Source: Roseovarius lutimaris (lineage in GTDB: Bacteria; Pseudomonadota; Alphaproteobacteria; Rhodobacterales; Rhodobacteraceae). From it: a stretch of 64,000 bases of DNA. Made by a program: the position numbers and the translations under genes. Of the stretch, positions 1 to 64,000 are shown piece by piece. The stretch covers positions 124,001 through 188,000 of the forward strand of contig NZ_FOVP01000005.1 in the NCBI RefSeq assembly GCF_900115165.1. The letters are read 5' to 3'. Within the stretch, counting starts at the first letter, position 1. Each line of letters begins with the position of its first letter. Below the pieces are notes generated by a model. It did not search any database. It worked only from the letters and a program-made list of their open reading frames with translations, and was not told the origin of the DNA.

Positions 1-134
1 GGCGCCGAATAGAAAAATCGCGCCAGCGTCGCGCCGCCCGCCGTAAGCGCGCCCATGCTTAGGCGCTTTTGCAGCATGAAGCGCAACGTCTGAAACGCCG
101 CCGCCGCTACGGAAAGGAGGATCCAGGCTTCCAT
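1..134 (-). CDS. DMT/EamA-type permease, N-terminal fragment (cut by window edge)
   Basis: Minus-strand reading from an ATG at 134 gives MEAWILLSVAAAAFQTLRFM, continuing with a Gln-Lys-Arg stretch and ending in a Gly-Ala-Thr-Leu-Ala-Arg-Phe run at the window edge. A hydrophobic first helix followed by a conserved GAT..RF segment is typical of the start of drug/metabolite transporter (EamA) permeases. Only about 44 residues are visible, so the substrate cannot be guessed. The call rests on this N-terminal pattern alone. Confidence 0.55.
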   Translation of the reverse strand, partial: MEAWILLSVAAAAFQTLRFMLQKRLSMGALTAGGATLARFFYSA

Positions 135-172
135 CAGCTTGTCTTGCCCCGGATTCTCCGCAATGACCAGCG

Positions 173-226
173 CCTAAGATTTTTTGCAGAAAAATCTTAG
201 GTTAAAAATATTCTGCAAATATTTTT
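173..226. terminator. Twin AT-rich hairpin element, copy A
   Basis: There are two adjacent perfect stem-loops. The first pairs 173-184 with 190-201 (12 bp, loop TGCAG). The second pairs 204-212 with 218-226 (9 bp, loop CTGCA). The two loops are complementary to each other. The element lies between the desaturase stop and the permease start, both on the minus strand, so it most likely ends the desaturase transcript. The same architecture recurs near 7.86 kb and 56.02 kb. Confidence 0.6.
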
Positions 227-234
227 GTCCAGCG

Positions 235-1140
235 TTACCCGCGATGCCATGGCCAGTGCGGATGGGCAACAGGATCTTTGGCGCGCCAGAAATGGTGGCG
301 GAAAATCTGCGCGTAGGAGCGATAGACATATCCGTCATTGCGCGCGCAATATTGCGCCCGGTTCTGCGCATAAAGACCCGGTAACTTATACCAGGCGACA
401 GATGGATGCGTGTGATGCACCACATGCAGGTTATTGTTCAAAAATATCCACGCCAGAGGCCCGCGATCCTCGACAATCACCGTACGCGCGGGCGCGCGCT
501 CTACCGCACGATGTTCGAGAAAGGTGCGGATCTTCAGGATCGACAGGCCCAGATAGGCGGCAATCAGATAGGCCCAGAGCGGCATGGCCGACAGGCTCAC
601 CCATGCCACGACAAGGGCCACCGCCGGAACATGCCAGAGCCAACCGCGCAGAACCGCCCCCTCTCCGGCCCGGATCGCGCGCCAATCGGAGGCCATGAAC
701 GACAGCTGCCCGAGCAAAGGGCCGATAATCATGCGCCCCGCCAGCGTGTTGTTGGCCCGCAACACCGCCTGCATCCATCGCGGCAACCTTTGCCACAGAG
801 CCGGATCAAGATAATTGGTTTCCGGATCGTCATAAGGATCGGTCAGCGCCGCATCCCGGTGATGCGCCAGGTGGGTATCGCGAAACCTCTGATAGGGGAT
901 GAACAGACTCAGCGCCGGAAAAACAAGCGCCTCATTCAGGCGGCGCGCGCGAAACGGATGGCCATGCAGAACCTCATGGCTCAGCGAGGATTGAAGCGCG
1001 ATGCAAAGCCCGCTTAGCGCCACCCCGAACGGCAGCCAAAACGCCGCCGCCCAGGTGGTGCCGATGGCCCAGCCCGCGTAGCACAGTACCAGCAAGGCCA
1101 GTGTCGGCCATTCCACCGCATTGCGTCGCGCCTTATCCAA
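235..1140 (-). CDS. Membrane fatty acid desaturase
   Basis: A 301-residue integral membrane di-iron enzyme that introduces a double bond into an acyl chain or related lipid. The three histidine boxes are visible: HEVLHGH at residues 55-61, HLAHH at 90-94 and HVVHH at 239-243, with an extra conserved His in FLEHRA near 210. Hydrophobic segments lie at roughly 12-50, 70-85 and 165-205. The start overlaps the stop of the upstream DUF2061 gene by 8 bases, so the two are co-transcribed and probably translationally coupled. The acyl position and substrate cannot be told from sequence; related enzymes also act on carotenoids or sphingolipids. Confidence 0.85.
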   Translation of the reverse strand: MDKARRNAVEWPTLALLVLCYAGWAIGTTWAAAFWLPFGVALSGLCIALQSSLSHEVLHGHPFRARRLNEALVFPALSLFIPYQRFRDTHLAHHRDAALTDPYDDPETNYLDPALWQRLPRWMQAVLRANNTLAGRMIIGPLLGQLSFMASDWRAIRAGEGAVLRGWLWHVPAVALVVAWVSLSAMPLWAYLIAAYLGLSILKIRTFLEHRAVERAPARTVIVEDRGPLAWIFLNNNLHVVHHTHPSVAWYKLPGLYAQNRAQYCARNDGYVYRSYAQIFRHHFWRAKDPVAHPHWPWHRG

Positions 1141-1339
1141 AACAGCGGCCCCAGTTGATACGGGTCCAGATACGCTCGTAAAGGAAATAGCTGCTTAGCC
1201 CGATTGCCGCATTGATCACGGCCATCATGCCCCCGGCTTTGAACGAGCCTGTGAAGATCACCCCGACCAGCGCCATCACGGCCAGGCCGATCAGGTTCCA
1301 GATGACTGCCTTTACAACCGTGCGCATTCGCGTCTCCAT
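1133..1339 (-). CDS. DUF2061 small membrane protein
   Basis: A 68-residue protein with two predicted transmembrane segments, about residues 11-30 and 36-53. The run VIWNLIGLAVMALVGVIFTG and the ending ...YERIWTRINWG are typical of the DUF2061 family, whose function is unknown. It is the first gene of a two-gene minus-strand unit with the desaturase and overlaps it by 8 bases, which hints at a membrane-lipid role. That role is inference only. Confidence 0.75.
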   Translation of the reverse strand: METRMRTVVKAVIWNLIGLAVMALVGVIFTGSFKAGGMMAVINAAIGLSSYFLYERIWTRINWGRCFG

Positions 1340-1394
1340 AAGGGGCCCTTTCCATTTTCCAAATATTGCGCCGAAACTGTTCCTATTTCGTAAA

Positions 1395-1419
1395 GTTGAC
1401 CATTTCGAATATGGTTAAC
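1395..1419. promoter_or_regulatory. Candidate operator dyad between DUF2061 and the XRE regulator
   Basis: The arms GTTGACCAT (1395-1403) and ATGGTTAAC (1411-1419) form an inverted repeat with one mismatch around a 7-base centre. The dyad sits in the divergent intergenic region between the desaturase unit and the XRE regulator, about 30 bases before the regulator start. It is a plausible autoregulatory site; no binding evidence is available. Confidence 0.4.
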
Positions 1420-1450
1420 AAATCTCTGCATCTGTGATTTAAGTCACCAC

Positions 1451-2311
1451 ATGAATGAAAAAATCGACAAGCGTTTGCGCGCCGACCTGTTTCGCACCCG
1501 TCTGGGCGAGGCGATGCGCCTGCGCCAGACCAACCAGAGCGTGCTTGCCCGCGCTATCGGGGTCGATCGCTCGACAATTTCGCAATTGCTCAAGGGGCCC
1601 TCGGCGCGGCTTCCCAATGCGCAGGTGGTTGGCGAATGCGCAAGCGCGCTCGGGATTTCGGCGGATTGGCTTTTGGGGCTGACCGACCGGCCCGAAACCA
1701 CAGCCGACATGCTGGCCAATACGCTGTCGCTGACCGAGGCGCCGCGCGCGCTTGTGGATGAGCAGATATTTCAGTGGCACAAAGAGGCCGCCGGCTACAA
1801 GATCCGCCATGTGCCCGCCGGCCTGCCCGATATGCTCAAGACCCGCGCCATGCTGGAATGGGAATATGCCCCGCATCTGGGGCGTAGCACCGGTCAGGCG
1901 ATTGGCGCCTCAGAGGACCGAATGGCCTGGATGCGCGCCGCGCGCTCGGATTACGAGATTGCCCTGCCGATCCATGAGCTTGAGAGCTTCGCGCGCGCCG
2001 AAGGCTATTACCGCGATCTGCCGCTCGATCTACGCCGCGACCAGCTTGATCACCTGATCACGGTCACGGCCCAGCTATATCCCAGCCTGCGGCTTTACCT
2101 GTTTGACGCGCGTCGGGTCTATTCGGCGCCGGTCACCATTCTGGGCCCGCTTCTGGCGGTGCTCTATATCGGGCGCAATTACATGGTGTTTCGCGATACC
2201 GAACGGGTGCAGGCGCTGACGCTGCATTTCGATCATCTGCTGCGCGAGGCCGATATCACCGCCCGCGCCCTGCCCGAGCGGCTTGCGGCCTTGCGCGCCG
2301 GGCTTGGCTAA
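1451..2311 (+). CDS. XRE-family helix-turn-helix transcriptional regulator
   Basis: A 286-residue protein. Residues about 17-78 form an HTH_3/XRE DNA-binding domain: a LARAIGVDRSTISQLL recognition region followed by the ALGISADWLLGL ending that is common in this family. The remaining roughly 200 residues form an unassigned C-terminal domain with no metalloprotease or peptidase motif that I can see. It is divergent from the desaturase/DUF2061 pair, and its stop overlaps the convergent metR stop by 4 bases. It may control the lipid-desaturation genes opposite, but this is only positional inference. Confidence 0.8.
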   Translation: MNEKIDKRLRADLFRTRLGEAMRLRQTNQSVLARAIGVDRSTISQLLKGPSARLPNAQVVGECASALGISADWLLGLTDRPETTADMLANTLSLTEAPRALVDEQIFQWHKEAAGYKIRHVPAGLPDMLKTRAMLEWEYAPHLGRSTGQAIGASEDRMAWMRAARSDYEIALPIHELESFARAEGYYRDLPLDLRRDQLDHLITVTAQLYPSLRLYLFDARRVYSAPVTILGPLLAVLYIGRNYMVFRDTERVQALTLHFDHLLREADITARALPERLAALRAGLG

Positions 2312-3213
2312 CCGCGCTGCAACCGCACCGGAATTTCGCGCGCCAAACGCAACAGATGCGCCATATAGGGCTTGTCGGCATCATCTTCGCGGATCGCGGC
2401 GTAAAGGCGTTTGGTCACGCCAGATTTTGTCAGCGGGCGGGTCACGTAATCAGTGCTTGTCTTGACCTCGCGCACCACCCAATCGGGCAGAACCGCAACC
2501 CCGCGATTAGAGGCCACCAAGAGCAGGATCACCGCCGTCAGCTCGACCTGACGGATGCTGCGCGGTTCGACCTTAGCGGGGGTAAGAAGCTCTGTGAACA
2601 CATCAAGACGCGAGCGATCCACCGGATAGGTGATCAATATTTCGTCGCGAAAATCCTCGGCCTCGACATAGGTTTTTTGCGCCAGAGGGTGCTGGCTTGC
2701 GGCCACGAAAACCGGCTCGTAATCAAACAGCGGCTTGAAGATGATCCCCGGCAGATCCTCGGGATCGGATGAGATCACAAGATCGACATCCTCTTTTTGC
2801 AGCGCGGGCAACGCGTCAAACGCAAGGCCGGGGCGGATATCGACATCGACCTCGCCCCATGTCTTGCGAAACGCCTCAAGCACCGGAAACAGCCATTCAA
2901 AACAGGCATGACATTCAATCGCGATATGAAGCCGCCCGGCGCTGCCTTCGCGCAGACCGTCAAATTCGGCCTCAAGCGCCTCGATCTCGGGCAGGATATT
3001 TTCGGCCACCCGCAACAGGCGATGCCCCGCCGCCGATAGGCGTAACGGCTTGGAGCGACGCACAAAAAGCTCGACCCCGGCCTGATCCTCAAGGCCCTTG
3101 ATCTGATGGCTCAGCGCCGATTGGGTGATGTGCAGCAAATCCGCCGCCTTGGCCAAGCCCCCGGCCCGGTGAATGGCGCGGATGGTTTTGAGATGCCGAA
3201 ACTCGATATGCAT
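2308..3213 (-). CDS. metR: LysR-family regulator of methionine genes, MetR-like
   Basis: A 301-residue LysR regulator with an N-terminal winged HTH (residues 1-60, FRHLKTIRAIHRAGGLAKAA then SALSHQIKGLE) and a type 2 periplasmic-binding-like effector domain. The N-terminal MHIEFRHLKTI and the divergent arrangement with metF fit MetR, which senses homocysteine and activates metF/metE-type genes. A dyad with LysR geometry lies between the two starts (3229-3243). The general family is certain and the MetR assignment is strong from context. Confidence 0.85.
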   Translation of the reverse strand: MHIEFRHLKTIRAIHRAGGLAKAADLLHITQSALSHQIKGLEDQAGVELFVRRSKPLRLSAAGHRLLRVAENILPEIEALEAEFDGLREGSAGRLHIAIECHACFEWLFPVLEAFRKTWGEVDVDIRPGLAFDALPALQKEDVDLVISSDPEDLPGIIFKPLFDYEPVFVAASQHPLAQKTYVEAEDFRDEILITYPVDRSRLDVFTELLTPAKVEPRSIRQVELTAVILLLVASNRGVAVLPDWVVREVKTSTDYVTRPLTKSGVTKRLYAAIREDDADKPYMAHLLRLAREIPVRLQRG

Positions 3214-3228
3214 ATATTAGCGAACCTC

Positions 3229-3243
3229 ATTCAAACCATGAAT
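3229..3243. promoter_or_regulatory. Candidate MetR box between metR and metF
   Basis: ATTCA-N5-TGAAT is a perfect 5-bp dyad with a T-N11-A core, the LysR-type signature. It also matches the loose TGAA/TTCA half-sites described for MetR in enterobacteria. It lies 15 bases before the metR start and 72 before metF, where it could serve both promoters. Confidence 0.5.
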
Positions 3244-3314
3244 TTTATGAAGTTGTCTCACAAAGCGCATCCTGCAACAAGAGGACAACACGCCCCCCGA
3301 GTAGGATTGCCACA

Positions 3315-4181
3315 ATGAAAACGCCCCGGATTTCGTTCGAATTTTTCCCGCCCAAGTCGCTCGAGGCTTCTTTTCGCCTGTGGGATACGGTTCAGACGTT
3401 GGCCCCGCTTGAGCCGCGCTTTGTTTCGGTCACCTATGGCGCCGGTGGCACCACCCGCGAGCTGACCCGCGACGCGGTTGGCACGCTCCACAAGGCGACC
3501 GGCCTTAACGTGGCGGCGCATCTGACCTGTGTTGACGCAAGCCGCGAAGAAACTCTTGAAATCGCGGATCAATTCGCGGCCGCTGGCGTGACCGAGATTG
3601 TTGCCCTGCGGGGCGATCCGCCCAAGGGCTCGGACGGCTTTGCCGCGCATCCGCAAGGCTTTGGCAATAGCTGCGAACTGATTTCGGCATTGGCCGAGAC
3701 CGGAAAATTCAACATCCGCGTTGGTGCCTACCCCGAGAAACACCCCGAGGCCACCAGCCAACAGGCCGATATCGATTGGCTCAAACGCAAGATCGACGCC
3801 GGCGCCAGCGAGGCAATCACCCAGTTCTTCTTTGAGGCCGACACGTTTTTCCGCTTTCGCGACGCCTGTGCCAAGGCGGGCATCGACGCGCCGATCATTC
3901 CCGGCATCTTGCCGATTGAAAACTGGACCGGGACGCGCAAATTTGCCCTCGCCTGCGGCACGCAGGTGCCGGCATGGCTGGATGATGCCTTTGATAAGGC
4001 CATTCGCGACAATCGCCACGACCTTCTGGCGACGGCGCTTGCGACCGAGCTTTGCAGCGATCTGATCGAAGGCGGCGCAGAGGATTTGCATTTTTACACG
4101 CTCAACCGCCCCGAGTTGACGCGCGATGTGTGCCACGCGCTTGGCGTGACGCCCAAGGTCGAACTGCGCCACGTCGCATAA
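3315..4181 (+). CDS. metF: Methylenetetrahydrofolate reductase
   Basis: A 288-residue FAD-dependent (beta/alpha)8-barrel enzyme that reduces 5,10-methylene-THF to 5-methyl-THF for methionine synthesis. Family signatures are ISFEFFPPK at the N-terminus, VTYGAGGTTRE near residue 38, ALRGDPP near 99 and ITQFFFEAD near 173. The length is normal for bacterial MetF. The gene starts about 100 bases from the divergent metR, which presumably activates it. Confidence 0.95.
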   Translation: MKTPRISFEFFPPKSLEASFRLWDTVQTLAPLEPRFVSVTYGAGGTTRELTRDAVGTLHKATGLNVAAHLTCVDASREETLEIADQFAAAGVTEIVALRGDPPKGSDGFAAHPQGFGNSCELISALAETGKFNIRVGAYPEKHPEATSQQADIDWLKRKIDAGASEAITQFFFEADTFFRFRDACAKAGIDAPIIPGILPIENWTGTRKFALACGTQVPAWLDDAFDKAIRDNRHDLLATALATELCSDLIEGGAEDLHFYTLNRPELTRDVCHALGVTPKVELRHVA

Positions 4182-4243
4182 GCCGCTTGCAGAGATCTAT
4201 CGGCCCCGCCTACCTTGGCCACCAAGGATAGGAGGGGCCGAAA

Positions 4244-4735
4244 ATGGCAATGCGACGCGCCACATCACTTGACGATCTGCCCGACCGGTCCGACCTTCTG
4301 TCGCGGTCGGGGCTTGAGTTCATGCAGGACATGATCGCAGGGCGGCTTGCCGGGCCACCGATCGGGGCGACGCTTGGCTTCTGGCCGGTGCTGGCCGAGG
4401 ACGGTCAGGTGGTGTTCGAGGGTGCGGCGGGCTTTGACGTCACCAACCCAATGCGCGGGGTGCATGGTGGATGGTTCGGGGCGATCCTCGATAGCTGTAT
4501 GGCCTGCGCGGTGATGACCAGACTGGCGCGCGGCGAAGTTTATACCACATTGGAATACAAGGTGAATATCACCCGCGCCCTGCCGCTTGGCACAACGGTG
4601 CGCGCGATTGGAACAGTGTCGCATTCGGGCCGCTCGACCGGTGTCGCCACCGGCGAATTGCGCGGGGTGAAAGACGACCGGCTTTATGCCACCGGATCGA
4701 CCACCTGCATCATCATGCGCCCCGAACCGGGGTAA
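4244..4735 (+). CDS. PaaI-family hotdog thioesterase
   Basis: A 163-residue single hotdog-fold protein. The segment NPMRGVHGGWFGAILDSCMA (residues about 66-85) is the HGG..A/LD core of PaaI-type acyl-CoA thioesterases. A second conserved stretch, YTTLEYKVNITRALP, follows near residue 102. It probably hydrolyses an aryl- or acyl-CoA ester. Its substrate is unknown and no pathway genes adjoin it. Confidence 0.8.
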   Translation: MAMRRATSLDDLPDRSDLLSRSGLEFMQDMIAGRLAGPPIGATLGFWPVLAEDGQVVFEGAAGFDVTNPMRGVHGGWFGAILDSCMACAVMTRLARGEVYTTLEYKVNITRALPLGTTVRAIGTVSHSGRSTGVATGELRGVKDDRLYATGSTTCIIMRPEPG

Positions 4736-4746
4736 CCGGCCAGCCT

Positions 4747-4795
4747 GCCCCCTTTTCGGGAGGGGGTGGGTGGGTGGGCCTGCCGAAAAGGGGGC
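4747..4795. terminator. Convergent terminator hairpin with a G-quadruplex loop
   Basis: A perfect 13-bp stem (4747-4759 with 4783-4795) closes a 23-base loop. The loop region on the plus strand contains GGGGGTGGGTGGGTGGG (4762-4778), four G-runs separated by single T residues. The element fills the 62-base gap between the convergent thioesterase and DUF2235 genes, so it is placed to stop transcription from both sides. There is no clear T-tract. Confidence 0.6.
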
Positions 4796-4797
4796 CG

Positions 4798-5886
4798 TCA
4801 GACGCCCGGTTCTTTCAGCCCGATCATCGCGCCCGCGCCGCTGCGCCCGCCCATCTTGCGCCCCTCGACACTTTCGTGAAGCCGCTCTGAGGGATCCCGC
4901 CCGACAACCCGGGCACGGCGCAACAGGAAAATCTTGCCCCAGCCATGCCAGGCCCCCACCGAGGGCGCCGCGATATCCACCTTGAATCGCCCGCGCCAGC
5001 CCTCGGGCAGGTGAAGCCCGCAACCAATCGCCTGTTCCAGCATCCAGACCAGCGGGATATTCGACAGCGGGCGCGCCGCGTGAAACCCGTCAAGCTGACC
5101 GCCGACATCGCCATGGGTGCCGCGGAACCAGACCTGTTCGACATGCCCCTCAAACCCGGGCGGACAGATCCACATGACCGGCGCATAGGCCGTGCGGGTT
5201 TCATCCAGCGCGAGCGCGTGAAACCCGTGCTTGGTCGTCGGGCCGAGGTGGTGATTATGAAAGCCATGCGCATCCGCCCGAAACCGCCAGAGGATCGGTA
5301 TGCGCATGCCGAGGGCCTTGACCGTATCCCAGACGCCGACCATCTCGACCGCGACCGAGGCGTGGCAATGCAGGCGCCTAAAGCTCTGGCTGGCCTCACT
5401 ATCGGGGCCGCACTGATAGTGGCGATAGGCGGTTTTGACATTGCGCTCGGTCGCCTCTTCGGCACGCAAAAGGCCGATCTTGTCAATCACCCCCGCCAGC
5501 GAGCGGACCGCATAGGCGCCGCGCGAATAGCCAAACAGGAAAATCCGGTCGCCGGGGCGATAGCGGCTGGCAAGATAGCCATAGGCGCGCCGGATCTGCC
5601 GGTTGAGCCCGCGCCCCAACAGCACATCGGGCGTCGCGCGCCAGTCATACCATTGCAACCCGGCCTCGTAATACAGCGAGACGGCGCTGCCAGCGGTCTC
5701 GCTCAAAAGCTTATAGGTCAGCCCCGCATTGCTTTCACAGCCCTCCGAGAGCGACGACATGGTGCCATCCAGAATAAGAACATGGGTGACCGGGCCGCGC
5801 CGGTGGGCAAAGGCGGTGTGCCCGCTATGCTGCCCCGGCCGGAGAAGCTCATAGAGGGCTTTGGTCCACTTGCGCCATACCGTCAT
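4798..5886 (-). CDS. DUF2235 alpha/beta-hydrolase-like protein
   Basis: A 362-residue protein of the DUF2235 family, which shares its fold with the catalytic domain of Tle1-type phospholipases. Residues 37-41 (ILDGT) start the domain. LFGYSRGAYAVRSLAG near 117-132 holds the GxSxG nucleophile elbow with Ser121, and WFRGTHGDVGG near 254 carries the conserved Asp/His region. No signal peptide or secretion-system partner is encoded nearby, so a cytoplasmic lipase/esterase role is more likely than an effector. The substrate is unknown. Confidence 0.8.
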   Translation of the reverse strand: MTVWRKWTKALYELLRPGQHSGHTAFAHRRGPVTHVLILDGTMSSLSEGCESNAGLTYKLLSETAGSAVSLYYEAGLQWYDWRATPDVLLGRGLNRQIRRAYGYLASRYRPGDRIFLFGYSRGAYAVRSLAGVIDKIGLLRAEEATERNVKTAYRHYQCGPDSEASQSFRRLHCHASVAVEMVGVWDTVKALGMRIPILWRFRADAHGFHNHHLGPTTKHGFHALALDETRTAYAPVMWICPPGFEGHVEQVWFRGTHGDVGGQLDGFHAARPLSNIPLVWMLEQAIGCGLHLPEGWRGRFKVDIAAPSVGAWHGWGKIFLLRRARVVGRDPSERLHESVEGRKMGGRSGAGAMIGLKEPGV

Positions 5887-5888
5887 CT

Positions 5889-6122
5889 GTCATCTTCCAT
5901 ACTCTGTGCGGCGCGAACGGCACCCCCCCGCCTGCCATAGTGCGTCGACCACCGCATCGCCCTTGCGGGCACTGCTTCTGCGGCAAGACCAATCATAGGC
6001 CTATCATCGGCCCTTGGCATCGCATAGTCCATGAAACTTGCCGTGAGACGCCGATCGCCGCCGTCATGCACCGGCGCTTCACCCCGTAAAGGGCTGATAG
6101 GGCCCTGAATATCGTCACTCAC
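5889..6122 (-). pseudogene. Remnant of a molybdopterin-binding dehydrogenase large subunit (CoxL/XdhB-like)
   Basis: The minus-strand frame reads ...LTASFMDYAMPRADDRPMIG, which is the conserved C-terminal signature of the large subunit of xanthine dehydrogenase/CO-dehydrogenase-type enzymes. Further on, the other frame reads GDAVVDALWQAG, matching the next conserved block (NAVVDALWxAG). The intervening TKSNPLGVKGAGE-type segment is missing and the frame is shifted. The upstream catalytic part is absent. This is therefore a decayed fragment rather than a 79-residue gene. Confidence 0.65.
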
Positions 6123-6150
6123 AGCATAGCCAGAGCGGGCGCGGGCGCGT

Positions 6151-7281
6151 CTAAACCCTGGCCACGGTCACTACATCGCTTAATCCATAGCCATTAAAAC
6201 CGGTGCTCAGACTTTGGGTATAGGCCCCCATGCCCGAAATCAGCAGGTAATCGCCCTCTTGAATATCCCCGGGCAAGGCCAGCGGGTCAGGCAGGCGGTC
6301 AATGCTGTCACAGGTCGGACCAAAGACGACACGGGCGCACGGCGCGGCGGTGCGCGGCGTGCCATCGGGCGCCATCACCGCAATCCGGTCCGGCGCGCCG
6401 ATATCGCGGATCTCGGTGAGCCCGCCATAAACCCCGTCATTCAGAAACACCGCGCCACACGCGCGCAGCGCCTTGACCCGCACCGCCATGGTCAGCGCCT
6501 CGGCCACCATCGCGCGGCCCGGCTCGCACACCAGATCCGGCGCCTCTGCCCCGAAAACACGGGTCACCTCAGCACGGATATGGGAAAATATCGCCTCAAG
6601 ATCAGGCGCCGGTCCAACCCGGTGCGCAGCAAAGCCCCCCCCCACATTCAGACGGCTCAGACGCACGCCCGCTGCCTCTGCTACCTGTGCGACAGTGCCG
6701 ATATAGGCCCCCCAGGCCGCCGGATCGGCGCATTGGGTGCCGGGATGAAAGGTCATTGACGGGGTAAACCCGCGCGCCGCGACGGCTTGCAAAAGCTCTG
6801 TTGCGCGCTCGGGTCCGGCGCCGAATTTCGCCCCGAAATCATAGGCCGCGCCACCTACCGGCAGGGCCAGGCGCACGCTTATCTCTGCATCCGGGGCGAC
6901 AGTGCCGCTCAGCTTGTCAAGCTCGCTCAGGCAATCTATGGAAAACGAGCGCACCCCCATGTCGGCGGCCACAGCCACCTCGGCAGGCGAGCGGACAGGA
7001 TTGTTGTAATGCAAGACCGCCGTCGGACAGACCCGGCGCACGGCGCGCATTTCCTCGGGGCTTGCCACATCAAACGCGCCGATCCCCGCCGCCACCAGAT
7101 TGGCCAGAATCTCTTCGCCCGGATTGGCCTTGACCGCATAGGTCACCAAACCGTCAAACCCCGATTGAAACCGCCGCACCGTGGCCTGAAGGATGTCGGG
7201 GCTGAAATAAAGCACCGCCGCGTCGGGCACATGGCGCAGGATATGCGCGCGAGGGTCGGGCCAATTGGGGGAATTACGCAT
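6151..7281 (-). CDS. Ornithine/lysine decarboxylase, fold type III PLP enzyme
   Basis: A 376-residue PLP enzyme of the alanine-racemase-like fold, similar to eukaryotic-type ornithine decarboxylase, making putrescine (or cadaverine) for polyamine synthesis. The PLP lysine is K51 in TYAVKANP. The conserved FHPGTQ segment lies near residue 198 and the glycine loop VGGGF near 232. The catalytic Cys is C324 in GPTCDSID, and FNGYG sits near the C-terminus. The length is normal. The gene is divergent from an Lrp-type regulator, the expected local controller. Confidence 0.88.
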   Translation of the reverse strand: MRNSPNWPDPRAHILRHVPDAAVLYFSPDILQATVRRFQSGFDGLVTYAVKANPGEEILANLVAAGIGAFDVASPEEMRAVRRVCPTAVLHYNNPVRSPAEVAVAADMGVRSFSIDCLSELDKLSGTVAPDAEISVRLALPVGGAAYDFGAKFGAGPERATELLQAVAARGFTPSMTFHPGTQCADPAAWGAYIGTVAQVAEAAGVRLSRLNVGGGFAAHRVGPAPDLEAIFSHIRAEVTRVFGAEAPDLVCEPGRAMVAEALTMAVRVKALRACGAVFLNDGVYGGLTEIRDIGAPDRIAVMAPDGTPRTAAPCARVVFGPTCDSIDRLPDPLALPGDIQEGDYLLISGMGAYTQSLSTGFNGYGLSDVVTVARV

Positions 7282-7326
7282 GGGGGGACCTTTTGCTGCT
7301 CTTTTTCCATGAGTGTGCGGTAAATT

Positions 7327-7365
7327 TACGTCGATTCATCGTGGCGTTTCGTATGAAATGACGTA
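7327..7365. promoter_or_regulatory. Nested dyads in the decarboxylase/Lrp intergenic region
   Basis: TACGTC (7327-7332) pairs with GACGTA (7360-7365), enclosing TTTC-GTAT-GAAA (7347-7358). Two nested inverted repeats between divergent promoters fit a site for the adjacent Lrp/AsnC regulator. No binding data exist here. Confidence 0.4.
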
Positions 7366-7392
7366 GAATTCCGTCAGATAGCAGGACAAGCC

Positions 7393-7827
7393 ATGCAAAT
7401 TGACGAAACAGATCGCGCGCTTCTGGCGCTCCTGGGGCAAAATGCGCGGCTGCCCGTGGCCACATTGGCGCGCAAACTCGGCCTTGCGCGCACCACGGTT
7501 CAGGCCCGGCTTGACCGGCTTGAGACAAGTGGCGTGATCGCGGGCTATAGCTTGCGCCTAGGACAGGAAGCACGTCCTGGCCTGCGCGCGACTGCCCTTG
7601 TCAGCATCGAACCGCGTTCTGGCCCGGCGGTTCTGGCGCGGCTCAAATCCTTGCCACAGGTGCGCCGCGTTCATACCACCTCGGGGCGGTTCGATCTGAT
7701 TGTCACGCTTGAGGCCACAACCACCCAAGAGCTTGACGACACCCTTGACCGCATCGGCGAAGCCAAGGGCGTGCGCAGCTCGGAAAGCCTTATTCACCTG
7801 TCCACAAAACTGGATCGCGGCGCCTGA
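7393..7827 (+). CDS. Lrp/AsnC-family transcriptional regulator
   Basis: A 144-residue protein with an N-terminal HTH (residues 4-60, IDETDRALLALLGQNARLPV then RTTVQARLDRLE) and a C-terminal RAM/AsnC ligand-binding domain (residues 66-140, including VHTTSGRFDLIV). It is normal in length. It is transcribed away from the ornithine decarboxylase gene, so an amino acid such as ornithine, arginine or lysine is a reasonable but unproven ligand. Confidence 0.9.
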   Translation: MQIDETDRALLALLGQNARLPVATLARKLGLARTTVQARLDRLETSGVIAGYSLRLGQEARPGLRATALVSIEPRSGPAVLARLKSLPQVRRVHTTSGRFDLIVTLEATTTQELDDTLDRIGEAKGVRSSESLIHLSTKLDRGA

Positions 7828-7839
7828 TCCGTCAGGCCT

Positions 7840-7890
7840 CCAAGAAAATTCGGCAAATTTTCTTGGCCGAAGATTTTTCGCAGAAAAATC
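7840..7890. terminator. Twin AT-rich hairpin element, copy B
   Basis: The first stem pairs 7840-7850 with 7856-7866 (11 bp, loop CGGCA). The second pairs 7872-7878 with 7884-7890 (7 bp, loop CGCAG). The element occupies the whole gap between the convergent Lrp regulator and ZntB-like genes, so it probably terminates both. It has the same twin design as the elements at 173-226 and 56000-56051. Confidence 0.6.
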
Positions 7891-7894
7891 GCCG

Positions 7895-8866
7895 CTACCG
7901 CCGCCCCAAAAGCCCCGCCCGCCAGAAAACCAGCATCAGGACAAACCCGATTCCAAGCAGGCATGCGCAAACGATCCAGAACGCATTCGGATCATCCACC
8001 CCCGGTACGCCGCCGACATTGATCCCCAATAGCCCAGTCAAAAGCCCGAGCGGCAGGAAAATCGCCGCCACCACCGAGAGCAACAGCATCTGCTTGTTCA
8101 TCGCCTCGGCGCGGGCATCCATGATCTGATCATGCACCACCTGCGCGCGATCCCGGATCGCATCAAGCTCTTCCGCAAGCCGGGTCATCCGTTCTGTCGC
8201 CTCGCGCAACCGGCTGCGGTCATGGGCGCGCAGCCAGGCCATATCCTCGATCTCAAACGTGCTCAGCGCGTCGCGCTGTGGCGCCATATGGCGACGCAGC
8301 ACGATGGCCACGCGGCGGATATCGCCAAGATCGCGACGACTAAGCGTACTCAGCCCCTCGATCACCTGATCCTCTAGCACATCGACCCTCTCATTCAGCC
8401 CCGCCACCACCGGCTCGACCCGATCCGCCAGCCGCAACGCCAGCCGCGCCACCAGTTCACCCGCGCCATCGGGGCCTTGCCCGCGCTCGACACTCTCATG
8501 CACATCGCCGACCGCCATCAGGCGGCGCAGCTGAACCGTCACCACAAGGCGTTCGGTCACCCACATCCGAAGCGACACCATATCCTCGACTTCGTCGCCG
8601 GGGTTAAGGTTCACACCGCGCAGGTTGAGCAACACCCCATCGCCATGCGTGGTACAGCGCGGCCGCGTCTCTGGCGCCAGAAGCGCGCGAAGCACCAGCG
8701 GCTCAATCGGGGCAGCCTCAAGCCAGTCTCGCGCACCGGGTTGGGCGCAGTTCACATGCACCCAGATAAAGCCGCCCGCCTCTGGGCGCGCCAATGTACC
8801 GCTTTCGGTCGTCACGCTCTCTGCTGCGCCGCCCGGCGCAATCCGCCATTGCCGTATCCCGTCCAT
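7895..8866 (-). CDS. CorA-family transporter, ZntB-like
   Basis: A 323-residue protein. A large soluble N-terminal domain is followed by a long helix (residues about 180-255) and two C-terminal transmembrane segments near 262-282 and 297-316. The pore signature appears as [11 protein letters not shown], the GxN variant of the CorA GMN motif, typical of ZntB. It probably moves Zn2+ or another divalent cation. The ATG at 8866 ([11 protein letters not shown]) is preferred over upstream in-frame codons because those would run toward the divergent valS promoter. Confidence 0.85.
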
Positions 8867-9018
8867 GCCCTGCCCTTCAACTGTCCCTGGCACACATTGC
8901 GCGCGATTGCTGCCCGTGTCACCCACCCAAAGCCCAACAAAGTGCCGCTCTAGCCTTTCACTCGGGCGCGGCATTCGCTAGACGTCTGGCAAACCGCAAA
9001 TGCGCAGGAAACAACGTC

Positions 9019-11946
9019 ATGGCGATGGAAAAGACATTCAACGCGACCGAGGCCGAAAACCGCCTCTATCAAGCATGGGAAACGGCCGGGGCGTTCAAGG
9101 CCGGGGCCAATGCCAAACCGGGGGCCGAACCCTTTAGCATCATGATCCCCCCGCCCAATGTGACCGGCAGCCTTCATATGGGGCACGCGTTCAACAACAC
9201 GCTTCAGGATATCCTCGTGCGCTGGCACCGGATGCGCGGTCATGACACCCTCTGGCAGCCCGGGCAGGATCACGCCGGCATCGCGACGCAAATGGTGGTC
9301 GAGCGCAAACTTGCCGCCGAGGGCCAGCCGGGCCGCCGCGACCTTGGCCGCGAGGCCTTCCTTGACAAGGTCTGGGAATGGAAAACCGAATCCGGCGGCA
9401 CTATCGTCAATCAGCTCAAGCGCCTTGGTGCCTCCTGCGACTGGTCGCGCAATGCCTTTACCATGTCCGGCGCCCCAGGCGCGCCTGCGGGCGAAGAGGG
9501 CAATTTTCACGATGCGGTGATCAAGGTCTTTGTCGATATGTACAACAAGGGCCTGATCTATCGCGGCAAGCGATTGGTCAACTGGGACCCGCATTTTGAA
9601 ACCGCGATTTCCGATCTCGAGGTCGAAAACACCGAAGTGCCGGGCCATATGTGGCACTTCAAATACCCGCTCGCGGGGGGCGAGACATATGAGTATTTGG
9701 AGAAAGATGAAGACGGGAATGTGATTTTTCGGGAAGAGCGCGATTATATTGCCATCGCGACGACCCGCCCTGAAACCATGCTCGGCGATGGCGCGGTCGC
9801 GGTGCACCCATCGGATGAGCGTTACGCGCCAATCATCGGAAAGCTATGTGAAATTCCGGTTGGCCCGAAAGAGCACCGTCGCCTGATCCCGATCATCACC
9901 GATGAGTATCCCGACCCGACCTTTGGCTCTGGTGCGGTCAAGATCACCGGGGCGCATGACTTTAACGACTATGAGGTCGCCAAGCGGGGCGGTATCCCGA
10001 TGTATCGCCTGATGGATACCCGCGCGCATATGCGTGACGATGGTGCCGATTACGCCACCTGCGCCGCTCGTGCACAAGAGATTGCCGGTGGCGCCGCCTT
10101 TGACGGTGCCGAGGTCGACACGCTCAACCTGATCCCCGACGATCTGCGCGGGTTGGACCGGTTTGAGGCGCGTGACAAGGTGATTGAGCAAATCACCTCC
10201 GAGGGATTGGCCGTCATGGTTGCACCGTCATCCTCGGGCTCGACCCGAGGACCTCAGGAGACAACAGATCCTCGGGTCGAGCCCGAGGACAAAGACGCGG
10301 ACACTCTCATTTCTTTCGTCGAATCCAAACCGATCATGCAGCCCTTTGGCGACCGCTCAAAAGTGGTGATCGAGCCGATGCTGACCGACCAGTGGTTCGT
10401 CGACACCGCCAAGATCGTCCAACCCGCCATCGACGCCGTGCGCTCGGGCGAGGTCACGATCATGCCCGAGAGCGACCGCAAGGTCTATTTCCACTGGCTT
10501 GAGAATATCGAGCCCTGGTGCATCTCGCGCCAGCTCTGGTGGGGGCACCAGATTCCGGTTTGGTATGATGCCGAAGGCACGCAATATTGCGCTGCCTCCG
10601 AGGATGAAGCCCGTGAAATGGCTGACGGCAAGCCGTTGACGCGTGATGAGGATGTCCTCGACACCTGGTTCTCTTCCGGTCTCTGGCCCATCGGCACCCT
10701 CGGCTGGCCCGAGGAGACCGATGAACTCAAGAAATACTTCCCGACCTCGGTGCTGATCACCGGCTTTGACATCATCTTTTTCTGGGTCGCCCGGATGATG
10801 ATGATGCAATATGCCGTGGTCGGGCAAAAGCCGTTCAGCCATGTTTATGTCCATGCTCTCGTGCGCGACGAGAAGGGCAAGAAGATGTCGAAATCGCTTG
10901 GCAATGTGATCGACCCGCTTGACCTTATCGACGAATACGGCGCCGATGCGGTGCGCTTTACGCTAACGGCGATGGCCGCCATGGGCCGCGATCTCAAGCT
11001 CTCAACCCAACGCGTTGCGGGCTATCGCAACTTTGGCACCAAGCTCTGGAATGCGGCGCGCTTTGCCGAGATGAACGAGGCCGTGGGCAGCGACGGTCAG
11101 GTGCCGACCCCCGAGGCCACCGTCAACCGCTGGATCGTGGGCGAGGTCGCTAAGGCCCGCATCGCCGTTGACGACGCGCTGGAAAACTTTCGCTTCAACG
11201 ACGCAGCCAATGCGCTTTATGCCTTTGTCTGGGGCACGGTCTGTGACTGGTATGTGGAGTTTTCCAAGCCGCTTTTGATGGATGGCGACGCCGCCACTAA
11301 GGCCGAAACACAGGCGACCATGGCCTGGGTGATTGACCAATGCCTGATCCTTTTGCACCCGATCATGCCCTTCGTGACCGAAGAGCTTTGGGACACGCTG
11401 GCGACCCGCGACAAGATGCTGGTGCATGCCGATTGGCCGACCTATGGCAGCGAATTGATCAACCCCGAGGCCGACCGCGAAATGAACTGGGTGATCGGGC
11501 TGATCGAACAGGTCCGCTCGGCGCGCGCGCAGATGCATGTGCCCGCCGGGCTTTATATTCCCGTGCTGGTGACCGAGCTTTCAGAGGCCGGGCGCATGGC
11601 ATGGGAGCGCAACGAGGTCATGATCAAGCGCCTTGCGCGCATTGATAGCCTGACCGACACCGAGGCCTTCCCAAAAGGCTGTGTCACCATCGCCGTTGAG
11701 GGTGGCAGCTTTGGCCTGCCACTGGCGGATATCATCGACGTGGGCGAAGAAAAGGCGCGGCTTGAAAAGACGCTTGGCAAGCTTGAAAAAGAGCTTGGCG
11801 GCCTGCGCGGACGCCTCAACAACCCAAAATTCGTCGCCTCCGCCCCCGATGAGGTGGTCGATGAGGCGCGCGAAAACCTCGCCCTGCGCGAAGAGGAAGA
11901 GGGCAAACTGCGCGCCGCCCTCGCCCGTCTGGCGGAACTCGGTTAA
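9019..11946 (+). CDS. valS: Valyl-tRNA synthetase
   Basis: A 975-residue class Ia synthetase that charges tRNA-Val and edits Thr. [12 protein letters not shown] contains the HIGH-type motif at residues 53-56. The KMSKS loop is at 622-626, DWYVEFSK lies in the anticodon-binding part, and a C-terminal coiled coil ends in ARLAELG. Starting at MAMEKTF follows the AGGAA at 9006-9010; a longer in-frame extension from 8794 overlaps the divergent ZntB-like gene. Residues 405-424 are encoded by a perfect inverted repeat that looks like an intergenic palindromic element inserted in frame between the editing region and the [16 protein letters not shown] block. Confidence 0.97.
10231..10289. repeat. Palindromic repeat element inserted in frame in valS
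   Basis: The 21-base arms at 10231-10251 and 10269-10289 are exact reverse complements across a 17-base spacer. Each arm is itself near-palindromic (TCCTCGGG...CCCGAGGA). The composition and sequence resemble the mobile intergenic palindromes common in alphaproteobacteria. Here the element is read through as about 20 codons without a stop. Confidence 0.75.
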
Positions 11947-11951
11947 CATCA

Positions 11952-11979
11952 GCGCCCCCCCCTTTATCTGGAGGGGCGC
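11952..11979 (+). terminator. Possible valS terminator hairpin
   Basis: GCGCCCC (11952-11958) pairs with GGGGCGC (11973-11979) just after the valS stop, followed by a short GCCTTTA tract. The T-tract is weak, so termination efficiency is doubtful. Confidence 0.4.
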
Positions 11980-12014
11980 GCCTTTATGCGAGGTCGAACC
12001 AACAGAGATTTGGG

Positions 12015-12078
12015 CCTCCGGCGGGGATATTTGGAGCCAGAAGAAACAAGGCTGACTTTCATCTTTCTCTAAATACTC
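12015..12078. repeat. Two dispersed intergenic motifs downstream of valS
   Basis: 12021-12044 contains GGGGATATTTGGAGCCAGAA. 12058-12078, read on the minus strand, contains GAGTATTTAGAGAAAGATGA. The first motif recurs at 62646-62680 (reverse) and in weaker form at 29840-29862 (reverse). The second matches 9691-9711 inside valS at 20 of 21 positions. They look like copies of short repeats scattered between genes. Confidence 0.5.
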
Positions 12079-12104
12079 AAAAACAGATCGGCAGGCGGCT
12101 GAGG

Positions 12105-14447
12105 TCAGAAAGGCACATCATCCGTGCCGGTGATGAAGCGCGCCACAACCTTTTTGATGCCGGCCTTGTCAAATTCGATTTCGAGTTTGTCACCCTCAAT
12201 CCCGATGATCGCGCCATAGCCGAATTTCTGATGAAACACCCGCTCGCCCATGGAATGGGCGCTGACGGCGTGCAGGTCGATCACCGTATTGCTGGCCTCG
12301 CGCGGCTGGTGTGTCGGGCGCTCGGCGCTGCGGCTCTGGAGGCGGCGCCAACCGGGGGAGTTATAGACATTGGCCTCGGCGGCGCGGGTCTCGATCGTGC
12401 TGTTCATGCCGACCGCGCCATAGCCCCCACCATATAGTCCCGGCGGGGTAAGCACTTCGACGTGATCCTCGGGCAGCTCATCAATAAAGCGCGAGGGCAT
12501 CTGGCTTTGCCATTGGCCATAAACCCGGCGGTTTCCGGCAAAGGAGATCGTACAGACCTCCTCTGCGCGGGTGACGCCCACATAGGCAAGTCGCCGCTCT
12601 TCCTCTACGCCGCGCTGCCCGCTTTCATCCATCGAGCGTTGCGAGGGGAAAAGCCCGTCTTCCCAGCCCGGCAGGAACACCACCGGAAATTCAAGGCCCT
12701 TGGCGGCATGCAGCGTCATGATCGAGATTTTTTCGCCGTCTTCGCCTGCCTCATTGTCCATGATCAGGCTGACGTGTTCGAGAAAGCCCTGAAGGTTCTC
12801 GAATTGCTCCAGCGCCTTGACCAACTCCTTGAGGTTCTCAAGCCGTCCCGGCGCCTCGGGTGTCTTGTCGTTCTGCCACATTTCCGTGTAGCCCGATTCA
12901 TCCAAAATCATCTCGGCCAACTCGATATGGCTTATGTCCTTGTCGCCGGTCATGCGGCCCCAGCGATCCAACCCGTCGAGCAATTTGCCAAGCTCGACAG
13001 CGCCCTTGCCGCCCAGCCCTTTTTCCTCCAGCAAAAGGCGCGCGCCTTCGATCAGCGGCACGCCGTTGGCCCGCGCGGTTATCTGGATTTTCTGCTGGGC
13101 CTTGTCGCCAAGGCCGCGTTTTGGGGTATTCACGATCCGCTCGAACGCGAGATCGTCGGCGGGCGAGGTGACAAGGCGGAAATAGGCCATGGCGTCGCGG
13201 ATTTCCATGCGCTCGTAAAAGCGCGGGCCGCCGATGACGCGGTAGGGCATGCCGATGGTCAGAAAGCGATCCTCGAAGGCGCGCATCTGGTGGGAGGCGC
13301 GCACGAGGATGGCCATGTCATCAAGGGAAAAGGCGCGCAACCCGCGGGTGCCACCCTGCATCGCCTCGACCTCTTCGCCGATCCAGCGGGCCTCTTCCTC
13401 GCCGTCCCAATGGCCGATCAGGCGCACCTTTTCGCCCTCCTCCGCCTCGGTCCAAAGCTCCTTGCCAAGCCGCCCCTTGTTGCCCGCGATGATGCCGCTG
13501 GCGGCGGCAAGAATATGTGGGGTCGAGCGGTAATTCTGCTCCAGACGGATCACCGCCGCGCCGGGAAAATCCGCCTCGAACCGCAGGATATTGCCCACCT
13601 CGGCGCCGCGCCAGCCATAGATCGACTGATCGTCATCGCCGACGCAGCAGATATTCTTGTGACCCGCCGCCAGAAGGCGCAGCCACAGGTATTGGGCGAC
13701 GTTGGTATCCTGGTATTCGTCCACCATGATAAAGCGGAACCAGCGTTGGTATTGCGCCAGGATATCGTCGTGGGTCTGGAAAATGCTGACCACATGCAAC
13801 AGAAGGTCGCCGAAATCGACGGCGTTCAACTCGATCAAACGGGCCTGATACTGGCGATAGAGCGCGGGGGCCTTGCCGTCATAGGCGCCCGCCTCGGCGG
13901 CGGGCAGGTTATCGGGCGTCCAGGCGCGGTTTTTCCAGTTGTCGATAACCCCGGCAAGCGCGCGGGCAGGCCAGCGTTTGTCGTCAATGCCCGCCGCCTG
14001 CACCAGTTGTTTCAAAAGCCGAAGCTGGTCGTCACTGTCGAGAATCGTAAAGCTGGACTTGAGGCCAACAAGCTCGGCGTGGCGACGCAGCAGCTTGACG
14101 CAGATCGAATGGAAGGTGCCAAGCCAGGGCATGCCCTCGGCGGGTTGGCCCAACATCTGCCCGACCCGGTTTTTCATCTCGCGCGCCGCCTTGTTGGTAA
14201 AGGTCACCGCCAGAATTTCGTTGGGCCGCGCCTTGCCGCTATTGAGCATATGTACGATCCGCGTGGTCAGCGCCTTGGTCTTGCCGGTGCCGGCCCCGGC
14301 CAGCATCAGAACCGGGCCTTCGATGGTTTCGACCGCCTTGCGCTGTTCGGGGTTGAGCCCGTCAAGATAGGGCGAAGGCCGCGCCGCCATGGCGCGGGCC
14401 GAGAGGGAGGCGCCTTCAAAGGCGTCGGATTCGTCATAGGTGCTCAT
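12105..14447 (-). CDS. uvrD: UvrD/PcrA-type superfamily 1 DNA helicase
   Basis: A 780-residue 3'-5' helicase. The Walker A motif (AGAGTGKTKALTTRI) lies near residues 47-61, with TFTNKAAREM as motif Ia. The Walker B region reads VDEYQDTN, followed by DDQSIYGWRGA, the QNYRS motif and, near the C-terminus, LAYVGVTRAEE. It unwinds DNA in nucleotide-excision and mismatch repair and clears stalled RNA polymerase. The ATG at 14447 (MSTYDESDAF) was chosen because the upstream in-frame extension runs into the divergent oxidase gene. A C-terminal Tudor-like segment (FHQKFGYGAIIGIEGDKLEI) supports the PcrA/UvrD assignment. Confidence 0.93.
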   Translation of the reverse strand: MSTYDESDAFEGASLSARAMAARPSPYLDGLNPEQRKAVETIEGPVLMLAGAGTGKTKALTTRIVHMLNSGKARPNEILAVTFTNKAAREMKNRVGQMLGQPAEGMPWLGTFHSICVKLLRRHAELVGLKSSFTILDSDDQLRLLKQLVQAAGIDDKRWPARALAGVIDNWKNRAWTPDNLPAAEAGAYDGKAPALYRQYQARLIELNAVDFGDLLLHVVSIFQTHDDILAQYQRWFRFIMVDEYQDTNVAQYLWLRLLAAGHKNICCVGDDDQSIYGWRGAEVGNILRFEADFPGAAVIRLEQNYRSTPHILAAASGIIAGNKGRLGKELWTEAEEGEKVRLIGHWDGEEEARWIGEEVEAMQGGTRGLRAFSLDDMAILVRASHQMRAFEDRFLTIGMPYRVIGGPRFYERMEIRDAMAYFRLVTSPADDLAFERIVNTPKRGLGDKAQQKIQITARANGVPLIEGARLLLEEKGLGGKGAVELGKLLDGLDRWGRMTGDKDISHIELAEMILDESGYTEMWQNDKTPEAPGRLENLKELVKALEQFENLQGFLEHVSLIMDNEAGEDGEKISIMTLHAAKGLEFPVVFLPGWEDGLFPSQRSMDESGQRGVEEERRLAYVGVTRAEEVCTISFAGNRRVYGQWQSQMPSRFIDELPEDHVEVLTPPGLYGGGYGAVGMNSTIETRAAEANVYNSPGWRRLQSRSAERPTHQPREASNTVIDLHAVSAHSMGERVFHQKFGYGAIIGIEGDKLEIEFDKAGIKKVVARFITGTDDVPF

Positions 14448-14559
14448 GGGCGTCACAATAGCGCGGGCGTACGCCAAGATAAAGAGATGTTCGGGGATTG
14501 TTCCCGCAGCGTCCCGACCCCGCATGACGTGCTGGACAACGCCCTGAAAACCCGCACAA

Positions 14560-15708
14560 ATGCGCGGCATGGACCTGCATGCAAAATACCCCGCCCTGTC
14601 TGATCTGCGCGCCCGTGCGCGCGCCCGCATTCCGCGTTTCGTCTGGGACTATCTCGATAGCGGCACCGGGGTCGAGGCCACCAAGGCGCGCAATCGCGAG
14701 AGGCTGGATCGGGTGCGGCTGATGCCGTCGATCCTGCACGGTGAGTTCACGCCCGATATCAGCGCGCCGCTGTTTGGGCAGATGCATGCGCTCCCGGTGG
14801 GGATTGCGCCGGTGGGGATGTCGGGGCTGATCTGGCCGGATGCCGAGCGCCACCTTGCGCGCGCCGCGACGCAGGCGGGCATTCCCTATGCGCTGTCGAC
14901 CGTGGCCAGCCAAAAGCCCGAGGATGTCGGCCCGCACCTCAATGGCCAAGGCTGGTTTCAGCTTTATCCGCCGCGCGATCCGGAGATTCGCACCGGTATG
15001 CTCAACCGTGCGCGCGCCGCCGGGTTTGGCGTGCTGGTGCTCACCGTCGATGTGCCGGTCGGAAGCCGCCGCGAACGTCAGGCGCGCTCGGGCCTGACAC
15101 AGCCCCCTAGACTGACGCCGCGCCTGATGGCGCAGGTGGCGCGGTGCCCGACCTGGGCGCTTGGCATGGCAAGCATGGGCATGCCGCGGATGCGGTTGAT
15201 TGATGATTATGCGGGCGAGACCAAGGGCTTGCCGTCAAACAAACACGCCGGTTATCTTTTGCGCACCTCGCCGGATTGGGATTATCTGCGCTGGCTGCGC
15301 GACGCCTGGGAGGGGCCGATTGTGGTCAAGGGCGTGCTGAATGGCGACGATGCGCACGCGCTTGAGGGCGAGGGCGTTGATGCGATCTGGGTCTCGAACC
15401 ATGCCGGTCGTCAGTTTGACGCCGCCCCCGCCACCATCGAGGCGCTGCCTGAGGTGCGCGCCGCAACCCGTCTTCCGGTGATCATGGATGGCGGAATCGA
15501 AGGCGGGCTGGACGTGCTGCGCGCCATCGCCCTTGGGGCGGATTTCGTGATGATGGGGCGCGGCTGGCATTTCGCCCTTGGCGCGCTTGGGGCCGGGGGG
15601 CCGGCGCATCTGGCGGATATTCTGGCCGCCGATCTTGTGGCGAACATGGGACAGCTTGGCACAAAGACCCTGTTTGACGTGCGCGAGCGCCTGATCCCGA
15701 CCGGGTAA
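14560..15708 (+). CDS. lldD: FMN-dependent alpha-hydroxy-acid oxidase/dehydrogenase
   Basis: A 382-residue TIM-barrel flavoenzyme of the L-lactate dehydrogenase/glycolate oxidase/mandelate dehydrogenase family. The FMN and active-site signatures are SNHAGRQFDAAPATIEALPE (residues about 285-304, with the catalytic His), IMDGGIEGGLDVLRAIALGA, and GVLVLTVDVPVGSRRER near 155-171. It oxidises a 2-hydroxy acid to the 2-keto acid and passes electrons to quinone or O2. Lactate is the most common substrate but is not proven. A second ATG at 14569 is an alternative start. Confidence 0.85.
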   Translation: MRGMDLHAKYPALSDLRARARARIPRFVWDYLDSGTGVEATKARNRERLDRVRLMPSILHGEFTPDISAPLFGQMHALPVGIAPVGMSGLIWPDAERHLARAATQAGIPYALSTVASQKPEDVGPHLNGQGWFQLYPPRDPEIRTGMLNRARAAGFGVLVLTVDVPVGSRRERQARSGLTQPPRLTPRLMAQVARCPTWALGMASMGMPRMRLIDDYAGETKGLPSNKHAGYLLRTSPDWDYLRWLRDAWEGPIVVKGVLNGDDAHALEGEGVDAIWVSNHAGRQFDAAPATIEALPEVRAATRLPVIMDGGIEGGLDVLRAIALGADFVMMGRGWHFALGALGAGGPAHLADILAADLVANMGQLGTKTLFDVRERLIPTG

Positions 15709-15734
15709 GCCCCCCTACCCGCCCGGTCATGAAT

Positions 15735-15776
15735 TTTCCCCGGCCGGGAAATACGCAATATGGCGGATTGCGCAAT
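15735..15776. promoter_or_regulatory. Hairpin and palindrome upstream of pyc
   Basis: TTTCCC-CGGCC-GGGAAA (15735-15751) forms a short stem-loop after the oxidase stop and could be its terminator. ATTGCGCAAT (15767-15776) is a perfect 10-bp palindrome about 90 bases before the pyruvate carboxylase start and is a possible operator. Confidence 0.35.
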
Positions 15777-15864
15777 GCTTTCACAAATCCTACAAGTTTA
15801 CAGCGCTGCATCGCGGCATATCGCCCATGGCAGCGCCAAGAGACAAAAACCGGGGGGATAGGCC

Positions 15865-18800
15865 ATGGCCGAATTCAAGAAGATCCTGATTGCGAACCGG
15901 GGCGAAATCGCCATTCGCATCTTGCGCGCCGCCAATGAGCTGGGCAAACGCACCGTCGCCATCTTTGCCGAAGAAGACAAGCTAAGCCTGCACCGCTTCA
16001 AGGCCGATGAGGCCTATCGCATCGGTGAGGGGCTTGGCCCGGTGGCCGCCTATCTGTCGATTGAAGAGATCATTCGCGTCGCCAAACAATCCGGCGCCGA
16101 TGCGATCCATCCCGGTTATGGCCTTCTGTCGGAAAACCCCGAGTTCGTCGATGCCTGTGACGCGGCGGGCATCACCTTTATCGGACCCAAGGCCGAAACC
16201 ATGCGCCAGTTGGGCGACAAGGCAAGCGCGCGCCGCGTGGCGATCGAGGCCGGCGTGCCCGTCATTCCGGCCACCGAGGTGCTTGGCGACGATATGGCCA
16301 AGGTCCGCGAGCAGGCCGAGGCGGTCGGTTACCCGCTGATGCTCAAGGCAAGCTGGGGCGGCGGCGGGCGCGGGATGCGGCCGATCAACGGCCCGGACGA
16401 GCTTGAGGAAAAGGTGCTTGAAGGGCGGCGCGAGGCCGAGGCGGCCTTTGGCAATGGCGAGGGCTATCTCGAAAAGATGATCCTGCGCGCGCGCCACGTC
16501 GAGGTGCAGATCCTTGGCGACAAGCACGGCAATTTGTACCACCTTTTTGAGCGGGATTGTTCGGTTCAGCGGCGCAACCAGAAGGTGGTTGAGCGTGCCC
16601 CTGCCCCGTACCTTTCCGAGGCACAGCGCGAAGAGATCTGTCAGCTTGGCTATCGCATCTGCAAGCATGTGAATTACGAATGCGCGGGCACAGTCGAATT
16701 CCTGATGGATATGGACACCGGCGCGTTCTTTTTCATCGAGGTGAACCCGCGCGTACAGGTCGAACATACCGTCACCGAAGAGGTGACCGGCGTCGACATC
16801 GTCCAGGCCCAGATCAAGATCGCCGAGGGCAAGACCCTGACCGAGGCAACCCGCAAGGCAAGTCAGTATGACATCACCCTGAACGGCCACGCGCTTCAGA
16901 CCCGGATCACCACCGAAGACCCGCAAAACAACTTTATCCCCGATTACGGCCGCATCTCCGCCTATCGCAGCGCGACCGGCATGGGCATTCGCCTTGATGG
17001 CGGCACCGCCTATTCGGGCGGGGTGATCACGCGGTTTTACGACAGCCTTCTGGTCAAGGTGACGGCGCATGCCCAAACGCCCGAGGCGGCGATTGCCCGG
17101 ATGGACCGGGCCTTGCGCGAATTTCGCATTCGCGGGGTCAGCACCAATATTGCCTTTGTCGAAAACCTGCTCAAGCATCCGACGTTTCTGAGCAATGAAT
17201 ATTCGACCACGTTCATCGACAGCACGCCAGACCTGTTCACCTTCGAAAAGCGCCAGGATCGCGGCACCAAGGTGCTGACCTATATCGCAGATATCACGGT
17301 AAACGGGCATTCGGAGGTGGAGGGGCGCACGCGCCCGCCCGCCGACCTCAAGCTGCCGCGCGCCCCACGCCCGCAGACGGCGGATGTCGCCGACGGGACC
17401 AAGCAACTCCTCGACCGCGAGGGACCGCAGGCCGTGGCCGACTGGATGGCGGCGCAAAAGCGGCTGCTGATCACCGACACCACGATGCGCGACAGTCATC
17501 AGTCGCTCCTGGCCACACGAATGCGCTCGATCGACATGATCGGCATCGCGCCCAATTACGCCGATGACCTGCCGGGGCTTTTCTCGATGGAATGCTGGGG
17601 CGGCGCGACCTTCGACGTGGCCTACCGCTTTCTCGGCGAATGCCCCTGGCAACGGTTGCGCGACCTGCGCGCCGCCATGCCCAACCTGCTTACCCAGATG
17701 CTGCTGCGCGGCTCGAACGGGGTCGGTTACACCAATTATCCCGACAATGTGGTGGCGGCATTTGTCAAGCAGGCGGCCGAAAGCGGTGTCGATCTCTTCC
17801 GCGTCTTCGACCCCCTGAACTGGGCCGAAAACATGCGCGTTTCAATGGATGCGGTGCTCGACTCGGGCAAGATCCTTGAGGCGGCGATCTGCTATACCGG
17901 GGACATTCTCGATCCGGCCCGTTCGAAATACGATCTGAAATACTATCTCGACATGGCCAAGGAGCTAAAGGCGGCGGGCACGCATATCCTGTGCCTCAAG
18001 GACATGGGCGGCCTGATGAAACCGGCCACGGCAAGCGTGCTCTTCAAGGCGCTCAAGGAAGAGGTGGGTCTGCCGCTGCACTTCCACACTCATGACACCG
18101 CCGGTATCGCGGGGGCCACGATCCTTGCCGCCTCCGAGGCCGGGGTGGATGCGGTCGACTGCGCGATGGACGCGCTCTCGGGCAATACCTCGCAGGCGAC
18201 TCTTGGCACGATTGTCGAGGCGCTGCGCCATACCGAGCGCGACACCGGGCTCGATATCACCGCCATCCGGAAGATCTCGAATTACTGGGAATCGGTGCGC
18301 GACCACTACGCTGCCTTCGAGAGTGGCATGCAGTCGCCGACCTCCGAGGTCTATCTGCACGAGATGCCCGGCGGGCAGTTCACCAACCTCAAGGCGCAGG
18401 CGCGCTCGATGGGGATGGAGGACCGCTGGCACGACATCGCGCGCACCTATGCCGATGTGAACCAGATGTTCGGCGATGTGATCAAGGTGACGCCGATCGC
18501 CAAGACCGTCGGCGATCTGGCGCTGATGATGGTAAGCCAGGGCCTGACCTGCGAGGATGTGCTCAACCCCGAAACCGAGGTCAGCTTTCCCGACAGCGTG
18601 GTGACACTGATGAAAGGCTATGTCGGCCAGGCACCCGGCGGTTTTCCCGAGGCCATCGTCAAGAAGGTGCTCAAGGGCGAAGAGCCGATCACTGTGCGCC
18701 CCGGTACGCTGTTGCCGCCCGAGGATCTCGACGCGCGCCGCGCCGAGCTGGTGGAGCGCTTTGGCGAGAGCATGGACAATGAGGATCTGATGGGCAGCCT

Positions 18801-19305
18801 GATGTATCCACGCGTTTTTGCCGATTACATTGAGCGCCACGCGGTCCACGGCCCGGTGCGCACCCTGCCGACACGGACGTTCTTTTACGGCATGCAAGCG
18901 GGCGAGGAAATCAGCGTCGAGATCGACCCCGGCAAGATTCTTGAAATCCGGCTTCAGGCGGTGAGCGAGACCCAGCCCGACGGCCAGGTCAAGGTGTTCT
19001 TTGAACTCAACGGTCAGCCGCGCGTGATCCGGGTGCCAGACCGTCTTGCCAAGGCCCAGACCGTTGCGCGCCCCAAAGCCGAGCTTGGCAATGCCAATCA
19101 CGTCGGCGCGCCAATGCCCGGCGTGGTGGCCAGCGTGGCGGCCGTGGCCGGCAAAGCGGTCAAGGCGGGGGATTTGCTGCTGACCATCGAGGCGATGAAA
19201 ATGGAAACCGGCATTCACGCCGAGCGCGACGCGACCATCAAGGCCGTGCATGTCACCCCCGGTGACCAGATCGACGCCAAGGATCTGTTGATCGAGTTCG
19301 AATAG
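15865..19305 (+). CDS. pyc: Pyruvate carboxylase
   Basis: A 1146-residue single-chain biotin enzyme making oxaloacetate from pyruvate and bicarbonate, the anaplerotic reaction. Domain order: biotin carboxylase (residues 1-455; ANRGEIAIRI, the ATP-grasp loop SWGGGGRGM, FIEVNPRVQVEH), carboxyltransferase barrel (about 525-800; DTTMRDSHQSL, FHTHDT), PC tetramerisation/allosteric region, and biotin carboxyl carrier domain with biotinyl-lysine K1112 in EAMKME. The length is normal for an alpha4-type enzyme. Confidence 0.97.
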   Translation: MAEFKKILIANRGEIAIRILRAANELGKRTVAIFAEEDKLSLHRFKADEAYRIGEGLGPVAAYLSIEEIIRVAKQSGADAIHPGYGLLSENPEFVDACDAAGITFIGPKAETMRQLGDKASARRVAIEAGVPVIPATEVLGDDMAKVREQAEAVGYPLMLKASWGGGGRGMRPINGPDELEEKVLEGRREAEAAFGNGEGYLEKMILRARHVEVQILGDKHGNLYHLFERDCSVQRRNQKVVERAPAPYLSEAQREEICQLGYRICKHVNYECAGTVEFLMDMDTGAFFFIEVNPRVQVEHTVTEEVTGVDIVQAQIKIAEGKTLTEATRKASQYDITLNGHALQTRITTEDPQNNFIPDYGRISAYRSATGMGIRLDGGTAYSGGVITRFYDSLLVKVTAHAQTPEAAIARMDRALREFRIRGVSTNIAFVENLLKHPTFLSNEYSTTFIDSTPDLFTFEKRQDRGTKVLTYIADITVNGHSEVEGRTRPPADLKLPRAPRPQTADVADGTKQLLDREGPQAVADWMAAQKRLLITDTTMRDSHQSLLATRMRSIDMIGIAPNYADDLPGLFSMECWGGATFDVAYRFLGECPWQRLRDLRAAMPNLLTQMLLRGSNGVGYTNYPDNVVAAFVKQAAESGVDLFRVFDPLNWAENMRVSMDAVLDSGKILEAAICYTGDILDPARSKYDLKYYLDMAKELKAAGTHILCLKDMGGLMKPATASVLFKALKEEVGLPLHFHTHDTAGIAGATILAASEAGVDAVDCAMDALSGNTSQATLGTIVEALRHTERDTGLDITAIRKISNYWESVRDHYAAFESGMQSPTSEVYLHEMPGGQFTNLKAQARSMGMEDRWHDIARTYADVNQMFGDVIKVTPIAKTVGDLALMMVSQGLTCEDVLNPETEVSFPDSVVTLMKGYVGQAPGGFPEAIVKKVLKGEEPITVRPGTLLPPEDLDARRAELVERFGESMDNEDLMGSLMYPRVFADYIERHAVHGPVRTLPTRTFFYGMQAGEEISVEIDPGKILEIRLQAVSETQPDGQVKVFFELNGQPRVIRVPDRLAKAQTVARPKAELGNANHVGAPMPGVVASVAAVAGKAVKAGDLLLTIEAMKMETGIHAERDATIKAVHVTPGDQIDAKDLLIEFE

Positions 19306-19371
19306 CGGCTCATCCGCCCTGACAGGCGGCCTCGCGACATCGTGGGGACGTGTCTAAATTGAGCCTTTTCA

Positions 19372-19404
19372 AGACGCGCGAATCCGGGGATGGTTCGCGC
19401 GTCT
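19372..19404 (+). terminator. pyc terminator
   Basis: A perfect 11-bp stem pairs 19372-19382 (AGACGCGCGAA) with 19394-19404 (TTCGCGCGTCT), followed by TTGCTTTG. It lies between pyc and the metallophosphoesterase. Confidence 0.7.
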
Positions 19405-19431
19405 TTGCTTTGATCCGGGGGCGCGCGCGAC

Positions 19432-20232
19432 ATGCATAAAGTTCTGGTTTTCACCGACATCCATATCCTGCCCGAAGGCGAGACAGTTATCGGGCTTGAC
19501 CCGTTGGCACGCTTTACCCAGGGGCTTGCCCATGCGCTCGAACACCACCCCGATGCCGCGCGCATCGTGCTCTGTGGCGATCTTGCGCATAATGCCGCCC
19601 CGGCCGAATATGCCCGCCTGAAACAAGCGCTTGCGGGCTGTCCTTTGCCGGTGGACCTTATGCTTGGCAACCACGACCGACGCGCGCCATTCCTTGCGGA
19701 ATTCACGCAGGTGCCGGTTACGGTTTCTGGGTTTGTGCAGCAATTTCAGGATATTGGCGACTATCGCCTGATCCTGCTTGATACCCTGAATGAAGAGGCC
19801 GATGACACTCATTCGGGGCATCTGTGTGCGCAGCGCCTCGACTGGCTCGATCAGGCCCTCGCCACTGCGGGCGCGCGCCGGGTGGTGGTCTTCACCCATC
19901 ACCCGCCGATCATCACCGGATTTTCCGGCATGGACTGGATCGGGCTGCACAACCGCGCCGAGCTGATCGGGCGGCTGGTGGCGCATGGCGGTGTGGTGCA
20001 GATCATCAGCGGCCATATCCACCGCACCATCCAGGGCGCGGCGGGCGGCATCCCGGTCAGCATCTTCAAAAGCCCCTGCCACCAGATGCCGATGGCGCTT
20101 GGGTTTCAGGACCCGAGCCTGTCAATCGACGAGCCGGGCGCCTATGGGATCGTGCTTTTGCATGATGACGGGGTGATCGTGCATACCGAGGATTTCACCC
20201 TGCCGCCGGTCAAGGCCGCGATCTACGGCTGA
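19432..20232 (+). CDS. Calcineurin-like metallophosphoesterase, CpdA-like
   Basis: A 266-residue class III phosphodiesterase. Metal-binding motifs are FTDIHI (residues 7-12), GDLAHN (about 48-53), GNHD (about 81-84), FTHHPP near 155 and SGHIHR near 198. The pattern fits the 3',5'-cAMP phosphodiesterase CpdA subfamily, so cyclic-nucleotide or phosphodiester hydrolysis in the cytoplasm is expected. Specificity is not proven. It is a single-gene unit after the pyc terminator. Confidence 0.82.
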   Translation: MHKVLVFTDIHILPEGETVIGLDPLARFTQGLAHALEHHPDAARIVLCGDLAHNAAPAEYARLKQALAGCPLPVDLMLGNHDRRAPFLAEFTQVPVTVSGFVQQFQDIGDYRLILLDTLNEEADDTHSGHLCAQRLDWLDQALATAGARRVVVFTHHPPIITGFSGMDWIGLHNRAELIGRLVAHGGVVQIISGHIHRTIQGAAGGIPVSIFKSPCHQMPMALGFQDPSLSIDEPGAYGIVLLHDDGVIVHTEDFTLPPVKAAIYG

Positions 20233-20337
20233 TCGCGCAGCAGGCTTCCCCCGGCCAGAAAAATCGGCAATGATGGGGCATGTACTGAGGGGGGCCGCGC
20301 CGGATCACGGGCCCGGCGACCAAGGGAGGAACCACTT

Positions 20338-20631
20338 ATGTGCCGAATTTTTGCCGGGCAAGACCCGGATCGCTATGCGCTTGAGACCCGCCGAATGCGG
20401 CTCAACGGGCAAAGCACCAGTATCCGGTTGGAAAATTCTTTCTGGGGTATTCTGGATGAAATCGCCACCAGCGAAGGCCTGTCGACCCCGGCCTTTGTGT
20501 CCAGGCTGCACTCCGAAGTGCTTGAATTGCGCGGCGAGCCCAAGAATTTCACGTCGTTACTGCGCTGTACTTGCCTTGTTCACCGCGAAACAGCGCTTGA
20601 CGCCGACAGCCGCCAGATTGCCGCGGAATAG
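20338..20631 (+). CDS. Ribbon-helix-helix domain protein
   Basis: A 97-residue protein. Residues about 17-70 form a ribbon-helix-helix DNA-binding fold (TRRMRLNGQSTSIRLENSFW, then a LDEIATSEGLSTPAFVSRLH helix pair). The MCRIFAGQDP start is shared by a small alphaproteobacterial RHH group. It probably acts as a dimeric transcription regulator; its targets are unknown. A strong hairpin follows it at 20639-20670. Confidence 0.72.
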   Translation: MCRIFAGQDPDRYALETRRMRLNGQSTSIRLENSFWGILDEIATSEGLSTPAFVSRLHSEVLELRGEPKNFTSLLRCTCLVHRETALDADSRQIAAE

Positions 20632-20638
20632 CTAAAAA

Positions 20639-20670
20639 CGGGCATGTAGTAGCGGTTTACTACCTGCCCG
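20639..20670. terminator. Hairpin between the RHH gene and the glyoxalase gene
   Basis: CGGGCA and GTAGTA (20639-20651) pair with TACTAC and TGCCCG (20658-20670), leaving one mismatched pair. On the plus strand there is no T-tract. On the minus strand the stem is followed by five T residues. It may be a 3' end structure of the RHH transcript or a leader element for the next gene. Confidence 0.45.
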
Positions 20671-20722
20671 CCCCAACCATTGGTAACCTTTCCGGACCAA
20701 CACACCTGATCCGGAGGGGAAA

Positions 20723-21118
20723 ATGGCCAAAGCCATTCACAGCATGATCCGCGTTCTCGACGAGGCGCGCTCGGTCGAGTTTTACCGCAAGGCCTTTGGG
20801 CTTGAGGTGGCGGACCGGCTTGATTTCGAGAAATTTACCCTTGTCTATATGTCCAATTCCGAAACCGCCTTCGAGGTCGAACTGACCGTCAACAAGGGCC
20901 GCACAGAGCCCTATGACCTTGGCGATGGCTATGGCCACCTTGCGGTTCTGGTCGAGGATCTTGCGAGCGAGCATGCCCGCTTTATCGCCGAGGGGTTAGA
21001 GCCCAGAAAAATCGTGGAGTTCGCCCCCGACGGCAAGCTTGTCGGCACCTTCTTTTTCGTCGCCGACCCGGATGGCTATGAAATCGAAGTGCTCCAGCGG
21101 GGGGGGCGTTTCAAATAA
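20723..21118 (+). CDS. gloA: Glyoxalase I-like VOC protein
   Basis: A 131-residue lactoylglutathione lyase of the VOC fold. MIRVLDEARSVEFYRKAFGL gives the first beta-alpha-beta module (metal-ligand position replaced by the MIRV region). GYGHLAVLVEDL near residue 71 supplies the central His, and DPDGYEIEVLQR near 115 the glutamate ligand. It isomerises the methylglyoxal-glutathione hemithioacetal or a related adduct. A strong terminator separates it from the following GMC pair. Confidence 0.8.
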   Translation: MAKAIHSMIRVLDEARSVEFYRKAFGLEVADRLDFEKFTLVYMSNSETAFEVELTVNKGRTEPYDLGDGYGHLAVLVEDLASEHARFIAEGLEPRKIVEFAPDGKLVGTFFFVADPDGYEIEVLQRGGRFK

Positions 21119-21122
21119 TTTG

Positions 21123-21147
21123 CGGGCGCTTATGCGCCCGTTTTTTT
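21123..21147 (+). terminator. Intrinsic terminator after the glyoxalase gene
   Basis: CGGGCGC-TTAT-GCGCCCG (21123-21140) is a perfect 7-bp stem with a tetraloop, followed by seven T residues. This is the cleanest Rho-independent terminator in the window. Confidence 0.9.
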
Positions 21148-21168
21148 GACCAATTGGGAGGAGAACCA

Positions 21169-21693
21169 ATGACTGACGTGAAAACCCGCAAGGGGCTGAC
21201 GCGGCGCGAGCTATTGTCGCGCGCCGTGGCCGCAGGGGCCACATTCGTTGTCGGCGCGGGCTATGTCGCCAGCACCGATGCGGCATGGGCACTTGAAACA
21301 ACTGCGATCAAACCCGAGACCATGGCGACGCTGATCCAGATGGCGCGCGATATCTATCCGCATGATCATGTGGCGGACGAATATTACGCCATTGCCGTCA
21401 AGGGCTATGACAGCGCCGAGGCCGCCCCGGCGGTTGAGGTGGGCATCGCCGCGCTGAATGCGGCGGCGATGGGCAAGGGGTATGCCGATTACCTGTCGAT
21501 CGGCTGGGAACGCGACCGTGTCGATATCCTGCGCAGCCTTGAGGACAGCGCCTTTTTCCAACAGGTGCGCGGCGGTCTGGTGACCGGGCTTTATAACCAA
21601 AAGGCGGTCTGGCCGCTGTTTGGCTATGAGGGCGAATCCTTTTCCAAGGGCGGTTACATCGACCGCGGTTTTGACGACATCAACTGGCTCTGA
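21169..21693 (+). CDS. Tat-exported gluconate 2-dehydrogenase subunit 3-like protein
   Basis: A 174-residue protein. Its N-terminus holds a twin-arginine signal (TRRELL followed by a hydrophobic AVAAGATFVVGAGYV segment). The mature part resembles the small gamma subunit (gluconate_2-dh3 family) of membrane-associated FAD dehydrogenases, which helps fold and co-export the GMC flavoprotein. The start is set by the GGAGGAG at 21156-21162 before ATG 21169. The GMC gene follows 27 bases later. No cytochrome c subunit is encoded nearby. Confidence 0.8.
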   Translation: MTDVKTRKGLTRRELLSRAVAAGATFVVGAGYVASTDAAWALETTAIKPETMATLIQMARDIYPHDHVADEYYAIAVKGYDSAEAAPAVEVGIAALNAAAMGKGYADYLSIGWERDRVDILRSLEDSAFFQQVRGGLVTGLYNQKAVWPLFGYEGESFSKGGYIDRGFDDINWL

Positions 21694-21720
21694 GCCATAG
21701 CCAAACGAGGAGGATTACCT

Positions 21721-23292
21721 ATGGCTGCACCTTTTGATCTGAATGATGACAGCGTTATCGTTGTCATCGGCACTGGCGCCGGCGGCGGCGTTTTGTCGAA
21801 CGAACTGGCGCAACGCGGCGTGAGCGTTGTGGCACTTGAAGCGGGCGGGCGTTACCTGCCCGAGGATTATGTGAATGATGAGTGGGAGAGCTTTGGTCAG
21901 CTGGCCTGGCTTGACGCGCGCACCACGTCGGGTGACTGGCGCGTGGCAAAGGATTTTTCCGGGCTACCGGCCTGGATCGTCAAGGCCGTCGGCGGCACAA
22001 CGACCCATTGGGCGGGGGCGAGCCTGCGCTTTCAGGACCACGAGTGGAAGGCCAAGACGAACTATGGCCCGGTACAGGGCGCGAACCTGCTGGATTGGCC
22101 GATTGACGGGGCGGAAATGGCGCCCTGGTATGATCTGGCCGAGAAAAAGCTTGGCGTGACGCGCACCAACGGCATTCCCGGCCTGCCCGGCTGCAACAAC
22201 TACAAGGTGTTCGAGGCCGGCGCCAAGGCGCTTGGATATGAAGAGGTCCACACCGGGCGCATGGCGATCAACAGTGAAGAAAATGACGGTCGCAGCGCCT
22301 GTCAGCAGACCGGATTTTGCTTTCAGGGCTGTAAATGGGGCGCCAAATGGTCCGCCGCCTATACCGACATCCCGCGCGGCGAGGCGACCGGCAATCTTGA
22401 GGTGCGGGCCAAGGCGCATGTGCAGCGGATCGAGCACGGCGCAGATGGCCGCGTCAACGCGGTGATCTATGTCGATGAAAACGGTGTCGAGCACAAACAG
22501 ATGGCGCGCGCCGTCTGTGTGGCCGGTAATTCGTTCGAGAGCCCGCGCCTGTTGCTCAACTCGGCCACGTCGATGTATCCCGACGGGCTTGCCAATAGCT
22601 CGGGCCAGGTCGGGCGCAACTATATGCGTCACTTGACCGGCTCGGTCTACGGCGTCTTTGACAAGCCGGTGAAGATGTGGCGCGGCACCACCATGGCCGG
22701 CATCATGCAGGACGAGGCCCGCCTTGATCCATCGCGCGGCTTTGTTGGCGGCTACGAGCTTGAAACCCTGTCGCTTGGCCTGCCGTTCATGGCAGCCTTC
22801 CTTGATCCGGGTGGCTGGGGGCGTGAATTCACCACCGCGCTTGATTCCTACGAAAACATGGCCGGGATGTGGATTGTTGGCGAAGACATGCCGCAGGAAA
22901 CCAACCGCGTGACCCTCAACCATGACGTCAAGGATCAGTTCGGCATGCCGGTGGCGAATGTGCATTACTCCGATCACCCCAACGACCGGGCGATGCGCGA
23001 TCACGCCTATAAACAGGGCATGGCGATCTATGATGCCGTCGGCGCCACCCGGAGCTTTCCGACGCCGCCCTATCCGTCGACGCATAACCTTGGCACCAAC
23101 CGGATGTCCGAGAACCCGCGTGACGGTGTGGTCAACCGCAATGGCCGGACCCACGATATCGAGAACCTGTTCATCTCGGACGGCTCGCAATTCACCACCG
23201 GGGCGGCGGAAAACCCGACCCTGACCATCGTGGCGCTTGCCATCCGGCAGGCCGAGCACATTGCAGGTGAACTCTCACGCGGCGCCCTGTAA
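21721..23292 (+). CDS. GMC-family FAD oxidoreductase (gluconate/sorbitol dehydrogenase-like)
   Basis: A 523-residue flavoprotein. The FAD Rossmann motif VIGTGAGGGVLSNELA is at residues about 16-31, followed by the GMC stretch VGGTTTHWAGASLRF near 91-105. The C-terminal active-site block is STHNLGTNRMSENPRDGVVN, then LFISDGSQFTTGAAENPTLT. It has no signal peptide of its own, so it probably rides through the Tat pathway with the upstream subunit. It oxidises a sugar, polyol or aldonic acid in the periplasm; the substrate is not determinable. Confidence 0.85.
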   Translation: MAAPFDLNDDSVIVVIGTGAGGGVLSNELAQRGVSVVALEAGGRYLPEDYVNDEWESFGQLAWLDARTTSGDWRVAKDFSGLPAWIVKAVGGTTTHWAGASLRFQDHEWKAKTNYGPVQGANLLDWPIDGAEMAPWYDLAEKKLGVTRTNGIPGLPGCNNYKVFEAGAKALGYEEVHTGRMAINSEENDGRSACQQTGFCFQGCKWGAKWSAAYTDIPRGEATGNLEVRAKAHVQRIEHGADGRVNAVIYVDENGVEHKQMARAVCVAGNSFESPRLLLNSATSMYPDGLANSSGQVGRNYMRHLTGSVYGVFDKPVKMWRGTTMAGIMQDEARLDPSRGFVGGYELETLSLGLPFMAAFLDPGGWGREFTTALDSYENMAGMWIVGEDMPQETNRVTLNHDVKDQFGMPVANVHYSDHPNDRAMRDHAYKQGMAIYDAVGATRSFPTPPYPSTHNLGTNRMSENPRDGVVNRNGRTHDIENLFISDGSQFTTGAAENPTLTIVALAIRQAEHIAGELSRGAL

Positions 23293-23306
23293 CACAGGGT
23301 CCGCTC

Positions 23307-23340
23307 TCCCGGCGTCTCCACTCTCCCCAGGGCGCCGGGG
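23307..23340 (+). terminator. Terminator after the GMC operon
   Basis: TCCCGGCG (23307-23314) pairs with CGCCGGGG(GA) near 23333-23342, followed by CTTTTG. The rest of the roughly 290-base gap to DUF1330 holds a second hairpin on the opposite strand and no gene. Confidence 0.55.
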
Positions 23341-23467
23341 GACTTTTGAATTCAGCGATCGGGTGAGGTGTCGCGCAGTGCCCGACCGCCGGGTGGGCGC
23401 CGCAACGCCTATGGATCGCAGTTTATGTCGGCCACAAAGTCTGTGTTATCATAAGCTTGAAACGTCA

Positions 23468-23501
23468 CAAAAGCGCCCGCCCGAGGGGGGCGGTCGGGCG
23501 C
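23468..23501 (-). terminator. Terminator for the DUF1330 gene
   Basis: GCGCCCG (23473-23479) pairs with CGGGCGC (23495-23501). Read on the minus strand, the stem is followed by TTTTGTG, placing it 86 bases past the DUF1330 stop. Confidence 0.6.
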
Positions 23502-23586
23502 TGCGCGGCGGTGCGTGCCGCGCCTCTATTCCGCGCGATGGTGCGATACCTCGACTACCCGCTTCGGACCAACCCCGCCCTGCCCG

Positions 23587-23913
23587 CTAGCCCTTGGGCA
23601 GATAGGGGATACCACCGGCCGCGTCGGTGTCGTCGATCACCCAGAAATGCCCCTCGCTTCCCGCCTGACGGGCCTTGGCAAGCGGGGCATAGTCGGGGTC
23701 ATTGGCAAAGGCCTTTGCCGCATCGACACTTGGGAATTCCACCAGCGCAATCAGAGACGTGTCGGGCGCGTCGCCCTCAAGCGTGGTGATATTAGCGCTG
23801 CGTGACAGGTATTTTCCGCCATGGCGCTCCGCGATCTCATGGGTCTTGGCCGCATATTCAGGCACCCAGGCATCATCGGTGACCTTGACCTGTGCAATAA
23901 GATAGGCTGGCAT
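23587..23913 (-). CDS. DUF1330 dimeric alpha/beta-barrel protein
   Basis: A 108-residue protein of the DUF1330 ferredoxin-like fold. MPAYLIAQVKVTDDAWVPEY begins the first strand-helix, and LIALVEFPSVDAAKAFANDP is the second conserved block. The function of the family is unknown. The start at MPAYL is chosen because it follows GAAGGAGAA at a good distance and matches the family start; an upstream extension is low-complexity. Confidence 0.8.
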   Translation of the reverse strand: MPAYLIAQVKVTDDAWVPEYAAKTHEIAERHGGKYLSRSANITTLEGDAPDTSLIALVEFPSVDAAKAFANDPDYAPLAKARQAGSEGHFWVIDDTDAAGGIPYLPKG

Positions 23914-24089
23914 ATAATTTCTCCTTCCGTTGCTGACGTCGCCACTGGACGCACCACTGGGCGCGCCGCTCTTGCGCGACAAGCCTAGCATAGTAGGTGG
24001 AGAGGCGCGCACACGTTCGTGTCAGACGCCGTCCGACTTAGGTCGCAGAGTCGGCCATTTGGGTTTTGCGAAAAAAATCGGCCTCGCGG

Positions 24090-24132
24090 GTGATTTACCT
24101 CTTGCGGATCAGCGCCATAATTTATAAATCAC
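24090..24132 (+). promoter_or_regulatory. Probable tRNA-Gly promoter within an inverted repeat
   Basis: A TTGCGG (24102-24107) and TATAAA (24123-24128) pair with short spacing lies about 20 bases before tRNA-Gly. It is enclosed by a perfect 8-bp inverted repeat, GTGATTTA (24090-24097) and TAAATCAC (24125-24132). Confidence 0.4.
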
Positions 24133-24147
24133 GCCTCACCCAAGGAC

Positions 24148-24222
24148 GCGGGCGTAGCTCAGGGGTAGAGCGCAACCTTGCCAAGGTTGATGTCGAGAGT
24201 TCGAATCTCTTCGCCCGCTCCA
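24148..24222 (+). tRNA. tRNA-Gly (anticodon GCC)
   Basis: The acceptor stem GCGGGCG pairs with CGCCCGC. The D-arm holds TAGCTCAGGGGTAGAGC, the anticodon loop is CTTGCCAA with GCC, and the T-arm is GAGAGTTCGAATCTCTT. The discriminator is T and CCA is encoded. All arms fold without mismatches in the acceptor stem. Confidence 0.95.
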
Positions 24223-24406
24223 ATTTTCCCATAAAATTGGACAAACCGGACCCGAGTACGGGTCTGCCGCCGATCTATCCGGTGTCTACTTCGCCGCCGG
24301 TCGGCCCATATCCTCAATCACCGACATATCGGCCACTGTCGCCGCTTGGGCCTTGGCGCGCGGCCCTGCACGGATTATACACCGCCCAGCAACCAGCGGA
24401 GGCCCC

Positions 24407-24994
24407 ATGCGCAGCGCCCAGATCACCCGGAAAACCGCCGAGACCAATATCAGTGTCAACATCGCTCTTGATGGCACCGGTTCTTACGACAATCAGACCG
24501 GCGTTGGCTTTTTCGATCACATGCTGGATCAACTGGCGCGCCACTCGCTGATTGATATGAAAATCCTCTGTGAGGGGGATCTTCATATCGACGATCACCA
24601 CACGGTCGAGGATGTCGGCATTGCCCTTGGACAGGCCCTGAGCCATGCGCTTGGCGACAAGACGGGCATCCGGCGCTACGGGTCTTGCCTGTTGCCGATG
24701 GATGACGCGCTTGTGCGCGCCGCGCTTGATCTGTCGGGGCGGCCCTACCTTGTGTGGAACATGGACCTGCCGACGCCCAAGATCGGCACATTCGACACCG
24801 AATTGGTGCGCGAATTCTTTCAGGCGCTCAGCACCCATGGCGGTATCACCCTGCATGTCGATGCGCTGCACGGGATCAACAGCCACCATATGGCCGAGGC
24901 CGCGTTCAAAGCGGTGGCACGCGCGTTGCGCGCGGCGGTGGAGCCCGATCCGCGTACCGAAAACGCCATTCCCTCGACCAAAGGCGCGCTCTGA
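24407..24994 (+). CDS. hisB: Imidazoleglycerol-phosphate dehydratase
   Basis: A 195-residue Mn-dependent enzyme that converts imidazole-glycerol phosphate to imidazole-acetol phosphate, the sixth histidine-biosynthesis step. Key motifs are [15 protein letters not shown] near residues 36-50, [17 protein letters not shown] near 63-79, [16 protein letters not shown] near 145 and the C-terminal STKGAL. It is a monofunctional HisB as in other alphaproteobacteria. The start at [10 protein letters not shown] follows a GCGGAGG sequence; upstream in-frame codons are not family-like. hisH follows after 3 bases. Confidence 0.96.
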
Positions 24995-24997
24995 GCC

Positions 24998-25636
24998 ATG
25001 ACAACGGTCATCGTCGATTACGAATCCGGCAACCTGCATTCCGCCGAAAAGGCGTTTCAGCGGATGGCGTCCGAAACCGGCACCGGCACGGTTCTTGTCA
25101 CCTCGGACCCAGAGGTGATCCGCAAAGCCTCGCGCGTGGTGTTGCCCGGTGACGGGGCGTTTCCGGCCTGTCGCCAGGAGCTGTTTGACCATCGCGGCGT
25201 GTTCGAGGCGATTGAAGAGGCGGTGATCACCAGGGGCCGCCCCTTCATGGGCATCTGCATCGGCATGCAGATGATGGCGACGCGCGGCCTTGAATATCAC
25301 GAAACCCCCGGCTTTGACTGGATCGGCGGCACGGTCGAGCCTATCGCGCCAACCGATGACAGCCTGAAAGTGCCGCACATGGGCTGGAACGATCTGGTGA
25401 TCGACCATGCCCACCCGGTGTTTGACGGCATCGAGACCGGCAATCACGCCTATTTCGTGCATTCCTATCATTTCCGCGTGGCCGATCCGGCGCATCTTTT
25501 GGCGCATGTCGAGTATGGCGGCGCGATCACTGCGGTGGTCGGGCGCGACAACATGGTCGGCACCCAGTTCCACCCCGAGAAAAGCCAGGATACCGGGCTT
25601 CGGATGATCGCGAATTTCCTGCGCTGGACGCCGTAA
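24998..25636 (+). CDS. hisH: Imidazole glycerol phosphate synthase, glutaminase subunit
   Basis: A 212-residue class I glutamine amidotransferase that supplies ammonia to HisF. The catalytic Cys is C87 in FMGICIGMQMM. The His-Glu pair is in the TQFHPEKSQ segment near the C-terminus, and the oxyanion region is PGDGAF near residue 50. It lies between hisB (3-base gap) and glsA (no gap). Its partner hisF is about 2.8 kb downstream. Confidence 0.95.
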   Translation: MTTVIVDYESGNLHSAEKAFQRMASETGTGTVLVTSDPEVIRKASRVVLPGDGAFPACRQELFDHRGVFEAIEEAVITRGRPFMGICIGMQMMATRGLEYHETPGFDWIGGTVEPIAPTDDSLKVPHMGWNDLVIDHAHPVFDGIETGNHAYFVHSYHFRVADPAHLLAHVEYGGAITAVVGRDNMVGTQFHPEKSQDTGLRMIANFLRWTP

Positions 25637-26581
25637 ATGACCCTGTCCACGGCCCGCCTGCAAGCGATCCTGACCGAGATCACAGATATCGCCCGCGCCA
25701 GCGAGAGCCGGGGGAAAGTCGCCGATTACATCCCCGAACTGGCCTGTATCGACCCCGCCCAGTTTGCCATCGCCCTTGCCCGCCCCGGCAAGCCGACGCT
25801 TGTGGCGGGCGATGCCTCGGTGCCGTTTTCGATTCAATCGGTGTCAAAGGTGTTCATGCTGGCGCTTGCGCTAGGCAAACTTGGCGATCGCCTCTGGTCT
25901 CGCGTTGGCCGCGAGCCATCCGGGCAAGCCTTTGATTCGCTGTTCCTTCTGGAGCCCGAAAGGGGCCGGCCCCGGAACCCCTTTATCAACGCCGGCGCGA
26001 TTGTGACCACCGACGCGGTGCTCGAAGGGTCGAGCCCGCGTGAGGCGCTCGGCTCGCTCCTGCGCTTTATCCGGGCGGCGGCGAATGACGATGACATCCA
26101 CATGAACGAGCGCGTGGCGCAATCCGAAATTGCCACCGGCCACCGCAATTTCGCCTTGGCGCACTATCTGTTGTCGCATGGCAATCTTGCCAATACGCCG
26201 GATCTGACGCTTGGCACGTATTTTCACCAATGCGCGGTTGAAATGACCCCGATGCAACTGGCCAATGCGGGGCTTTTTCTGGTCGGTGGAAAGGATGCGC
26301 CGCGCCTTGTCTCGGCGCAGCGGATCCGGCGGATCAACGCATTGATGATGACCTGCGGCCATTATGACGGATCGGGCGATTATGCCTATCGCGTCGGTCT
26401 TCCGGGCAAAAGCGGCGTCGGCGGTGGCATTCTGAGCATCGTACCGGGGATTGCCTCGGTCGCGGTCTGGTCGCCGGGGCTAAACCATTATGGCAATTCC
26501 AAGCTTGGCACCGAAGCGATGGAACGCTTTGCCAAAATGACCGGCTGGTCGGTGTTCGGGCCGACCCGTGCCGCAAGGTAA
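25637..26581 (+). CDS. glsA: Glutaminase
   Basis: A 314-residue serine-dependent beta-lactamase-fold glutaminase that hydrolyses glutamine to glutamate and ammonia. The S-x-x-K catalytic pair is S68 and K71 in [24 protein letters not shown] near residues 113-126 is the family Asn/Tyr region, and [13 protein letters not shown] near 255 the KSG-like block. Its ATG immediately follows the hisH stop (TAAATG), so it is co-translated with the histidine genes. A non-his glutaminase in this position is noteworthy. Confidence 0.93.
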
Positions 26582-26583
26582 AA

Positions 26584-26608
26584 GGGCGGATGAGCCTCTC
26601 ACCCGCCC
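26584..26608. terminator. Bidirectional hairpin between glsA and DUF2147
   Basis: GGGCGG and TGAG (26584-26594) pair with CTCA and CCGCCC (26598-26608), leaving one mismatched pair in the stem. It lies in the 33-base gap between convergent genes. Confidence 0.6.
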
Positions 26609-26614
26609 AAGAGA

Positions 26615-27007
26615 TTATTTAACCTTTTTCCAGGTCCCGCCGTCACGGCAAATGCCGAACACACAGCCACTGACCTTGAGCGTATCGCCGCTGAGTTTCA
26701 GCCTGGAGTTATAGGTCTTGTCGCGGTCCGGGGAATAGACCTTGCCCTTATAGGCGCCGCCACCCGTGTTCTTGGTCTCGGAAATGATGTTGCGGCCGAT
26801 GTTCTTGCTCGCCATCTCTTTGCCCGACGAATCGTAGGATTTCACCAGCTTGCCGCAAAGGGCACCGCCGCAGGGCGCAACCTTGATCAGGCCCGAATGG
26901 CCATTATCGTCGGCTGCTGTGCGCCATGTCCCCTCAAGCGGATCGGCGGCGGCGGCCATACCGGCGCTGACCATAAGCGCGGCGATGGTGAGTACGAGTT
27001 TCTTCAT
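26615..27007 (-). CDS. Exported DUF2147 protein
   Basis: A 130-residue protein with a clear Sec signal peptide ([20 protein letters not shown], cleavage near residue 21). The mature part is a small beta-rich DUF2147 domain: [19 protein letters not shown], a CGGALCG cysteine pair, [19 protein letters not shown] and a second Cys pair near [13 protein letters not shown]. It is periplasmic and of unknown function. It stands on the opposite strand inside the histidine cluster, splitting hisB-hisH-glsA from hisA. Confidence 0.85.
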
Positions 27008-27147
27008 CTTTCAAATCCTCCCTGATTTCTCCCTCGGGGCGTTGCCCCGCTATAATTACAATTGCCATCCCCCCTGCCCCTGTCCACATTGCATTTCGGG
27101 TTTGGGCTGTGCAAAAGGCCGTGACGTTACGACAGAAAGCCGAAATC

Positions 27148-27867
27148 ATGATTCTTTATCCCGCCATCGACCTCAAAGACGGCAAGGCCGTGCGCCTTGT
27201 GAAGGGGGAAATGGACCGCGCCACCGTGTTCAATGATGATCCCGCCGCGCAGGCGATGGAATTTGTGACCGCGGGCTGCGAATGGCTTCACCTCGTCGAT
27301 CTGAACGGCGCCTTCGCCGGCGAGCCGGTCAATGCCGCCCCGGTCGAGGCGATCCTCGCGCGCTGTCGCGCGCCCGCCCAACTTGGCGGTGGCATCCGCG
27401 ACATGGCCACGATTGAACGCTGGCTGTCCAAGGGGCTGGCGCGGGTGATCCTTGGCACGGTGGCGGTGGAAAACCCAAGCCTAGTGCGCGAGGCCGCGCG
27501 CGCTTTTCCCGGCCAAGTCGCCGTCGGCATTGATGCGCGCAACGGGCGCGTCGCCACCAAGGGCTGGGCCACCGAGACCGATGTGATGGTGACCGATCTG
27601 GCGAAATCGTTCGAGGACGCCGGTGTGGCCGCGATCATCTATACCGACATCAATCGCGACGGCGCGATGCAAGGCCCCAATATCGAGGCCACCGCCGCGC
27701 TTGCCAATGCGGTCTCGATCCCGGTCATTGCAAGCGGCGGCGTCAGTTCGCTTGCCGATCTCAAGGCGCTCAAAACCTGTGGCGCGCCGCTCAACGGGGC
27801 CATTTCAGGGCGCGCGCTTTACGACGGCGCGCTTGACCTCAAAGAGGCGCTCGCCGCCCTGCGCTAG
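27148..27867 (+). CDS. hisA: Phosphoribosylformimino-5-aminoimidazole carboxamide ribotide isomerase
   Basis: A 239-residue (beta/alpha)8 barrel with the Amadori-isomerase catalytic Asp in [17 protein letters not shown] (D8) and the second Asp in [14 protein letters not shown]. The phosphate-binding GGI (LGGGIRD) and SGGVSS loops are present. It catalyses the fourth histidine step. The start at MILYPA was chosen over an upstream in-frame ATG because it matches the family. Confidence 0.96.
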
Positions 27868-27876
27868 CGTTACTGC

Positions 27877-27897
27877 GCCCCCGGCAATGCCGGGGGC
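27877..27897. terminator. Convergent hairpin between hisA and DUF302
   Basis: GCCCCCGG-CAATG-CCGGGGGC (27877-27897) is a perfect 8-bp stem in the 38-base gap between the convergent stops. It has no T-tract. Confidence 0.6.
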
Positions 27898-27905
27898 TAT
27901 GGGGT

Positions 27906-28361
27906 TTATTCGCCCGCCGCCTTGCCGGTCAGCTTGCCCAAGGCGCCGGTCATCGTTTTGACATAACCCGCATCCTCGGAAATGCCGCCCAGATCGCCAA
28001 GCATCTCTTTGGGGTCTTCATAGGCAAGCCAGGTCTGCCCCGCGCCATCCTGATAAACCAGAACCTTGAGCGGCAGGAACAGCCCCGCAAGCGGATCATC
28101 CTGCATCGCGGGCGTGCCAAGCTTGGGGTTGCCAAAAAGAAGCACCTGCGCCGGGGCCAGTTCCATATCGACCTTGGCAGCGCCGGCCGCATGGTCTACG
28201 CGGGCAAAAACCGTCGCCCCGGCCCCGTTCACGGCGGCCTCAAGGCGGTCCATGGTCGTCGCCACATCGCCCGACGAGCGGACCTTGACGATATCGTCAT
28301 TGCTGGCCAGTGCCGGCAAACCCGCAACACAGACCGCAACAGCGGCAATAAAGCGCTTCAT
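27906..28361 (-). CDS. Exported DUF302 protein
   Basis: A 151-residue protein with a Sec signal (MKRFIAAVAVCVAGLPALAS). The mature part is a DUF302 alpha/beta domain with conserved FGNPKLGTPAMQDDPLAGLFLPLKVLVYQD. It is periplasmic and of unknown function. It is the second small exported protein inserted on the minus strand within the histidine cluster. The start ATG at 28361 follows a GGAGA sequence. Confidence 0.85.
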   Translation of the reverse strand: MKRFIAAVAVCVAGLPALASNDDIVKVRSSGDVATTMDRLEAAVNGAGATVFARVDHAAGAAKVDMELAPAQVLLFGNPKLGTPAMQDDPLAGLFLPLKVLVYQDGAGQTWLAYEDPKEMLGDLGGISEDAGYVKTMTGALGKLTGKAAGE

Positions 28362-28461
28362 GGTATTCTCCTTTGATTCCAAAACTTATCGGTCTTACCC
28401 TCTGGCATATAACCACATTTGCCCATAAACATCGGCGTGAAAACACTGTAACAGCGACAAT

Positions 28462-29226
28462 ATGCTCAAAACCCGTATCATACCCTGCCTCGACGTGGCC
28501 GATGGCCGTGTGGTCAAAGGCGTGAACTTTGTCGATCTGGTCGATGCCGGCGATCCGGTCGATGCCGCGCGCGCCTATGATGCGGCGGGCGCCGATGAGC
28601 TTTGCTTTCTCGATATTCACGCGACCCATGAAAACCGAGGCACGATGTTTGACGTTGTGCGCCGCACCGCCGAGCAATGCTATATCCCGCTGACCGTCGG
28701 CGGCGGCGTGCGCAGCGCAAAGGATGTGCGCGCGCTTCTGCTCGCCGGGGCCGATAAGGTAAGCTTCAATTCCGCCGCCGTGGCCGACCCGGACGTGGTC
28801 GCGCGCGCCGCCGATCAATTCGGCAGCCAATGCATCGTCGTGGCCATTGACGCCAAGACCGTCGCCCCCGGAAAATGGGAGATTTTCACCCATGGCGGGC
28901 GCAAACCCACCGGCATTGACGCGGTCGAGTTCGCCCGGCTTGTGGCCGCCAGGGGCGCCGGAGAAATCCTGCTCACCTCGATGGATCGCGACGGCACCAA
29001 GCAAGGCTTCAACCTCGCCCTGACCCGCGCGATTTCGGATGCGGTCGATATCCCGGTGATCGCCTCGGGCGGCGTCGGTACGCTGGATCACCTTGTCGAA
29101 GGCGTGACAATCGGCGGCGCAAGTGCTGTGCTGGCGGCCTCGATCTTTCACTTCGGCACCTTCACCGTTGCGCAGGCCAAGGCGCATATGGCCGCCGCAG
29201 GTATCCCGATCAGGATCGGCGCATGA
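28462..29226 (+). CDS. hisF: Imidazole glycerol phosphate synthase, cyclase subunit
   Basis: A 254-residue (beta/alpha)8 barrel. The catalytic Asp11 lies in [18 protein letters not shown] and the second Asp in [14 protein letters not shown], with phosphate-binding GGGVRS and ASGGVG loops. It uses ammonia from HisH to close the imidazole ring and releases AICAR. Its stop overlaps the hisE start by 4 bases (ATGA). Confidence 0.97.
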
Positions 29227-29537
29227 CCCTCGACGAGCTTGCCAAAACCATCGCCGCGCGTGCCGCCGCCGATCCAGACACAAGCTGGACCGCGCGCCTT
29301 CTGGCCAAGGGTCCGGAAAAATGCGCCGAGAAATTCGGCGAAGAGGCGGTCGAGGCGATCATCGAGGCCGTCAAGGGCGACAGGGCCGCCCTCACATCCG
29401 AGGCCGCCGATGTTCTGTTTCACCTGCTGGTGATGCTGCAATCGCGCGATGTTGCCCTCGATGATGTCATGGCCGAACTTGCTCGCCGCCAGGGCACCTC
29501 GGGCCTCGCCGAAAAAGCCTCCCGACCCAAGGAATAA
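29223..29537 (+). CDS. hisE: Phosphoribosyl-ATP diphosphatase
   Basis: A 104-residue all-alpha NTP-pyrophosphohydrolase (MazG-like) catalysing the second histidine step. [20 protein letters not shown] (residues about 39-58) and [14 protein letters not shown] (about 60-73) hold the metal-binding E-E..E..D residues. It is translationally coupled to hisF. Confidence 0.95.
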
Positions 29538-29539
29538 CC

Positions 29540-29830
29540 ATGATCCGCCATATCGTTTTCTTCAGCGCCGCCAACCCTGATCAGGTGGACGACATCAGGA
29601 ACGGCCTGATGATGCTGGCCGAAATCCCGCATTCCCGCCACTTCGAAGTGGGCCGCAACCTGCAAAGCGATCCGATCGCGGGCGATCGCGTCGATCTGGT
29701 GGTCTATGCCGAATTTGACGACGACGCCGCACTGGCTGCCTACAAGGCGCATCCAATCTATAGCGCCTGCATCGCCCGCGTCCGCCCCATGCGCGAGTTG
29801 CGCATTGCGGCCGATTTCAAGGCAAGCTGA
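29540..29830 (+). CDS. Dabb (stress-responsive alpha/beta barrel) protein
   Basis: A 96-residue single Dabb domain: MIRHIVFFSAANPDQVDDI at the start and VDLVVYAEFDDDAALAAYKA in the middle, followed by the HP.Y motif (HPIYSACI). The family forms dimeric barrels of unclear function. It begins 2 bases after the hisE stop and is probably the last gene of this transcript. Confidence 0.82.
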   Translation: MIRHIVFFSAANPDQVDDIRNGLMMLAEIPHSRHFEVGRNLQSDPIAGDRVDLVVYAEFDDDAALAAYKAHPIYSACIARVRPMRELRIAADFKAS

Positions 29831-30429
29831 TCAAACCCGCATTCTTCTTGGCAAAAATACTCAGCCCGAGTCGCTTCCTTGGGCGATAGGCCCTTTCTGA
29901 GCCCAAGCGGCATTGCCGGATCACGGGCTGCCAAAGCTCCTAAATCCTATGTCCATTCAAGGTGTTAGCGGATACTTCAATATATGACCGGAAGATGGTG
30001 GGCGACCCTGGAACGGCCACCATTTCTAAAATCAACTGTAAACGCTAGACTTTGGGGCGCGGTTTCCTTGTATTGGCACACCTTGATGGCGCACCTAGGT
30101 ATTCAATTCAAGAGGCGGCATGTTTCTCGGCACAACAAAATCAATGTGCACTAGGCGAGGCTGGAACCGATAATGCTGGAAAGTTCGATTGCGCTGGAGG
30201 TTACCAGTGTAGCCAGAGGTGGGGCCTAGGACGTGCGCGAAGCGGCAGAAATTTTCTTTGCTTTTCAGCGGCTTACGCTCTTTTTCGCAGCCCTCATGAT
30301 ACACTTCACTGTAACAGTAGCAAGCACGGGGCGGAAATGCCTGCGATTGGTATTAGCACGTTGTCACTCCCATACGTGCCTTCTATTATACTTTGATAAG
30401 AACAAAACGTCCGGAGGACAGTAAGACAG
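29831..30429. other. Non-coding stretch spanning the left junction of the tRNA-Tyr element
   Basis: About 600 bases with no convincing gene. 29840-29862 carries a weak reverse copy of the dispersed GAGTATTT...AAGAAGAA motif. 29995-30013 is the left attachment repeat. From there on, base composition drops and codon-like structure is absent. A 114-codon open frame at 30052-30396 has no family features and is not accepted. A GGAGGACAG before 30430 is a ribosome-binding site for the membrane protein. Confidence 0.6.
29995..30013. repeat. Left attachment site (att) of the tRNA-Tyr element
   Basis: ATGGTGGGCGACCCTGGAA is an exact 19-base copy of 35159-35177, the last 18 bases of tRNA-Tyr including CCA plus one flanking base. 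It is the far-end duplication left by integrase-mediated insertion. Confidence 0.85.
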
Positions 30430-31818
30430 GTGGTTCTCTATTCCGCAGGCAAAGTGTGTCACAAATCACCATTGTCAGTGCTTGCGATGCTTGAGGCCAT
30501 CGTTGGGAGCGTTGTCGGATTGATGCTGGTTTGGTCTGGTGTGTACTGGGTCCTCTGGACATCACTTTTTTTAACTTTTTTGGTCCATCTGCGTAGTGAA
30601 AAATCCATCGAAGATGGTGTTGCTATCATTGACCGATCGTGGGCAAGAGTAAGTAACAGTGACATTTCACGACGTTTTGCTTTGGTATCCCTTGCAAGTG
30701 CTATTGCAATCGCAGTGTTGTGGATATTTCTATTGGTGCCTGTGATCCTTGATGGTTTTGGTTGGATCGGTAGCTATCTGAGGTTCGTACTCCTTGGCTT
30801 TGTTTCGCTGAACATCACCGTTGCATCCGTTGTACTCGTGATGTCATTGGTCCTCGTTTTTTTGACTGAGATGCGACCGGTGCCCCCCCCCAACGATAAA
30901 CCGCCCGATACACTGCGAACACGTACCATGGTCATTATCATGATGGCTGCAACAGTATTGCTTCCGGGAGCGGTAGCAGGTGTAACCGGATGTTTCGTTA
31001 TCATTAGAGCAACTGCTACACTTATGCACCTTAGAGACGGAATAAGTTGCTTCTTGCAAAATTGGGCCACTCTTATGTTGAAGACTGACATAGCAACTGA
31101 GCCTGAACTACTACCGGGTCTTCCTGACGATCATATGTTCAGCTTTGCGACGATGCTGCGTGACTATAGGCGTGCCGAGAAAAACTTAGCTGACAGGTAC
31201 GGAAGTTTGCTTGCTTTAGCGGTATTTATCCCCTCGATGTTCTACAGACTTATGCTCAAGTCGAGCTTCTGGTTTTATGCTCCATTGATGTGGGCGGCTG
31301 CGCCTCCACGAGGTCTTGAGCGCGATATACATGGCAAGCTGCGATGGGACCCAACGCTAGCCCGAACACCTATAGACATTGCTGCTGCACTGGTCGCTCT
31401 GGTCGGAGCATTCTTCTTCTTCTTCCGAGTGTGGGACTATAACGCCTACCAAACTGCCGCTACATGGGCGAAAGACAATGACTTTCCAGCATACTGGCCC
31501 CTGCTTGCTGCAGGTATCAATCCATCAAGGGTAGACATATGGTATCTCCTACCTGGGATCGGTGCATTGCTATCGCTAGCGGTATTCGTTTGGGCAATGC
31601 AAATTTCATCCCGCGCCAGACTAGTGCGACGCTTTCCTAGCCAACGAACGCTTTGGTGTCTGTACAAACTCAACGCGGCAAAAAATGTATTAAGTATATC
31701 TACTGTCGTAGTAGGCTTTTGCTTTCTGCTCTTCTACTTCGGCTCAAACTGCTTGTTGCCGTCAGCAATACAAAGTGTCCTCTCGGCACTAACGCTAGCT
31801 GAATGTGTGCCCCTATAG
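30430..31818 (+). CDS. Unrecognised polytopic membrane protein, element cargo
   Basis: A 462-residue protein that I do not recognise. Hydrophobic segments near residues 18-55, 78-105, 110-150, 168-198, 255-290, 312-333, 360-390 and 418-450 suggest eight to ten transmembrane helices. A charged cytoplasmic-type loop (MLRDYRRAEKNLADRYGSL, about 237-255) and a PPRGLERDIHGKLRWDP loop lie between them. No enzyme motif, transporter signature or signal peptide is evident. The GTG start at 30430 follows GGAGG at 30412-30416. Codon use is AT-richer than the host genes. As the only non-recombinase gene of the element, it may confer its selectable trait, for example defence or exclusion; this is inference. 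Confidence 0.7.
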   Translation: MVLYSAGKVCHKSPLSVLAMLEAIVGSVVGLMLVWSGVYWVLWTSLFLTFLVHLRSEKSIEDGVAIIDRSWARVSNSDISRRFALVSLASAIAIAVLWIFLLVPVILDGFGWIGSYLRFVLLGFVSLNITVASVVLVMSLVLVFLTEMRPVPPPNDKPPDTLRTRTMVIIMMAATVLLPGAVAGVTGCFVIIRATATLMHLRDGISCFLQNWATLMLKTDIATEPELLPGLPDDHMFSFATMLRDYRRAEKNLADRYGSLLALAVFIPSMFYRLMLKSSFWFYAPLMWAAAPPRGLERDIHGKLRWDPTLARTPIDIAAALVALVGAFFFFFRVWDYNAYQTAATWAKDNDFPAYWPLLAAGINPSRVDIWYLLPGIGALLSLAVFVWAMQISSRARLVRRFPSQRTLWCLYKLNAAKNVLSISTVVVGFCFLLFYFGSNCLLPSAIQSVLSALTLAECVPL

Positions 31819-32250
31819 CAATTTGTGCCGTGGAATTTCCGACACATTTTTTCGAGGGGGTATCTATACATCCCTGCACACCAGTTTCCCCCATGACCCC
31901 TCAACACACCGAGGACCGAGTGCCGATGTCGCATGTAGCCGCAACGGAGCAGGTTGCACGTTATGCCGGACAAGTCGTTGACATGCACGCTGTCTCACAT
32001 GGGCAAGGGTGGTGAGGCGTCTCACATCATGCACCCTTTTGTCTCACACACATTGCTGTTGATGTTTGAGGCAGCACCCCCCCTATGGCCTCAAGGTCTA
32101 TTAAGACACATGCCGATGCAGAGTTCCCGCTTGGCCCTATCAAGCAAATTGATGGGTTCTAAACCATACTGTAACAACCACAACCAACGTTGACGTTTGC
32201 AACATGCGGCGTTAAGCAGGTTCAACTACCTTTGAATAAGGGCCGGGAAC
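31819..32250. other. Non-coding stretch with a repeated GTCTCACA motif
   Basis: About 430 bases without a credible gene. GTCTCACA occurs three times in direct orientation at 31992, 32019 and 32041. Short open frames here (for example 31803-32015 and 31954-32193) lack ribosome sites and protein-like composition. The last 40 bases act as the leader of the serine recombinase, whose ATG is at 32251. Confidence 0.45.
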
Positions 32251-32913
32251 ATGCAGCAGTACATCGTCTACAAGCGCGTCAGCACGAAAGAGCAGGGTCG
32301 TAGTGGGTTAGGGCTTGAGGCGCAGGAGCGAGATGTCGCCCTGTACTTGGAGCGGTTCAGCCCGGTGCCTTATGAGGTGATAGCCACCTTCACGGACATC
32401 CTGAGCGGCACTGACAACGAGCGCCCTGAGCTAGCGGCTGCATTGGCTTTGGCTAGGAGGACAGGTGCGATTTTGCTAGTCAGCAAGTTGGACAGGCTAT
32501 CTCGCAAGGTTTCTGCCGTAGCGGCCCTCATGGAGGATAAGAAAGTAACATTCCGGGTCGCACAGATGCCGAACGCCGATAACTTCCAGTTGCACATATA
32601 TGCGGCTTTAGCCGAGCAGGAGCGAGAGTTCATATCCGCTCGGACCAAGGCGGCGCTAGCGGAGGCCAGACGCAGGGGCACGAAGCTAGGTGGGCTGCGT
32701 GACAAGACCATGAAGCGCAATGCTGCCGTGCAGGCTAACGCAGCGGCAAGAGCAGAGAAGGTATCTGGGATTATCTTACCAATGCGGGAAACGGGAAAGC
32801 CGCTGAGAGAGATCGCTGAGCACTTGAACCGGGCGGGGGTTGAGACCGCTAGGGGCGCGCGCTGGCAGGCATCGCAGGTGAAAAGGGTACTGGACCGGCT
32901 GAACGCGAGGTGA
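32251..32913 (+). CDS. Serine recombinase (resolvase/invertase family)
   Basis: A 220-residue protein. The resolvase domain covers residues 1-145: YKRVSTKEQGRSGLGLEAQ holds the nucleophile Ser11, LLVSKLDRLSR the conserved Arg region, and LAEQEREFISARTKAAL the E-helix. The C-terminal 70 residues form a helix-turn-helix (REIAEHLNRAGVETARGARW then QVKRVLDRL). It may resolve multimers, invert a segment or regulate the element. Having it beside a tyrosine integrase in so small an element is unusual. Confidence 0.85.
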   Translation: MQQYIVYKRVSTKEQGRSGLGLEAQERDVALYLERFSPVPYEVIATFTDILSGTDNERPELAAALALARRTGAILLVSKLDRLSRKVSAVAALMEDKKVTFRVAQMPNADNFQLHIYAALAEQEREFISARTKAALAEARRRGTKLGGLRDKTMKRNAAVQANAAARAEKVSGIILPMRETGKPLREIAEHLNRAGVETARGARWQASQVKRVLDRLNAR

Positions 32914-33454
32914 GGTGTCTGGCGGGTCCATGCGGGGCTGTCCGACCCTGTTTCGGATGCTGGTGGCCGGGCTTGGTCGTGGCCCTATCTATTGCCTTTG
33001 AAAATGCTTGAGCCGGGATCAATCCGACTGGTAAGATATTTCATTCTTTGAATATAAATCCGAGCTAATCCCTGCGTTCTAAGACAGAGCAATTTGCTGT
33101 ATCTGTTGCCGCATGTTAAAACATGCTTCCCCAAACGATTTAATCCATATGACATGATCCGGGCATACAGTCATATAGTCAGTCATACATACAGTTATTA
33201 ATACAGCCTCACATACTGATACAAACAACATACTGATACATACAAATGCAGTTAAGGCTTAGTGGAAGCATGGAAAGAGCCATGCAAGAACACTAACGAC
33301 AAGACAGGCAAGCCTTAGCTACAATCGGCTTTAGGATACGGGTCCACACAGGCTTACAGCCATAGGCGACACCTGTTTAAGCATGTTCATACATACAGTT
33401 AGATGCACAAGACTAGCGGAGTGACCTTGTAGCCGGGTAAGACCACGCTTGACC
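32914..33454. other. Non-coding AT-rich repeat region of the element
   Basis: About 540 bases without a gene. It holds a palindrome GCATGTT-AA-AACATGC (33111-33126), a 13-base direct repeat ACATACTGATACA at 33211-33223 and 33228-33240, and a 14-base direct repeat CATACATACAGTTA at 33184-33197 and 33388-33401, among many CATACA words. These could be integrase arm sites, iterons of an origin, or regulatory sites. Confidence 0.55.
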
Positions 33455-35092
33455 TTATTCAGTATCACGAAAATCGAACTTGTCTATTTCACGCTTCAAC
33501 TGTTCAGCGGTGAACCCAGACTTGAAATAGCTTGTGTGGGTAACACCTACCTGCGTATGCCCCAGTATAGCCTTAACCATAATGTCCGGTACATCGGCTC
33601 TGCTAAGCAATGTTGTCATTGAGTGCCGTAGGCTGTGAAAGACCAGCGTTTTTTGTTTCAGTGCAAGCGTAGGCAAGAGCGTTTGATTGAACCATGTTCC
33701 GACATTCCTGCCATAACCATTTTGGGTGCTGTAGGATAAGTCCGGGAATAGCCGGACTGCCACTCCAGTCTTGCGTTTTTCAACGAACTCTATGAAGCCA
33801 GCTTTAAGCAACGCTTGGTGTACGGGTATTTGCCTTCGGCTTGATGCGTTCTTGAGTGACTTTCCTGCATCATCGTTAATGTCGATGCACCATATGCCAT
33901 CCAATTGCTGAATGTTGCGGATGTGCAGTTGCGCCACCTCGTTAAGTCTAGCCCCTGTAAACATAGCAATAAGCGTAGGCCACTTATGGTCATCTTTCCT
34001 TACTAGATTGTCCGGGTTCACGGTGAGGTGCCTAAACAACAACCGCAACTGTGCGGGGGTGAATGCATCCCGTTGGTCAGTTTTGTCCCTAGTCTTGTTT
34101 GCTAGCCTCGTGCCTGTGAACACATTCGTAGTTGCATGTCCGTTGTTCACGGCCCAAGTTGCAAACGATTGGTAGGCACTGAGGTATACGTTGACTGTTC
34201 TTGTTGAGAGTTTGTCTACGCCCTTGACATCCAACATGTCAGCGAGTGACAGGTCACGTGTGCGGCTATCCTTGTTTCTATTCTTTGGCAGCCTAGTGAC
34301 AACATCCTTGACCTTACGTGCATCGGCCTTGGTTAAGTTTGCGGTAGGTTTGCTATTAGTGATCACGCCAAGTAGCTTTAGCGCATCACGTTTTTCGCTT
34401 ATAGTCTTTGCAGCCCATAGCGCACCCCTTTGCCCCTCTGTCAGATATTCATGCACAGTTGTGGCGTAAGCAACTACGTCGGGCTGTCTGTCAGCGCCTT
34501 GAAGGTGTGCGGCATCAGTTGATTGCCGTGTACTATGGGAAGGTTGGGTGAGGTCGTACTGGTCCAAATTGGCATTGTACTCTAACGCCAATGCCAAGAA
34601 ACTGCGGTAGCCCTTCCGGTATTCCTGCAATAGCAATTCATCCTGCTCAGCAGTCAGCTTGCCGACCCCTGCACGCGTCTTAAATTGGCTCAGGAGGTCG
34701 CTGCCTTGCTCATCGGGCTGTGCAGCCAACTCCAGCCAGATGTCGTCCTCTACGAGGCTAATTGAGCTTCTGAGGGTATTTGCCCGTTGACCGGAACCAT
34801 CCCCTTCCGAAAGCAGTCGTTCTTTGTGTTTTTGCAGGGCAGTGCGAAAGTGAGTTTCGACGTGCTGGCGCATTTCATCATATCTCATGGCCTGCACCCT
34901 TGGCCCTGTGAACGCAGCTTGTCCAGTGGCTATCAGGAGATGTGACATTCGCTTAGCGGCGCTGGGCGACCGTGTTTCCAGTGACAACCGGACATGGGAT
35001 GCTCGCCCGTTGGGGTGGAAGCCCTTCGGTATCGGCCATCGGAAGTAAAAAATGCCGTGTCTGCTTAGGCTTAGATAGGATGCATTGCGCAT
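33455..35092 (-). CDS. int: Tyrosine recombinase/integrase
   Basis: A 545-residue site-specific recombinase. The N-terminal part (residues 1-100) has a SAM-like arm-binding region beginning MRNASYLSLSRHGIFYFRWP. A core-binding domain follows. The catalytic domain occupies about 370-540: Arg in MFTGARLNEVAQL, the FHSLRHSMTTLL H-x-x-R box, then LGHTQVGVTHTSY with the final His and the Tyr nucleophile. It lies next to the tRNA-Tyr 3' end and reads away from it, as expected for the integrase of this element. The start at 35092 is used because upstream codons run into the tRNA. Confidence 0.92.
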   Translation of the reverse strand: MRNASYLSLSRHGIFYFRWPIPKGFHPNGRASHVRLSLETRSPSAAKRMSHLLIATGQAAFTGPRVQAMRYDEMRQHVETHFRTALQKHKERLLSEGDGSGQRANTLRSSISLVEDDIWLELAAQPDEQGSDLLSQFKTRAGVGKLTAEQDELLLQEYRKGYRSFLALALEYNANLDQYDLTQPSHSTRQSTDAAHLQGADRQPDVVAYATTVHEYLTEGQRGALWAAKTISEKRDALKLLGVITNSKPTANLTKADARKVKDVVTRLPKNRNKDSRTRDLSLADMLDVKGVDKLSTRTVNVYLSAYQSFATWAVNNGHATTNVFTGTRLANKTRDKTDQRDAFTPAQLRLLFRHLTVNPDNLVRKDDHKWPTLIAMFTGARLNEVAQLHIRNIQQLDGIWCIDINDDAGKSLKNASSRRQIPVHQALLKAGFIEFVEKRKTGVAVRLFPDLSYSTQNGYGRNVGTWFNQTLLPTLALKQKTLVFHSLRHSMTTLLSRADVPDIMVKAILGHTQVGVTHTSYFKSGFTAEQLKREIDKFDFRDTE

Positions 35093-35158
35093 GTCTGATG
35101 TCGCACCATAATGGCACACCAAAGCACAACGTGATCTAAGTAGTTGATATGAAAGAAA

Positions 35159-35177
35159 ATGGTGGGCGACCCTGGAA
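35159..35177. repeat. Right attachment site (att), overlapping the tRNA-Tyr 3' end
   Basis: This is identical over 19 bases to 29995-30013. It covers the last 18 bases of tRNA-Tyr, so integration rebuilt a complete tRNA gene on this side. Confidence 0.85.
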
Positions 35178-35243
35178 TCGAACCAGGCGTGCGTCTCCGC
35201 GAGGGAGTTACAGTCCCCTGCCACACCTTGCGGCCTGTCGCCC
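35160..35243 (-). tRNA. tRNA-Tyr (anticodon GTA)
   Basis: On the minus strand the acceptor GGGCGAC pairs with GTCGCCC. The anticodon loop CTGTAAC contains GTA, a long variable arm follows (class II, as expected for bacterial tRNA-Tyr), the T-arm is CCTGGTTCGATTCCAGG, and ACCA is encoded at the 3' end. It is the integration target of the adjacent element. Confidence 0.95.
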
Positions 35244-35378
35244 ACTTGTCCGGCAGAAAACTGCCTGACGTGGGGGGCTGATTACAAGCGCCGCAATGGC
35301 CCGTCAACCGGAAAATGCCTTGCAAGCGGCTGCGGGGCATCGCATTGTCGCCGCCCTGAGAAAAGAGGCAGCAGACCC

Positions 35379-36155
35379 ATGAAAAAACCCCGCTGGGTGA
35401 TCGACAAGGAACAGGCCAAACGCGCCGCCGCCGCAGAGACGGTGTGGCTTTTCGGGCTGCATGCGGTGCGCGACGCGCTTGAGAATCCGGCACGCGAAAA
35501 GCTCCGGCTGATCGTGACGCGCAACGCCGCCGACAAGTTGGCCGAGGCGATTGCCGCCTCGGGGGTTGAGCCCGAAATCGTCGATCCGCGCAAGTTCACC
35601 GCGCCGCTTGACCCGCAATCGGTGCATCAGGGCGCGGCACTTGAGGTCAAGCCGCTGGCCTGGGGCAGTCTGCAAGAGGTCTGTCTTGGCGACGGGGTAA
35701 GCGCACCGCGCGTGGTGCTTCTGGACCGGGTGACCGATCCGCATAACGTCGGCGCGATCCTGCGCTCTGCCGAGGTGTTCGGCGCGCGCGCGGTGATTGC
35801 GCCGCGCCATCACGCCGCGCCCGAGACCGGTGCCCTGGCCAAGACCGCCAGCGGCGCGCTTGAGCGCCAGCCCTATCTGCGGGTGCGCAATCTTGCCGAT
35901 GCGATCACCGAGCTTCAGGGTATGGGCTATATCGTACTCGGGCTGGCGGGCGAGGCCGAGACCACCATCGAGGCCGCCGTGGAGGGGCGGCGCGACCGCC
36001 CCGTCGCGCTTGTGCTTGGCGCCGAGGGGCCCGGGCTTCGCCAAAAGACCCGTGAAAGCGTTGACGCGCTTGTGCGGATTGATTTTGCCAGCGATTTCGG
36101 CTCGCTCAATGTGTCAAACGCGGCGGCGGTGGCGCTTTATGCCGCGCGTGCCTGA
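35379..36155 (+). CDS. rlmB: 23S rRNA (guanosine-2'-O-)-methyltransferase RlmB-like, SpoU family
   Basis: A 258-residue protein. The N-terminal substrate-binding domain (VWLFGLHAVRDALENPA, residues 16-32) precedes a SpoU/TrmH knotted methyltransferase domain with motif 1 (LDRVTDPHNVGAILRSAEVFGA), motif 2 (LVLGAEGPGLRQKT) and motif 3 (FGSLNVSNAAAVALY). It methylates G2251 of 23S rRNA in the RlmB group. Its stop overlaps the convergent membrane-protein stop by 19 bases. Confidence 0.9.
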   Translation: MKKPRWVIDKEQAKRAAAAETVWLFGLHAVRDALENPAREKLRLIVTRNAADKLAEAIAASGVEPEIVDPRKFTAPLDPQSVHQGAALEVKPLAWGSLQEVCLGDGVSAPRVVLLDRVTDPHNVGAILRSAEVFGARAVIAPRHHAAPETGALAKTASGALERQPYLRVRNLADAITELQGMGYIVLGLAGEAETTIEAAVEGRRDRPVALVLGAEGPGLRQKTRESVDALVRIDFASDFGSLNVSNAAAVALYAARA

Positions 36156-37057
36156 GGCATGGCGGCGGCATCCTCAAAGGCATAGATAAATCGGCCTTTG
36201 ATCATCCAGCTGATGCCAAAGCTGATCAGCCCGAGGCTTTCGCAGATGAATGTCAGGCGTAGACTGTCCCAGAGGGCGGCGATGGTTTCTGCCATCGCAG
36301 TGGGCAGGACAAGCCCCAAAAGCGCGCCTTTGATCGCCAGCACGCCGACAACCGCAAAGATCACCCGGCCAAGCGCGCGATACCACAGGTTCCGGCGGTC
36401 CTTGCGATTGCCGGGCGCGCGCGCAGCAGGCGAATTCACGCGGGTGAAAACGAAATATGAGAAATAACCAAGGATGGCGAACATCACCCCTGCGGCGCCA
36501 AAATGCAGCGCCTTGAGCAGCATCGGCACGTTCCCGGGGCTTGCGAAGGCCGGAAAGCTGGCCCAGAAATCATAGGAAATCGTGCCGGTCACGGTGCCGC
36601 CGGGCGGGTGAAACCCCTCAGACCCCTGTGCCCCGGTCAGGAACAGCCGCGCCACCTCGGCGCCGTCATAGGCACAGCCCGAGCCGGTGGTGGGCGAAAA
36701 CGCCACCAGAACCCCGGCCAGGCCGGCAAGTTTCAGCAGCACGATATCAAGCTTGCCATAGCCAAGACAGCCCACCCGGTTGGTGGTGCGAAAGCCGTAA
36801 AAGAACATCAAGAGCAAGCCGATGAAACTAAGCGCGCCGACAAGGATATCACCCCCAAGCCGACTATAATAATAGTGGCTGATCGAGGCGTTGAAACAGG
36901 TGTTGGTCAGGACCGTCACGAGCACCAGAGACACCGGAAGCAGCAGCGCGACATAGCCCACGCCGAGGTTCAACCTGCGCAAATCCACGTCAAACGGCAG
37001 ATCGCGAAGGCCGGGTTGCAGGCTTGGCGGTGGCGGGCTGTCCGGCATGTCGGTCAT
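36137..37057 (-). CDS. Conserved multi-pass membrane protein of unknown function
   Basis: A 306-residue protein with about seven transmembrane segments: near residues 30-50, 68-90, 102-122, 172-196, 222-245 and others. Between TM1 and TM2 lies TNTCFNASISHYYYSRLGGD, and an extracytoplasmic loop holds SPTTGSGCAYDGAEVARLF. No known family is recognised. The start at 37057 (MTDMPDSPPPP) is set by the AAGGATTT upstream; further in-frame codons would overlap the divergent zinc-ribbon gene. Confidence 0.65.
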   Translation of the reverse strand: MTDMPDSPPPPSLQPGLRDLPFDVDLRRLNLGVGYVALLLPVSLVLVTVLTNTCFNASISHYYYSRLGGDILVGALSFIGLLLMFFYGFRTTNRVGCLGYGKLDIVLLKLAGLAGVLVAFSPTTGSGCAYDGAEVARLFLTGAQGSEGFHPPGGTVTGTISYDFWASFPAFASPGNVPMLLKALHFGAAGVMFAILGYFSYFVFTRVNSPAARAPGNRKDRRNLWYRALGRVIFAVVGVLAIKGALLGLVLPTAMAETIAALWDSLRLTFICESLGLISFGISWMIKGRFIYAFEDAAAMPQARAA

Positions 37058-37171
37058 TGGCTGAAATCCTTGTGCTTTGAATGGCACAGTCATAGCACGC
37101 CTCGCGCGCGGGCGCGAAAGTTTTGCCCGCCTGGGGTTGGAAATCATCCGCGCCTGCCCGATATCAAAGCC

Positions 37172-37480
37172 ATGACACCAAAAATTGCCACATGCAGCTA
37201 TTGCGGCACCCGCGCGGCGCTTGTCCTTGATCGGGGCAGGCATGAGCTGATCTGTTCCAGTTGCGGTGCGCCGTTGCACGATATGAAGGCCCTGCACAAG
37301 CCGGTCACGCGATCCGGGTCGGCTGCGGGGCGCACACGACCGATGCCCCTGCCACGCCAGGACTATGGCCCGCGGCCCGGATATGAGAGACCTGCGCGAA
37401 AAGCCCGCAAGCCGCGCAAGACCTTCGGGCGGCGGATGTTCGAAGACATCTGGGATGTGGTCGAGGATATCTTTGACTGA
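37172..37480 (+). CDS. Small zinc-ribbon protein
   Basis: A 102-residue protein. The N-terminal zinc ribbon has CSYCGT and CSSCGA cysteine pairs (residues about 8-34). A basic Pro/Arg-rich linker follows, ending in a conserved acidic helix (MFEDIWDVVEDIFD). It is probably a nucleic-acid or protein-binding factor; its role is unknown. An in-frame upstream extension to 36503 is antisense to the membrane protein and is not accepted. Confidence 0.65.
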   Translation: MTPKIATCSYCGTRAALVLDRGRHELICSSCGAPLHDMKALHKPVTRSGSAAGRTRPMPLPRQDYGPRPGYERPARKARKPRKTFGRRMFEDIWDVVEDIFD

Positions 37481-37574
37481 TCCGCAAGTTATTCGCGCGC
37501 AGGCCCGGTAAACTCACAGTCACAGGTTTATTACAAACCCTTTTTATTCTCGGACTCGTTCCTAAATATCATAA

Positions 37575-37662
37575 CAGAGGCGTTGATCTGGAACCTTGAC
37601 GCCTCTCTTCACTGTCCCTCGTTCCGCGACTGGCGCCCAGGCATTGGCTTGGGCGCTTTTTT
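37575..37662 (+). ncRNA. Candidate small RNA or attenuator: hairpin plus intrinsic terminator
   Basis: AGAGGCGT (37575-37582) pairs with ACGCCTCT (37599-37606). A second hairpin, GCGCCCA (37633-37639) with TGGGCGC (37650-37656), runs straight into six T residues (37657-37662). This terminator is only about 30 bases before the CoA-binding protein start, so the unit is either the 3' end of a small RNA or a leader that regulates that gene. Confidence 0.5.
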
Positions 37663-37691
37663 CTGGCGCGGTTTCATGGTTCACTATGCCC

Positions 37692-38165
37692 ATGAGCGAG
37701 ACCTATAGTGATTCCCACCTGCGCGAGATCCTGACCCGCACGCGGCGCGTGGCGGTGGTCGGTGTGTCGATGAACCCGGTGCGCCCAAGCTATTACGTGG
37801 CGCGCTATCTGACCCTCAAGAAGTACCAGGTGGTTCCGGTTAATCCGGGCCATGCGGGCAAGGTTCTGTTCGGTCAGACCGTTGTGGCGCGGCTGTCCGA
37901 TATTGAGGGCGATGTGGACATGGTCGATATCTTTCGCCGGTCTGAACATGTGCCGCCGATCGTGGATGAGGCGCTTGTGGCTTTTAAGGGGCTTAAAACG
38001 ATCTGGATGCAGATTGGTGTCGAGCATGGCGAGGCGGCCAAAGTGGCGCGGGCGCGCGGGGTGGATGTGATCATGGACCGCTGTCCCAAGATCGAGTACC
38101 AGCGGCTTTTCGGTGAATTGCGCATGGGTGGCTTCAATACCGGCGTGATTTCGTCAAAGCTCTGA
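37692..38165 (+). CDS. CoA-binding domain protein
   Basis: A 157-residue single CoA_binding (succinyl-CoA-synthetase alpha N-terminal-like) Rossmann domain. RRVAVVGVSMNPVRPSYYVA (residues about 17-36) binds the nucleotide; HVPPIVDEALVAFKGLKTIWMQIG follows, and the C-terminal DRCPKIEYQ carries a conserved Cys. The function of this YccU-like family is unknown. In relatives it is often near metY. An ATG two codons upstream (37686) is an alternative start. Confidence 0.82.
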   Translation: MSETYSDSHLREILTRTRRVAVVGVSMNPVRPSYYVARYLTLKKYQVVPVNPGHAGKVLFGQTVVARLSDIEGDVDMVDIFRRSEHVPPIVDEALVAFKGLKTIWMQIGVEHGEAAKVARARGVDVIMDRCPKIEYQRLFGELRMGGFNTGVISSKL

Positions 38166-38174
38166 GAGGGGCGG

Positions 38175-39017
38175 TTACACTCTGGTGTCGCGGTGATCTT
38201 GCGACATCAACCGGCTGATTTCGGCGCCGGGCATGGCCTCGTCGGCATAGCGAAACGTGCCCGATCTGCTGACCTCTTCGGCGGCGCGCATCAGGGCGCC
38301 AAGGGCGGCGCGCGCGAAAGAGCCGCCGACACTGACGCGCCGCACCCCGACCTTAGACAGTTCGTCTACGCTATAGGCCTTGCCCGATAGCCCCATGACC
38401 ACATTCACCGGCTTGTCGACCTCGCGACACAGGGTTCTGATTGCCTCGATATCGGGCAGTCCGGGCGCATAAAGCACATCTGCACCGGCCTCGGAAAACG
38501 CCTGAAGCCGCTTGATCGTATCGGCCAGATCGGGCCGCCCCCAGAGAAAGTTTTCGGCCCGCGCCGTCAGGAGAAACGAACGGCCCCGCGCCGCCTCTGC
38601 TGTGGCGCGGATACGCTCCATCGCCTGCGACATCTCGTAAATCGGGGCATCTGGATTGCCGGTCGCATCCTCGATCGAGCCCCCGACAAGGCCCGCGTCA
38701 CAGGCCATGATGACCGTCTCGGCGCAGGTTGCGGGGTCGGGTCCAAAGCCGTCCTCAAGATCGCCAGACACCGGCAGCGCCGTCGCGCCCACGATCCGGG
38801 CGGCATTTTCAAGGATCTCGTCGCGATCAAGCCCGGCAAAGGAATCCCGCTTGCCAACCGAAAAGGCATAGCCCGCACTTGTCGTCGCGAGGGCCTCGAA
38901 TCCAAGGCTGCTCAAGAGCCGCGCCGAGCCTGCATCCCAGGGGTTTGGCATGACAAAGGCCTTGTCGCGCAAATGCAGCGCCTTGAAGCGCTCGAACTTG
39001 TCCTTTCGGTCCATCAT
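38175..39017 (-). CDS. Isocitrate lyase/PEP mutase family enzyme
   Basis: A 280-residue alpha/beta barrel. FVMPNPWDAGSARLLSSLGF near residues 22-41 and the metal-binding GDLEDGFG near 84-91 are diagnostic. NVVMGLSGKAYSVDELSKVGVRRVSVGG forms the C-terminal half. The usual lyase KKCGH loop is missing, as in oxaloacetate-decarboxylase or phosphonopyruvate-hydrolase-like members. It probably cleaves or decarboxylates a C3-C4 oxo acid. The start at 39017 (MMDRKDKF) follows AAGGGGGAC. Confidence 0.8.
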   Translation of the reverse strand: MMDRKDKFERFKALHLRDKAFVMPNPWDAGSARLLSSLGFEALATTSAGYAFSVGKRDSFAGLDRDEILENAARIVGATALPVSGDLEDGFGPDPATCAETVIMACDAGLVGGSIEDATGNPDAPIYEMSQAMERIRATAEAARGRSFLLTARAENFLWGRPDLADTIKRLQAFSEAGADVLYAPGLPDIEAIRTLCREVDKPVNVVMGLSGKAYSVDELSKVGVRRVSVGGSFARAALGALMRAAEEVSRSGTFRYADEAMPGAEISRLMSQDHRDTRV

Positions 39018-39132
39018 GTCCCCCTTTCGGATATGGTTCGCCGACCCTACCACGAAAACGGAACAAAATGGAAACACATTCAGGCCATCACAAGGCAACC
39101 CCGCCCCGCGTCGCTGCTGTGACAACGCTCAC

Positions 39133-39246
39133 TCAATAGGGGATCGCCATTTTGATCAGCGCGGCAATCACACCAAGCGCCACCACGCTGGCAAGCCAGA
39201 GGGCGGCGAACCAAAGCAGCCGTTTCGTTTGCTTGCCCCCCTCAAT
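39133..39246 (-). CDS. DUF2474 small subunit-like protein of a bd oxidase, apparent ATT start
   Basis: A 37-residue single-helix peptide: EGGKQTKRLLWFAALWLASV followed by a hydrophobic run ending KMAIPY. The RLLWFAALWLASV..LG pattern is the DUF2474 family, encoded after cydB in cyanide-insensitive bd oxidases and analogous to CydX. There is no ATG, GTG or TTG in frame. The ATT at 39244-39246 lies 6 bases after a perfect AGGAGG, inside the end of cydB, so it is the likely initiator. Confidence 0.6.
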   Translation of the reverse strand: MEGGKQTKRLLWFAALWLASVVALGVIAALIKMAIPY

Positions 39247-40243
39247 GATAGCCCTCCTCGGGGTCGACCTTGCCGCGAAACACCCAATAGGCATAGGCGG
39301 TATAGCCAAGGATCAGCGGCACCAGAACCACCGTGCCGACAAGCGCGAACTTGAGGCTTGCATCGGGCGCGGCCGCCTCTGCAATGGTCAGGCCGGGCGG
39401 CACGATATGGGGATAAAAGCTGCTTCCGATGCCGATAAAGCAAAGCACGAAAAGCGTCAGCGCGGCAAAGAACGGCTGGCCGTCCTTGCCCGCGTTCAAT
39501 CCCGCAAACAATGCCCAAGTGGCGGCGGCAAGCGCGCCGGGCATCAAAAGGCTGAGGATGCTGCCCGGAAGGTTGAACCAGCGGTTGAAATAGACCGGAT
39601 CCTGAAACGGGGTCAAAACGCTGACCACGCCGATAAATCCAAGCGTGCCAGCGGCGCACCACCAGGCATAGCGCTGCATCTGGCGCTGAAGCGCGCCTTC
39701 GGTCTTGAGGATAAGCCAGGTCGCGCCAAGCAGGGCATAGCCGATCACCACCGCAACCCCGGTGAGAATGGAAAACAGGCTGAGCCAATCCCACCAGCCG
39801 CCCGCATAGGCGCGATCCGCCACCTCGATGCCCTGCACAAGCGCGCCAAGCGCGATGCCCTGCATGAAGGCCGCGACAAGCGAGCCGCCGAAAAACGCCG
39901 CATCCCAGACCGGCTTCCAGCGCTTGGTGCGCCAGCGGTACTCAAAGGCAACGCCGCGAAAGATCAGCGCCAGAAGCATCAGCGTGATCGGCATGTAAAG
40001 TGCCGGCATCACCACCGCATAGGCCAGCGGAAACACCGCGAAAAGGCCACCGCCGCCCAGCACCAGCCAGGTTTCGTTGCCGCCCCAGATCGGCGCGATG
40101 GAATTCATCATCACCGCCTTGTCGCGCTCGCCCGACGCGAAGGGAAACAGAATACCAACCCCAAGGTCGAACCCGTCAAGGATCACGTAGGTCAGCACCG
40201 CAAAGGCGATGATCCCGGCCCAGATGAAAGAAAGATCAAACAT
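39242..40243 (-). CDS. cydB: Cytochrome bd ubiquinol oxidase subunit II
   Basis: A 333-residue polytopic membrane protein with about nine transmembrane helices. MFDLSFIWAGIIAFAVLTYVILDGFDLGVG (start), NSIAPIWGGNETWLVLGGGG near 48-67 and LPGSILSLLMPGALAA are CydB signatures. The short length and associated DUF2474 peptide point to the cyanide-insensitive (CIO) subgroup. It is intact, but its partner cydA upstream is truncated, so a working oxidase is doubtful. Confidence 0.92.
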   Translation of the reverse strand: MFDLSFIWAGIIAFAVLTYVILDGFDLGVGILFPFASGERDKAVMMNSIAPIWGGNETWLVLGGGGLFAVFPLAYAVVMPALYMPITLMLLALIFRGVAFEYRWRTKRWKPVWDAAFFGGSLVAAFMQGIALGALVQGIEVADRAYAGGWWDWLSLFSILTGVAVVIGYALLGATWLILKTEGALQRQMQRYAWWCAAGTLGFIGVVSVLTPFQDPVYFNRWFNLPGSILSLLMPGALAAATWALFAGLNAGKDGQPFFAALTLFVLCFIGIGSSFYPHIVPPGLTIAEAAAPDASLKFALVGTVVLVPLILGYTAYAYWVFRGKVDPEEGYH

Positions 40244-40254
40244 TGAAGTGCTCC

Positions 40255-41184
40255 TTATTCACCGGGGATGGCTTTGGCGGGTGGTTTGCCGGCGCGCGCG
40301 GTGCGGTTCGGCGCATCCTTGAGGCCAAGATGCCTGGTCGCCGGGGGCATGTTCATCATCCGCAACAGGTAAAACGTGCCTGCCCCGAAGATGAAGAAAT
40401 AAACCAGCACAAAGGCCGTCAGCGAGGCCGCCATCGCCGGGGCCGCCACTGGCGCAAGGCTGTCGGAGGTGCGCAACAGGCCATAGACGGTAAAGGGCTG
40501 GCGCCCGACCTCGGTTGTGATCCAGCCGGCCAGCACCGCGACAAAGCCCATCGGCCCCATGACAATCGTCGCGCGGTGAAGCCATCGGCCCGCCAACATG
40601 CGCCCGCGCCAGCGACACCAGAGCGCCCAGCCCCCAAGGCCCAGCATGGCAAAACCAAGGGCGATCATGACGCGAAAGCTATAGAACACGATTGTCACCG
40701 GCGGCTCGTCCGCGTCCGGGATCGTATCAAGCCCGGCCAGCGGCGCATTGAGGTCATGCTTGAGGATCAGGCTGGAGAGTTTGGGGATCTGCACCGCATA
40801 GTCGATCCGCTTTTCGTGCGCATTGGGAATGCCAAACAGAATAAGCGGCGCGCCGTCGGGGTGGCTGTCGTAATGGCCTTCCATCGCCATCACCTTGGCC
40901 GGTTGATGCTCCAGCGTGTTCAGCCCGTGAAAATCGCCCGCAACGATTTGCAGCGGCGCAACCACGATCAGCATCCACATCGCCATGGAAAACATCCGCC
41001 CCGCGACCGCATCGGCCCTGTCGCGCAGCAAATGCAATGCGCCGACACCGCCCACCACAAGCGCCGTGGCCAGATAGGCGGCAAGCACCATATGCACAAG
41101 GCGATAGGGAAAGGACGGATTAAAGACGATTTGCCACCAATCCTCGGGGACGAATTGGCCAGTCTCATTGATGCCATAGCCCAC
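40255..41184 (-). pseudogene. cydA: Cytochrome bd oxidase subunit I, 5'-truncated
   Basis: The 309-codon frame begins at what corresponds to residue ~155 of a normal 450-470-residue CydA (YGINETGQFVPEDWWQIVFN). It retains FPYRLVHM (heme b558 His), the short Q-loop (QIVAGDFHGLNTLEHQPAKV) and GRQPFTVYGLLRT. The N-terminal helices, including the His19 heme ligand and Glu99/107 of the proton path, are missing. Upstream DNA is the promoter and coding start of the divergent Rrf2 gene, so the lost part is not nearby. A GTG at 41184 could start a short product, but it could not bind all hemes. Confidence 0.8.
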
Positions 41185-41250
41185 CCGTTCCCGCCCATTT
41201 ACAAAAGCAATATTTTCAATATAACTTTATTTGAAACATCGGGACGCAGC

Positions 41251-41715
41251 ATGAAACTGACCAGCTATACCAATTATGCCCTGCGCTCCTTGCAGCTTGC
41301 GGCGCTCAAGGCGCCCGATCTTGTGCGGGTGGATGACGTGGCGCATATCCATGGATTATCACGGCCCCATATCGTCAAGATCGTGCACGAGCTTGGCAAG
41401 GCGGGCTTTCTTGAAACCGTTCGCGGGCGCGGTGGCGGCTTTCGCCTTGGCCAGCCGCCCGAAGATATCACCGTCGGGGAAGTGGTGCGCCTGACCGAAG
41501 GGCCGCTTGACGTGGTCGAATGCTTCAACCCTGAAAAGAACACCTGTCCGCTGATCGGGATTTGTACGCTGTCGCGCAAGATTCAGGAGGCGACACGCGC
41601 CTTCATGGCGGTGCTGGACGATCTGACGATTGCCGATATTTCGGCCAACCGGGGCCAGTTGCTTGACCGGATCGCGCCGTTTGAATTTCCCAAAGCCCCG
41701 GAGACCCTGACATGA
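41251..41715 (+). CDS. nsrR: Rrf2-family regulator, NsrR-like
   Basis: A 154-residue winged-helix Rrf2 protein. The HTH spans residues about 25-60 (VDDVAHIHGLSRPHIVKIVHE). Cysteines C91, C99 and C105 in ECFNPEKNTCPLIGIC match the Fe-S cluster ligands of NsrR, the nitric-oxide-sensing repressor. It is divergent from the bd oxidase genes and its stop overlaps the Crp-type gene by 4 bases. NO or sulfur-status control of the flanking genes is likely. Confidence 0.82.
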   Translation: MKLTSYTNYALRSLQLAALKAPDLVRVDDVAHIHGLSRPHIVKIVHELGKAGFLETVRGRGGGFRLGQPPEDITVGEVVRLTEGPLDVVECFNPEKNTCPLIGICTLSRKIQEATRAFMAVLDDLTIADISANRGQLLDRIAPFEFPKAPETLT

Positions 41716-42386
41716 CCGTCCTCGCCGAACACTGGGTCGAACGCTTTCCCGGCCTCGCGCGCCTCGATTCCGAGACGAAACAGCTTTTGCTGTCGCGCAG
41801 CGCGATCGTGACCGTCCCCAAGGGCACCACGATCTTTGGCCCCGGCAAATCGCCCGAACATATGCTGTTCCTGCTCGATGGCACGGTGCGGGTGCAACAG
41901 ACCTCGGAAACCGGGCATGAAATCGTGCTCTATCGTATCCACGCCGGGCAAAGCTGTGTGCTGACCACCGCCTGTCTTCTGGCCTATGAGGATTACACTG
42001 CCGAGGGCATTTCAGAGACCGCCGTCGAGGCCGCCGCGATCCCGCGTGCCGTGTTTGACGAGTTGGTTGCGCGCTCGAAATCCTTTCGTGATTTCGTCTT
42101 CGCGGCCTTTTCCAAGCGCATCACCGATCTGTTCCTGATGATCGACGAGGTGGCGTTTCAGCGCCTGGATGTGCGTCTTGCCGACAAGCTTATTGAACTT
42201 TCGGGCGGCAAGGAAGTGATTGCCACCACGCATCAAAAGCTCTCGGTCGAACTTGGCACCGCGCGCGAGGTGATCTCGCGCCAACTTCAGGAATTTCAAC
42301 GCCGCGGCTGGATCGAACAATCGCGCGGCGCGGTCAGCCTTGTGAACCGAACCGCGCTTGAAAACCTGGCCGGACATAATTCTTAG
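41712..42386 (+). CDS. Crp/Fnr-family transcriptional regulator
   Basis: A 224-residue regulator. A cyclic-nucleotide-binding-like sensor fold covers residues 20-140 (FLLDGTVRVQQTSETGHEIV then CVLTTACLL with two Cys near 79 and 85). The C-terminal HTH is near residues 174-205 (TTHQKLSVELGTAREVISRQLQEFQRRGWI). It lacks the N-terminal Cys cluster of FNR. The cysteines in the sensor may detect persulfides, as proposed for regulators of persulfide-dioxygenase loci. It is translationally coupled to the Rrf2 gene. Confidence 0.85.
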   Translation: MTVLAEHWVERFPGLARLDSETKQLLLSRSAIVTVPKGTTIFGPGKSPEHMLFLLDGTVRVQQTSETGHEIVLYRIHAGQSCVLTTACLLAYEDYTAEGISETAVEAAAIPRAVFDELVARSKSFRDFVFAAFSKRITDLFLMIDEVAFQRLDVRLADKLIELSGGKEVIATTHQKLSVELGTAREVISRQLQEFQRRGWIEQSRGAVSLVNRTALENLAGHNS

Positions 42387-42403
42387 CACGGAAAAACGCA
42401 TCA

Positions 42404-42416
42404 GTGACATTGTCAC
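42404..42416. promoter_or_regulatory. Perfect palindrome upstream of the persulfide dioxygenase
   Basis: GTGACA-T-TGTCAC is a 6-bp perfect dyad located 51 bases before the ATG of the dioxygenase gene and 18 bases after the Crp-type stop. Its position and symmetry suit an operator for the adjacent Crp-type or Rrf2 regulator. Confidence 0.5.
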
Positions 42417-42466
42417 CGACGCCGCGACCCATAACTACTACTTCAAAGGTAACATTGAAGAGGAAC

Positions 42467-43354
42467 ATGGCCATGACCTATCCCGTCGATATGAACATCA
42501 AACCCGACGTTTCCGCCCATTTCGATGAGGCGACCAACACGATAAGCTATATCGTCAAGGACCCCGCAAGCGATCATTGCGCCATTGTCGACAGCGTCAT
42601 GGATATTGATTATGCGGCCGGCCGGATCACCTATGATCATGCCGATGCGCTTATTGCCGAAGTGCGCAAGCGCGGTCTTACCCTTGACTGGATCATCGAG
42701 ACCCATGTCCATGCCGACCACCTGTCGGCGGCGCCCTATATTCAGGACAAGCTTGGCGGCAAGATCGGCGTCGGCGAAAAGATCCTGGTGGTGCAGGACA
42801 CCTTTGGCAAAGTCTTCAACGAGGGCACCGAGTTTCAGCGTGACGGTTCGCAATTCGACGCGCTGTTCAAGGATGGCGACACCTATATGATCGGCACCAT
42901 GCCCGCCTTTGCAATCTATACGCCCGGCCATACCCCGGCCTGCATGGTGCATGTGATGGGCAATGCGACCTTTACCGGCGACACCTTGTTCATGCCCGAT
43001 GGCGGTTCGGCGCGCGCAGATTTTCCGGGCGGCGATGCGGGGGTGCTCTATGATAGCATTCAAAAGGTGCTTGCCCTGCCCGACGAGATGCGTCTGTTCA
43101 TGTGCCATGACTATGGCCCCGACGGTCGCGACATTCAGTGGGAAACCACCGTGGCCGAGGAAAAGGCCCATAATATCCACGTCGGTGGCGGCAAAACCCG
43201 CGCCGATTTCATCAAATTCCGAACCGAGCGTGACGCGACACTGGCGATGCCACGGCTAATCATTCCGTCGCTGCAAGTGAACATGCGCGCCGGCGCGGTG
43301 CCGACAGATAAAGACGGAAATCCGATGCTCAAGGTGCCGGTCAACGCTCTTTAA
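42467..43354 (+). CDS. MBL-fold persulfide dioxygenase
   Basis: A 295-residue metallo-beta-lactamase fold enzyme of the ETHE1/Blh group. The iron ligands include ETHVHADHLSAAPY (H80, H82, D84, H85), the TPGHTPACMVH His and the MCHDYGPDGRD His; FTGDTLFMPDGG supplies the bridging Asp. It oxidises glutathione persulfide to sulfite in sulfide detoxification. The start follows AGAGGAACATGG. It precedes the SQR fusion by 15 bases. Confidence 0.88.
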   Translation: MAMTYPVDMNIKPDVSAHFDEATNTISYIVKDPASDHCAIVDSVMDIDYAAGRITYDHADALIAEVRKRGLTLDWIIETHVHADHLSAAPYIQDKLGGKIGVGEKILVVQDTFGKVFNEGTEFQRDGSQFDALFKDGDTYMIGTMPAFAIYTPGHTPACMVHVMGNATFTGDTLFMPDGGSARADFPGGDAGVLYDSIQKVLALPDEMRLFMCHDYGPDGRDIQWETTVAEEKAHNIHVGGGKTRADFIKFRTERDATLAMPRLIIPSLQVNMRAGAVPTDKDGNPMLKVPVNAL

Positions 43355-43369
43355 TCCGAGGTAAATCCA

Positions 43370-45043
43370 GTGGAAATCAAAACCATCACGGCGGGCCTGT
43401 CGGTCAGCCCGCAAATTACCGTCGACGATATGAAGGCCCTCAAAGAGGCCGGTTTTCGCTCGGTCATCTGCAACCGCCCCGATGGCGAAGGCGCGGATCA
43501 GCCGACCTTTGATGAGCTTGCAAAATCCGCCGGGAAACTGGGGCTGGAGGCGGTTTACCTGCCGATCGTGGCAGGCAAGGTCAGCGACGAGGACGCCGAG
43601 GCCTTTGGCGCGGCGCTGAGTTCGTTGCCGGGGCCGACGCTGGCCTATTGCCGCACCGGCACGCGTTCGGCCACGCTCTGGTCGCTGTCACAGGCCAGGA
43701 CGCTTGGCGTTGCCGATATCCTCGCCGCGACCAAGGCGGCGGGCTATGACATGGGCGGCGTGGTGCGCCGGATCGCGAATGGCGGCAAGACGCCGACCGA
43801 TACCGGCGATGCCAGCTTTGAGGTGGTGATCGTCGGTGCAGGCGCCGGTGGCATTGCCGCCGCCGCAAGCCTTAAGGCGCGCAAACCCGACCTTGAGATC
43901 GCGATCATCGACCCTGCCGATATTCATTACTATCAGCCCGGCTGGACCATGGTCGGCGGCGGCATTTTCGAGGCCTCCGATACCGCGCGCACCATGGGAT
44001 CGCTCATTCCAAGCGGTGTGCATTGGATCAAATCCGCCGTGGCCGCCTTTGAGCCCGATAACAACGCGATCATCCTCGATGGCTGTCGGGTGGTGAAATA
44101 CACGCGGCTGATCGTCTGTCCGGGGATCAAGCTTGACTGGCACAAGATCGAGGGTCTGGTCGACACATTGGGTCAGAACGGCGTGACCTCGAATTACCGC
44201 TATGATCTTGCGCCCTATACCTGGAAACTGGTGCAGGAGATGAAAGAGGGCTGCGCGATTTTCACCCAACCGCCGATGCCGATCAAATGCGCCGGCGCGC
44301 CGCAAAAGGCGATGTATCTTTCCGGCGATGCCTGGTTCCGGCGCGAGGTGTTGAAAGACATCGACATTCGGTTCAACAATGCCGGTGGCGTGCTTTTTGG
44401 CGTCAAAGATTACGTTCCCGCGCTGATGGAGTACGTCAGGAAATACGACGCGACGCTGAATTTCTTTCACAATCTCGTCGCGGTGGACGGTCCCGCGAAA
44501 ACAGCGGTCTTCGAGGTCAAGAAGCCCGATGCACCGGTCGAGCGCATCGAAATGGAATTTGACATGATGCATGTCTGCCCGCCCCAGAGCGCGCCCGATT
44601 TCATCCGTGTCTCGCCTCTGGCGGATGCCGCCGGTTGGGTCGATGTGGATCAGGCGACGCTGCGACACAAGGGCTATGACAACATCTGGGCGCTCGGCGA
44701 TGTGATGAACGCCCCCAACGCCAAGACCGCCGCCGCCGCGCGCATTCAGGCGCCTATCGTGGCCGAGAATATCCTGGCCGACATGCGCGCCGGATCGCCG
44801 GTGGCGCAATATAACGGCTATGGCTCCTGTCCGCTGACGGTCGAGCGCGGCAAGATCGTGCTGGCGGAATTCGGCTATGGCGGGACCATGCTGCCGAGTT
44901 TTCCAAAGGCGTTTATTGACGGCACCAAGCCGTCGCGTGCGGCCTGGTTCCTGAAGGAAAAGATGCTGCCGCCGATCTATTGGAAGGCCATGCTCAAGGG
45001 GCGTGAATGGATGGCAAAGCCCGAAAAAATCACTGTAAAGTAA
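43370..45043 (+). CDS. DUF442 sulfur-transferase/sulfide:quinone oxidoreductase fusion
   Basis: A 557-residue two-domain protein. Residues 1-110 form a DUF442 dual-specificity-phosphatase-like or sulfurtransferase domain with C94 and R99 in LAYCRTGTRSATLW. From about 146 on, a FAD disulfide reductase-like SQR follows: the Rossmann motif VVIVGAGAGGIAAA, YYQPGWTMVGGG, and redox cysteines in VCPGIKLDW and KCAGAPQK. It oxidises H2S at the membrane, passes electrons to quinone and hands sulfane sulfur on. The neighbouring dioxygenase completes the oxidation to sulfite. Confidence 0.9.
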   Translation: MEIKTITAGLSVSPQITVDDMKALKEAGFRSVICNRPDGEGADQPTFDELAKSAGKLGLEAVYLPIVAGKVSDEDAEAFGAALSSLPGPTLAYCRTGTRSATLWSLSQARTLGVADILAATKAAGYDMGGVVRRIANGGKTPTDTGDASFEVVIVGAGAGGIAAAASLKARKPDLEIAIIDPADIHYYQPGWTMVGGGIFEASDTARTMGSLIPSGVHWIKSAVAAFEPDNNAIILDGCRVVKYTRLIVCPGIKLDWHKIEGLVDTLGQNGVTSNYRYDLAPYTWKLVQEMKEGCAIFTQPPMPIKCAGAPQKAMYLSGDAWFRREVLKDIDIRFNNAGGVLFGVKDYVPALMEYVRKYDATLNFFHNLVAVDGPAKTAVFEVKKPDAPVERIEMEFDMMHVCPPQSAPDFIRVSPLADAAGWVDVDQATLRHKGYDNIWALGDVMNAPNAKTAAAARIQAPIVAENILADMRAGSPVAQYNGYGSCPLTVERGKIVLAEFGYGGTMLPSFPKAFIDGTKPSRAAWFLKEKMLPPIYWKAMLKGREWMAKPEKITVK

Positions 45044-45104
45044 TCCCTTAGCGCGCCGCTTTTGCTTTTCCCGTAAAGGCGGCCCTGACAAGACCGAGCC
45101 TTGA

Positions 45105-46838
45105 ATGCATCCCTACCTGATCCGCTTTCTGCCCATACTGAAATGGGGCGGGGCCTATGACCGCACGGCCCTTGGCAATGACCTGATTGCGGCGCTGATC
45201 GTGACGATCATGCTGATCCCGCAATCGCTGGCCTATGCTCTGTTGGCGGGGTTGCCACCCGAGGCCGGGCTGTATGCCTCGATCATGCCGATCATGCTTT
45301 ATGCGATCTTCGGCACCAGCCGCGCGCTTGCCGTCGGCCCGGTCGCCGTGGTGTCGCTTATGACCGCCGCCGCGCTCAGCAATATCGTGGAACAGGGCAC
45401 CATGGGCTACGCGGTTGCGGCGCTGACGCTGGCGGGGCTGTCGGGGGTGATCCTGTTGGGCATGGGGCTTTTCCGGCTGGGGTTTGTGGCCAATTTCCTG
45501 TCACATCCGGTGATTGCGGGCTTCATTACCGCCTCGGGTCTTATCATTGCCGCCAGTCAGCTCAAGCATATCCTCGGGATCAATGCGCAAGGCCACACCC
45601 TCTGGGAGATCGTGGTGTCGCTGGTCGGGCATATTTCCGAGACCAACCCGATCACCGCCGTGATCGGCGTGCTGGGCACCGCCTTCCTGTTCTGGGTGCG
45701 CAAGGATCTCAAGCCGCTGATGCAGCGCCTCGGCGCGGGGGCTGGCGTGACGGGCATCATGGTCAAAGCCGGTCCGGTTGCGGTTGTCGTGCTCAGCACA
45801 CTTGCCGTCTGGGGGTTCGGGCTTCCGGATCGGGGTGTCAGTATCGTCGGCGAGGTGCCGCAGAGCCTGCCGCCGCTGACGCTGCCATCGCTGTCGCCCA
45901 CGCTTTTGGGCCAGCTTGTGCTGCCGGCCTTTCTGATCTCGATCATCGGGTTCGTTGAATCGATTTCCGTGGCCCAGACATTGGCGGCCAAGAAACGCCA
46001 ACGCATTGATCCCGATCAGGAATTGATCGGGCTGGGGGCGGCCAATATCGGCGCGGCCTTTACCGGCGGCTTTCCGGTGACGGGCGGGTTTTCACGCTCG
46101 GTGGTGAACTTTGATGCCGGCGCCGAAACCCCCGCGGCGGGGGCTTATACGGCCGTGGGGCTGGCGATTGCGGCGCTGTTTCTGACGCCGCTGATCTTTT
46201 TCCTGCCCAAGGCGACGCTTGCCGCAACCATTATCGTCGCCGTGCTGAGCCTTGTGGATTTCAGCATTCTCAAACGCAGTTGGACCTATTCAAAGGCCGA
46301 TTTTGCCGCCGTCCTTACAACCATCCTCGTGACGCTTGGCTTTGGGGTCGAACTTGGCGTCTCTGCCGGGGTCGGGTTGTCGATCCTGCTCCATCTCTAC
46401 CGATCATCGCGCCCGCATGTGGCCGAAGTCGGACAAGTGCCGGGCAGCGAACATTTCCGCAATATTCTGCGCCACGAGGTGCTCACCGATCCGCACATCG
46501 TAAGCCTGCGGGTCGATGAAAGCCTCTATTTTGCGAATGCCCGCTTTCTTGAGGAAAAAATCCACAACCGAGTGACGCATGACCCAAATATCCGCCACGT
46601 TGTCCTGCAATGCTCGGCGATCAACGAGATTGACCTGAGCGCGCTTGAATCGCTTGAAACGATCAACGACCGCCTGCGCGAGATGGATGTTCAGCTTCAC
46701 CTCTCCGAGGTCAAAGGCCCGGTGATGGATCGCCTAGAGGCGCAGCATTTTCTTGACGATTTGACCGGCCGGGTTTTTCTGTCGCAATATGAGGCGTTCA
46801 AAACGTTGAAATCACCCGCCGACGCGGTGCGGGCCTGA
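45105..46838 (+). CDS. SulP-family anion transporter with STAS domain
   Basis: A 577-residue protein. About 12-14 transmembrane segments fill residues 20-430, with the SulP signature ALLAGLPPEAGLYASIMPIM near 45-64 and GGFPVTGGFSRSVVN near 318-332. A C-terminal STAS domain covers about 455-570 (HVVLQCSAINEIDLSALESLETIN). It probably carries sulfate or bicarbonate. Its position after persulfide dioxygenase and SQR suggests export of sulfite or sulfate made by them. Confidence 0.88.
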   Translation: MHPYLIRFLPILKWGGAYDRTALGNDLIAALIVTIMLIPQSLAYALLAGLPPEAGLYASIMPIMLYAIFGTSRALAVGPVAVVSLMTAAALSNIVEQGTMGYAVAALTLAGLSGVILLGMGLFRLGFVANFLSHPVIAGFITASGLIIAASQLKHILGINAQGHTLWEIVVSLVGHISETNPITAVIGVLGTAFLFWVRKDLKPLMQRLGAGAGVTGIMVKAGPVAVVVLSTLAVWGFGLPDRGVSIVGEVPQSLPPLTLPSLSPTLLGQLVLPAFLISIIGFVESISVAQTLAAKKRQRIDPDQELIGLGAANIGAAFTGGFPVTGGFSRSVVNFDAGAETPAAGAYTAVGLAIAALFLTPLIFFLPKATLAATIIVAVLSLVDFSILKRSWTYSKADFAAVLTTILVTLGFGVELGVSAGVGLSILLHLYRSSRPHVAEVGQVPGSEHFRNILRHEVLTDPHIVSLRVDESLYFANARFLEEKIHNRVTHDPNIRHVVLQCSAINEIDLSALESLETINDRLREMDVQLHLSEVKGPVMDRLEAQHFLDDLTGRVFLSQYEAFKTLKSPADAVRA

Positions 46839-46923
46839 GGGCGGATCACTTCGCCTCTTCTGCCCCTCGCGGATTGTGCCTATAATGCCCCAAAAGCAGT
46901 AGGGCATAAACCGGGGCGCGGGC

Positions 46924-47928
46924 ATGGCAAAGACCACGGAACAAAAGACCGACTTCAATATTGTGATTGTCGGCCAGGGCGGACGGCTGCAATTCGAGGC
47001 GCTGATTTTCGCGGCCTCCCTGCGCGACCAGAGCCCCGATTTCAAGGGTCGCCTGTTCGTCGCCGAACCCCAGCCCGGCGCGCTCTGGCCCAATGATCCG
47101 CGCATCAAGGGCGAGGATACCCGCGCGCTTCTGGAAGAACTTGGCGCCGAAATAATCCCGTTTGAGAACAAGCACTTTGGCCATGCCTATCCCTATGGCA
47201 ACAAGATCGAGGCGCTGTTCAGCCTGCCAAAGGGCGAGCCCTTCGTGTTTTTTGACACAGATACGCTGATCACCGGGGATATCACGGCGGTGCCGTTTGA
47301 TTTTGCCCGCCCCACCGCCTCGATGCGGCGCGAGGGCACCTGGCCGCAACTTGAACTTTACGGCCCCGGCTATGGCGCGATCTGGAAATCGCTCTACGAT
47401 AAATTCGGGCTTGATTTTGCAAGCTCGCTCGACCTGAGCCAGCCCGATGAATACTGGCAGCGCTATCTTTATTTCAACGCCGGGTTTTTCTTTTACAAAT
47501 GCCCACATGCCTTTGGTCAGCGGTTTCTGGACTATGCCGTGGCCATCGCCAAGGATGCCCCGCCAGAATTGATCTGTCAGTCGCTTGACCCCTGGCTTGA
47601 TCAGGTGGCCCTGCCTTTGGTGATCCATTCATTTGGCGGCGGGCGCGATACGATCCCGCCCGGTCTTCTGGATGGCGATATCACCTGTCATTACCGGGTG
47701 CTGCCGCTGCTCTATGCGCGCGAATCCGATCATGTGGTCGAGGTACTGGAAACCGTAACCGCGCCCAATCGGATCAAGAAGGTGCTCAAGGCATACGATC
47801 CGATCAAGCGCATGATCTATCAGGGGCGCGGCCAGAAAGTGCGCGCGCTTTTTGATCAGGACGACCTGCCCCGCCGCGAACAGGCGATCCGCAACACCAT
47901 CAAGCGCAACGGCTTCTGGATGCGCTAG
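46924..47928 (+). CDS. Hypothetical glycosyltransferase-like protein
   Basis: A 334-residue protein. The N-terminus has a Rossmann-like start (FNIVIVGQGGRLQFEALIFA), and PFVFFDTDTLITGDI near residues 105-119 has a DxD-like motif as in GT-A glycosyltransferases. Further conserved blocks are LYFNAGFFFYKCPHAFGQRF and CHYRVLPLL. I cannot name a family with confidence. A TATAAT at 46881-46886 could be its promoter. Confidence 0.6.
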   Translation: MAKTTEQKTDFNIVIVGQGGRLQFEALIFAASLRDQSPDFKGRLFVAEPQPGALWPNDPRIKGEDTRALLEELGAEIIPFENKHFGHAYPYGNKIEALFSLPKGEPFVFFDTDTLITGDITAVPFDFARPTASMRREGTWPQLELYGPGYGAIWKSLYDKFGLDFASSLDLSQPDEYWQRYLYFNAGFFFYKCPHAFGQRFLDYAVAIAKDAPPELICQSLDPWLDQVALPLVIHSFGGGRDTIPPGLLDGDITCHYRVLPLLYARESDHVVEVLETVTAPNRIKKVLKAYDPIKRMIYQGRGQKVRALFDQDDLPRREQAIRNTIKRNGFWMR

Positions 47929-47931
47929 ACC

Positions 47932-48345
47932 TCAAGACGCAAAGACGGCCCCCATATCGGCAAAGCCTTTCAATTCCACAGGGTTGCCCGAGGGGTCGCA
48001 AAAAAACATTGTCCATTGCTCTCCGGGCTCTCCCTCGAAACGCACCGTGGGCGGGATCACGAATTCTGTTCCCGCCTGCGCAAGCCGCTCGGCCACCTCG
48101 CGCCATGTCTCAAGCGGAAGAACCACCCCGAAATGTGGCATCTGCACCATGTGATCGCCGACCTTGCCGGTGGCCTGCGTGGCAAAGGGCGCGCCAAGAT
48201 GCAGGCTAAGCTGATGGCCGAAAAAATCGAAATCGACCCAGCTTTCGGTCGATCGTCCCTCAACAGCGCCCAAAAGCCCGCCATAAAAGCCGCGTGCTGC
48301 GTTCAGGTCGGTCACATTGATCGCAAGGTGAAACGGATATGCCAT
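47932..48345 (-). CDS. VOC-family (glyoxalase-like) protein
   Basis: A 137-residue VOC domain protein. MAYPFHLAINVTDLNAARGF starts the first module with a metal-ligand His, HFGVVLPLETW is the second His region near residue 84, and FFCDPSGNPVELKGF the Glu region near the C-terminus. It resembles dioxygenase or fosfomycin-resistance-like VOC proteins; its substrate is unknown. The start at 48345 follows AAAGGAGG. It is convergent with the glycosyltransferase-like gene. Confidence 0.8.
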   Translation of the reverse strand: MAYPFHLAINVTDLNAARGFYGGLLGAVEGRSTESWVDFDFFGHQLSLHLGAPFATQATGKVGDHMVQMPHFGVVLPLETWREVAERLAQAGTEFVIPPTVRFEGEPGEQWTMFFCDPSGNPVELKGFADMGAVFAS

Positions 48346-48369
48346 CTTGGCCTCCTTTGAATGTCTCAA

Positions 48370-48430
48370 CGCCAGTTGTGGCGCAAACTCGGATGCCCTA
48401 AACCCGAATGCAAGCATTTCCGAGGAGGAC
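48370..48430 (+). promoter_or_regulatory. Structured metY leader, possible SAM-II/SAM-V-type riboswitch
   Basis: CGCCA-GTTG-TGGCG (48370-48383) forms a hairpin. Then GGATGC (48391-48396) can pair with GCATTTCC (48414-48421). Between them CCTAAACCCGAATGCAAGC resembles the loop of the SAM-II class (UUUAACC...UUGCAAGC). The Shine-Dalgarno GAGGAGG (48422-48428) follows at once and could be part of a pseudoknot. Context (O-acetylhomoserine sulfhydrylase) fits a SAM sensor, but I cannot score it against the covariance models. Confidence 0.45.
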
Positions 48431-48437
48431 CGATAAA

Positions 48438-49718
48438 ATGGCTTATGGCTTTGACACATTGCAAATTCACGCCGGCGCCCGGCCTGACCCCGCCACCGGC
48501 GCGCGGCAGGTGCCGATTTACCAGACCACCGCCTATGTATTCCGCGATGCCGAACACGCCGCGGCGCTGTTTAACCTGCAAGAGGTGGGATACATCTATT
48601 CGCGCCTGACCAACCCGACCGTGGCCGCATTGCAAGAACGCGTTGCCACGCTTGAGGGCGGCGTCGGTGCGGTGTGCTGTTCCTCGGGACACGCGGCGCA
48701 GATCATGGCGCTGTTCCCGCTGATGGGTCCGGGGCTAAACGTGGTGGTTTCAACCCGGCTTTATGGCGGCTCGATCACCCAGTTCAGCCAGACCATCAAG
48801 CGCTTTGGCTGGTCGGCGACATTCGTTGACATCGACGACCTCGATGCCATCTCGGCGGCGATTGACGACAACACCCGCGCGATCTTTTGCGAATCCATCG
48901 CCAATCCCGGCGGCCATATCGCCGACCTGGATGCGATTGCGAAACTGGCCGACAGCGCAGGCATTCCGCTTATCGTCGATAACACAAGCGCCACGCCCTA
49001 CCTGTGCCGCCCGTTCGAGCATGGCGCGACCCTGGTCGTGCATTCGATGACCAAATACCTCACCGGCAATGGCACCGTCACCGGGGGCGTTGTCGTGGAT
49101 TCGGGCAATTTCGACTGGTCGGCATCGGATAAATTTCCCTCGCTCAGCGCGCCGGAACCCGCCTATCACGGCCTCAAGTTTCACGAGACCTTTGGCCCGC
49201 TCGCCTTTACCTTTCACGGCATTGCCATCGGCCTGCGCGATCTCGGGATGACCCTGAACCCGCAGGCGGCGCATTACACGCTGATGGGCATCGAAACCCT
49301 GAGCCTGCGGATGGAGCGCCATGTTCAGAACGCCGAACAGGTCGCGGGCTGGCTTGAAAGCCATCCGACGATCGAGGCGGTGACCTATGCCGGGCTTGCC
49401 TCGTCGCCCTATCACGACCGGGTTGCGCGGATTTGCCCCAAGGGCGCAGGCGGGTTGTTCACCATCGCGCTCAAGGGCGGCTATGACGCCTGCATCCGCT
49501 TTGTCGACAGCCTGGAATTATTCAGCCATGTGGCCAACCTCGGCGATACCCGAAGCCTTGTGATCCACGCGGCCTCGACCACGCACCGCCAGCTGACCCC
49601 GGAGCAACAGACCGCCGCCGGGGCCGCACCCAACGTGGTGCGCATCTCGATCGGGATCGAGGATGCCGAAGATATCATCGCCGATCTTGATCAGGCGCTG
49701 ACCAAGGCCCACGGCTGA
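48438..49718 (+). CDS. metY: O-acetylhomoserine sulfhydrylase (aminocarboxypropyltransferase)
   Basis: A 426-residue PLP enzyme of the Cys/Met metabolism family that forms homocysteine from O-acetylhomoserine and sulfide. GARPDPATGARQVPIYQTTA starts the fold. The PLP-lysine block is VVHSMTKYLTGNGTVTGGVVVDSG (Lys in SMTKY), and VYSRLTNPT-type SRLTNPTV lies near residue 55. The C-terminal HAASTTHRQLTPEQQ is typical of MetY. It consumes sulfide, which links it to the sulfide cluster upstream. It may be controlled by the leader at 48370-48430. Confidence 0.93.
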   Translation: MAYGFDTLQIHAGARPDPATGARQVPIYQTTAYVFRDAEHAAALFNLQEVGYIYSRLTNPTVAALQERVATLEGGVGAVCCSSGHAAQIMALFPLMGPGLNVVVSTRLYGGSITQFSQTIKRFGWSATFVDIDDLDAISAAIDDNTRAIFCESIANPGGHIADLDAIAKLADSAGIPLIVDNTSATPYLCRPFEHGATLVVHSMTKYLTGNGTVTGGVVVDSGNFDWSASDKFPSLSAPEPAYHGLKFHETFGPLAFTFHGIAIGLRDLGMTLNPQAAHYTLMGIETLSLRMERHVQNAEQVAGWLESHPTIEAVTYAGLASSPYHDRVARICPKGAGGLFTIALKGGYDACIRFVDSLELFSHVANLGDTRSLVIHAASTTHRQLTPEQQTAAGAAPNVVRISIGIEDAEDIIADLDQALTKAHG

Positions 49719-49730
49719 CGCTGACGCACA

Positions 49731-49774
49731 CCCACCCGGCTTCGCGATCTGCGGCGCCGGGTGGGGGTTTTTGT
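49731..49774 (+). terminator. metY terminator
   Basis: CCCACCCGGC (49731-49740) pairs over 10 bp with GCCGGGTGGG (49756-49765), followed by GGTTTTTGTTT. It is a clear intrinsic terminator. Confidence 0.85.
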
Positions 49775-49858
49775 TTGCCTCGGCGCAAAGCTGCTATAAA
49801 ATCAACGCGGTGAACGCAGGACTCCCGATTGCGCATTACCAGTGTTAGAGCGGTAGAG

Positions 49859-52246
49859 ATGAAACCGAATTTCGCCTTATCTTTGTCTTTTGAGGGCATC
49901 GCCCTTTTGCACCGCGCCGGCGCGGGGTGGCATCTGGTGGGTGAAGTGGCCCTCGACGCAGACGACCTGAGCGGTGATCTGGCGGCATTGCGCGACAAGG
50001 CCGCGGCGCTTGATCCGGCGGGCTTTGCCTGCAAGCTTATCCTGCCGAATGAACAGATCAAATACCTTGAGCTTTCCGCCGATAGCGCCCCGGACGGCGA
50101 TCTTGATCGCGCGGTGACCGAGGCACTTGATGGCGCCACGCCTTACGCGCTTGACGATCTGGCCTATGACTGGGCGCTGGATGGCGATAAAATTCTGGTG
50201 GCGGCCGTTGCCCGCGAAACCCTGGACGAGGCCGAGGCCTTTGGACTTGAGCATGAGGTCAACCCGATATGCTTTGTCGCGCGCCCCGATGACAGCCCCT
50301 TTCCCGGCGAGCCGTTTTTTGGCGGCACCCGGCACGCCCGCGACACGCTTGGGACCAAGGTTCGGATTGACCGGGATGAAACGGCCGTTGCGATCATCGG
50401 CGCGGACCATATGCCCGAGGTTGATGAGGGGTCGACACCGATTGCGGATGCGCCGCAAGCGTCTTCTGTAAATCCTTCCCCCTCAAAAGAGTCGGCGCCC
50501 GAGCCCCCCGTCATCGCGTTTTCAAGCATGCGCGCCGATCGCGAGGCTGAACCGGGACAGGCGCCAATACTCGCCGGTGCGGCGCGCTTTACACCGACGG
50601 CCCCTTCGGCGCCGCTGCCTGATGTGCCAGCCCCCGGACCGGCCCCGCAATTGACCGGCGCCGCCGATCCGGCGCTGAGCGCTCTTGCCGCCGCCAGCCT
50701 GTCACCCGAGCCTGAGGCCAAGGACGAGGATGTGGCCAAAGCGCCGCGCGAGTCCGGTTTTCTCAGCCGCCGCAAAACGGCCCCCACCCCGGCCAAAATC
50801 AGCGCCAATTCACCGGATGAGGCCGAGCGCCTGACGATCTTTGGTGCGCGCGCAGAGCAGACGGTCGGTGGCAAGCCCCGCTATCTGGGTGTGATCCTGA
50901 CGGCCATCCTGCTGGTCGTTCTGATGGTCATCGCGGCTTGGGCGGCACTCTTTACCGACGACGGGCTTGCCGGGGTTTTCCGCAAATCAACGCCCGAGAT
51001 TGTGGCCACTCCGACAACGCCGCCTGCGCCAACCGAAGACCCGGTCACCGAAGCCGCCAATCAGCCGACGCCGCTGCCCGAAGCGCCCTCCCGCAAGGAC
51101 GCCCCGGTCGCGACCGCGCTTGCCCCGCAACCAGATGAAATCGCACCCGAACCCGAGCTGGATGTCGCCGAAACAGCGCCCCCCGTCCCAGCCGCAGAGC
51201 TTACCCCCGATCAGGCCATGGCACGCTATGCCGCGACCGGTATCTGGCAGATGGCCCCGACCCCGACCGAGGCCCCCAATGCCACCGGGCTTGACGATTT
51301 TTATCTCACCTCGATTGATGACAAGGTCAATTTCCAGGATGCCGTTGCGCTGCCCGATGCTTTGGATGAGCGCGCGGACAGGCGGCCCGAAACGCCCGCC
51401 TCGCCTGCACCGCCAGGCACGCAGTTCACGATAGACCCGCGCGGGTTTGTTCTGGCAACACCCGGCGGCGCCCTGACTCCAGATGGCGTGCTGGTGCGCG
51501 CAGGTCCGCCGCCGCGCAGCCCGCCGGACATGCCCGCACGCGTCGTGCCCCTGCCAGGGGTCGAGCAAACCGCCGAGGCCCTCGCCGAACAACAGCGGCT
51601 TGGCGAAGTTCGCCCGCGTACCCGCCCCGACAACCTCGCCGAACAACAGGAGCGCGGCGCCCTGAGCGGGCGCACTCGATCAGAACTGGCGGCACTGCGC
51701 CCCCGGACACGGCCCCAATCGGTCGTTGCGGCTGCGGCCAATGCCCCCGCCGCCGCCAATCCAGCCGCTGCCGCCTCTGCTGCGGCATCCGTACTTGACG
51801 CCTCTGCGGTGGCGGCGGCCCTTGCCGAGGCCGTCGAAGCGCCAGAGCCCGAAATACGCGAGACAGAGCAGGCGGTTCTGGCTTCGCTCAAACCGAAAAC
51901 CCGGCCCGGCAATTTTGACAAGATTGTACGTCGCAGCAAACCCGCCGACACCCCCGGCATCTCGGGGCAGACCGCCAGGCGCGCTGCGCCGTCCATCCCC
52001 ACCACTGCCTCGGTCGCGCGACAGGCCACCGCGCGCAACGCGATCAACCTGCGCAACGTCAATCTGATCGGCGTTTACGGCAACCCCAAGAACCGGCGCG
52101 CCCTGGTACGGCTGGCCAATGGGCGCTATCAAAAGGTCCAGGTTGGTGACCGGTTGAATGGCGGGCGCGTGTCGGCGATTGGCGACACCGAACTTCGCTA
52201 TAAAAAGAGCGGCCGCGACGTGGTTCTTCGGATGCCCAAGGGCTGA
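49859..52246 (+). CDS. Large GspL/PilM- and PilP-like envelope protein
   Basis: A 795-residue protein. Residues 1-160 look like a GspL/PilM-type actin-like cytoplasmic domain (LILPNEQIKYLELSADSA). One transmembrane segment lies near 341-363. A long Pro/Ala-rich periplasmic linker contains three (R/K)P(R/K)TRP motifs. The C-terminal 65 residues (NLIGVYGNPKNRRALVRLAN, KVQVGDRLNGGRVSAIGDTEL) resemble the PilP/GspC homology region. Such parts usually span the envelope in secretion or pilus machines, but no such genes adjoin it. ATG 49859 is preferred to TTG 49829. Confidence 0.6.
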   Translation: MKPNFALSLSFEGIALLHRAGAGWHLVGEVALDADDLSGDLAALRDKAAALDPAGFACKLILPNEQIKYLELSADSAPDGDLDRAVTEALDGATPYALDDLAYDWALDGDKILVAAVARETLDEAEAFGLEHEVNPICFVARPDDSPFPGEPFFGGTRHARDTLGTKVRIDRDETAVAIIGADHMPEVDEGSTPIADAPQASSVNPSPSKESAPEPPVIAFSSMRADREAEPGQAPILAGAARFTPTAPSAPLPDVPAPGPAPQLTGAADPALSALAAASLSPEPEAKDEDVAKAPRESGFLSRRKTAPTPAKISANSPDEAERLTIFGARAEQTVGGKPRYLGVILTAILLVVLMVIAAWAALFTDDGLAGVFRKSTPEIVATPTTPPAPTEDPVTEAANQPTPLPEAPSRKDAPVATALAPQPDEIAPEPELDVAETAPPVPAAELTPDQAMARYAATGIWQMAPTPTEAPNATGLDDFYLTSIDDKVNFQDAVALPDALDERADRRPETPASPAPPGTQFTIDPRGFVLATPGGALTPDGVLVRAGPPPRSPPDMPARVVPLPGVEQTAEALAEQQRLGEVRPRTRPDNLAEQQERGALSGRTRSELAALRPRTRPQSVVAAAANAPAAANPAAAASAAASVLDASAVAAALAEAVEAPEPEIRETEQAVLASLKPKTRPGNFDKIVRRSKPADTPGISGQTARRAAPSIPTTASVARQATARNAINLRNVNLIGVYGNPKNRRALVRLANGRYQKVQVGDRLNGGRVSAIGDTELRYKKSGRDVVLRMPKG

Positions 52247-54174
52247 TGGAAGAGTTTCTCTTTCAAGCCTCGATCTTTCTTGCAGCCACCGTAATTGCCG
52301 TGCCTCTTGCGGCGCGGCTTGGGCTTGGCTCGGTGCTTGGCTATCTGTTGGCAGGGGTGCTGATCGGACCGGTCTTTGGCCTTGTTGGCGGGCATGAAAC
52401 CGTTGAATTACAGCATGTTGCCGAATTCGGCGTGGTGATGATGCTGTTTCTCATCGGCTTGGAGCTTGAGCCGCGCGCGCTTTGGGATATGCGTCATCGC
52501 CTGTTGGGGCTTGGCGGGTTGCAGATCGGCTTGACCACGCTGGCGATCATGATCGGGGCAAGCCTTTTGGGGCTTGGGTGGAGTGTGGCGCTCGCCATTG
52601 GGCTTATCTTTGCGCTGTCCTCGACGGCGATCGTTCTGCAAACCCTGTCGGAAAAAGGATTGATGCGCACAGGCGGCGGGCGCTCGGCGTTTTCGGTTCT
52701 GTTGACGCAGGATATCGCTGTGATCCCGATGCTGGCGTTCCTGCCGCTTCTGGCGCTGCCGAAAACCGCCGATATGGTGATGGGCGAATTGCTAACGCGC
52801 GACAGTCAGGCCGCCGATCACGCCGCAGTCGGCGCGCATCAGGTCGCGCAATCGCTGATCGCAAGCCTGCCGGGATGGGGCGCCGCTCTGGTCACCATCG
52901 GCGCTGTTGCTGCCGTCATCCTGGCCGGTGTCTACCTCACGCGGCCGATGTTTCGTTTTATCCATGCCGCCCGCCTGCGCGAGATGTACACGGCGCTTGC
53001 CTTGCTGATCGTGGTGTCGATTTCCTTTCTGATGATGCTGGTCGGCCTGTCGCCCGCGCTTGGCGCGTTCCTGGCGGGTGTGGTTCTGGCCAACAGCGAA
53101 TTCCGCCACGAGCTTGAAAGCGATATCGCGCCATTCAAGGGCCTGTTGCTGGGTCTGTTCTTTATCACAGTCGGGGCGGGCATCAATTTCACCATCCTGG
53201 CCGGCGCGCCGTTTCTGGTGCTTGGGCTGGCGCTTGCGGTGATCGTGATAAAGGGCAGCGTTCTGTTTCTTTTGGGCTGGGCCTTTGCGCTGCGCGGGCG
53301 CGATCTGTGGCTGTTCACGCTGAGTCTGGCGCAGGCGGGGGAATTCGGGCTTGTCCTGATCGGCTTTAGCGATCAGCAGAATGTTCTGCCGCAGGGCCTG
53401 AGCGAAACGCTGTTGCTTGTGGTGGCTCTGACCATGCTGATCACGCCGCTTTTGTTCATGCTTTACGACTGGCTGTCAAAACGCATTCAGGAAAGTGGCG
53501 AGGCGCAGGATGCCGATGAAATCGACGCCACTGGCCCGGTGATCATCGCCGGAATCGGGCGTTTTGGCCAGGTGGTAAACCGGCTTGTGCGCTCAAGCGG
53601 GTTTGAAACAGTCGTGCTTGATCATGACCTTAATGCGATTCAACGCATGCGCCGGTTTGGCATCAAGGGGTTCTTTGGCGATCCGACCCGCCCCGATCTC
53701 TTGCATGCCGCCGGCCTGCACGACGCCCGCGTCCTTGTGGCGGCGCTTGATGATCCGGCGGCAACCCTGCGCCTTGTCGCCTTTGCGCGTCGCGAATGCC
53801 CCGATCTTCACATCATCGCGCGGGCGCGCGACCGCACCCATGTGTTTCGCCTCTATCAGGCCGGTGCCAATGACATCGTGCGCGAACTTTTCGATAGCTC
53901 GCTGCGCGCGGGGCGTTATGTGCTTGAAAACATGGGAGTGACCGAATTCGAGGCGGCCGAGCTAGAAAAAACCTTTTATCAGCACGATCGTAAATCGGTG
54001 CGCGAGCTGGCGGCGCTCTGGGATCCGAGTATTCCCACGGTCAACAATGCCGCCTATATCAATCGCGCGCGCGAGCTGGAAAAAGACCTTGAAACCATGT
54101 TGTTGTCACAGATCGAAGAATCCGCCAATCCGGCGCCGCATGACGACACCCCGGCCGGCGGCGCAGAAACCTGA
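52246..54174 (+). CDS. CPA2-family cation:proton antiporter with TrkA-N domain (Kef-like)
   Basis: A 642-residue protein. Twelve or so transmembrane helices fill residues 1-405, including FLIGLELEPRALWDMR near 66-81, the FALSSTAIVLQTLSEKG block and ALGAFLAGVVLANSEFRHELE. A TrkA-N nucleotide-binding domain covers about 425-545 (VIIAGIGRFGQVVNRLVRSSGFETVVLDHD). It exports K+ (or Na+) in exchange for H+, gated by NAD(H) or glutathione adducts. It overlaps the previous stop by one base. Confidence 0.9.
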   Translation: MEEFLFQASIFLAATVIAVPLAARLGLGSVLGYLLAGVLIGPVFGLVGGHETVELQHVAEFGVVMMLFLIGLELEPRALWDMRHRLLGLGGLQIGLTTLAIMIGASLLGLGWSVALAIGLIFALSSTAIVLQTLSEKGLMRTGGGRSAFSVLLTQDIAVIPMLAFLPLLALPKTADMVMGELLTRDSQAADHAAVGAHQVAQSLIASLPGWGAALVTIGAVAAVILAGVYLTRPMFRFIHAARLREMYTALALLIVVSISFLMMLVGLSPALGAFLAGVVLANSEFRHELESDIAPFKGLLLGLFFITVGAGINFTILAGAPFLVLGLALAVIVIKGSVLFLLGWAFALRGRDLWLFTLSLAQAGEFGLVLIGFSDQQNVLPQGLSETLLLVVALTMLITPLLFMLYDWLSKRIQESGEAQDADEIDATGPVIIAGIGRFGQVVNRLVRSSGFETVVLDHDLNAIQRMRRFGIKGFFGDPTRPDLLHAAGLHDARVLVAALDDPAATLRLVAFARRECPDLHIIARARDRTHVFRLYQAGANDIVRELFDSSLRAGRYVLENMGVTEFEAAELEKTFYQHDRKSVRELAALWDPSIPTVNNAAYINRARELEKDLETMLLSQIEESANPAPHDDTPAGGAET

Positions 54175-54321
54175 CGCTTCAGTCGTCATTTTTCGGGCAG
54201 ATGGGCACGGTTTGTGGTGTGACACACCGAAGTCTGCAAAACACGCTGGCAAGATCGCGACAGGCCGGTATATACCTGATCCCAACTCCCGCAGTGACGA
54301 GCAGCCAAAGGGATAGGGCCG

Positions 54322-54798
54322 ATGCGCCTTCAGGCCATACCGCAACTGCCGCTTGCCCTGCCAGCGGCCACAAAGACCGAAGTGCGCACGCAATTTGCGG
54401 CACTTTGTTATCGCATGGTCCGCAACAAGCCTGAAATCCTGTTGATCACAAGCCGTGGATCGGGGCGCTGGATCGTGCCCAAGGGCTGGCCGATGGCGGG
54501 CAAAACCCCTGCCGAAATCGCCGAGCTTGAGGCCTGGGAAGAGGCCGGCGTGCGCGGTCGCGCCTATGAACACTGCCTTGGCGCCTATTCCTACACCAAG
54601 GCAATCGGGCCAGAGCGCGGGTTGCCCTGTCTTGCGATGGTCTATCCGGTGCGGGTCAAAACGCTTGCCGGGAAATTCCCTGAGGCCGGACAGCGCAAAC
54701 ACAAATGGCTGCGCCCGAAAAAGGCCGCCGCCCGCGTCGATGAGCCGGAACTTGCACATATCATCCGGGTGTTCGATCCGCACAGGTTGGGCCTTTAA
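54322..54798 (+). CDS. NUDIX hydrolase
   Basis: A 158-residue NUDIX protein. The Nudix box is GWPMAGKTPAEIAELEAWEE followed by AGVRG (residues about 56-80), with the EAWEEAG core intact. The RSRGSGRWIVPKG-type start of the domain is seen as TSRGSGRWIVPKGW. It probably hydrolyses a nucleoside diphosphate derivative, possibly of the diadenosine or diphosphoinositol-phosphate group; specificity is open. It is transcribed with DUF1178 downstream. Confidence 0.85.
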   Translation: MRLQAIPQLPLALPAATKTEVRTQFAALCYRMVRNKPEILLITSRGSGRWIVPKGWPMAGKTPAEIAELEAWEEAGVRGRAYEHCLGAYSYTKAIGPERGLPCLAMVYPVRVKTLAGKFPEAGQRKHKWLRPKKAAARVDEPELAHIIRVFDPHRLGL

Positions 54799-54867
54799 GC
54801 TGCGCTTGCGCCTTGATCTTTGCCCGCCCACGCGTAAGTATCAATCGTATTGCATCTGGACTGGGAC

Positions 54868-55320
54868 ATGATTCAATTCAGCCTGAAATGCGCCGGGAAT
54901 CACCGCTTTGACAGCTGGTTCCAATCGGCCGAAGCCTTTGAGAAACTGCAAGCGCGCGGCATGGTGACCTGTGCTGTTTGCGGCTCTGATGATGTGGAAA
55001 AGGCCCTTATGGCGCCGCGTGTGCGGGCCAGCCGGGCGTGTGCGCAAGACCCGGACACGCCGACCGCACCAGAAAGCGGCGCCCTGGGCACCCCGGCAAG
55101 CCCCGCAGAAAAGGCCATGACCGAGCTGCGCCGCCGGATCGAGGAAAACTCGGAATATGTTGGCGGCAATTTTGCGCGCGAAGCGCGCGACATGCACGAC
55201 GGCATCACCCCCGAGCGCGCGATTTATGGCGAGGCGCGGCCCGAAGAGGCGCGCAAACTTGTCGAAGAGGGCGTGCCCGTCGCCCCGCTGCCGTTCATTC
55301 CGGGGCGCAAATCAAACTGA
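54868..55320 (+). CDS. DUF1178 family protein
   Basis: A 150-residue protein of the alphaproteobacterial/betaproteobacterial DUF1178 family. MIQFSLKCAGNHRFDSWFQS at the start and CAVCGSDDVEKALMAPRV give a CxxC zinc-ribbon-like N-terminus. A central low-complexity linker separates it from the conserved ending ARDMHDGITPERAIYGEARP and VPVAPLPFIP. The function is unknown. The start at MIQFSLKC is the family start; an upstream in-frame codon is not accepted. Confidence 0.88.
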   Translation: MIQFSLKCAGNHRFDSWFQSAEAFEKLQARGMVTCAVCGSDDVEKALMAPRVRASRACAQDPDTPTAPESGALGTPASPAEKAMTELRRRIEENSEYVGGNFAREARDMHDGITPERAIYGEARPEEARKLVEEGVPVAPLPFIPGRKSN

Positions 55321-55341
55321 TCCCAACCTGAAAGGTTTTTC

Positions 55342-55989
55342 ATGCATATCGTCATCACAGGCGCGAACCGCGGCATCGGAAAGACGCTGGCCGACAGCTA
55401 TCGCGCGGCAGGGCACCGGGTGACCGGCACCGCACGCCAGCCCTCGGGCGATCTGATCGCGCTCGATGTGACCGATCCGACCGCGCATCACGCGATGGCA
55501 CAGCAGATCGGCGATCAGCCGGTCGATCTTTTGATCTGCAACGCCGGAGTCTATCCCGACAAGCACGAAACCCTCGAAGATGGCTACCCGGCCTCAATGT
55601 GGGCACAGGCGTTTGCCACCAATGTGACCGGCGTTTTCCTGAGCATTCAGACACTCCTGCCGCGGATCAAGGCGGCAAAGGCGGGCAAGATCGCGGTGAT
55701 CTCAAGCCAGATGGCAAGCGACACCCTCGCCCCTGGCGGCAGCTATATCTACCGCGCGTCAAAGGCGGCGGCGCTTAATCTCGGGCGCAACCTGTCGGTT
55801 GATCTGGCGCCCAAGGGTATTGCCGTTGGCATCTATCATCCCGGCTGGGTGCGCACCGACATGGGCGGAGACGCCGCTGCCATTTCGGTGGAAGAGGCCG
55901 CCGAGGGGCTGATCGCGCGGTTTGTAGAGCTTGACCTTGCAAGCACCGGATGTTTTCGCACCTATGACGGGCAAGACCACGTGTTTTAG
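55342..55989 (+). CDS. Short-chain dehydrogenase/reductase
   Basis: A 215-residue classical SDR. The dinucleotide motif is TGANRGIGKTLAD (residues 5-17), NAGVYPD is near 64, and the catalytic Ser-Tyr-Lys are in ISSQMASDTLAPGGSYIYRASKAAAL. The missing C-terminal extension makes it a short member. The substrate is not known; the closest general type is the carbonyl-reductase/sniffer group. Confidence 0.85.
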   Translation: MHIVITGANRGIGKTLADSYRAAGHRVTGTARQPSGDLIALDVTDPTAHHAMAQQIGDQPVDLLICNAGVYPDKHETLEDGYPASMWAQAFATNVTGVFLSIQTLLPRIKAAKAGKIAVISSQMASDTLAPGGSYIYRASKAAALNLGRNLSVDLAPKGIAVGIYHPGWVRTDMGGDAAAISVEEAAEGLIARFVELDLASTGCFRTYDGQDHVF

Positions 55990-55999
55990 GCAGAGCGCC

Positions 56000-56051
56000 C
56001 ATTTTCTTTCTCCAAAGAAAATGCCCCAGAAAATTCCTCCTAATTTTCTGG
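56000..56051. terminator. Twin AT-rich hairpin element, copy C
   Basis: The first stem pairs 56000-56009 with 56014-56023 (10 bp, loop CTCC). The second pairs 56026-56035 with 56042-56051 (10 bp, loop CCTCCT). The element follows the SDR stop and precedes lysC. The second loop is complementary to a Shine-Dalgarno AGGAGG. Otherwise the design matches copies A and B. Confidence 0.6.
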
Positions 56052-56139
56052 TCTGTTTCGCCCTGCGACACCTGCCCTCTTGCGCCGCGCCCTGCCCGCG
56101 CGTAAACCGCGCGCGACAAACCGGCTCAGGACATAGATC

Positions 56140-57378
56140 ATGCCCGTTCTCGTTATGAAATTCGGTGGCACCTCGGTTGCCACCCTGGACCGTATCCGCC
56201 GCGCCGCAAAGCGCGTTGGCGTGGAAGTGGCCAAAGGCTATGACGTGATTGTCATTGTCTCGGCGATGTCGGGCAAAACCAACGAGCTTGTCGGTTGGGT
56301 CAGTGAAATTTCGCCGCTTTATGATGCGCGTGAATATGATGCGGTGGTAAGTTCCGGCGAGAATATCACCGCCGGGCTCATGGCGCTGACGCTTCAGGAA
56401 ATGGATGTGCCCGCGCGCAGCTGGCAGGGCTGGCAAGTGCCGCTCATGACCACCTCGGCGCATTCTTCGGCCCGCATCGAAGAGATCCCCACCGACAACC
56501 TCAACGCCAAGTTCGGCGAAGGCATGCGCGTGGCCGTGGTCGCAGGCTTTCAGGGGATTTCCCCCGAGGGGCGCATCACCACGCTTGGGCGGGGCGGATC
56601 GGATACCACCGCCGTGGCCTTTGCCGCCGCCTTTGGCGCCGAACGGTGTGATATCTATACCGATGTCGATGGTGTCTATACCACCGACCCTCGGATCAGC
56701 TCCAAGGCGCGCAAGCTTGAAAAGATCGCCTTCGAGGAAATGCTAGAACTGGCATCGCTCGGGGCCAAGGTGCTTCAGACCCGCTCGGTCGAACTGGCGA
56801 TGCGGTACAATGTCCGGCTGCGGGTTCTCAGCAGCTTTGAGGAGCAATCAGACGACGCAGGAACCCTGGTCTGCGCCGAGGAGGAAATCATGGAATCAAA
56901 TGTCGTCAGTGGCATCGCCTATTCGCGAGACGAGGCAAAGATGACCCTTATTTCTGTCGCCGACCGCCCCGGCATCGCCGCCGCGATCTTTGGTCCGCTG
57001 TCAGAGGCGGGGGTGAATGTCGATATGATCATTCAGAACATCGCCGAAGAGGGCCGCACAGACATGACCTTTTCGTGCCCCACCGATCAGGTCAAGCGCG
57101 CCGAAAAGGGCCTGCAAGAGGCCAAGGAAAAGGGCGAGATCAACTATCACGATCTGGTCGCAGACACCGATGTGGCCAAGATCTCCGCCGTCGGCATCGG
57201 CATGCGCAGCCAATCGGGCGTGGCCGCCAAGATGTTCAAGACGCTGTCCGATGAAGGTGTGAACATCAAGGTCATTGCAACCTCAGAGATCAAGATTTCT
57301 GTGCTGGTCGACCGGAAATACATGGAACTCGCGGTCCAAGCCCTGCATGATGCCTTTGAACTGGATAAAACGGCCTGA
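56140..57378 (+). CDS. lysC: Aspartate kinase
   Basis: A 412-residue aspartokinase catalysing the first step from aspartate to lysine, threonine and methionine. The kinase domain starts VMKFGGTSVATLDRIRR (residues 5-21) and holds GRGGSDTTAVAFAAAF near 156 and DVDGVYTTDPRI near 180. Two ACT domains (about 268-340 and 345-410) form the feedback-inhibition unit. It precedes ptsP, the usual order in this group. Confidence 0.96.
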   Translation: MPVLVMKFGGTSVATLDRIRRAAKRVGVEVAKGYDVIVIVSAMSGKTNELVGWVSEISPLYDAREYDAVVSSGENITAGLMALTLQEMDVPARSWQGWQVPLMTTSAHSSARIEEIPTDNLNAKFGEGMRVAVVAGFQGISPEGRITTLGRGGSDTTAVAFAAAFGAERCDIYTDVDGVYTTDPRISSKARKLEKIAFEEMLELASLGAKVLQTRSVELAMRYNVRLRVLSSFEEQSDDAGTLVCAEEEIMESNVVSGIAYSRDEAKMTLISVADRPGIAAAIFGPLSEAGVNVDMIIQNIAEEGRTDMTFSCPTDQVKRAEKGLQEAKEKGEINYHDLVADTDVAKISAVGIGMRSQSGVAAKMFKTLSDEGVNIKVIATSEIKISVLVDRKYMELAVQALHDAFELDKTA

Positions 57379-57453
57379 TCCTGTTTTCTGTCCAATAAGG
57401 GGCGGCAAGGGCCGGGCCAGGATCTGAAACCGCGCCCGGGGTGCAATGCTGCC

Positions 57454-59694
57454 ATGACCAACACTTTCAAGACCGACAGCCGTCAAATGCTGGGGCGTCT
57501 GCGTGGCGTCATGGCCGAAGATGCCGCAGGTCAGGCGCGGCTGGATCAGATCACCCGCCTGATTGCCGAGGAAATGCGCACCGAAGTCTGCTCGATCTAT
57601 CTGTTTCGCGACGAGGACACGCTGGAGCTTTGCGCCACAGAGGGGCTTAACCCGCAGGCGGTTCACGAAACCCGCCTCAAGCTTGGCGAGGGCCTTGTGG
57701 GGCGCGTCGCACGCACCGGCGAAGTTGTGAACACCGAGGATGCGCCCTCAAGCAAGGGCTTTCGCTTCATGCCGGAAACCGGCGAAGAGGCCTATTCGTC
57801 CTTCATGGGTGTTCCGATCCAGCGGCTTGGTGAAAAGCTTGGCGTGCTGGTGGTGCAATCCAAGAAATCGCGGCTGTTTTCGGATGAAGAGGTCTATGCC
57901 GTCGAGGTGGTCGCCATGGTACTGGCCGAAATGGCAGAACTGGGCGCCTTTGCTGGTGAAGGCGCGGCGATGTCGGCGCGCCACCAACAGGCCAAGCTGA
58001 TTCGCGGCACAACCGTACAGGAAGGCACCGCGCAGGGGCATGTCTGGCTCCATGAACCGCGCGTCGTCGTCACCAACCTGATTGCCGAAGACCCGGCGCG
58101 CGAGCTTGAGCGTCTGCACGAGGCGGTCGAGACGCTGCGCGTCGGCGTTGACCGGATGCTGTCTACCGCCCGGGGCGACAAGGACCAGCTTGAGGTGCTC
58201 GAAGCTTACCGCATGTTCGCCAATTCAAAGGGCTGGATGCGCCGGATGGAAGAGGACATCGACAGCGGCCTGTCCGCCGAGGCCGCCGTCGAGAAGGAAC
58301 AATCCGCGGCGCGCGCGCGGATGAACCAGGTCAGCGATGCCTACCTGCGTGATCGTCTCCACGATCTTGATGATCTCTCCAACCGGCTTTTGCGGATTCT
58401 GACCGGGCAGGGCCGCGAAACCGGCGCCGAGATGCCGCCCGACCCGATCCTGATTGCCCGCAATATCGGCCCGGCCGAGCTTTTGGATTATGGTCGCTCT
58501 CTCAAGGGAATCGTGCTCGAAGAGGGCTCTGTCGGCAGCCACGCCGCGATTGTGGCGCGGGCTTTGGCCATTCCGCTTGTGATCCATGCCTCGCACATCG
58601 CCACCGAGGCGCTGAACGGCGATCTTATTCTGGTCGATGGCGATCAGGGGCTGGCGCATCTGCGGCCCGACGATGCGATCGTTGCGGCCTTTCGTGACAA
58701 GATGGCGATGCAGGCGCAGGCGCAGGAACGCTATGCCTCGATCCGTGACAAACCGGCCGATACGCTCTGTGGTCAACACATCAAGCTCAAGATGAATGCC
58801 GGTCTGATGGCCGATCTGCCCAGCCTTGAGGGTTCGGGCGCCGAAGGCGTCGGCCTGTTTCGCACCGAGCTTCAGTTCCTGATCCGAAGCCATATGCCCA
58901 AGCGGGCCGAACTGTCCGAGCTTTATTCGCGGGTGATGGACGCCGCCAAGGATCAGCGCGTGGTGTTTCGCACGCTTGATATCGGGTCGGACAAGGTGCT
59001 GCCTTACATGAAGGCTGAGGATGAGCCAAACCCGGCCATGGGCTGGCGTGCGATCCGCGTCGGATTGGATAAACCGGGTGTCATGCGCATGCAGCTTCAG
59101 GCGCTTATCCGGGGCGCCAAGGGGCGGCATCTGTCGATCATGTTCCCCTTCGTGGCACAGCGCAGCGAATTCACCGCCGCGCGCGCCGAGATGGACAAGG
59201 CGCTTGAACGCGAGCGCATTCTTGGCCACCCCCAACCTGCCTCGATCGAGGTGGGGGCGATGTTGGAAACCCCCTCGCTGGCCTTTGCGCCGGATGATTT
59301 CTATCGCGAGGTCGATTTTATCTCGGTCGGCGGCAATGATCTTAAACAGTTCTTCTTTGCCGCTGACCGCGAAAACGAACGGGTGCGCAAACGCTATGAC
59401 ACCCTCAACGTCAGCTTTCTGAACTTCCTCGAAGGCATCGTCTATCGCTGCGCCACCACCGGCACCCCGCTTAGTTTTTGTGGCGAGGATGCCGGCCGCC
59501 CGGTCGAGGCCGCTTGTCTTGCCGCCATCGGGTTTCGCACGCTGTCGATGCGCCCGGCCTCGATCGGGCCGGTCAAAAGCCTGCTGCGGCGGCTTGATCT
59601 GCGCGAATTGCGCGATGTCATCCACTCTGAGCGCGACAGCGGCGCCGAAACGGTGCGCGGCGCGGTGATGGAGCATCTGCGCGGCAAGTTCTGA
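57454..59694 (+). CDS. ptsP: Nitrogen PTS enzyme I (phosphoenolpyruvate-protein phosphotransferase)
   Basis: A 746-residue EI-Ntr. The GAF sensor domain covers residues about 18-160. The PTS enzyme I domains follow: the phospho-His is H363 in GSVGSHAAIVARAL, with PEP-binding TELQFLIRS and the C-terminal ICFGEDAGR-type SFCGEDAGRPVEAACLAA. It phosphorylates NPr from PEP and relays nitrogen and potassium status. A glutamine-sensing GAF domain is expected for this class. Confidence 0.95.
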   Translation: MTNTFKTDSRQMLGRLRGVMAEDAAGQARLDQITRLIAEEMRTEVCSIYLFRDEDTLELCATEGLNPQAVHETRLKLGEGLVGRVARTGEVVNTEDAPSSKGFRFMPETGEEAYSSFMGVPIQRLGEKLGVLVVQSKKSRLFSDEEVYAVEVVAMVLAEMAELGAFAGEGAAMSARHQQAKLIRGTTVQEGTAQGHVWLHEPRVVVTNLIAEDPARELERLHEAVETLRVGVDRMLSTARGDKDQLEVLEAYRMFANSKGWMRRMEEDIDSGLSAEAAVEKEQSAARARMNQVSDAYLRDRLHDLDDLSNRLLRILTGQGRETGAEMPPDPILIARNIGPAELLDYGRSLKGIVLEEGSVGSHAAIVARALAIPLVIHASHIATEALNGDLILVDGDQGLAHLRPDDAIVAAFRDKMAMQAQAQERYASIRDKPADTLCGQHIKLKMNAGLMADLPSLEGSGAEGVGLFRTELQFLIRSHMPKRAELSELYSRVMDAAKDQRVVFRTLDIGSDKVLPYMKAEDEPNPAMGWRAIRVGLDKPGVMRMQLQALIRGAKGRHLSIMFPFVAQRSEFTAARAEMDKALERERILGHPQPASIEVGAMLETPSLAFAPDDFYREVDFISVGGNDLKQFFFAADRENERVRKRYDTLNVSFLNFLEGIVYRCATTGTPLSFCGEDAGRPVEAACLAAIGFRTLSMRPASIGPVKSLLRRLDLRELRDVIHSERDSGAETVRGAVMEHLRGKF

Positions 59695-59709
59695 CCCTGC
59701 CGGGTTGTG

Positions 59710-59730
59710 TAGGGTGGGTGAAACCCACGC
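59710..59730. repeat. Short hairpin repeat after ptsP
   Basis: TAGGGTGGGTGAAACCCACG contains GTGGGT-GAA-ACCCAC, a self-complementary unit. Sequences of this kind are scattered in many bacterial genomes as small palindromic repeats. The remaining gap to the ZIP gene is AT-richer and shows no further feature. Confidence 0.4.
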
Positions 59731-59845
59731 TTGCCCCCCAAGGCACCGCCCGTTTCCGCGCCTCTCCTGATGGTACGATTCTGATTTCACTTCTTGCGCT
59801 AACCCTTTATATGGCAAGGAAAATAGCGAAAATCAAAGGTCAGAC

Positions 59846-60628
59846 GTGGAACATTTATCGCCCATCGCGCTTGGTGTCATAGGAAGTCTTGTTGCCGGGA
59901 TGATGACCTCTGTCGGGGCCATTCCCGTGCTTTTGGGCAAAAGCCCGAGCCGCGCGATACGGGATATGTCGCTTGGCTTTGCCGCTGGCGTGATGCTTTC
60001 GGCCTCGTTCTTTTCGCTGATCATTCCCTCGCTCGATGCCGCAACCGAGCAATTTGGCGATGGTGCCCTGCCTGCCGCAATTGCCGTGATCGGCATCCTT
60101 CTTGGAATGGCCGCCGTGGCAGTGTTGAATGAAACCCTGCCGCATGAGCATTTCAATACCGGGCGTGAAGGCCCGGAATCGGCCTCGCTCCGGCGGGTCT
60201 GGCTTTTCATCATCGCAATCACGATCCACAACTTTCCCGAAGGGCTTGCCGTGGGTGTCGGCTTTGGTGCGCACGGACTGTCTGGCGGCATGCCTCTGGC
60301 GATCGGGATCGGGTTGCAAAACATGCCCGAAGGCCTTGCCGTTGCCATAGCACTCCTTGGCGAGGGGTATAGCCGCTGGCGTTCGTTCGGGATTGCGGCG
60401 CTTACCGGGCTTGTCGAACCGGTTGGCGGCCTTCTTGGGGCGGCCATTATTTCGGTGTCAGAGCCATTCCTGCCCTGGGGTCTGGCCTTTGCTGCCGGCG
60501 CGATGCTTTATGTCATCAGCCACGAGATCATCCCCGAAACCCATCGCAGCGGCCATCAGAACAAGGCCACACTCGGCTTTGCCGTCGGGCTTGTGCTGAT
60601 GCTCTTTCTCGATGTCTGGCTGGGATAA
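59846..60628 (+). CDS. ZIP-family metal transporter
   Basis: A 260-residue membrane protein with eight transmembrane helices. TM4 carries HNFPEGLAVGVGFG and TM5 carries GLQNMPEGLAVAIALL, the ZIP metal-binding motifs. It imports Zn2+ or another divalent metal into the cytoplasm and resembles the GufA/ZupT group. It starts with GTG at 59846, eight bases after AAAGGTC. Confidence 0.9.
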   Translation: MEHLSPIALGVIGSLVAGMMTSVGAIPVLLGKSPSRAIRDMSLGFAAGVMLSASFFSLIIPSLDAATEQFGDGALPAAIAVIGILLGMAAVAVLNETLPHEHFNTGREGPESASLRRVWLFIIAITIHNFPEGLAVGVGFGAHGLSGGMPLAIGIGLQNMPEGLAVAIALLGEGYSRWRSFGIAALTGLVEPVGGLLGAAIISVSEPFLPWGLAFAAGAMLYVISHEIIPETHRSGHQNKATLGFAVGLVLMLFLDVWLG

Positions 60629-60639
60629 AACGCCCGGGG

Positions 60640-61434
60640 CTAGCCCCGTTTTAGCGGCAGTTTCTCGACCGCAAGGCGCAACGCCTCAACCATATCGTCG
60701 TGATCGTGCCCGGCATCAATCGCCAGACGGCGCAGGCCGAAATGCACATGCGCCATCTGCTGGTAATAGCTGGTATAGGCGTAATTCGTCGCCGCCCCGG
60801 CCGCTGCCCCCAAGATCGGCACGGTCTGTGCCGCAAGCTTCTGGCCAAGCACCGTGGCAAGCCGTGGTGCCACCCGCGCAATCAACGAGTTGAGCGCCGC
60901 ACCGGTCACCGTGACCCGCGTGCCGATAAAGCCAAGGTCCGCGCCATCGTCGCCCGCCAAAGGCCCCGCCGCGCCAAACACCTCGATCGCCTCAAAACGC
61001 ACGCTTGGCTCGGCGGGATCAAAGCCATGCTCGACCGCCACATCCTGAATGGCGCGCAAAAGCACCGTCGTAGTGACCGGAAGCTCGGCGAGCGCCGTCG
61101 GCAGCCCGCCCATGCCGCCCGCTGCCCCCATCGCCGTCGTCATTGCCCGCGCCATCCAGCCGGGCTGATCGCCGACCACATCGCGCGAGCGATGCGCCAT
61201 GTCCATCGCCCGGTGAAGCGCATTTTCCGTGACTTCCCCCAGACGCATCCGCACCGACACCGGCAAACGATCCAAAAGCCCCTCGGCCTGCCCGCCGACA
61301 AGGTTCAACAGATCAATCGCCGCATTGCCCGCACGCGCATGTCGCCGCGCCAGATCGCGCAACCGCGCGTCGATCTCGGTCGCGTCGATCGGCTTGCCCA
61401 AAAGCTCCATCTTGCTGTCCTGACTGTGCTCCAT
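60640..61434 (-). CDS. EcsC family protein
   Basis: A 264-residue protein of the EcsC family. The conserved core MGGLPTALAELPVTTTVLLR (residues about 107-126) is followed by IQDVAVEHGFDP, and the C-terminal glycine-rich stretch is GAAAGAATNYAYTSYYQQ. It is probably membrane-associated and of unknown function. It is convergent with the ZIP gene. Confidence 0.85.
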   Translation of the reverse strand: MEHSQDSKMELLGKPIDATEIDARLRDLARRHARAGNAAIDLLNLVGGQAEGLLDRLPVSVRMRLGEVTENALHRAMDMAHRSRDVVGDQPGWMARAMTTAMGAAGGMGGLPTALAELPVTTTVLLRAIQDVAVEHGFDPAEPSVRFEAIEVFGAAGPLAGDDGADLGFIGTRVTVTGAALNSLIARVAPRLATVLGQKLAAQTVPILGAAAGAATNYAYTSYYQQMAHVHFGLRRLAIDAGHDHDDMVEALRLAVEKLPLKRG

Positions 61435-61466
61435 GAGGTATGAGATTGCCCCTGTCGACCCCTAAT

Positions 61467-61961
61467 TCAAGCGTAACGTGTGACTTTACCGGTCACATGG
61501 TCCCACGCGCCGGGCTGTAATTCCAGCCCCAGAATCCGCTCGGGGTTGGTGGGGGGCGGCATCTCGACGCCGCTCAACCGCTCAAAGCCAAAGCGCCCGT
61601 AATAGGGTGCGTCCCCCACCAGCATCACCCGCGCCCAGCCTTTTGCCCGCGCGCGCTCAAGCCCGCCCTGGATCAGGTAGCGGCCAAGCCCCTCGCCCTG
61701 ATGGGTCGGATGCACCGCCACCGGCCCCAGCAAAAGCGCTTCAAACCGCCCGATCCGCACCGGCCAAAAGCGGATCGCCCCGGCCAGAATGCCGTCCGGA
61801 TCGCGCGCCACAAGGTTAAGCCCTTCCACCGGCGCCACCCCGTCGCGCAGCCGGTAAGACGACAGGGCCTCACGCCCCGGTGCAAAGCACAGGTCATAGA
61901 GCGCCTCGACCTCCCACCAATCCTGCGCTGTTTCGGGCCGCAGATCGAGCATGCGGGCCAT
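61467..61961 (-). CDS. GNAT-family N-acetyltransferase
   Basis: A 164-residue GNAT protein. The acetyl-CoA pyrophosphate loop is HPTHQGEGLGRYLI (residues about 80-93), followed by VMLVGDAPYYGRFGF, the conserved C-terminal block of the YhbS-like GNAT subgroup. The acceptor is unknown. The start at 61961 (MARMLDLRP) follows AAGGGG; the longer upstream frame is antisense to the flavin reductase and is rejected. Confidence 0.87.
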   Translation of the reverse strand: MARMLDLRPETAQDWWEVEALYDLCFAPGREALSSYRLRDGVAPVEGLNLVARDPDGILAGAIRFWPVRIGRFEALLLGPVAVHPTHQGEGLGRYLIQGGLERARAKGWARVMLVGDAPYYGRFGFERLSGVEMPPPTNPERILGLELQPGAWDHVTGKVTRYA

Positions 61962-62039
61962 CCCCTTGGTGAATTCAACTGGCAAAGCGCCTAGCACGGC
62001 GCTAGGTCTGGCACAAACCGGATCATGAAGGAGAGGCAG

Positions 62040-62645
62040 ATGTTCTATAAACCCGAGGATGGCCACGGCCTGCCGCACAGCCCGTTCAACTCGATCGTGA
62101 CTCCGCGCCCGATCGGCTGGATTTCGACCCGCGGTGCGAATGGGCGCGACAATCTTGCCCCCTATTCGTTTTTCAACGCCGTCGCCTATGTTCCGCCTCA
62201 GGTGATGTTTTCCTCGACCTCGACCAAAGAAGATCGCGGCGACACCAAGGACAGCGTTGCCAATATCCGCGACACCGGCGTGTTCTGCGTCAATATCGTT
62301 GAATATGAAATGCGCGACGCGATGAACCAGACCTCCGGCCCCTGGGATCGCACCACCGATGAATTCGAGCTGGCCGCCCTGGAAAAAGCCGAATGCGAAA
62401 CCATTGCCTGTTCGCGCGTCGCCCGCGCCCCGGCCAACCTTGAATGCAAACTCACCCAGATCCTGCAATTGCCCGGCGAGGCGAATTTTGCCGTCTTCGG
62501 CGAGGTGATCGGCGTGCATATGCGCGATGATTGCTTGGTTGACGGCATGTTCGACGTGCTGCGCTACACCCCGCTGACCCGGCTTGGCTATCAGGATTAT
62601 TCGGTTATCCGCGAAAAGTTCAGCCTCAAACGCCCCGGTGAATAG
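62040..62645 (+). CDS. Flavin reductase-like (split-barrel FMN-binding) protein
   Basis: A 201-residue protein of the flavin-reductase/DIM6 group. NSIVTPRPIGWISTRGANGR near residues 20-39 and NLAPYSFFNAVAYVPPQVMF near 41-60 form the FMN-binding split barrel. It probably reduces FMN with NAD(P)H or acts as an FMN-dependent enzyme. The start at 62040 lies 6 bases after the AAGGAGAGG sequence. Confidence 0.88.
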   Translation: MFYKPEDGHGLPHSPFNSIVTPRPIGWISTRGANGRDNLAPYSFFNAVAYVPPQVMFSSTSTKEDRGDTKDSVANIRDTGVFCVNIVEYEMRDAMNQTSGPWDRTTDEFELAALEKAECETIACSRVARAPANLECKLTQILQLPGEANFAVFGEVIGVHMRDDCLVDGMFDVLRYTPLTRLGYQDYSVIREKFSLKRPGE

Positions 62646-62680
62646 GCTCCGGCTTCTTCTGGCCTTAAATATCCCGGGGT
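62646..62680. repeat. Reverse copy of the dispersed intergenic motif
   Basis: Read on the minus strand this contains CCGGGATATTTAAGGCCAGA then AGAAGCCGG. It is the counterpart of the motif at 12015-12046. It sits at the junction of the convergent flavin reductase and iron permease genes, so a 3'-end function is possible. Confidence 0.45.
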
Positions 62681-62720
62681 GAATTGGCCATCGGCCAAGA
62701 GGGGCAGCGCCCCTGCCCCG

Positions 62721-64000
62721 CTATCCGGCTGAAATCGCCGTCCCAAGCTTGGCGGCGCTGCGCCCCGGACTGTCACGGCCAATTGTGCGGCACAGGATCA
62801 GAACCGGGACAAGGCCAAAGCCGACCAGCACAAGCGAGGGCACCGCCGCCTCGGCCAGCCGCTCATCGGCGGCAAGGCGGTGGGCCTGCACCGCAAGGGT
62901 CTGAAAGTTGAACGGATGCAGAATAAGCGTCGCCGGCAGCTCTTTCATCACATCGACAAAGACGATCAGCAACGCCGTCAAGACACTCGTGCGCGCCACT
63001 GGAAGATGCACCCGCATCAATAGCTTCGGCCCCGGCTGACCAAGCGAACGACCGATCGCATCGAAATGTCGCGGCACCGTGGCCATCCCGCTGTCATAGG
63101 CATTGAGCGCGGCGGCCATGAACCGCGCCACATAGGCCAGCACCATCAGCCAGATCGACCCGGTGATCAAAAGCCCGGTGCGAATCCCGAAATTCGCACG
63201 CATGAAGGCGTCAACGGTATTGTCCAGCGCCGCCATCGGCACCATGAGCCCGACCGCGATCACCCCGCCCGGCACCGCATAGCCAAGCCCGGCCCCGATC
63301 ACCAGCCAGCGCGAGGCGCGCCCCGGACTGGTGCGCGCACGAAAGCCGATAAGTACCGCGCCGATCACCGTAAGCACCGCAGCAACGCCCGCCAGAGTGA
63401 CCGAGTTTGCCATGAAGCCAAGATAGCGCTCCGACAACAGGCTCTGCCCCGATCCCATCGCCATGCTGCCCAGCATGATCACCGGGATCACAAAGCCAAG
63501 CAGGACCGGCAAAAGGCAGATCGCGCAGGCGATCCAGCCCGCCGCGCCGCGCAATGTCGGGCGCTCCATCGTCTCGAACCGCGCGCCGCGCCCGGCGGTA
63601 CGCGCGCGGCCCCGGCTGGCACGCTCCAGCCCGGCCAGAAGCAGCGCAAAACTCAGCAGGCACAGCGCCAGTTGCGCCGCCGCCGCCCGGTCGCCAAGCG
63701 AAAACCAGGCCTGATAAATGCCGGTGGCAAAGGTCTGAACATTGAAAAACGCCACCGTGCCGAAATCGGCAATCGTTTCCATCACCGCCAAAAGCGCGCC
63801 GCCCGCAATTGCCGGGCGCGCCATCGGCAGGGCCACCCGCCAGAACGCCTTGAGCGGCGAGCGGCCAAGCGTGCGCGCCACCAGAAAGGCATTGGCGCTT
63901 TGTTGACGGAACGAGGCCCGCGCCAGAAGGTAAACATAAGGATAAAGCACGATGGTCAGCATGAGCGCCGCGCCGCCAAGACTGCGGACTTCGGGGAACC
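62721..64000 (-). CDS. Ferric-iron ABC transporter permease (FbpB-like), cut by window edge
   Basis: The minus-strand frame continues through the window end: ...FPEVRSLGGAALMLTIVLYP. The visible 426 residues include two BPD_transp_1 permease units, each with an EAA-type loop (VARTLGRSPLKAFWRVALPMARPAIAGG, and DAIGRSLGQPGPKLLMRVHL). Such a duplicated permease of about 500-550 residues is the FbpB/SfuB type for Fe3+ import. The 5' end and the partner binding protein and ATPase lie beyond the window. Confidence 0.88.
   Translation of the reverse strand, partial: FPEVRSLGGAALMLTIVLYPYVYLLARASFRQQSANAFLVARTLGRSPLKAFWRVALPMARPAIAGGALLAVMETIADFGTVAFFNVQTFATGIYQAWFSLGDRAAAAQLALCLLSFALLLAGLERASRGRARTAGRGARFETMERPTLRGAAGWIACAICLLPVLLGFVIPVIMLGSMAMGSGQSLLSERYLGFMANSVTLAGVAAVLTVIGAVLIGFRARTSPGRASRWLVIGAGLGYAVPGGVIAVGLMVPMAALDNTVDAFMRANFGIRTGLLITGSIWLMVLAYVARFMAAALNAYDSGMATVPRHFDAIGRSLGQPGPKLLMRVHLPVARTSVLTALLIVFVDVMKELPATLILHPFNFQTLAVQAHRLAADERLAEAAVPSLVLVGFGLVPVLILCRTIGRDSPGRSAAKLGTAISAG

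Follow-up and report, generated by a model that had tools for sequence, protein, structure and literature searches.

In-frame inverted REPs in a variable loop of valyl-tRNA synthetase, with a REP-bracketed GIY-YIG nuclease as their candidate mobiliser

Results

An inverted pair of REPs lies within the valS reading frame

The window analysed here, a stretch of 64 kb (64,000 nucleotides), carries valS with a palindromic element inside the coding sequence. The features are as follows, with the evidence for each in brackets.

9019-11946, + strand: valS, encoding an intact valyl-tRNA synthetase (ValS) of 975 residues, the host gene of the element (Pfam, alignment to 1GAX)
10219-10317, + strand: length-variable ValS loop, a putative recurrent landing site for REPs (alignments of relatives, 1GAX)
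10226-10229, + strand: CGTC tag, the unpaired head of the left REP unit (sequence; tag as defined in the available text of PMC3733652)
10231-10251, + strand: left REP unit, 8-bp stem TCCTCGGG/CCCGAGGA and 5-nt loop CTCGA (sequence, fold)
10252-10268, + strand: 17-nt spacer, towards which the tails of both units point (sequence)
10269-10289, - strand: right REP unit, the exact reverse complement of the left, with a degenerate CGTC head (sequence)

The Pfam domains tRNA-synt_1, Anticodon_1 and Val_tRNA-synt_C were recognized in ValS, and the protein aligned to the ValRS of T. thermophilus (1GAX), with query residues 397-448 opposite 1GAX residues 330-348. The structural mapping suggested in a first-pass annotation of this DNA was carried out through this sequence alignment only, which sets the position of the loop on the protein.

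The same annotation had described exact 21-base inverted arms with a 17-base spacer at 10231-10289, read in frame as ValS residues 405-424, and both statements hold: the arm at 10231-10251 (TCCTCGGGCTCGACCCGAGGA) has its exact reverse complement at 10269-10289 beyond a 17-nt spacer, TCC at 10231 encodes residue 405, and GAC at 10288-10290 encodes residue 424. The arms reach 24 nt at 96% identity if imperfect pairing is allowed. Among the exact inverted repeats of the window with spacers of 3-60 nt, this 21-bp palindrome is the longest (the runner-up has 13 bp), and the element stretch is predicted to fold as RNA at -51.4 kcal/mol (z -8.7). A consensus search of the window allowing up to three mismatches returned four matches, all within the valS element, whereas shuffled sequence gave 0.17 on average; on these grounds, together with its rank among the inverted repeats, a chance palindrome was rejected.

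Each 21-nt arm is itself palindromic, with an 8-bp stem and the 5-nt loop CTCGA. CGTC-REPs, in the available text of Di Nocera et al. (2013; PMC3733652), consist of a CGTC (or TGTC/CCTC) tag, a stem of 8-9 bp, a loop of 4-5 nt and a tail of approximately CCA. In stem and loop, the REP units of the host genome (G000) agree with this plan (8-bp stems, CTCGA or CTTGA loops), and the unpaired CGTC tag (CGTCAT or its complement) is present in the left valS unit and in three further copies on contig 29 (C29), the right valS unit being degenerate. Tails in G000 read CCTCA or CCTCC, and CCA-type tails occur in many homologous loci. The two valS units are inverted with a short spacer, as in REPINs; unlike in the REPIN/RAYT system, the tag is CGTC instead of GTAG, and no copy of this REP was found at the three Y1 loci of G000. 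The valS element is two CGTC-tagged REPs, inverted and with their heads outward, and its anatomy is REPIN-like. With the CTCGA loop of the valS version, the REP is open in five of six reading frames (four of six with CTTGA), which would make in-frame survival easier.

REPs of several kinds occur in the same ValS loop

ValS was found in all of the genomes searched (60/60). The segment from GLAVM to V[ED]xKPIMQPFG varies strongly in length and sequence among relatives, contrary to the first-pass view that extra residues are unexpected at this point of ValS. Loops were read in 127 genomes, comprising 32 labelled as the same genus (G000 included) and 95 others of the family; the genus loop alignment has 33 rows, one of which is the class-level genome G044. 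REP-type palindromes, judged by eye from a list of hairpins, were present in the loops of 15 of the 127 (G000, G006, G008, G013, G021, G023, G031, G085, G109, G113, G131, G139, G151, G152 and G157). The kinds, also named by eye, were GTAG in G006, G021 and G031, and CCTCGGG or GTCCCGG/GCCCCGG in the others. The 15 leave out a possible REP remnant in G003 and loop hairpins that were not clearly REP-like (L332, L342, L353, L364, L371, L378, L388, L393 and G020).

Hairpins are concentrated in the loop. Across 32 genes, the 3,480 bp of loop sequence contained 10 perfect hairpins of at least 8 bp (in 7 of the genes), versus 14 (in 10 genes) in the 93,573 bp outside the loop, and at a minimum of 7 bp the corresponding counts were 14 and 57. 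A 7-bp hairpin with a loop of 4-6 nt was found in 19 of 109 ValS loops versus 77 of 2,180 codon-shuffled loops. On a FastTree tree of gap-free ValS columns, whose support values were disregarded, the REP-bearing tips are scattered, each adjoining a different loop state. Because the REPs are of several kinds and scattered on the tree, the essential-gene case described here is one of several at the same place. By our reading of these sequences, the ValS loop appears to be an insertion-tolerant, recurrent landing pad for several kinds of REP (CGTC, GTAG).

The nearest ValS sequences with a readable loop, those of G001 and G010, have no palindrome and different loop residues, which answers the check on close relatives that the first-pass annotation had proposed. 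That annotation had also named the pattern that would speak against it, namely residues conserved across relatives without the palindrome at the DNA level; we looked for this pattern and did not find it, and a conserved ValS segment was rejected, since the sister loops carry other residues and no palindrome. The loop segment comprises 49 residues in G000 and 48, of other sequence, in G001 and G010. Such unlike loops of 48 and 49 residues suggest that the REP pair replaced loop residues or arrived after a loop deletion, and relative to G001 and G010 the change in G000 appears closer to replacement than to clean insertion. The ValS pieces most similar to that of the window (96 and 98%) are from G024, in which contigs end on both sides of the loop.

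A pattern placing the REP end beside IMQPFG, too narrow to catch other kinds of REP, matched 6 of 394 family genomes (G000, G124, G132, G220, G229 and G277). The five matches outside G000 resemble ordinary codons without a palindrome, and the loops of G124 and G132, which were read, contain none.

A second ValS segment (10561-10635, residues about 515-540) is short here and holds other inserts in many relatives, some of more than 90 residues.

Copies elsewhere in the genome bracket a GIY-YIG gene

In the host genome (4,283,675 bases in 72 contigs), the valS-type REP, the only type counted, occurs in five copies within three mismatches, whereas the reversed control gave none. The search for further copies that the first-pass annotation had proposed thus yielded three beyond the valS pair, all between genes on C29, where they form one single REP and one inverted pair; with the valS pair this makes two inverted pairs among the five copies, a number that is low for the family. 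The inverted C29 pair brackets a 98-codon open reading frame (ORF) with a GIY-YIG domain (PF01541 at 39.2 bits, cut-off 22.6). Y8, Y19, R29, H33, E66 and N85 are invariant in all seven rows of our GIY-YIG alignment (A1), and we take the catalytic residues to be among these conserved positions. By our reading of the contig, the genes on either side of this cassette probably encode a small membrane protein and an ABC permease. At about 4674-4697 of locus L036 (G000:C29), a palindrome, ACCCCCGGATCATGTCCGGGGGT, perhaps of another REP kind, adjoins the single REP copy.

The REP-GIY-YIG-REP geometry recurs in G019 and G084, and in G084 the sole two zero-mismatch REP matches are those that bracket the GIY-YIG gene. 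The cassette occupies one intergenic site common to G000, G008, G019, G033 and G035; the same site is short and empty in G005, G007, G020, G029 and G031. Given this shared syntenic place, the cassette looks mostly inherited in those five relatives, which counts against the mobility that we propose below. At the G001 site (L273, G001:C30:136380-136620), the head and half of the stem of one REP are left, a footprint suggestive of a deletion that began in the REP and removed the cassette; it may reflect nuclease action or plain deletion. The site is a possible insertion hot spot. Between the same membrane-protein and permease genes, loci L274, L284, L285 and L289-L292 hold varied sequence with apparently small ORFs.

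We examined 41 REP loci from relatives, namely L105-L129 and the short loci L295-L310 (the script saw no REP in four of them), and found no clear case of a second gene carrying the valS-type REP inside. ORFs of at least 40 codons lying on both sides of a REP were collected and 20 were scanned with Pfam (3 more were left out): 19 matched no family, and in the ORF at L124, which encodes an amino-acid kinase, the REP precedes the domain. Among the REP-spanning ORFs at these 41 loci, only the valS of G008 was a clear housekeeping gene. The in-gene case is therefore rare for the valS REP subfamily at the loci examined.

ValS-loop REPs and the nuclease gene occur in the same genomes

The family was sampled with one genome per genus; of the 96 genomes that gave a valS match, 15 had an A1-type GIY-YIG gene. 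This gene occurred in 8 of 9 genomes whose ValS-loop REPs had been picked by eye versus 7 of the 87 others (p 4e-7, kinship being ignored in this and the following p values), and, with G000 removed, in 7 of 8 of the loop-REP genomes (p 2e-6). When genomes were instead selected mechanically, by the presence of a perfect 7-bp hairpin anywhere in the loop, the counts were 9 of 13 versus 6 of 83 (p 2e-6). G131, which counts against the association, has ValS-loop REPs, and the A1-type search detected no nuclease gene in it. The genus-level genomes stand outside this 96-genome test; there, a PF01541 search covering G000-G021 found small GIY-YIG ORFs in the loop-REP genomes G000, G006, G008 and G013, and in G021 the only match lay in an ORF of UvrC length, which counts against a link with the nuclease.

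When one REP pattern was searched in 198 genomes, it matched in 6 of 19 nuclease-bearing genomes versus 18 of 179 others (p 0.016), a weak association in which many of the 18 matches are of the one-mismatch, chance type. In the commoner REP subfamily, the valS REP was no closer to the nuclease flanks of its own genome than to those of others (ranks 1, 1, 9, 9, 10, 10, 16 and 19 of 21); for CCTCGGG, the own-genome match was clear at the subfamily level.

Inverted repeats flank GIY-YIG genes in other lineages

A scan of named genomes with alignment A1 gave 580 confirmed GIY-YIG relatives, the best 80 of which were fetched; 75 were testable, with 200 bases of flanking sequence to the left and right of the gene. 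Inverted flank matches scoring at least 14 were present at 45 of these 75 loci (from the best 80 of 580), compared with 7 of 2,743 control windows of the same geometry at the same loci. The other 30 of the 75 had no inverted flanks at this threshold, a point against general bracketing. The CGTC-REP plan (a stem of 8-10 bp with a GTC head at the edge) was recognized in 37 of the 45 flank repeats, typically as GTCAT-stem-loop-stem-ATCCA. Scored by script, the heads pointed outward at 30 of the 45 loci and inward at 10 (3 of them with stems no longer than 4-5 bp), and none was found at 5. The hosts of the 45 include alpha-, beta- and gammaproteobacteria, a planctomycete (L138) and a Desulfobacteraceae bacterium (L201), with Leptolyngbya (L162) and Nitrospira (L190) at the threshold; at these four numbered loci, GIY-YIG genes with inverted CGTC-REP-like flanks lie outside the main classes of Proteobacteria.

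Nuclease similarity correlated with REP similarity (Mantel r 0.33, 0 of 5,000 permutations), and shared ancestry may lie behind part of this correlation. In Bergeriella denitrificans (Neisseriaceae), a CCCGCGCAGGCGGGAATCCAG-type repeat brackets a GIY-YIG homologue. The G000 protein shares 55% identity with an ORF from a Neisseria gonorrhoeae record and 73% with its homologue in Vannielia litorea.

Discussion

We consider it probable that a CGTC-REP pair has settled in a tolerant loop of valS and that the GIY-YIG enzyme mobilises such REPs together with its own cassette. We infer cutting and movement by this enzyme from what the sequences display directly, namely the anatomy of the pair, its copies elsewhere in the genome, its absence from sister loops, the recurrence of REPs in the loop and the bracketing of the nuclease gene, and we regard the enzyme as the best candidate mobiliser of CGTC-REPs. 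It would recognise the folded REP as single-stranded DNA and cut there, upon which REP pairs and the nuclease cassette would move or be copied. In valS, selection would spare only frame-keeping events inside the variable loop, and the 20-odd encoded residues would be tolerated without serving any necessary function.

The first-pass annotation had proposed an event similar to the insertion of Rickettsia palindromic elements, in a different lineage and with an essential gene as host. This analogy holds because the arms are of the CGTC-REP type, to which RPE-4 and RPE-6 of Rickettsia belong according to the available text of PMC3733652. What has to be amended is the picture of the event: the loop appears to have been replaced and not cleanly inserted into, and the target seems tolerant and recurrently invaded.

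An IS200/IS605-type transposase (Y1, RAYT-like) could instead have moved the pair, as with GTAG REPs, and G000 does have a Y1_Tnp gene on C32, with pieces at the ends of C25, just as GTAG-type REPs do occur in three of the ValS loops (those of G006, G021 and G031). However, the valS-type REP was not found at the three Y1 loci of G000, its five REP places being elsewhere, nor at any of the Y1 loci checked in G010 and G000 (L409-L412, L414 and L417). A Y1_Tnp match was absent from 8 of 12 genomes searched, including the REP-bearing G008 and G019, and G008, G013, G019, G023 and G033 had none at E 0.001. As far as the text of PMC3733652 is available, a tyrosine transposase gene with CGTC flanks was not found in that survey either, and we consider this route improbable. 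Two further observations concern these transposases: 152-aa Y1 (IS200-type) ORFs are present in G010 as four equal-scoring copies (C35, C43, C68 and C96) and on C32 of G000, and G006 (L041), G021 (L051) and G031 (L059) have GTAG-type loop palindromes yet no detected Y1 transposase, which counts against our preferred reading as well. That valS itself gave rise to the palindrome, by chance or under selection (as a regulatory hairpin of the mRNA, for example), is hardly credible: the predicted mRNA hairpin is very stable, but the same REP sequence is found in intergenic copies, sister valS genes are without it, other relatives have different palindromes, and conservation across the genus is lacking.

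Homologous recombination could have brought in a valS allele that already held the REP pair, with no transposition in this genome. The G000 loop does seem to have been replaced as a unit relative to G001 and G010 (49 versus 48 residues), and the left unit, the reading frame and the CTCGA loop are common to the valS genes of G008 and G000. Nevertheless, the right unit of G008 differs from that of G000, the ValS tree (support values disregarded) places G000 with G010 and G001 and not with G008, several unrelated REPs are found in the loop across the family, and an earlier event in the donor would still be required, so that we think this origin unlikely. The nuclease might also be a host or passenger enzyme that cuts REPs for another purpose, such as the tuning of DNA uptake, with the REPs multiplying by other means, for example through replication errors at hairpins. 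A site-specific, single-strand-DNA-cutting GIY-YIG family named Ssn was reportedly described in Neisseria in 2025, with NTS repeats; its members are said to target repeats and to influence transformation, and the 55% identity between the G000 protein and the gonococcal ORF would fit such a role. That work is not known to claim REP mobilisation or insertion into coding genes; should it report repeats next to Ssn genes as a widespread feature, the link to the nuclease is partly known already. Against a bystander nuclease, inverted copies on both sides at 45 of the 75 testable loci (best 80 of 580) give the gene the layout of a self-bounded cassette, and its patchy presence goes together with ValS-loop REPs; we hold this explanation to be rather unlikely. 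Mobilisation by the GIY-YIG enzyme is the reading that we retain.

More broadly, CGTC-REPs, and by extension RPE-4 and RPE-6, could be non-autonomous elements spread by the GIY-YIG nuclease of a REP-bounded cassette, a transposase-free counterpart of RAYT/REPIN in many phyla that has repeatedly remodelled one ValS loop; we put this forward tentatively, as possible but somewhat short of probable. In the 2013 REP classification, judged from its available text (PMC3733652), CGTC repeats, including those in Rickettsia genes, had no dedicated mobiliser and, apart from a few fortuitous cases, no association with transposase genes; it was suggested that the mobiliser had been lost or that its role falls to many transposases. 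The same text lists intragenic REPs, including some in tRNA synthetases of three species, with intragenic dimers and groups amounting to 20 to 30 residues. A nuclease gene bracketed by CGTC repeats in several phyla is a concrete and testable mobiliser candidate, and the ValS loop can be viewed as a natural experiment in the conversion of selfish DNA into protein sequence, with several independent captures at one position of an essential enzyme.

Among the matches listed for titles and abstracts of the open literature, none joined GIY-YIG with CGTC-REPs or described the ValS loop; in the available text of PMC9465073, GIY-YIG and the paired term occur in unrelated places only. In the text of PMC3733652 at hand, a link between CGTC-REPs and GIY-YIG was not seen, the word 'endonuclease' occurring once.

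Like Neisseria Ssn, the enzyme described here is a small GIY-YIG protein, homologous to it (55% to the N. gonorrhoeae ORF), and the homologue of B. denitrificans is repeat-bracketed. The elements resemble the CGTC-REPs of PMC3733652, so far as its text describes them, in their tag, 8-bp stem, 5-nt loop, inverted dimers and lack of an adjoining transposase, as well as in being mostly intergenic with some in-frame intragenic units and in their predominantly alphaproteobacterial hosts; unlike those, they lie within a valS loop targeted by several kinds of REP, and copies bracket a GIY-YIG gene. With RPE-4 and RPE-6 of Rickettsia, likened here via the description in PMC3733652 only, they share the presence of CGTC-type palindromes in frame in genes, whereas the order is another and the copy number here is very low. 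As in the REPIN/RAYT system, in the available texts of PMC3116915 and PMC2817692, REPs are inverted with a short spacer and flank the gene of a partner enzyme, but the tag is CGTC instead of GTAG and the partner is a GIY-YIG nuclease instead of a Y1/HUH transposase.
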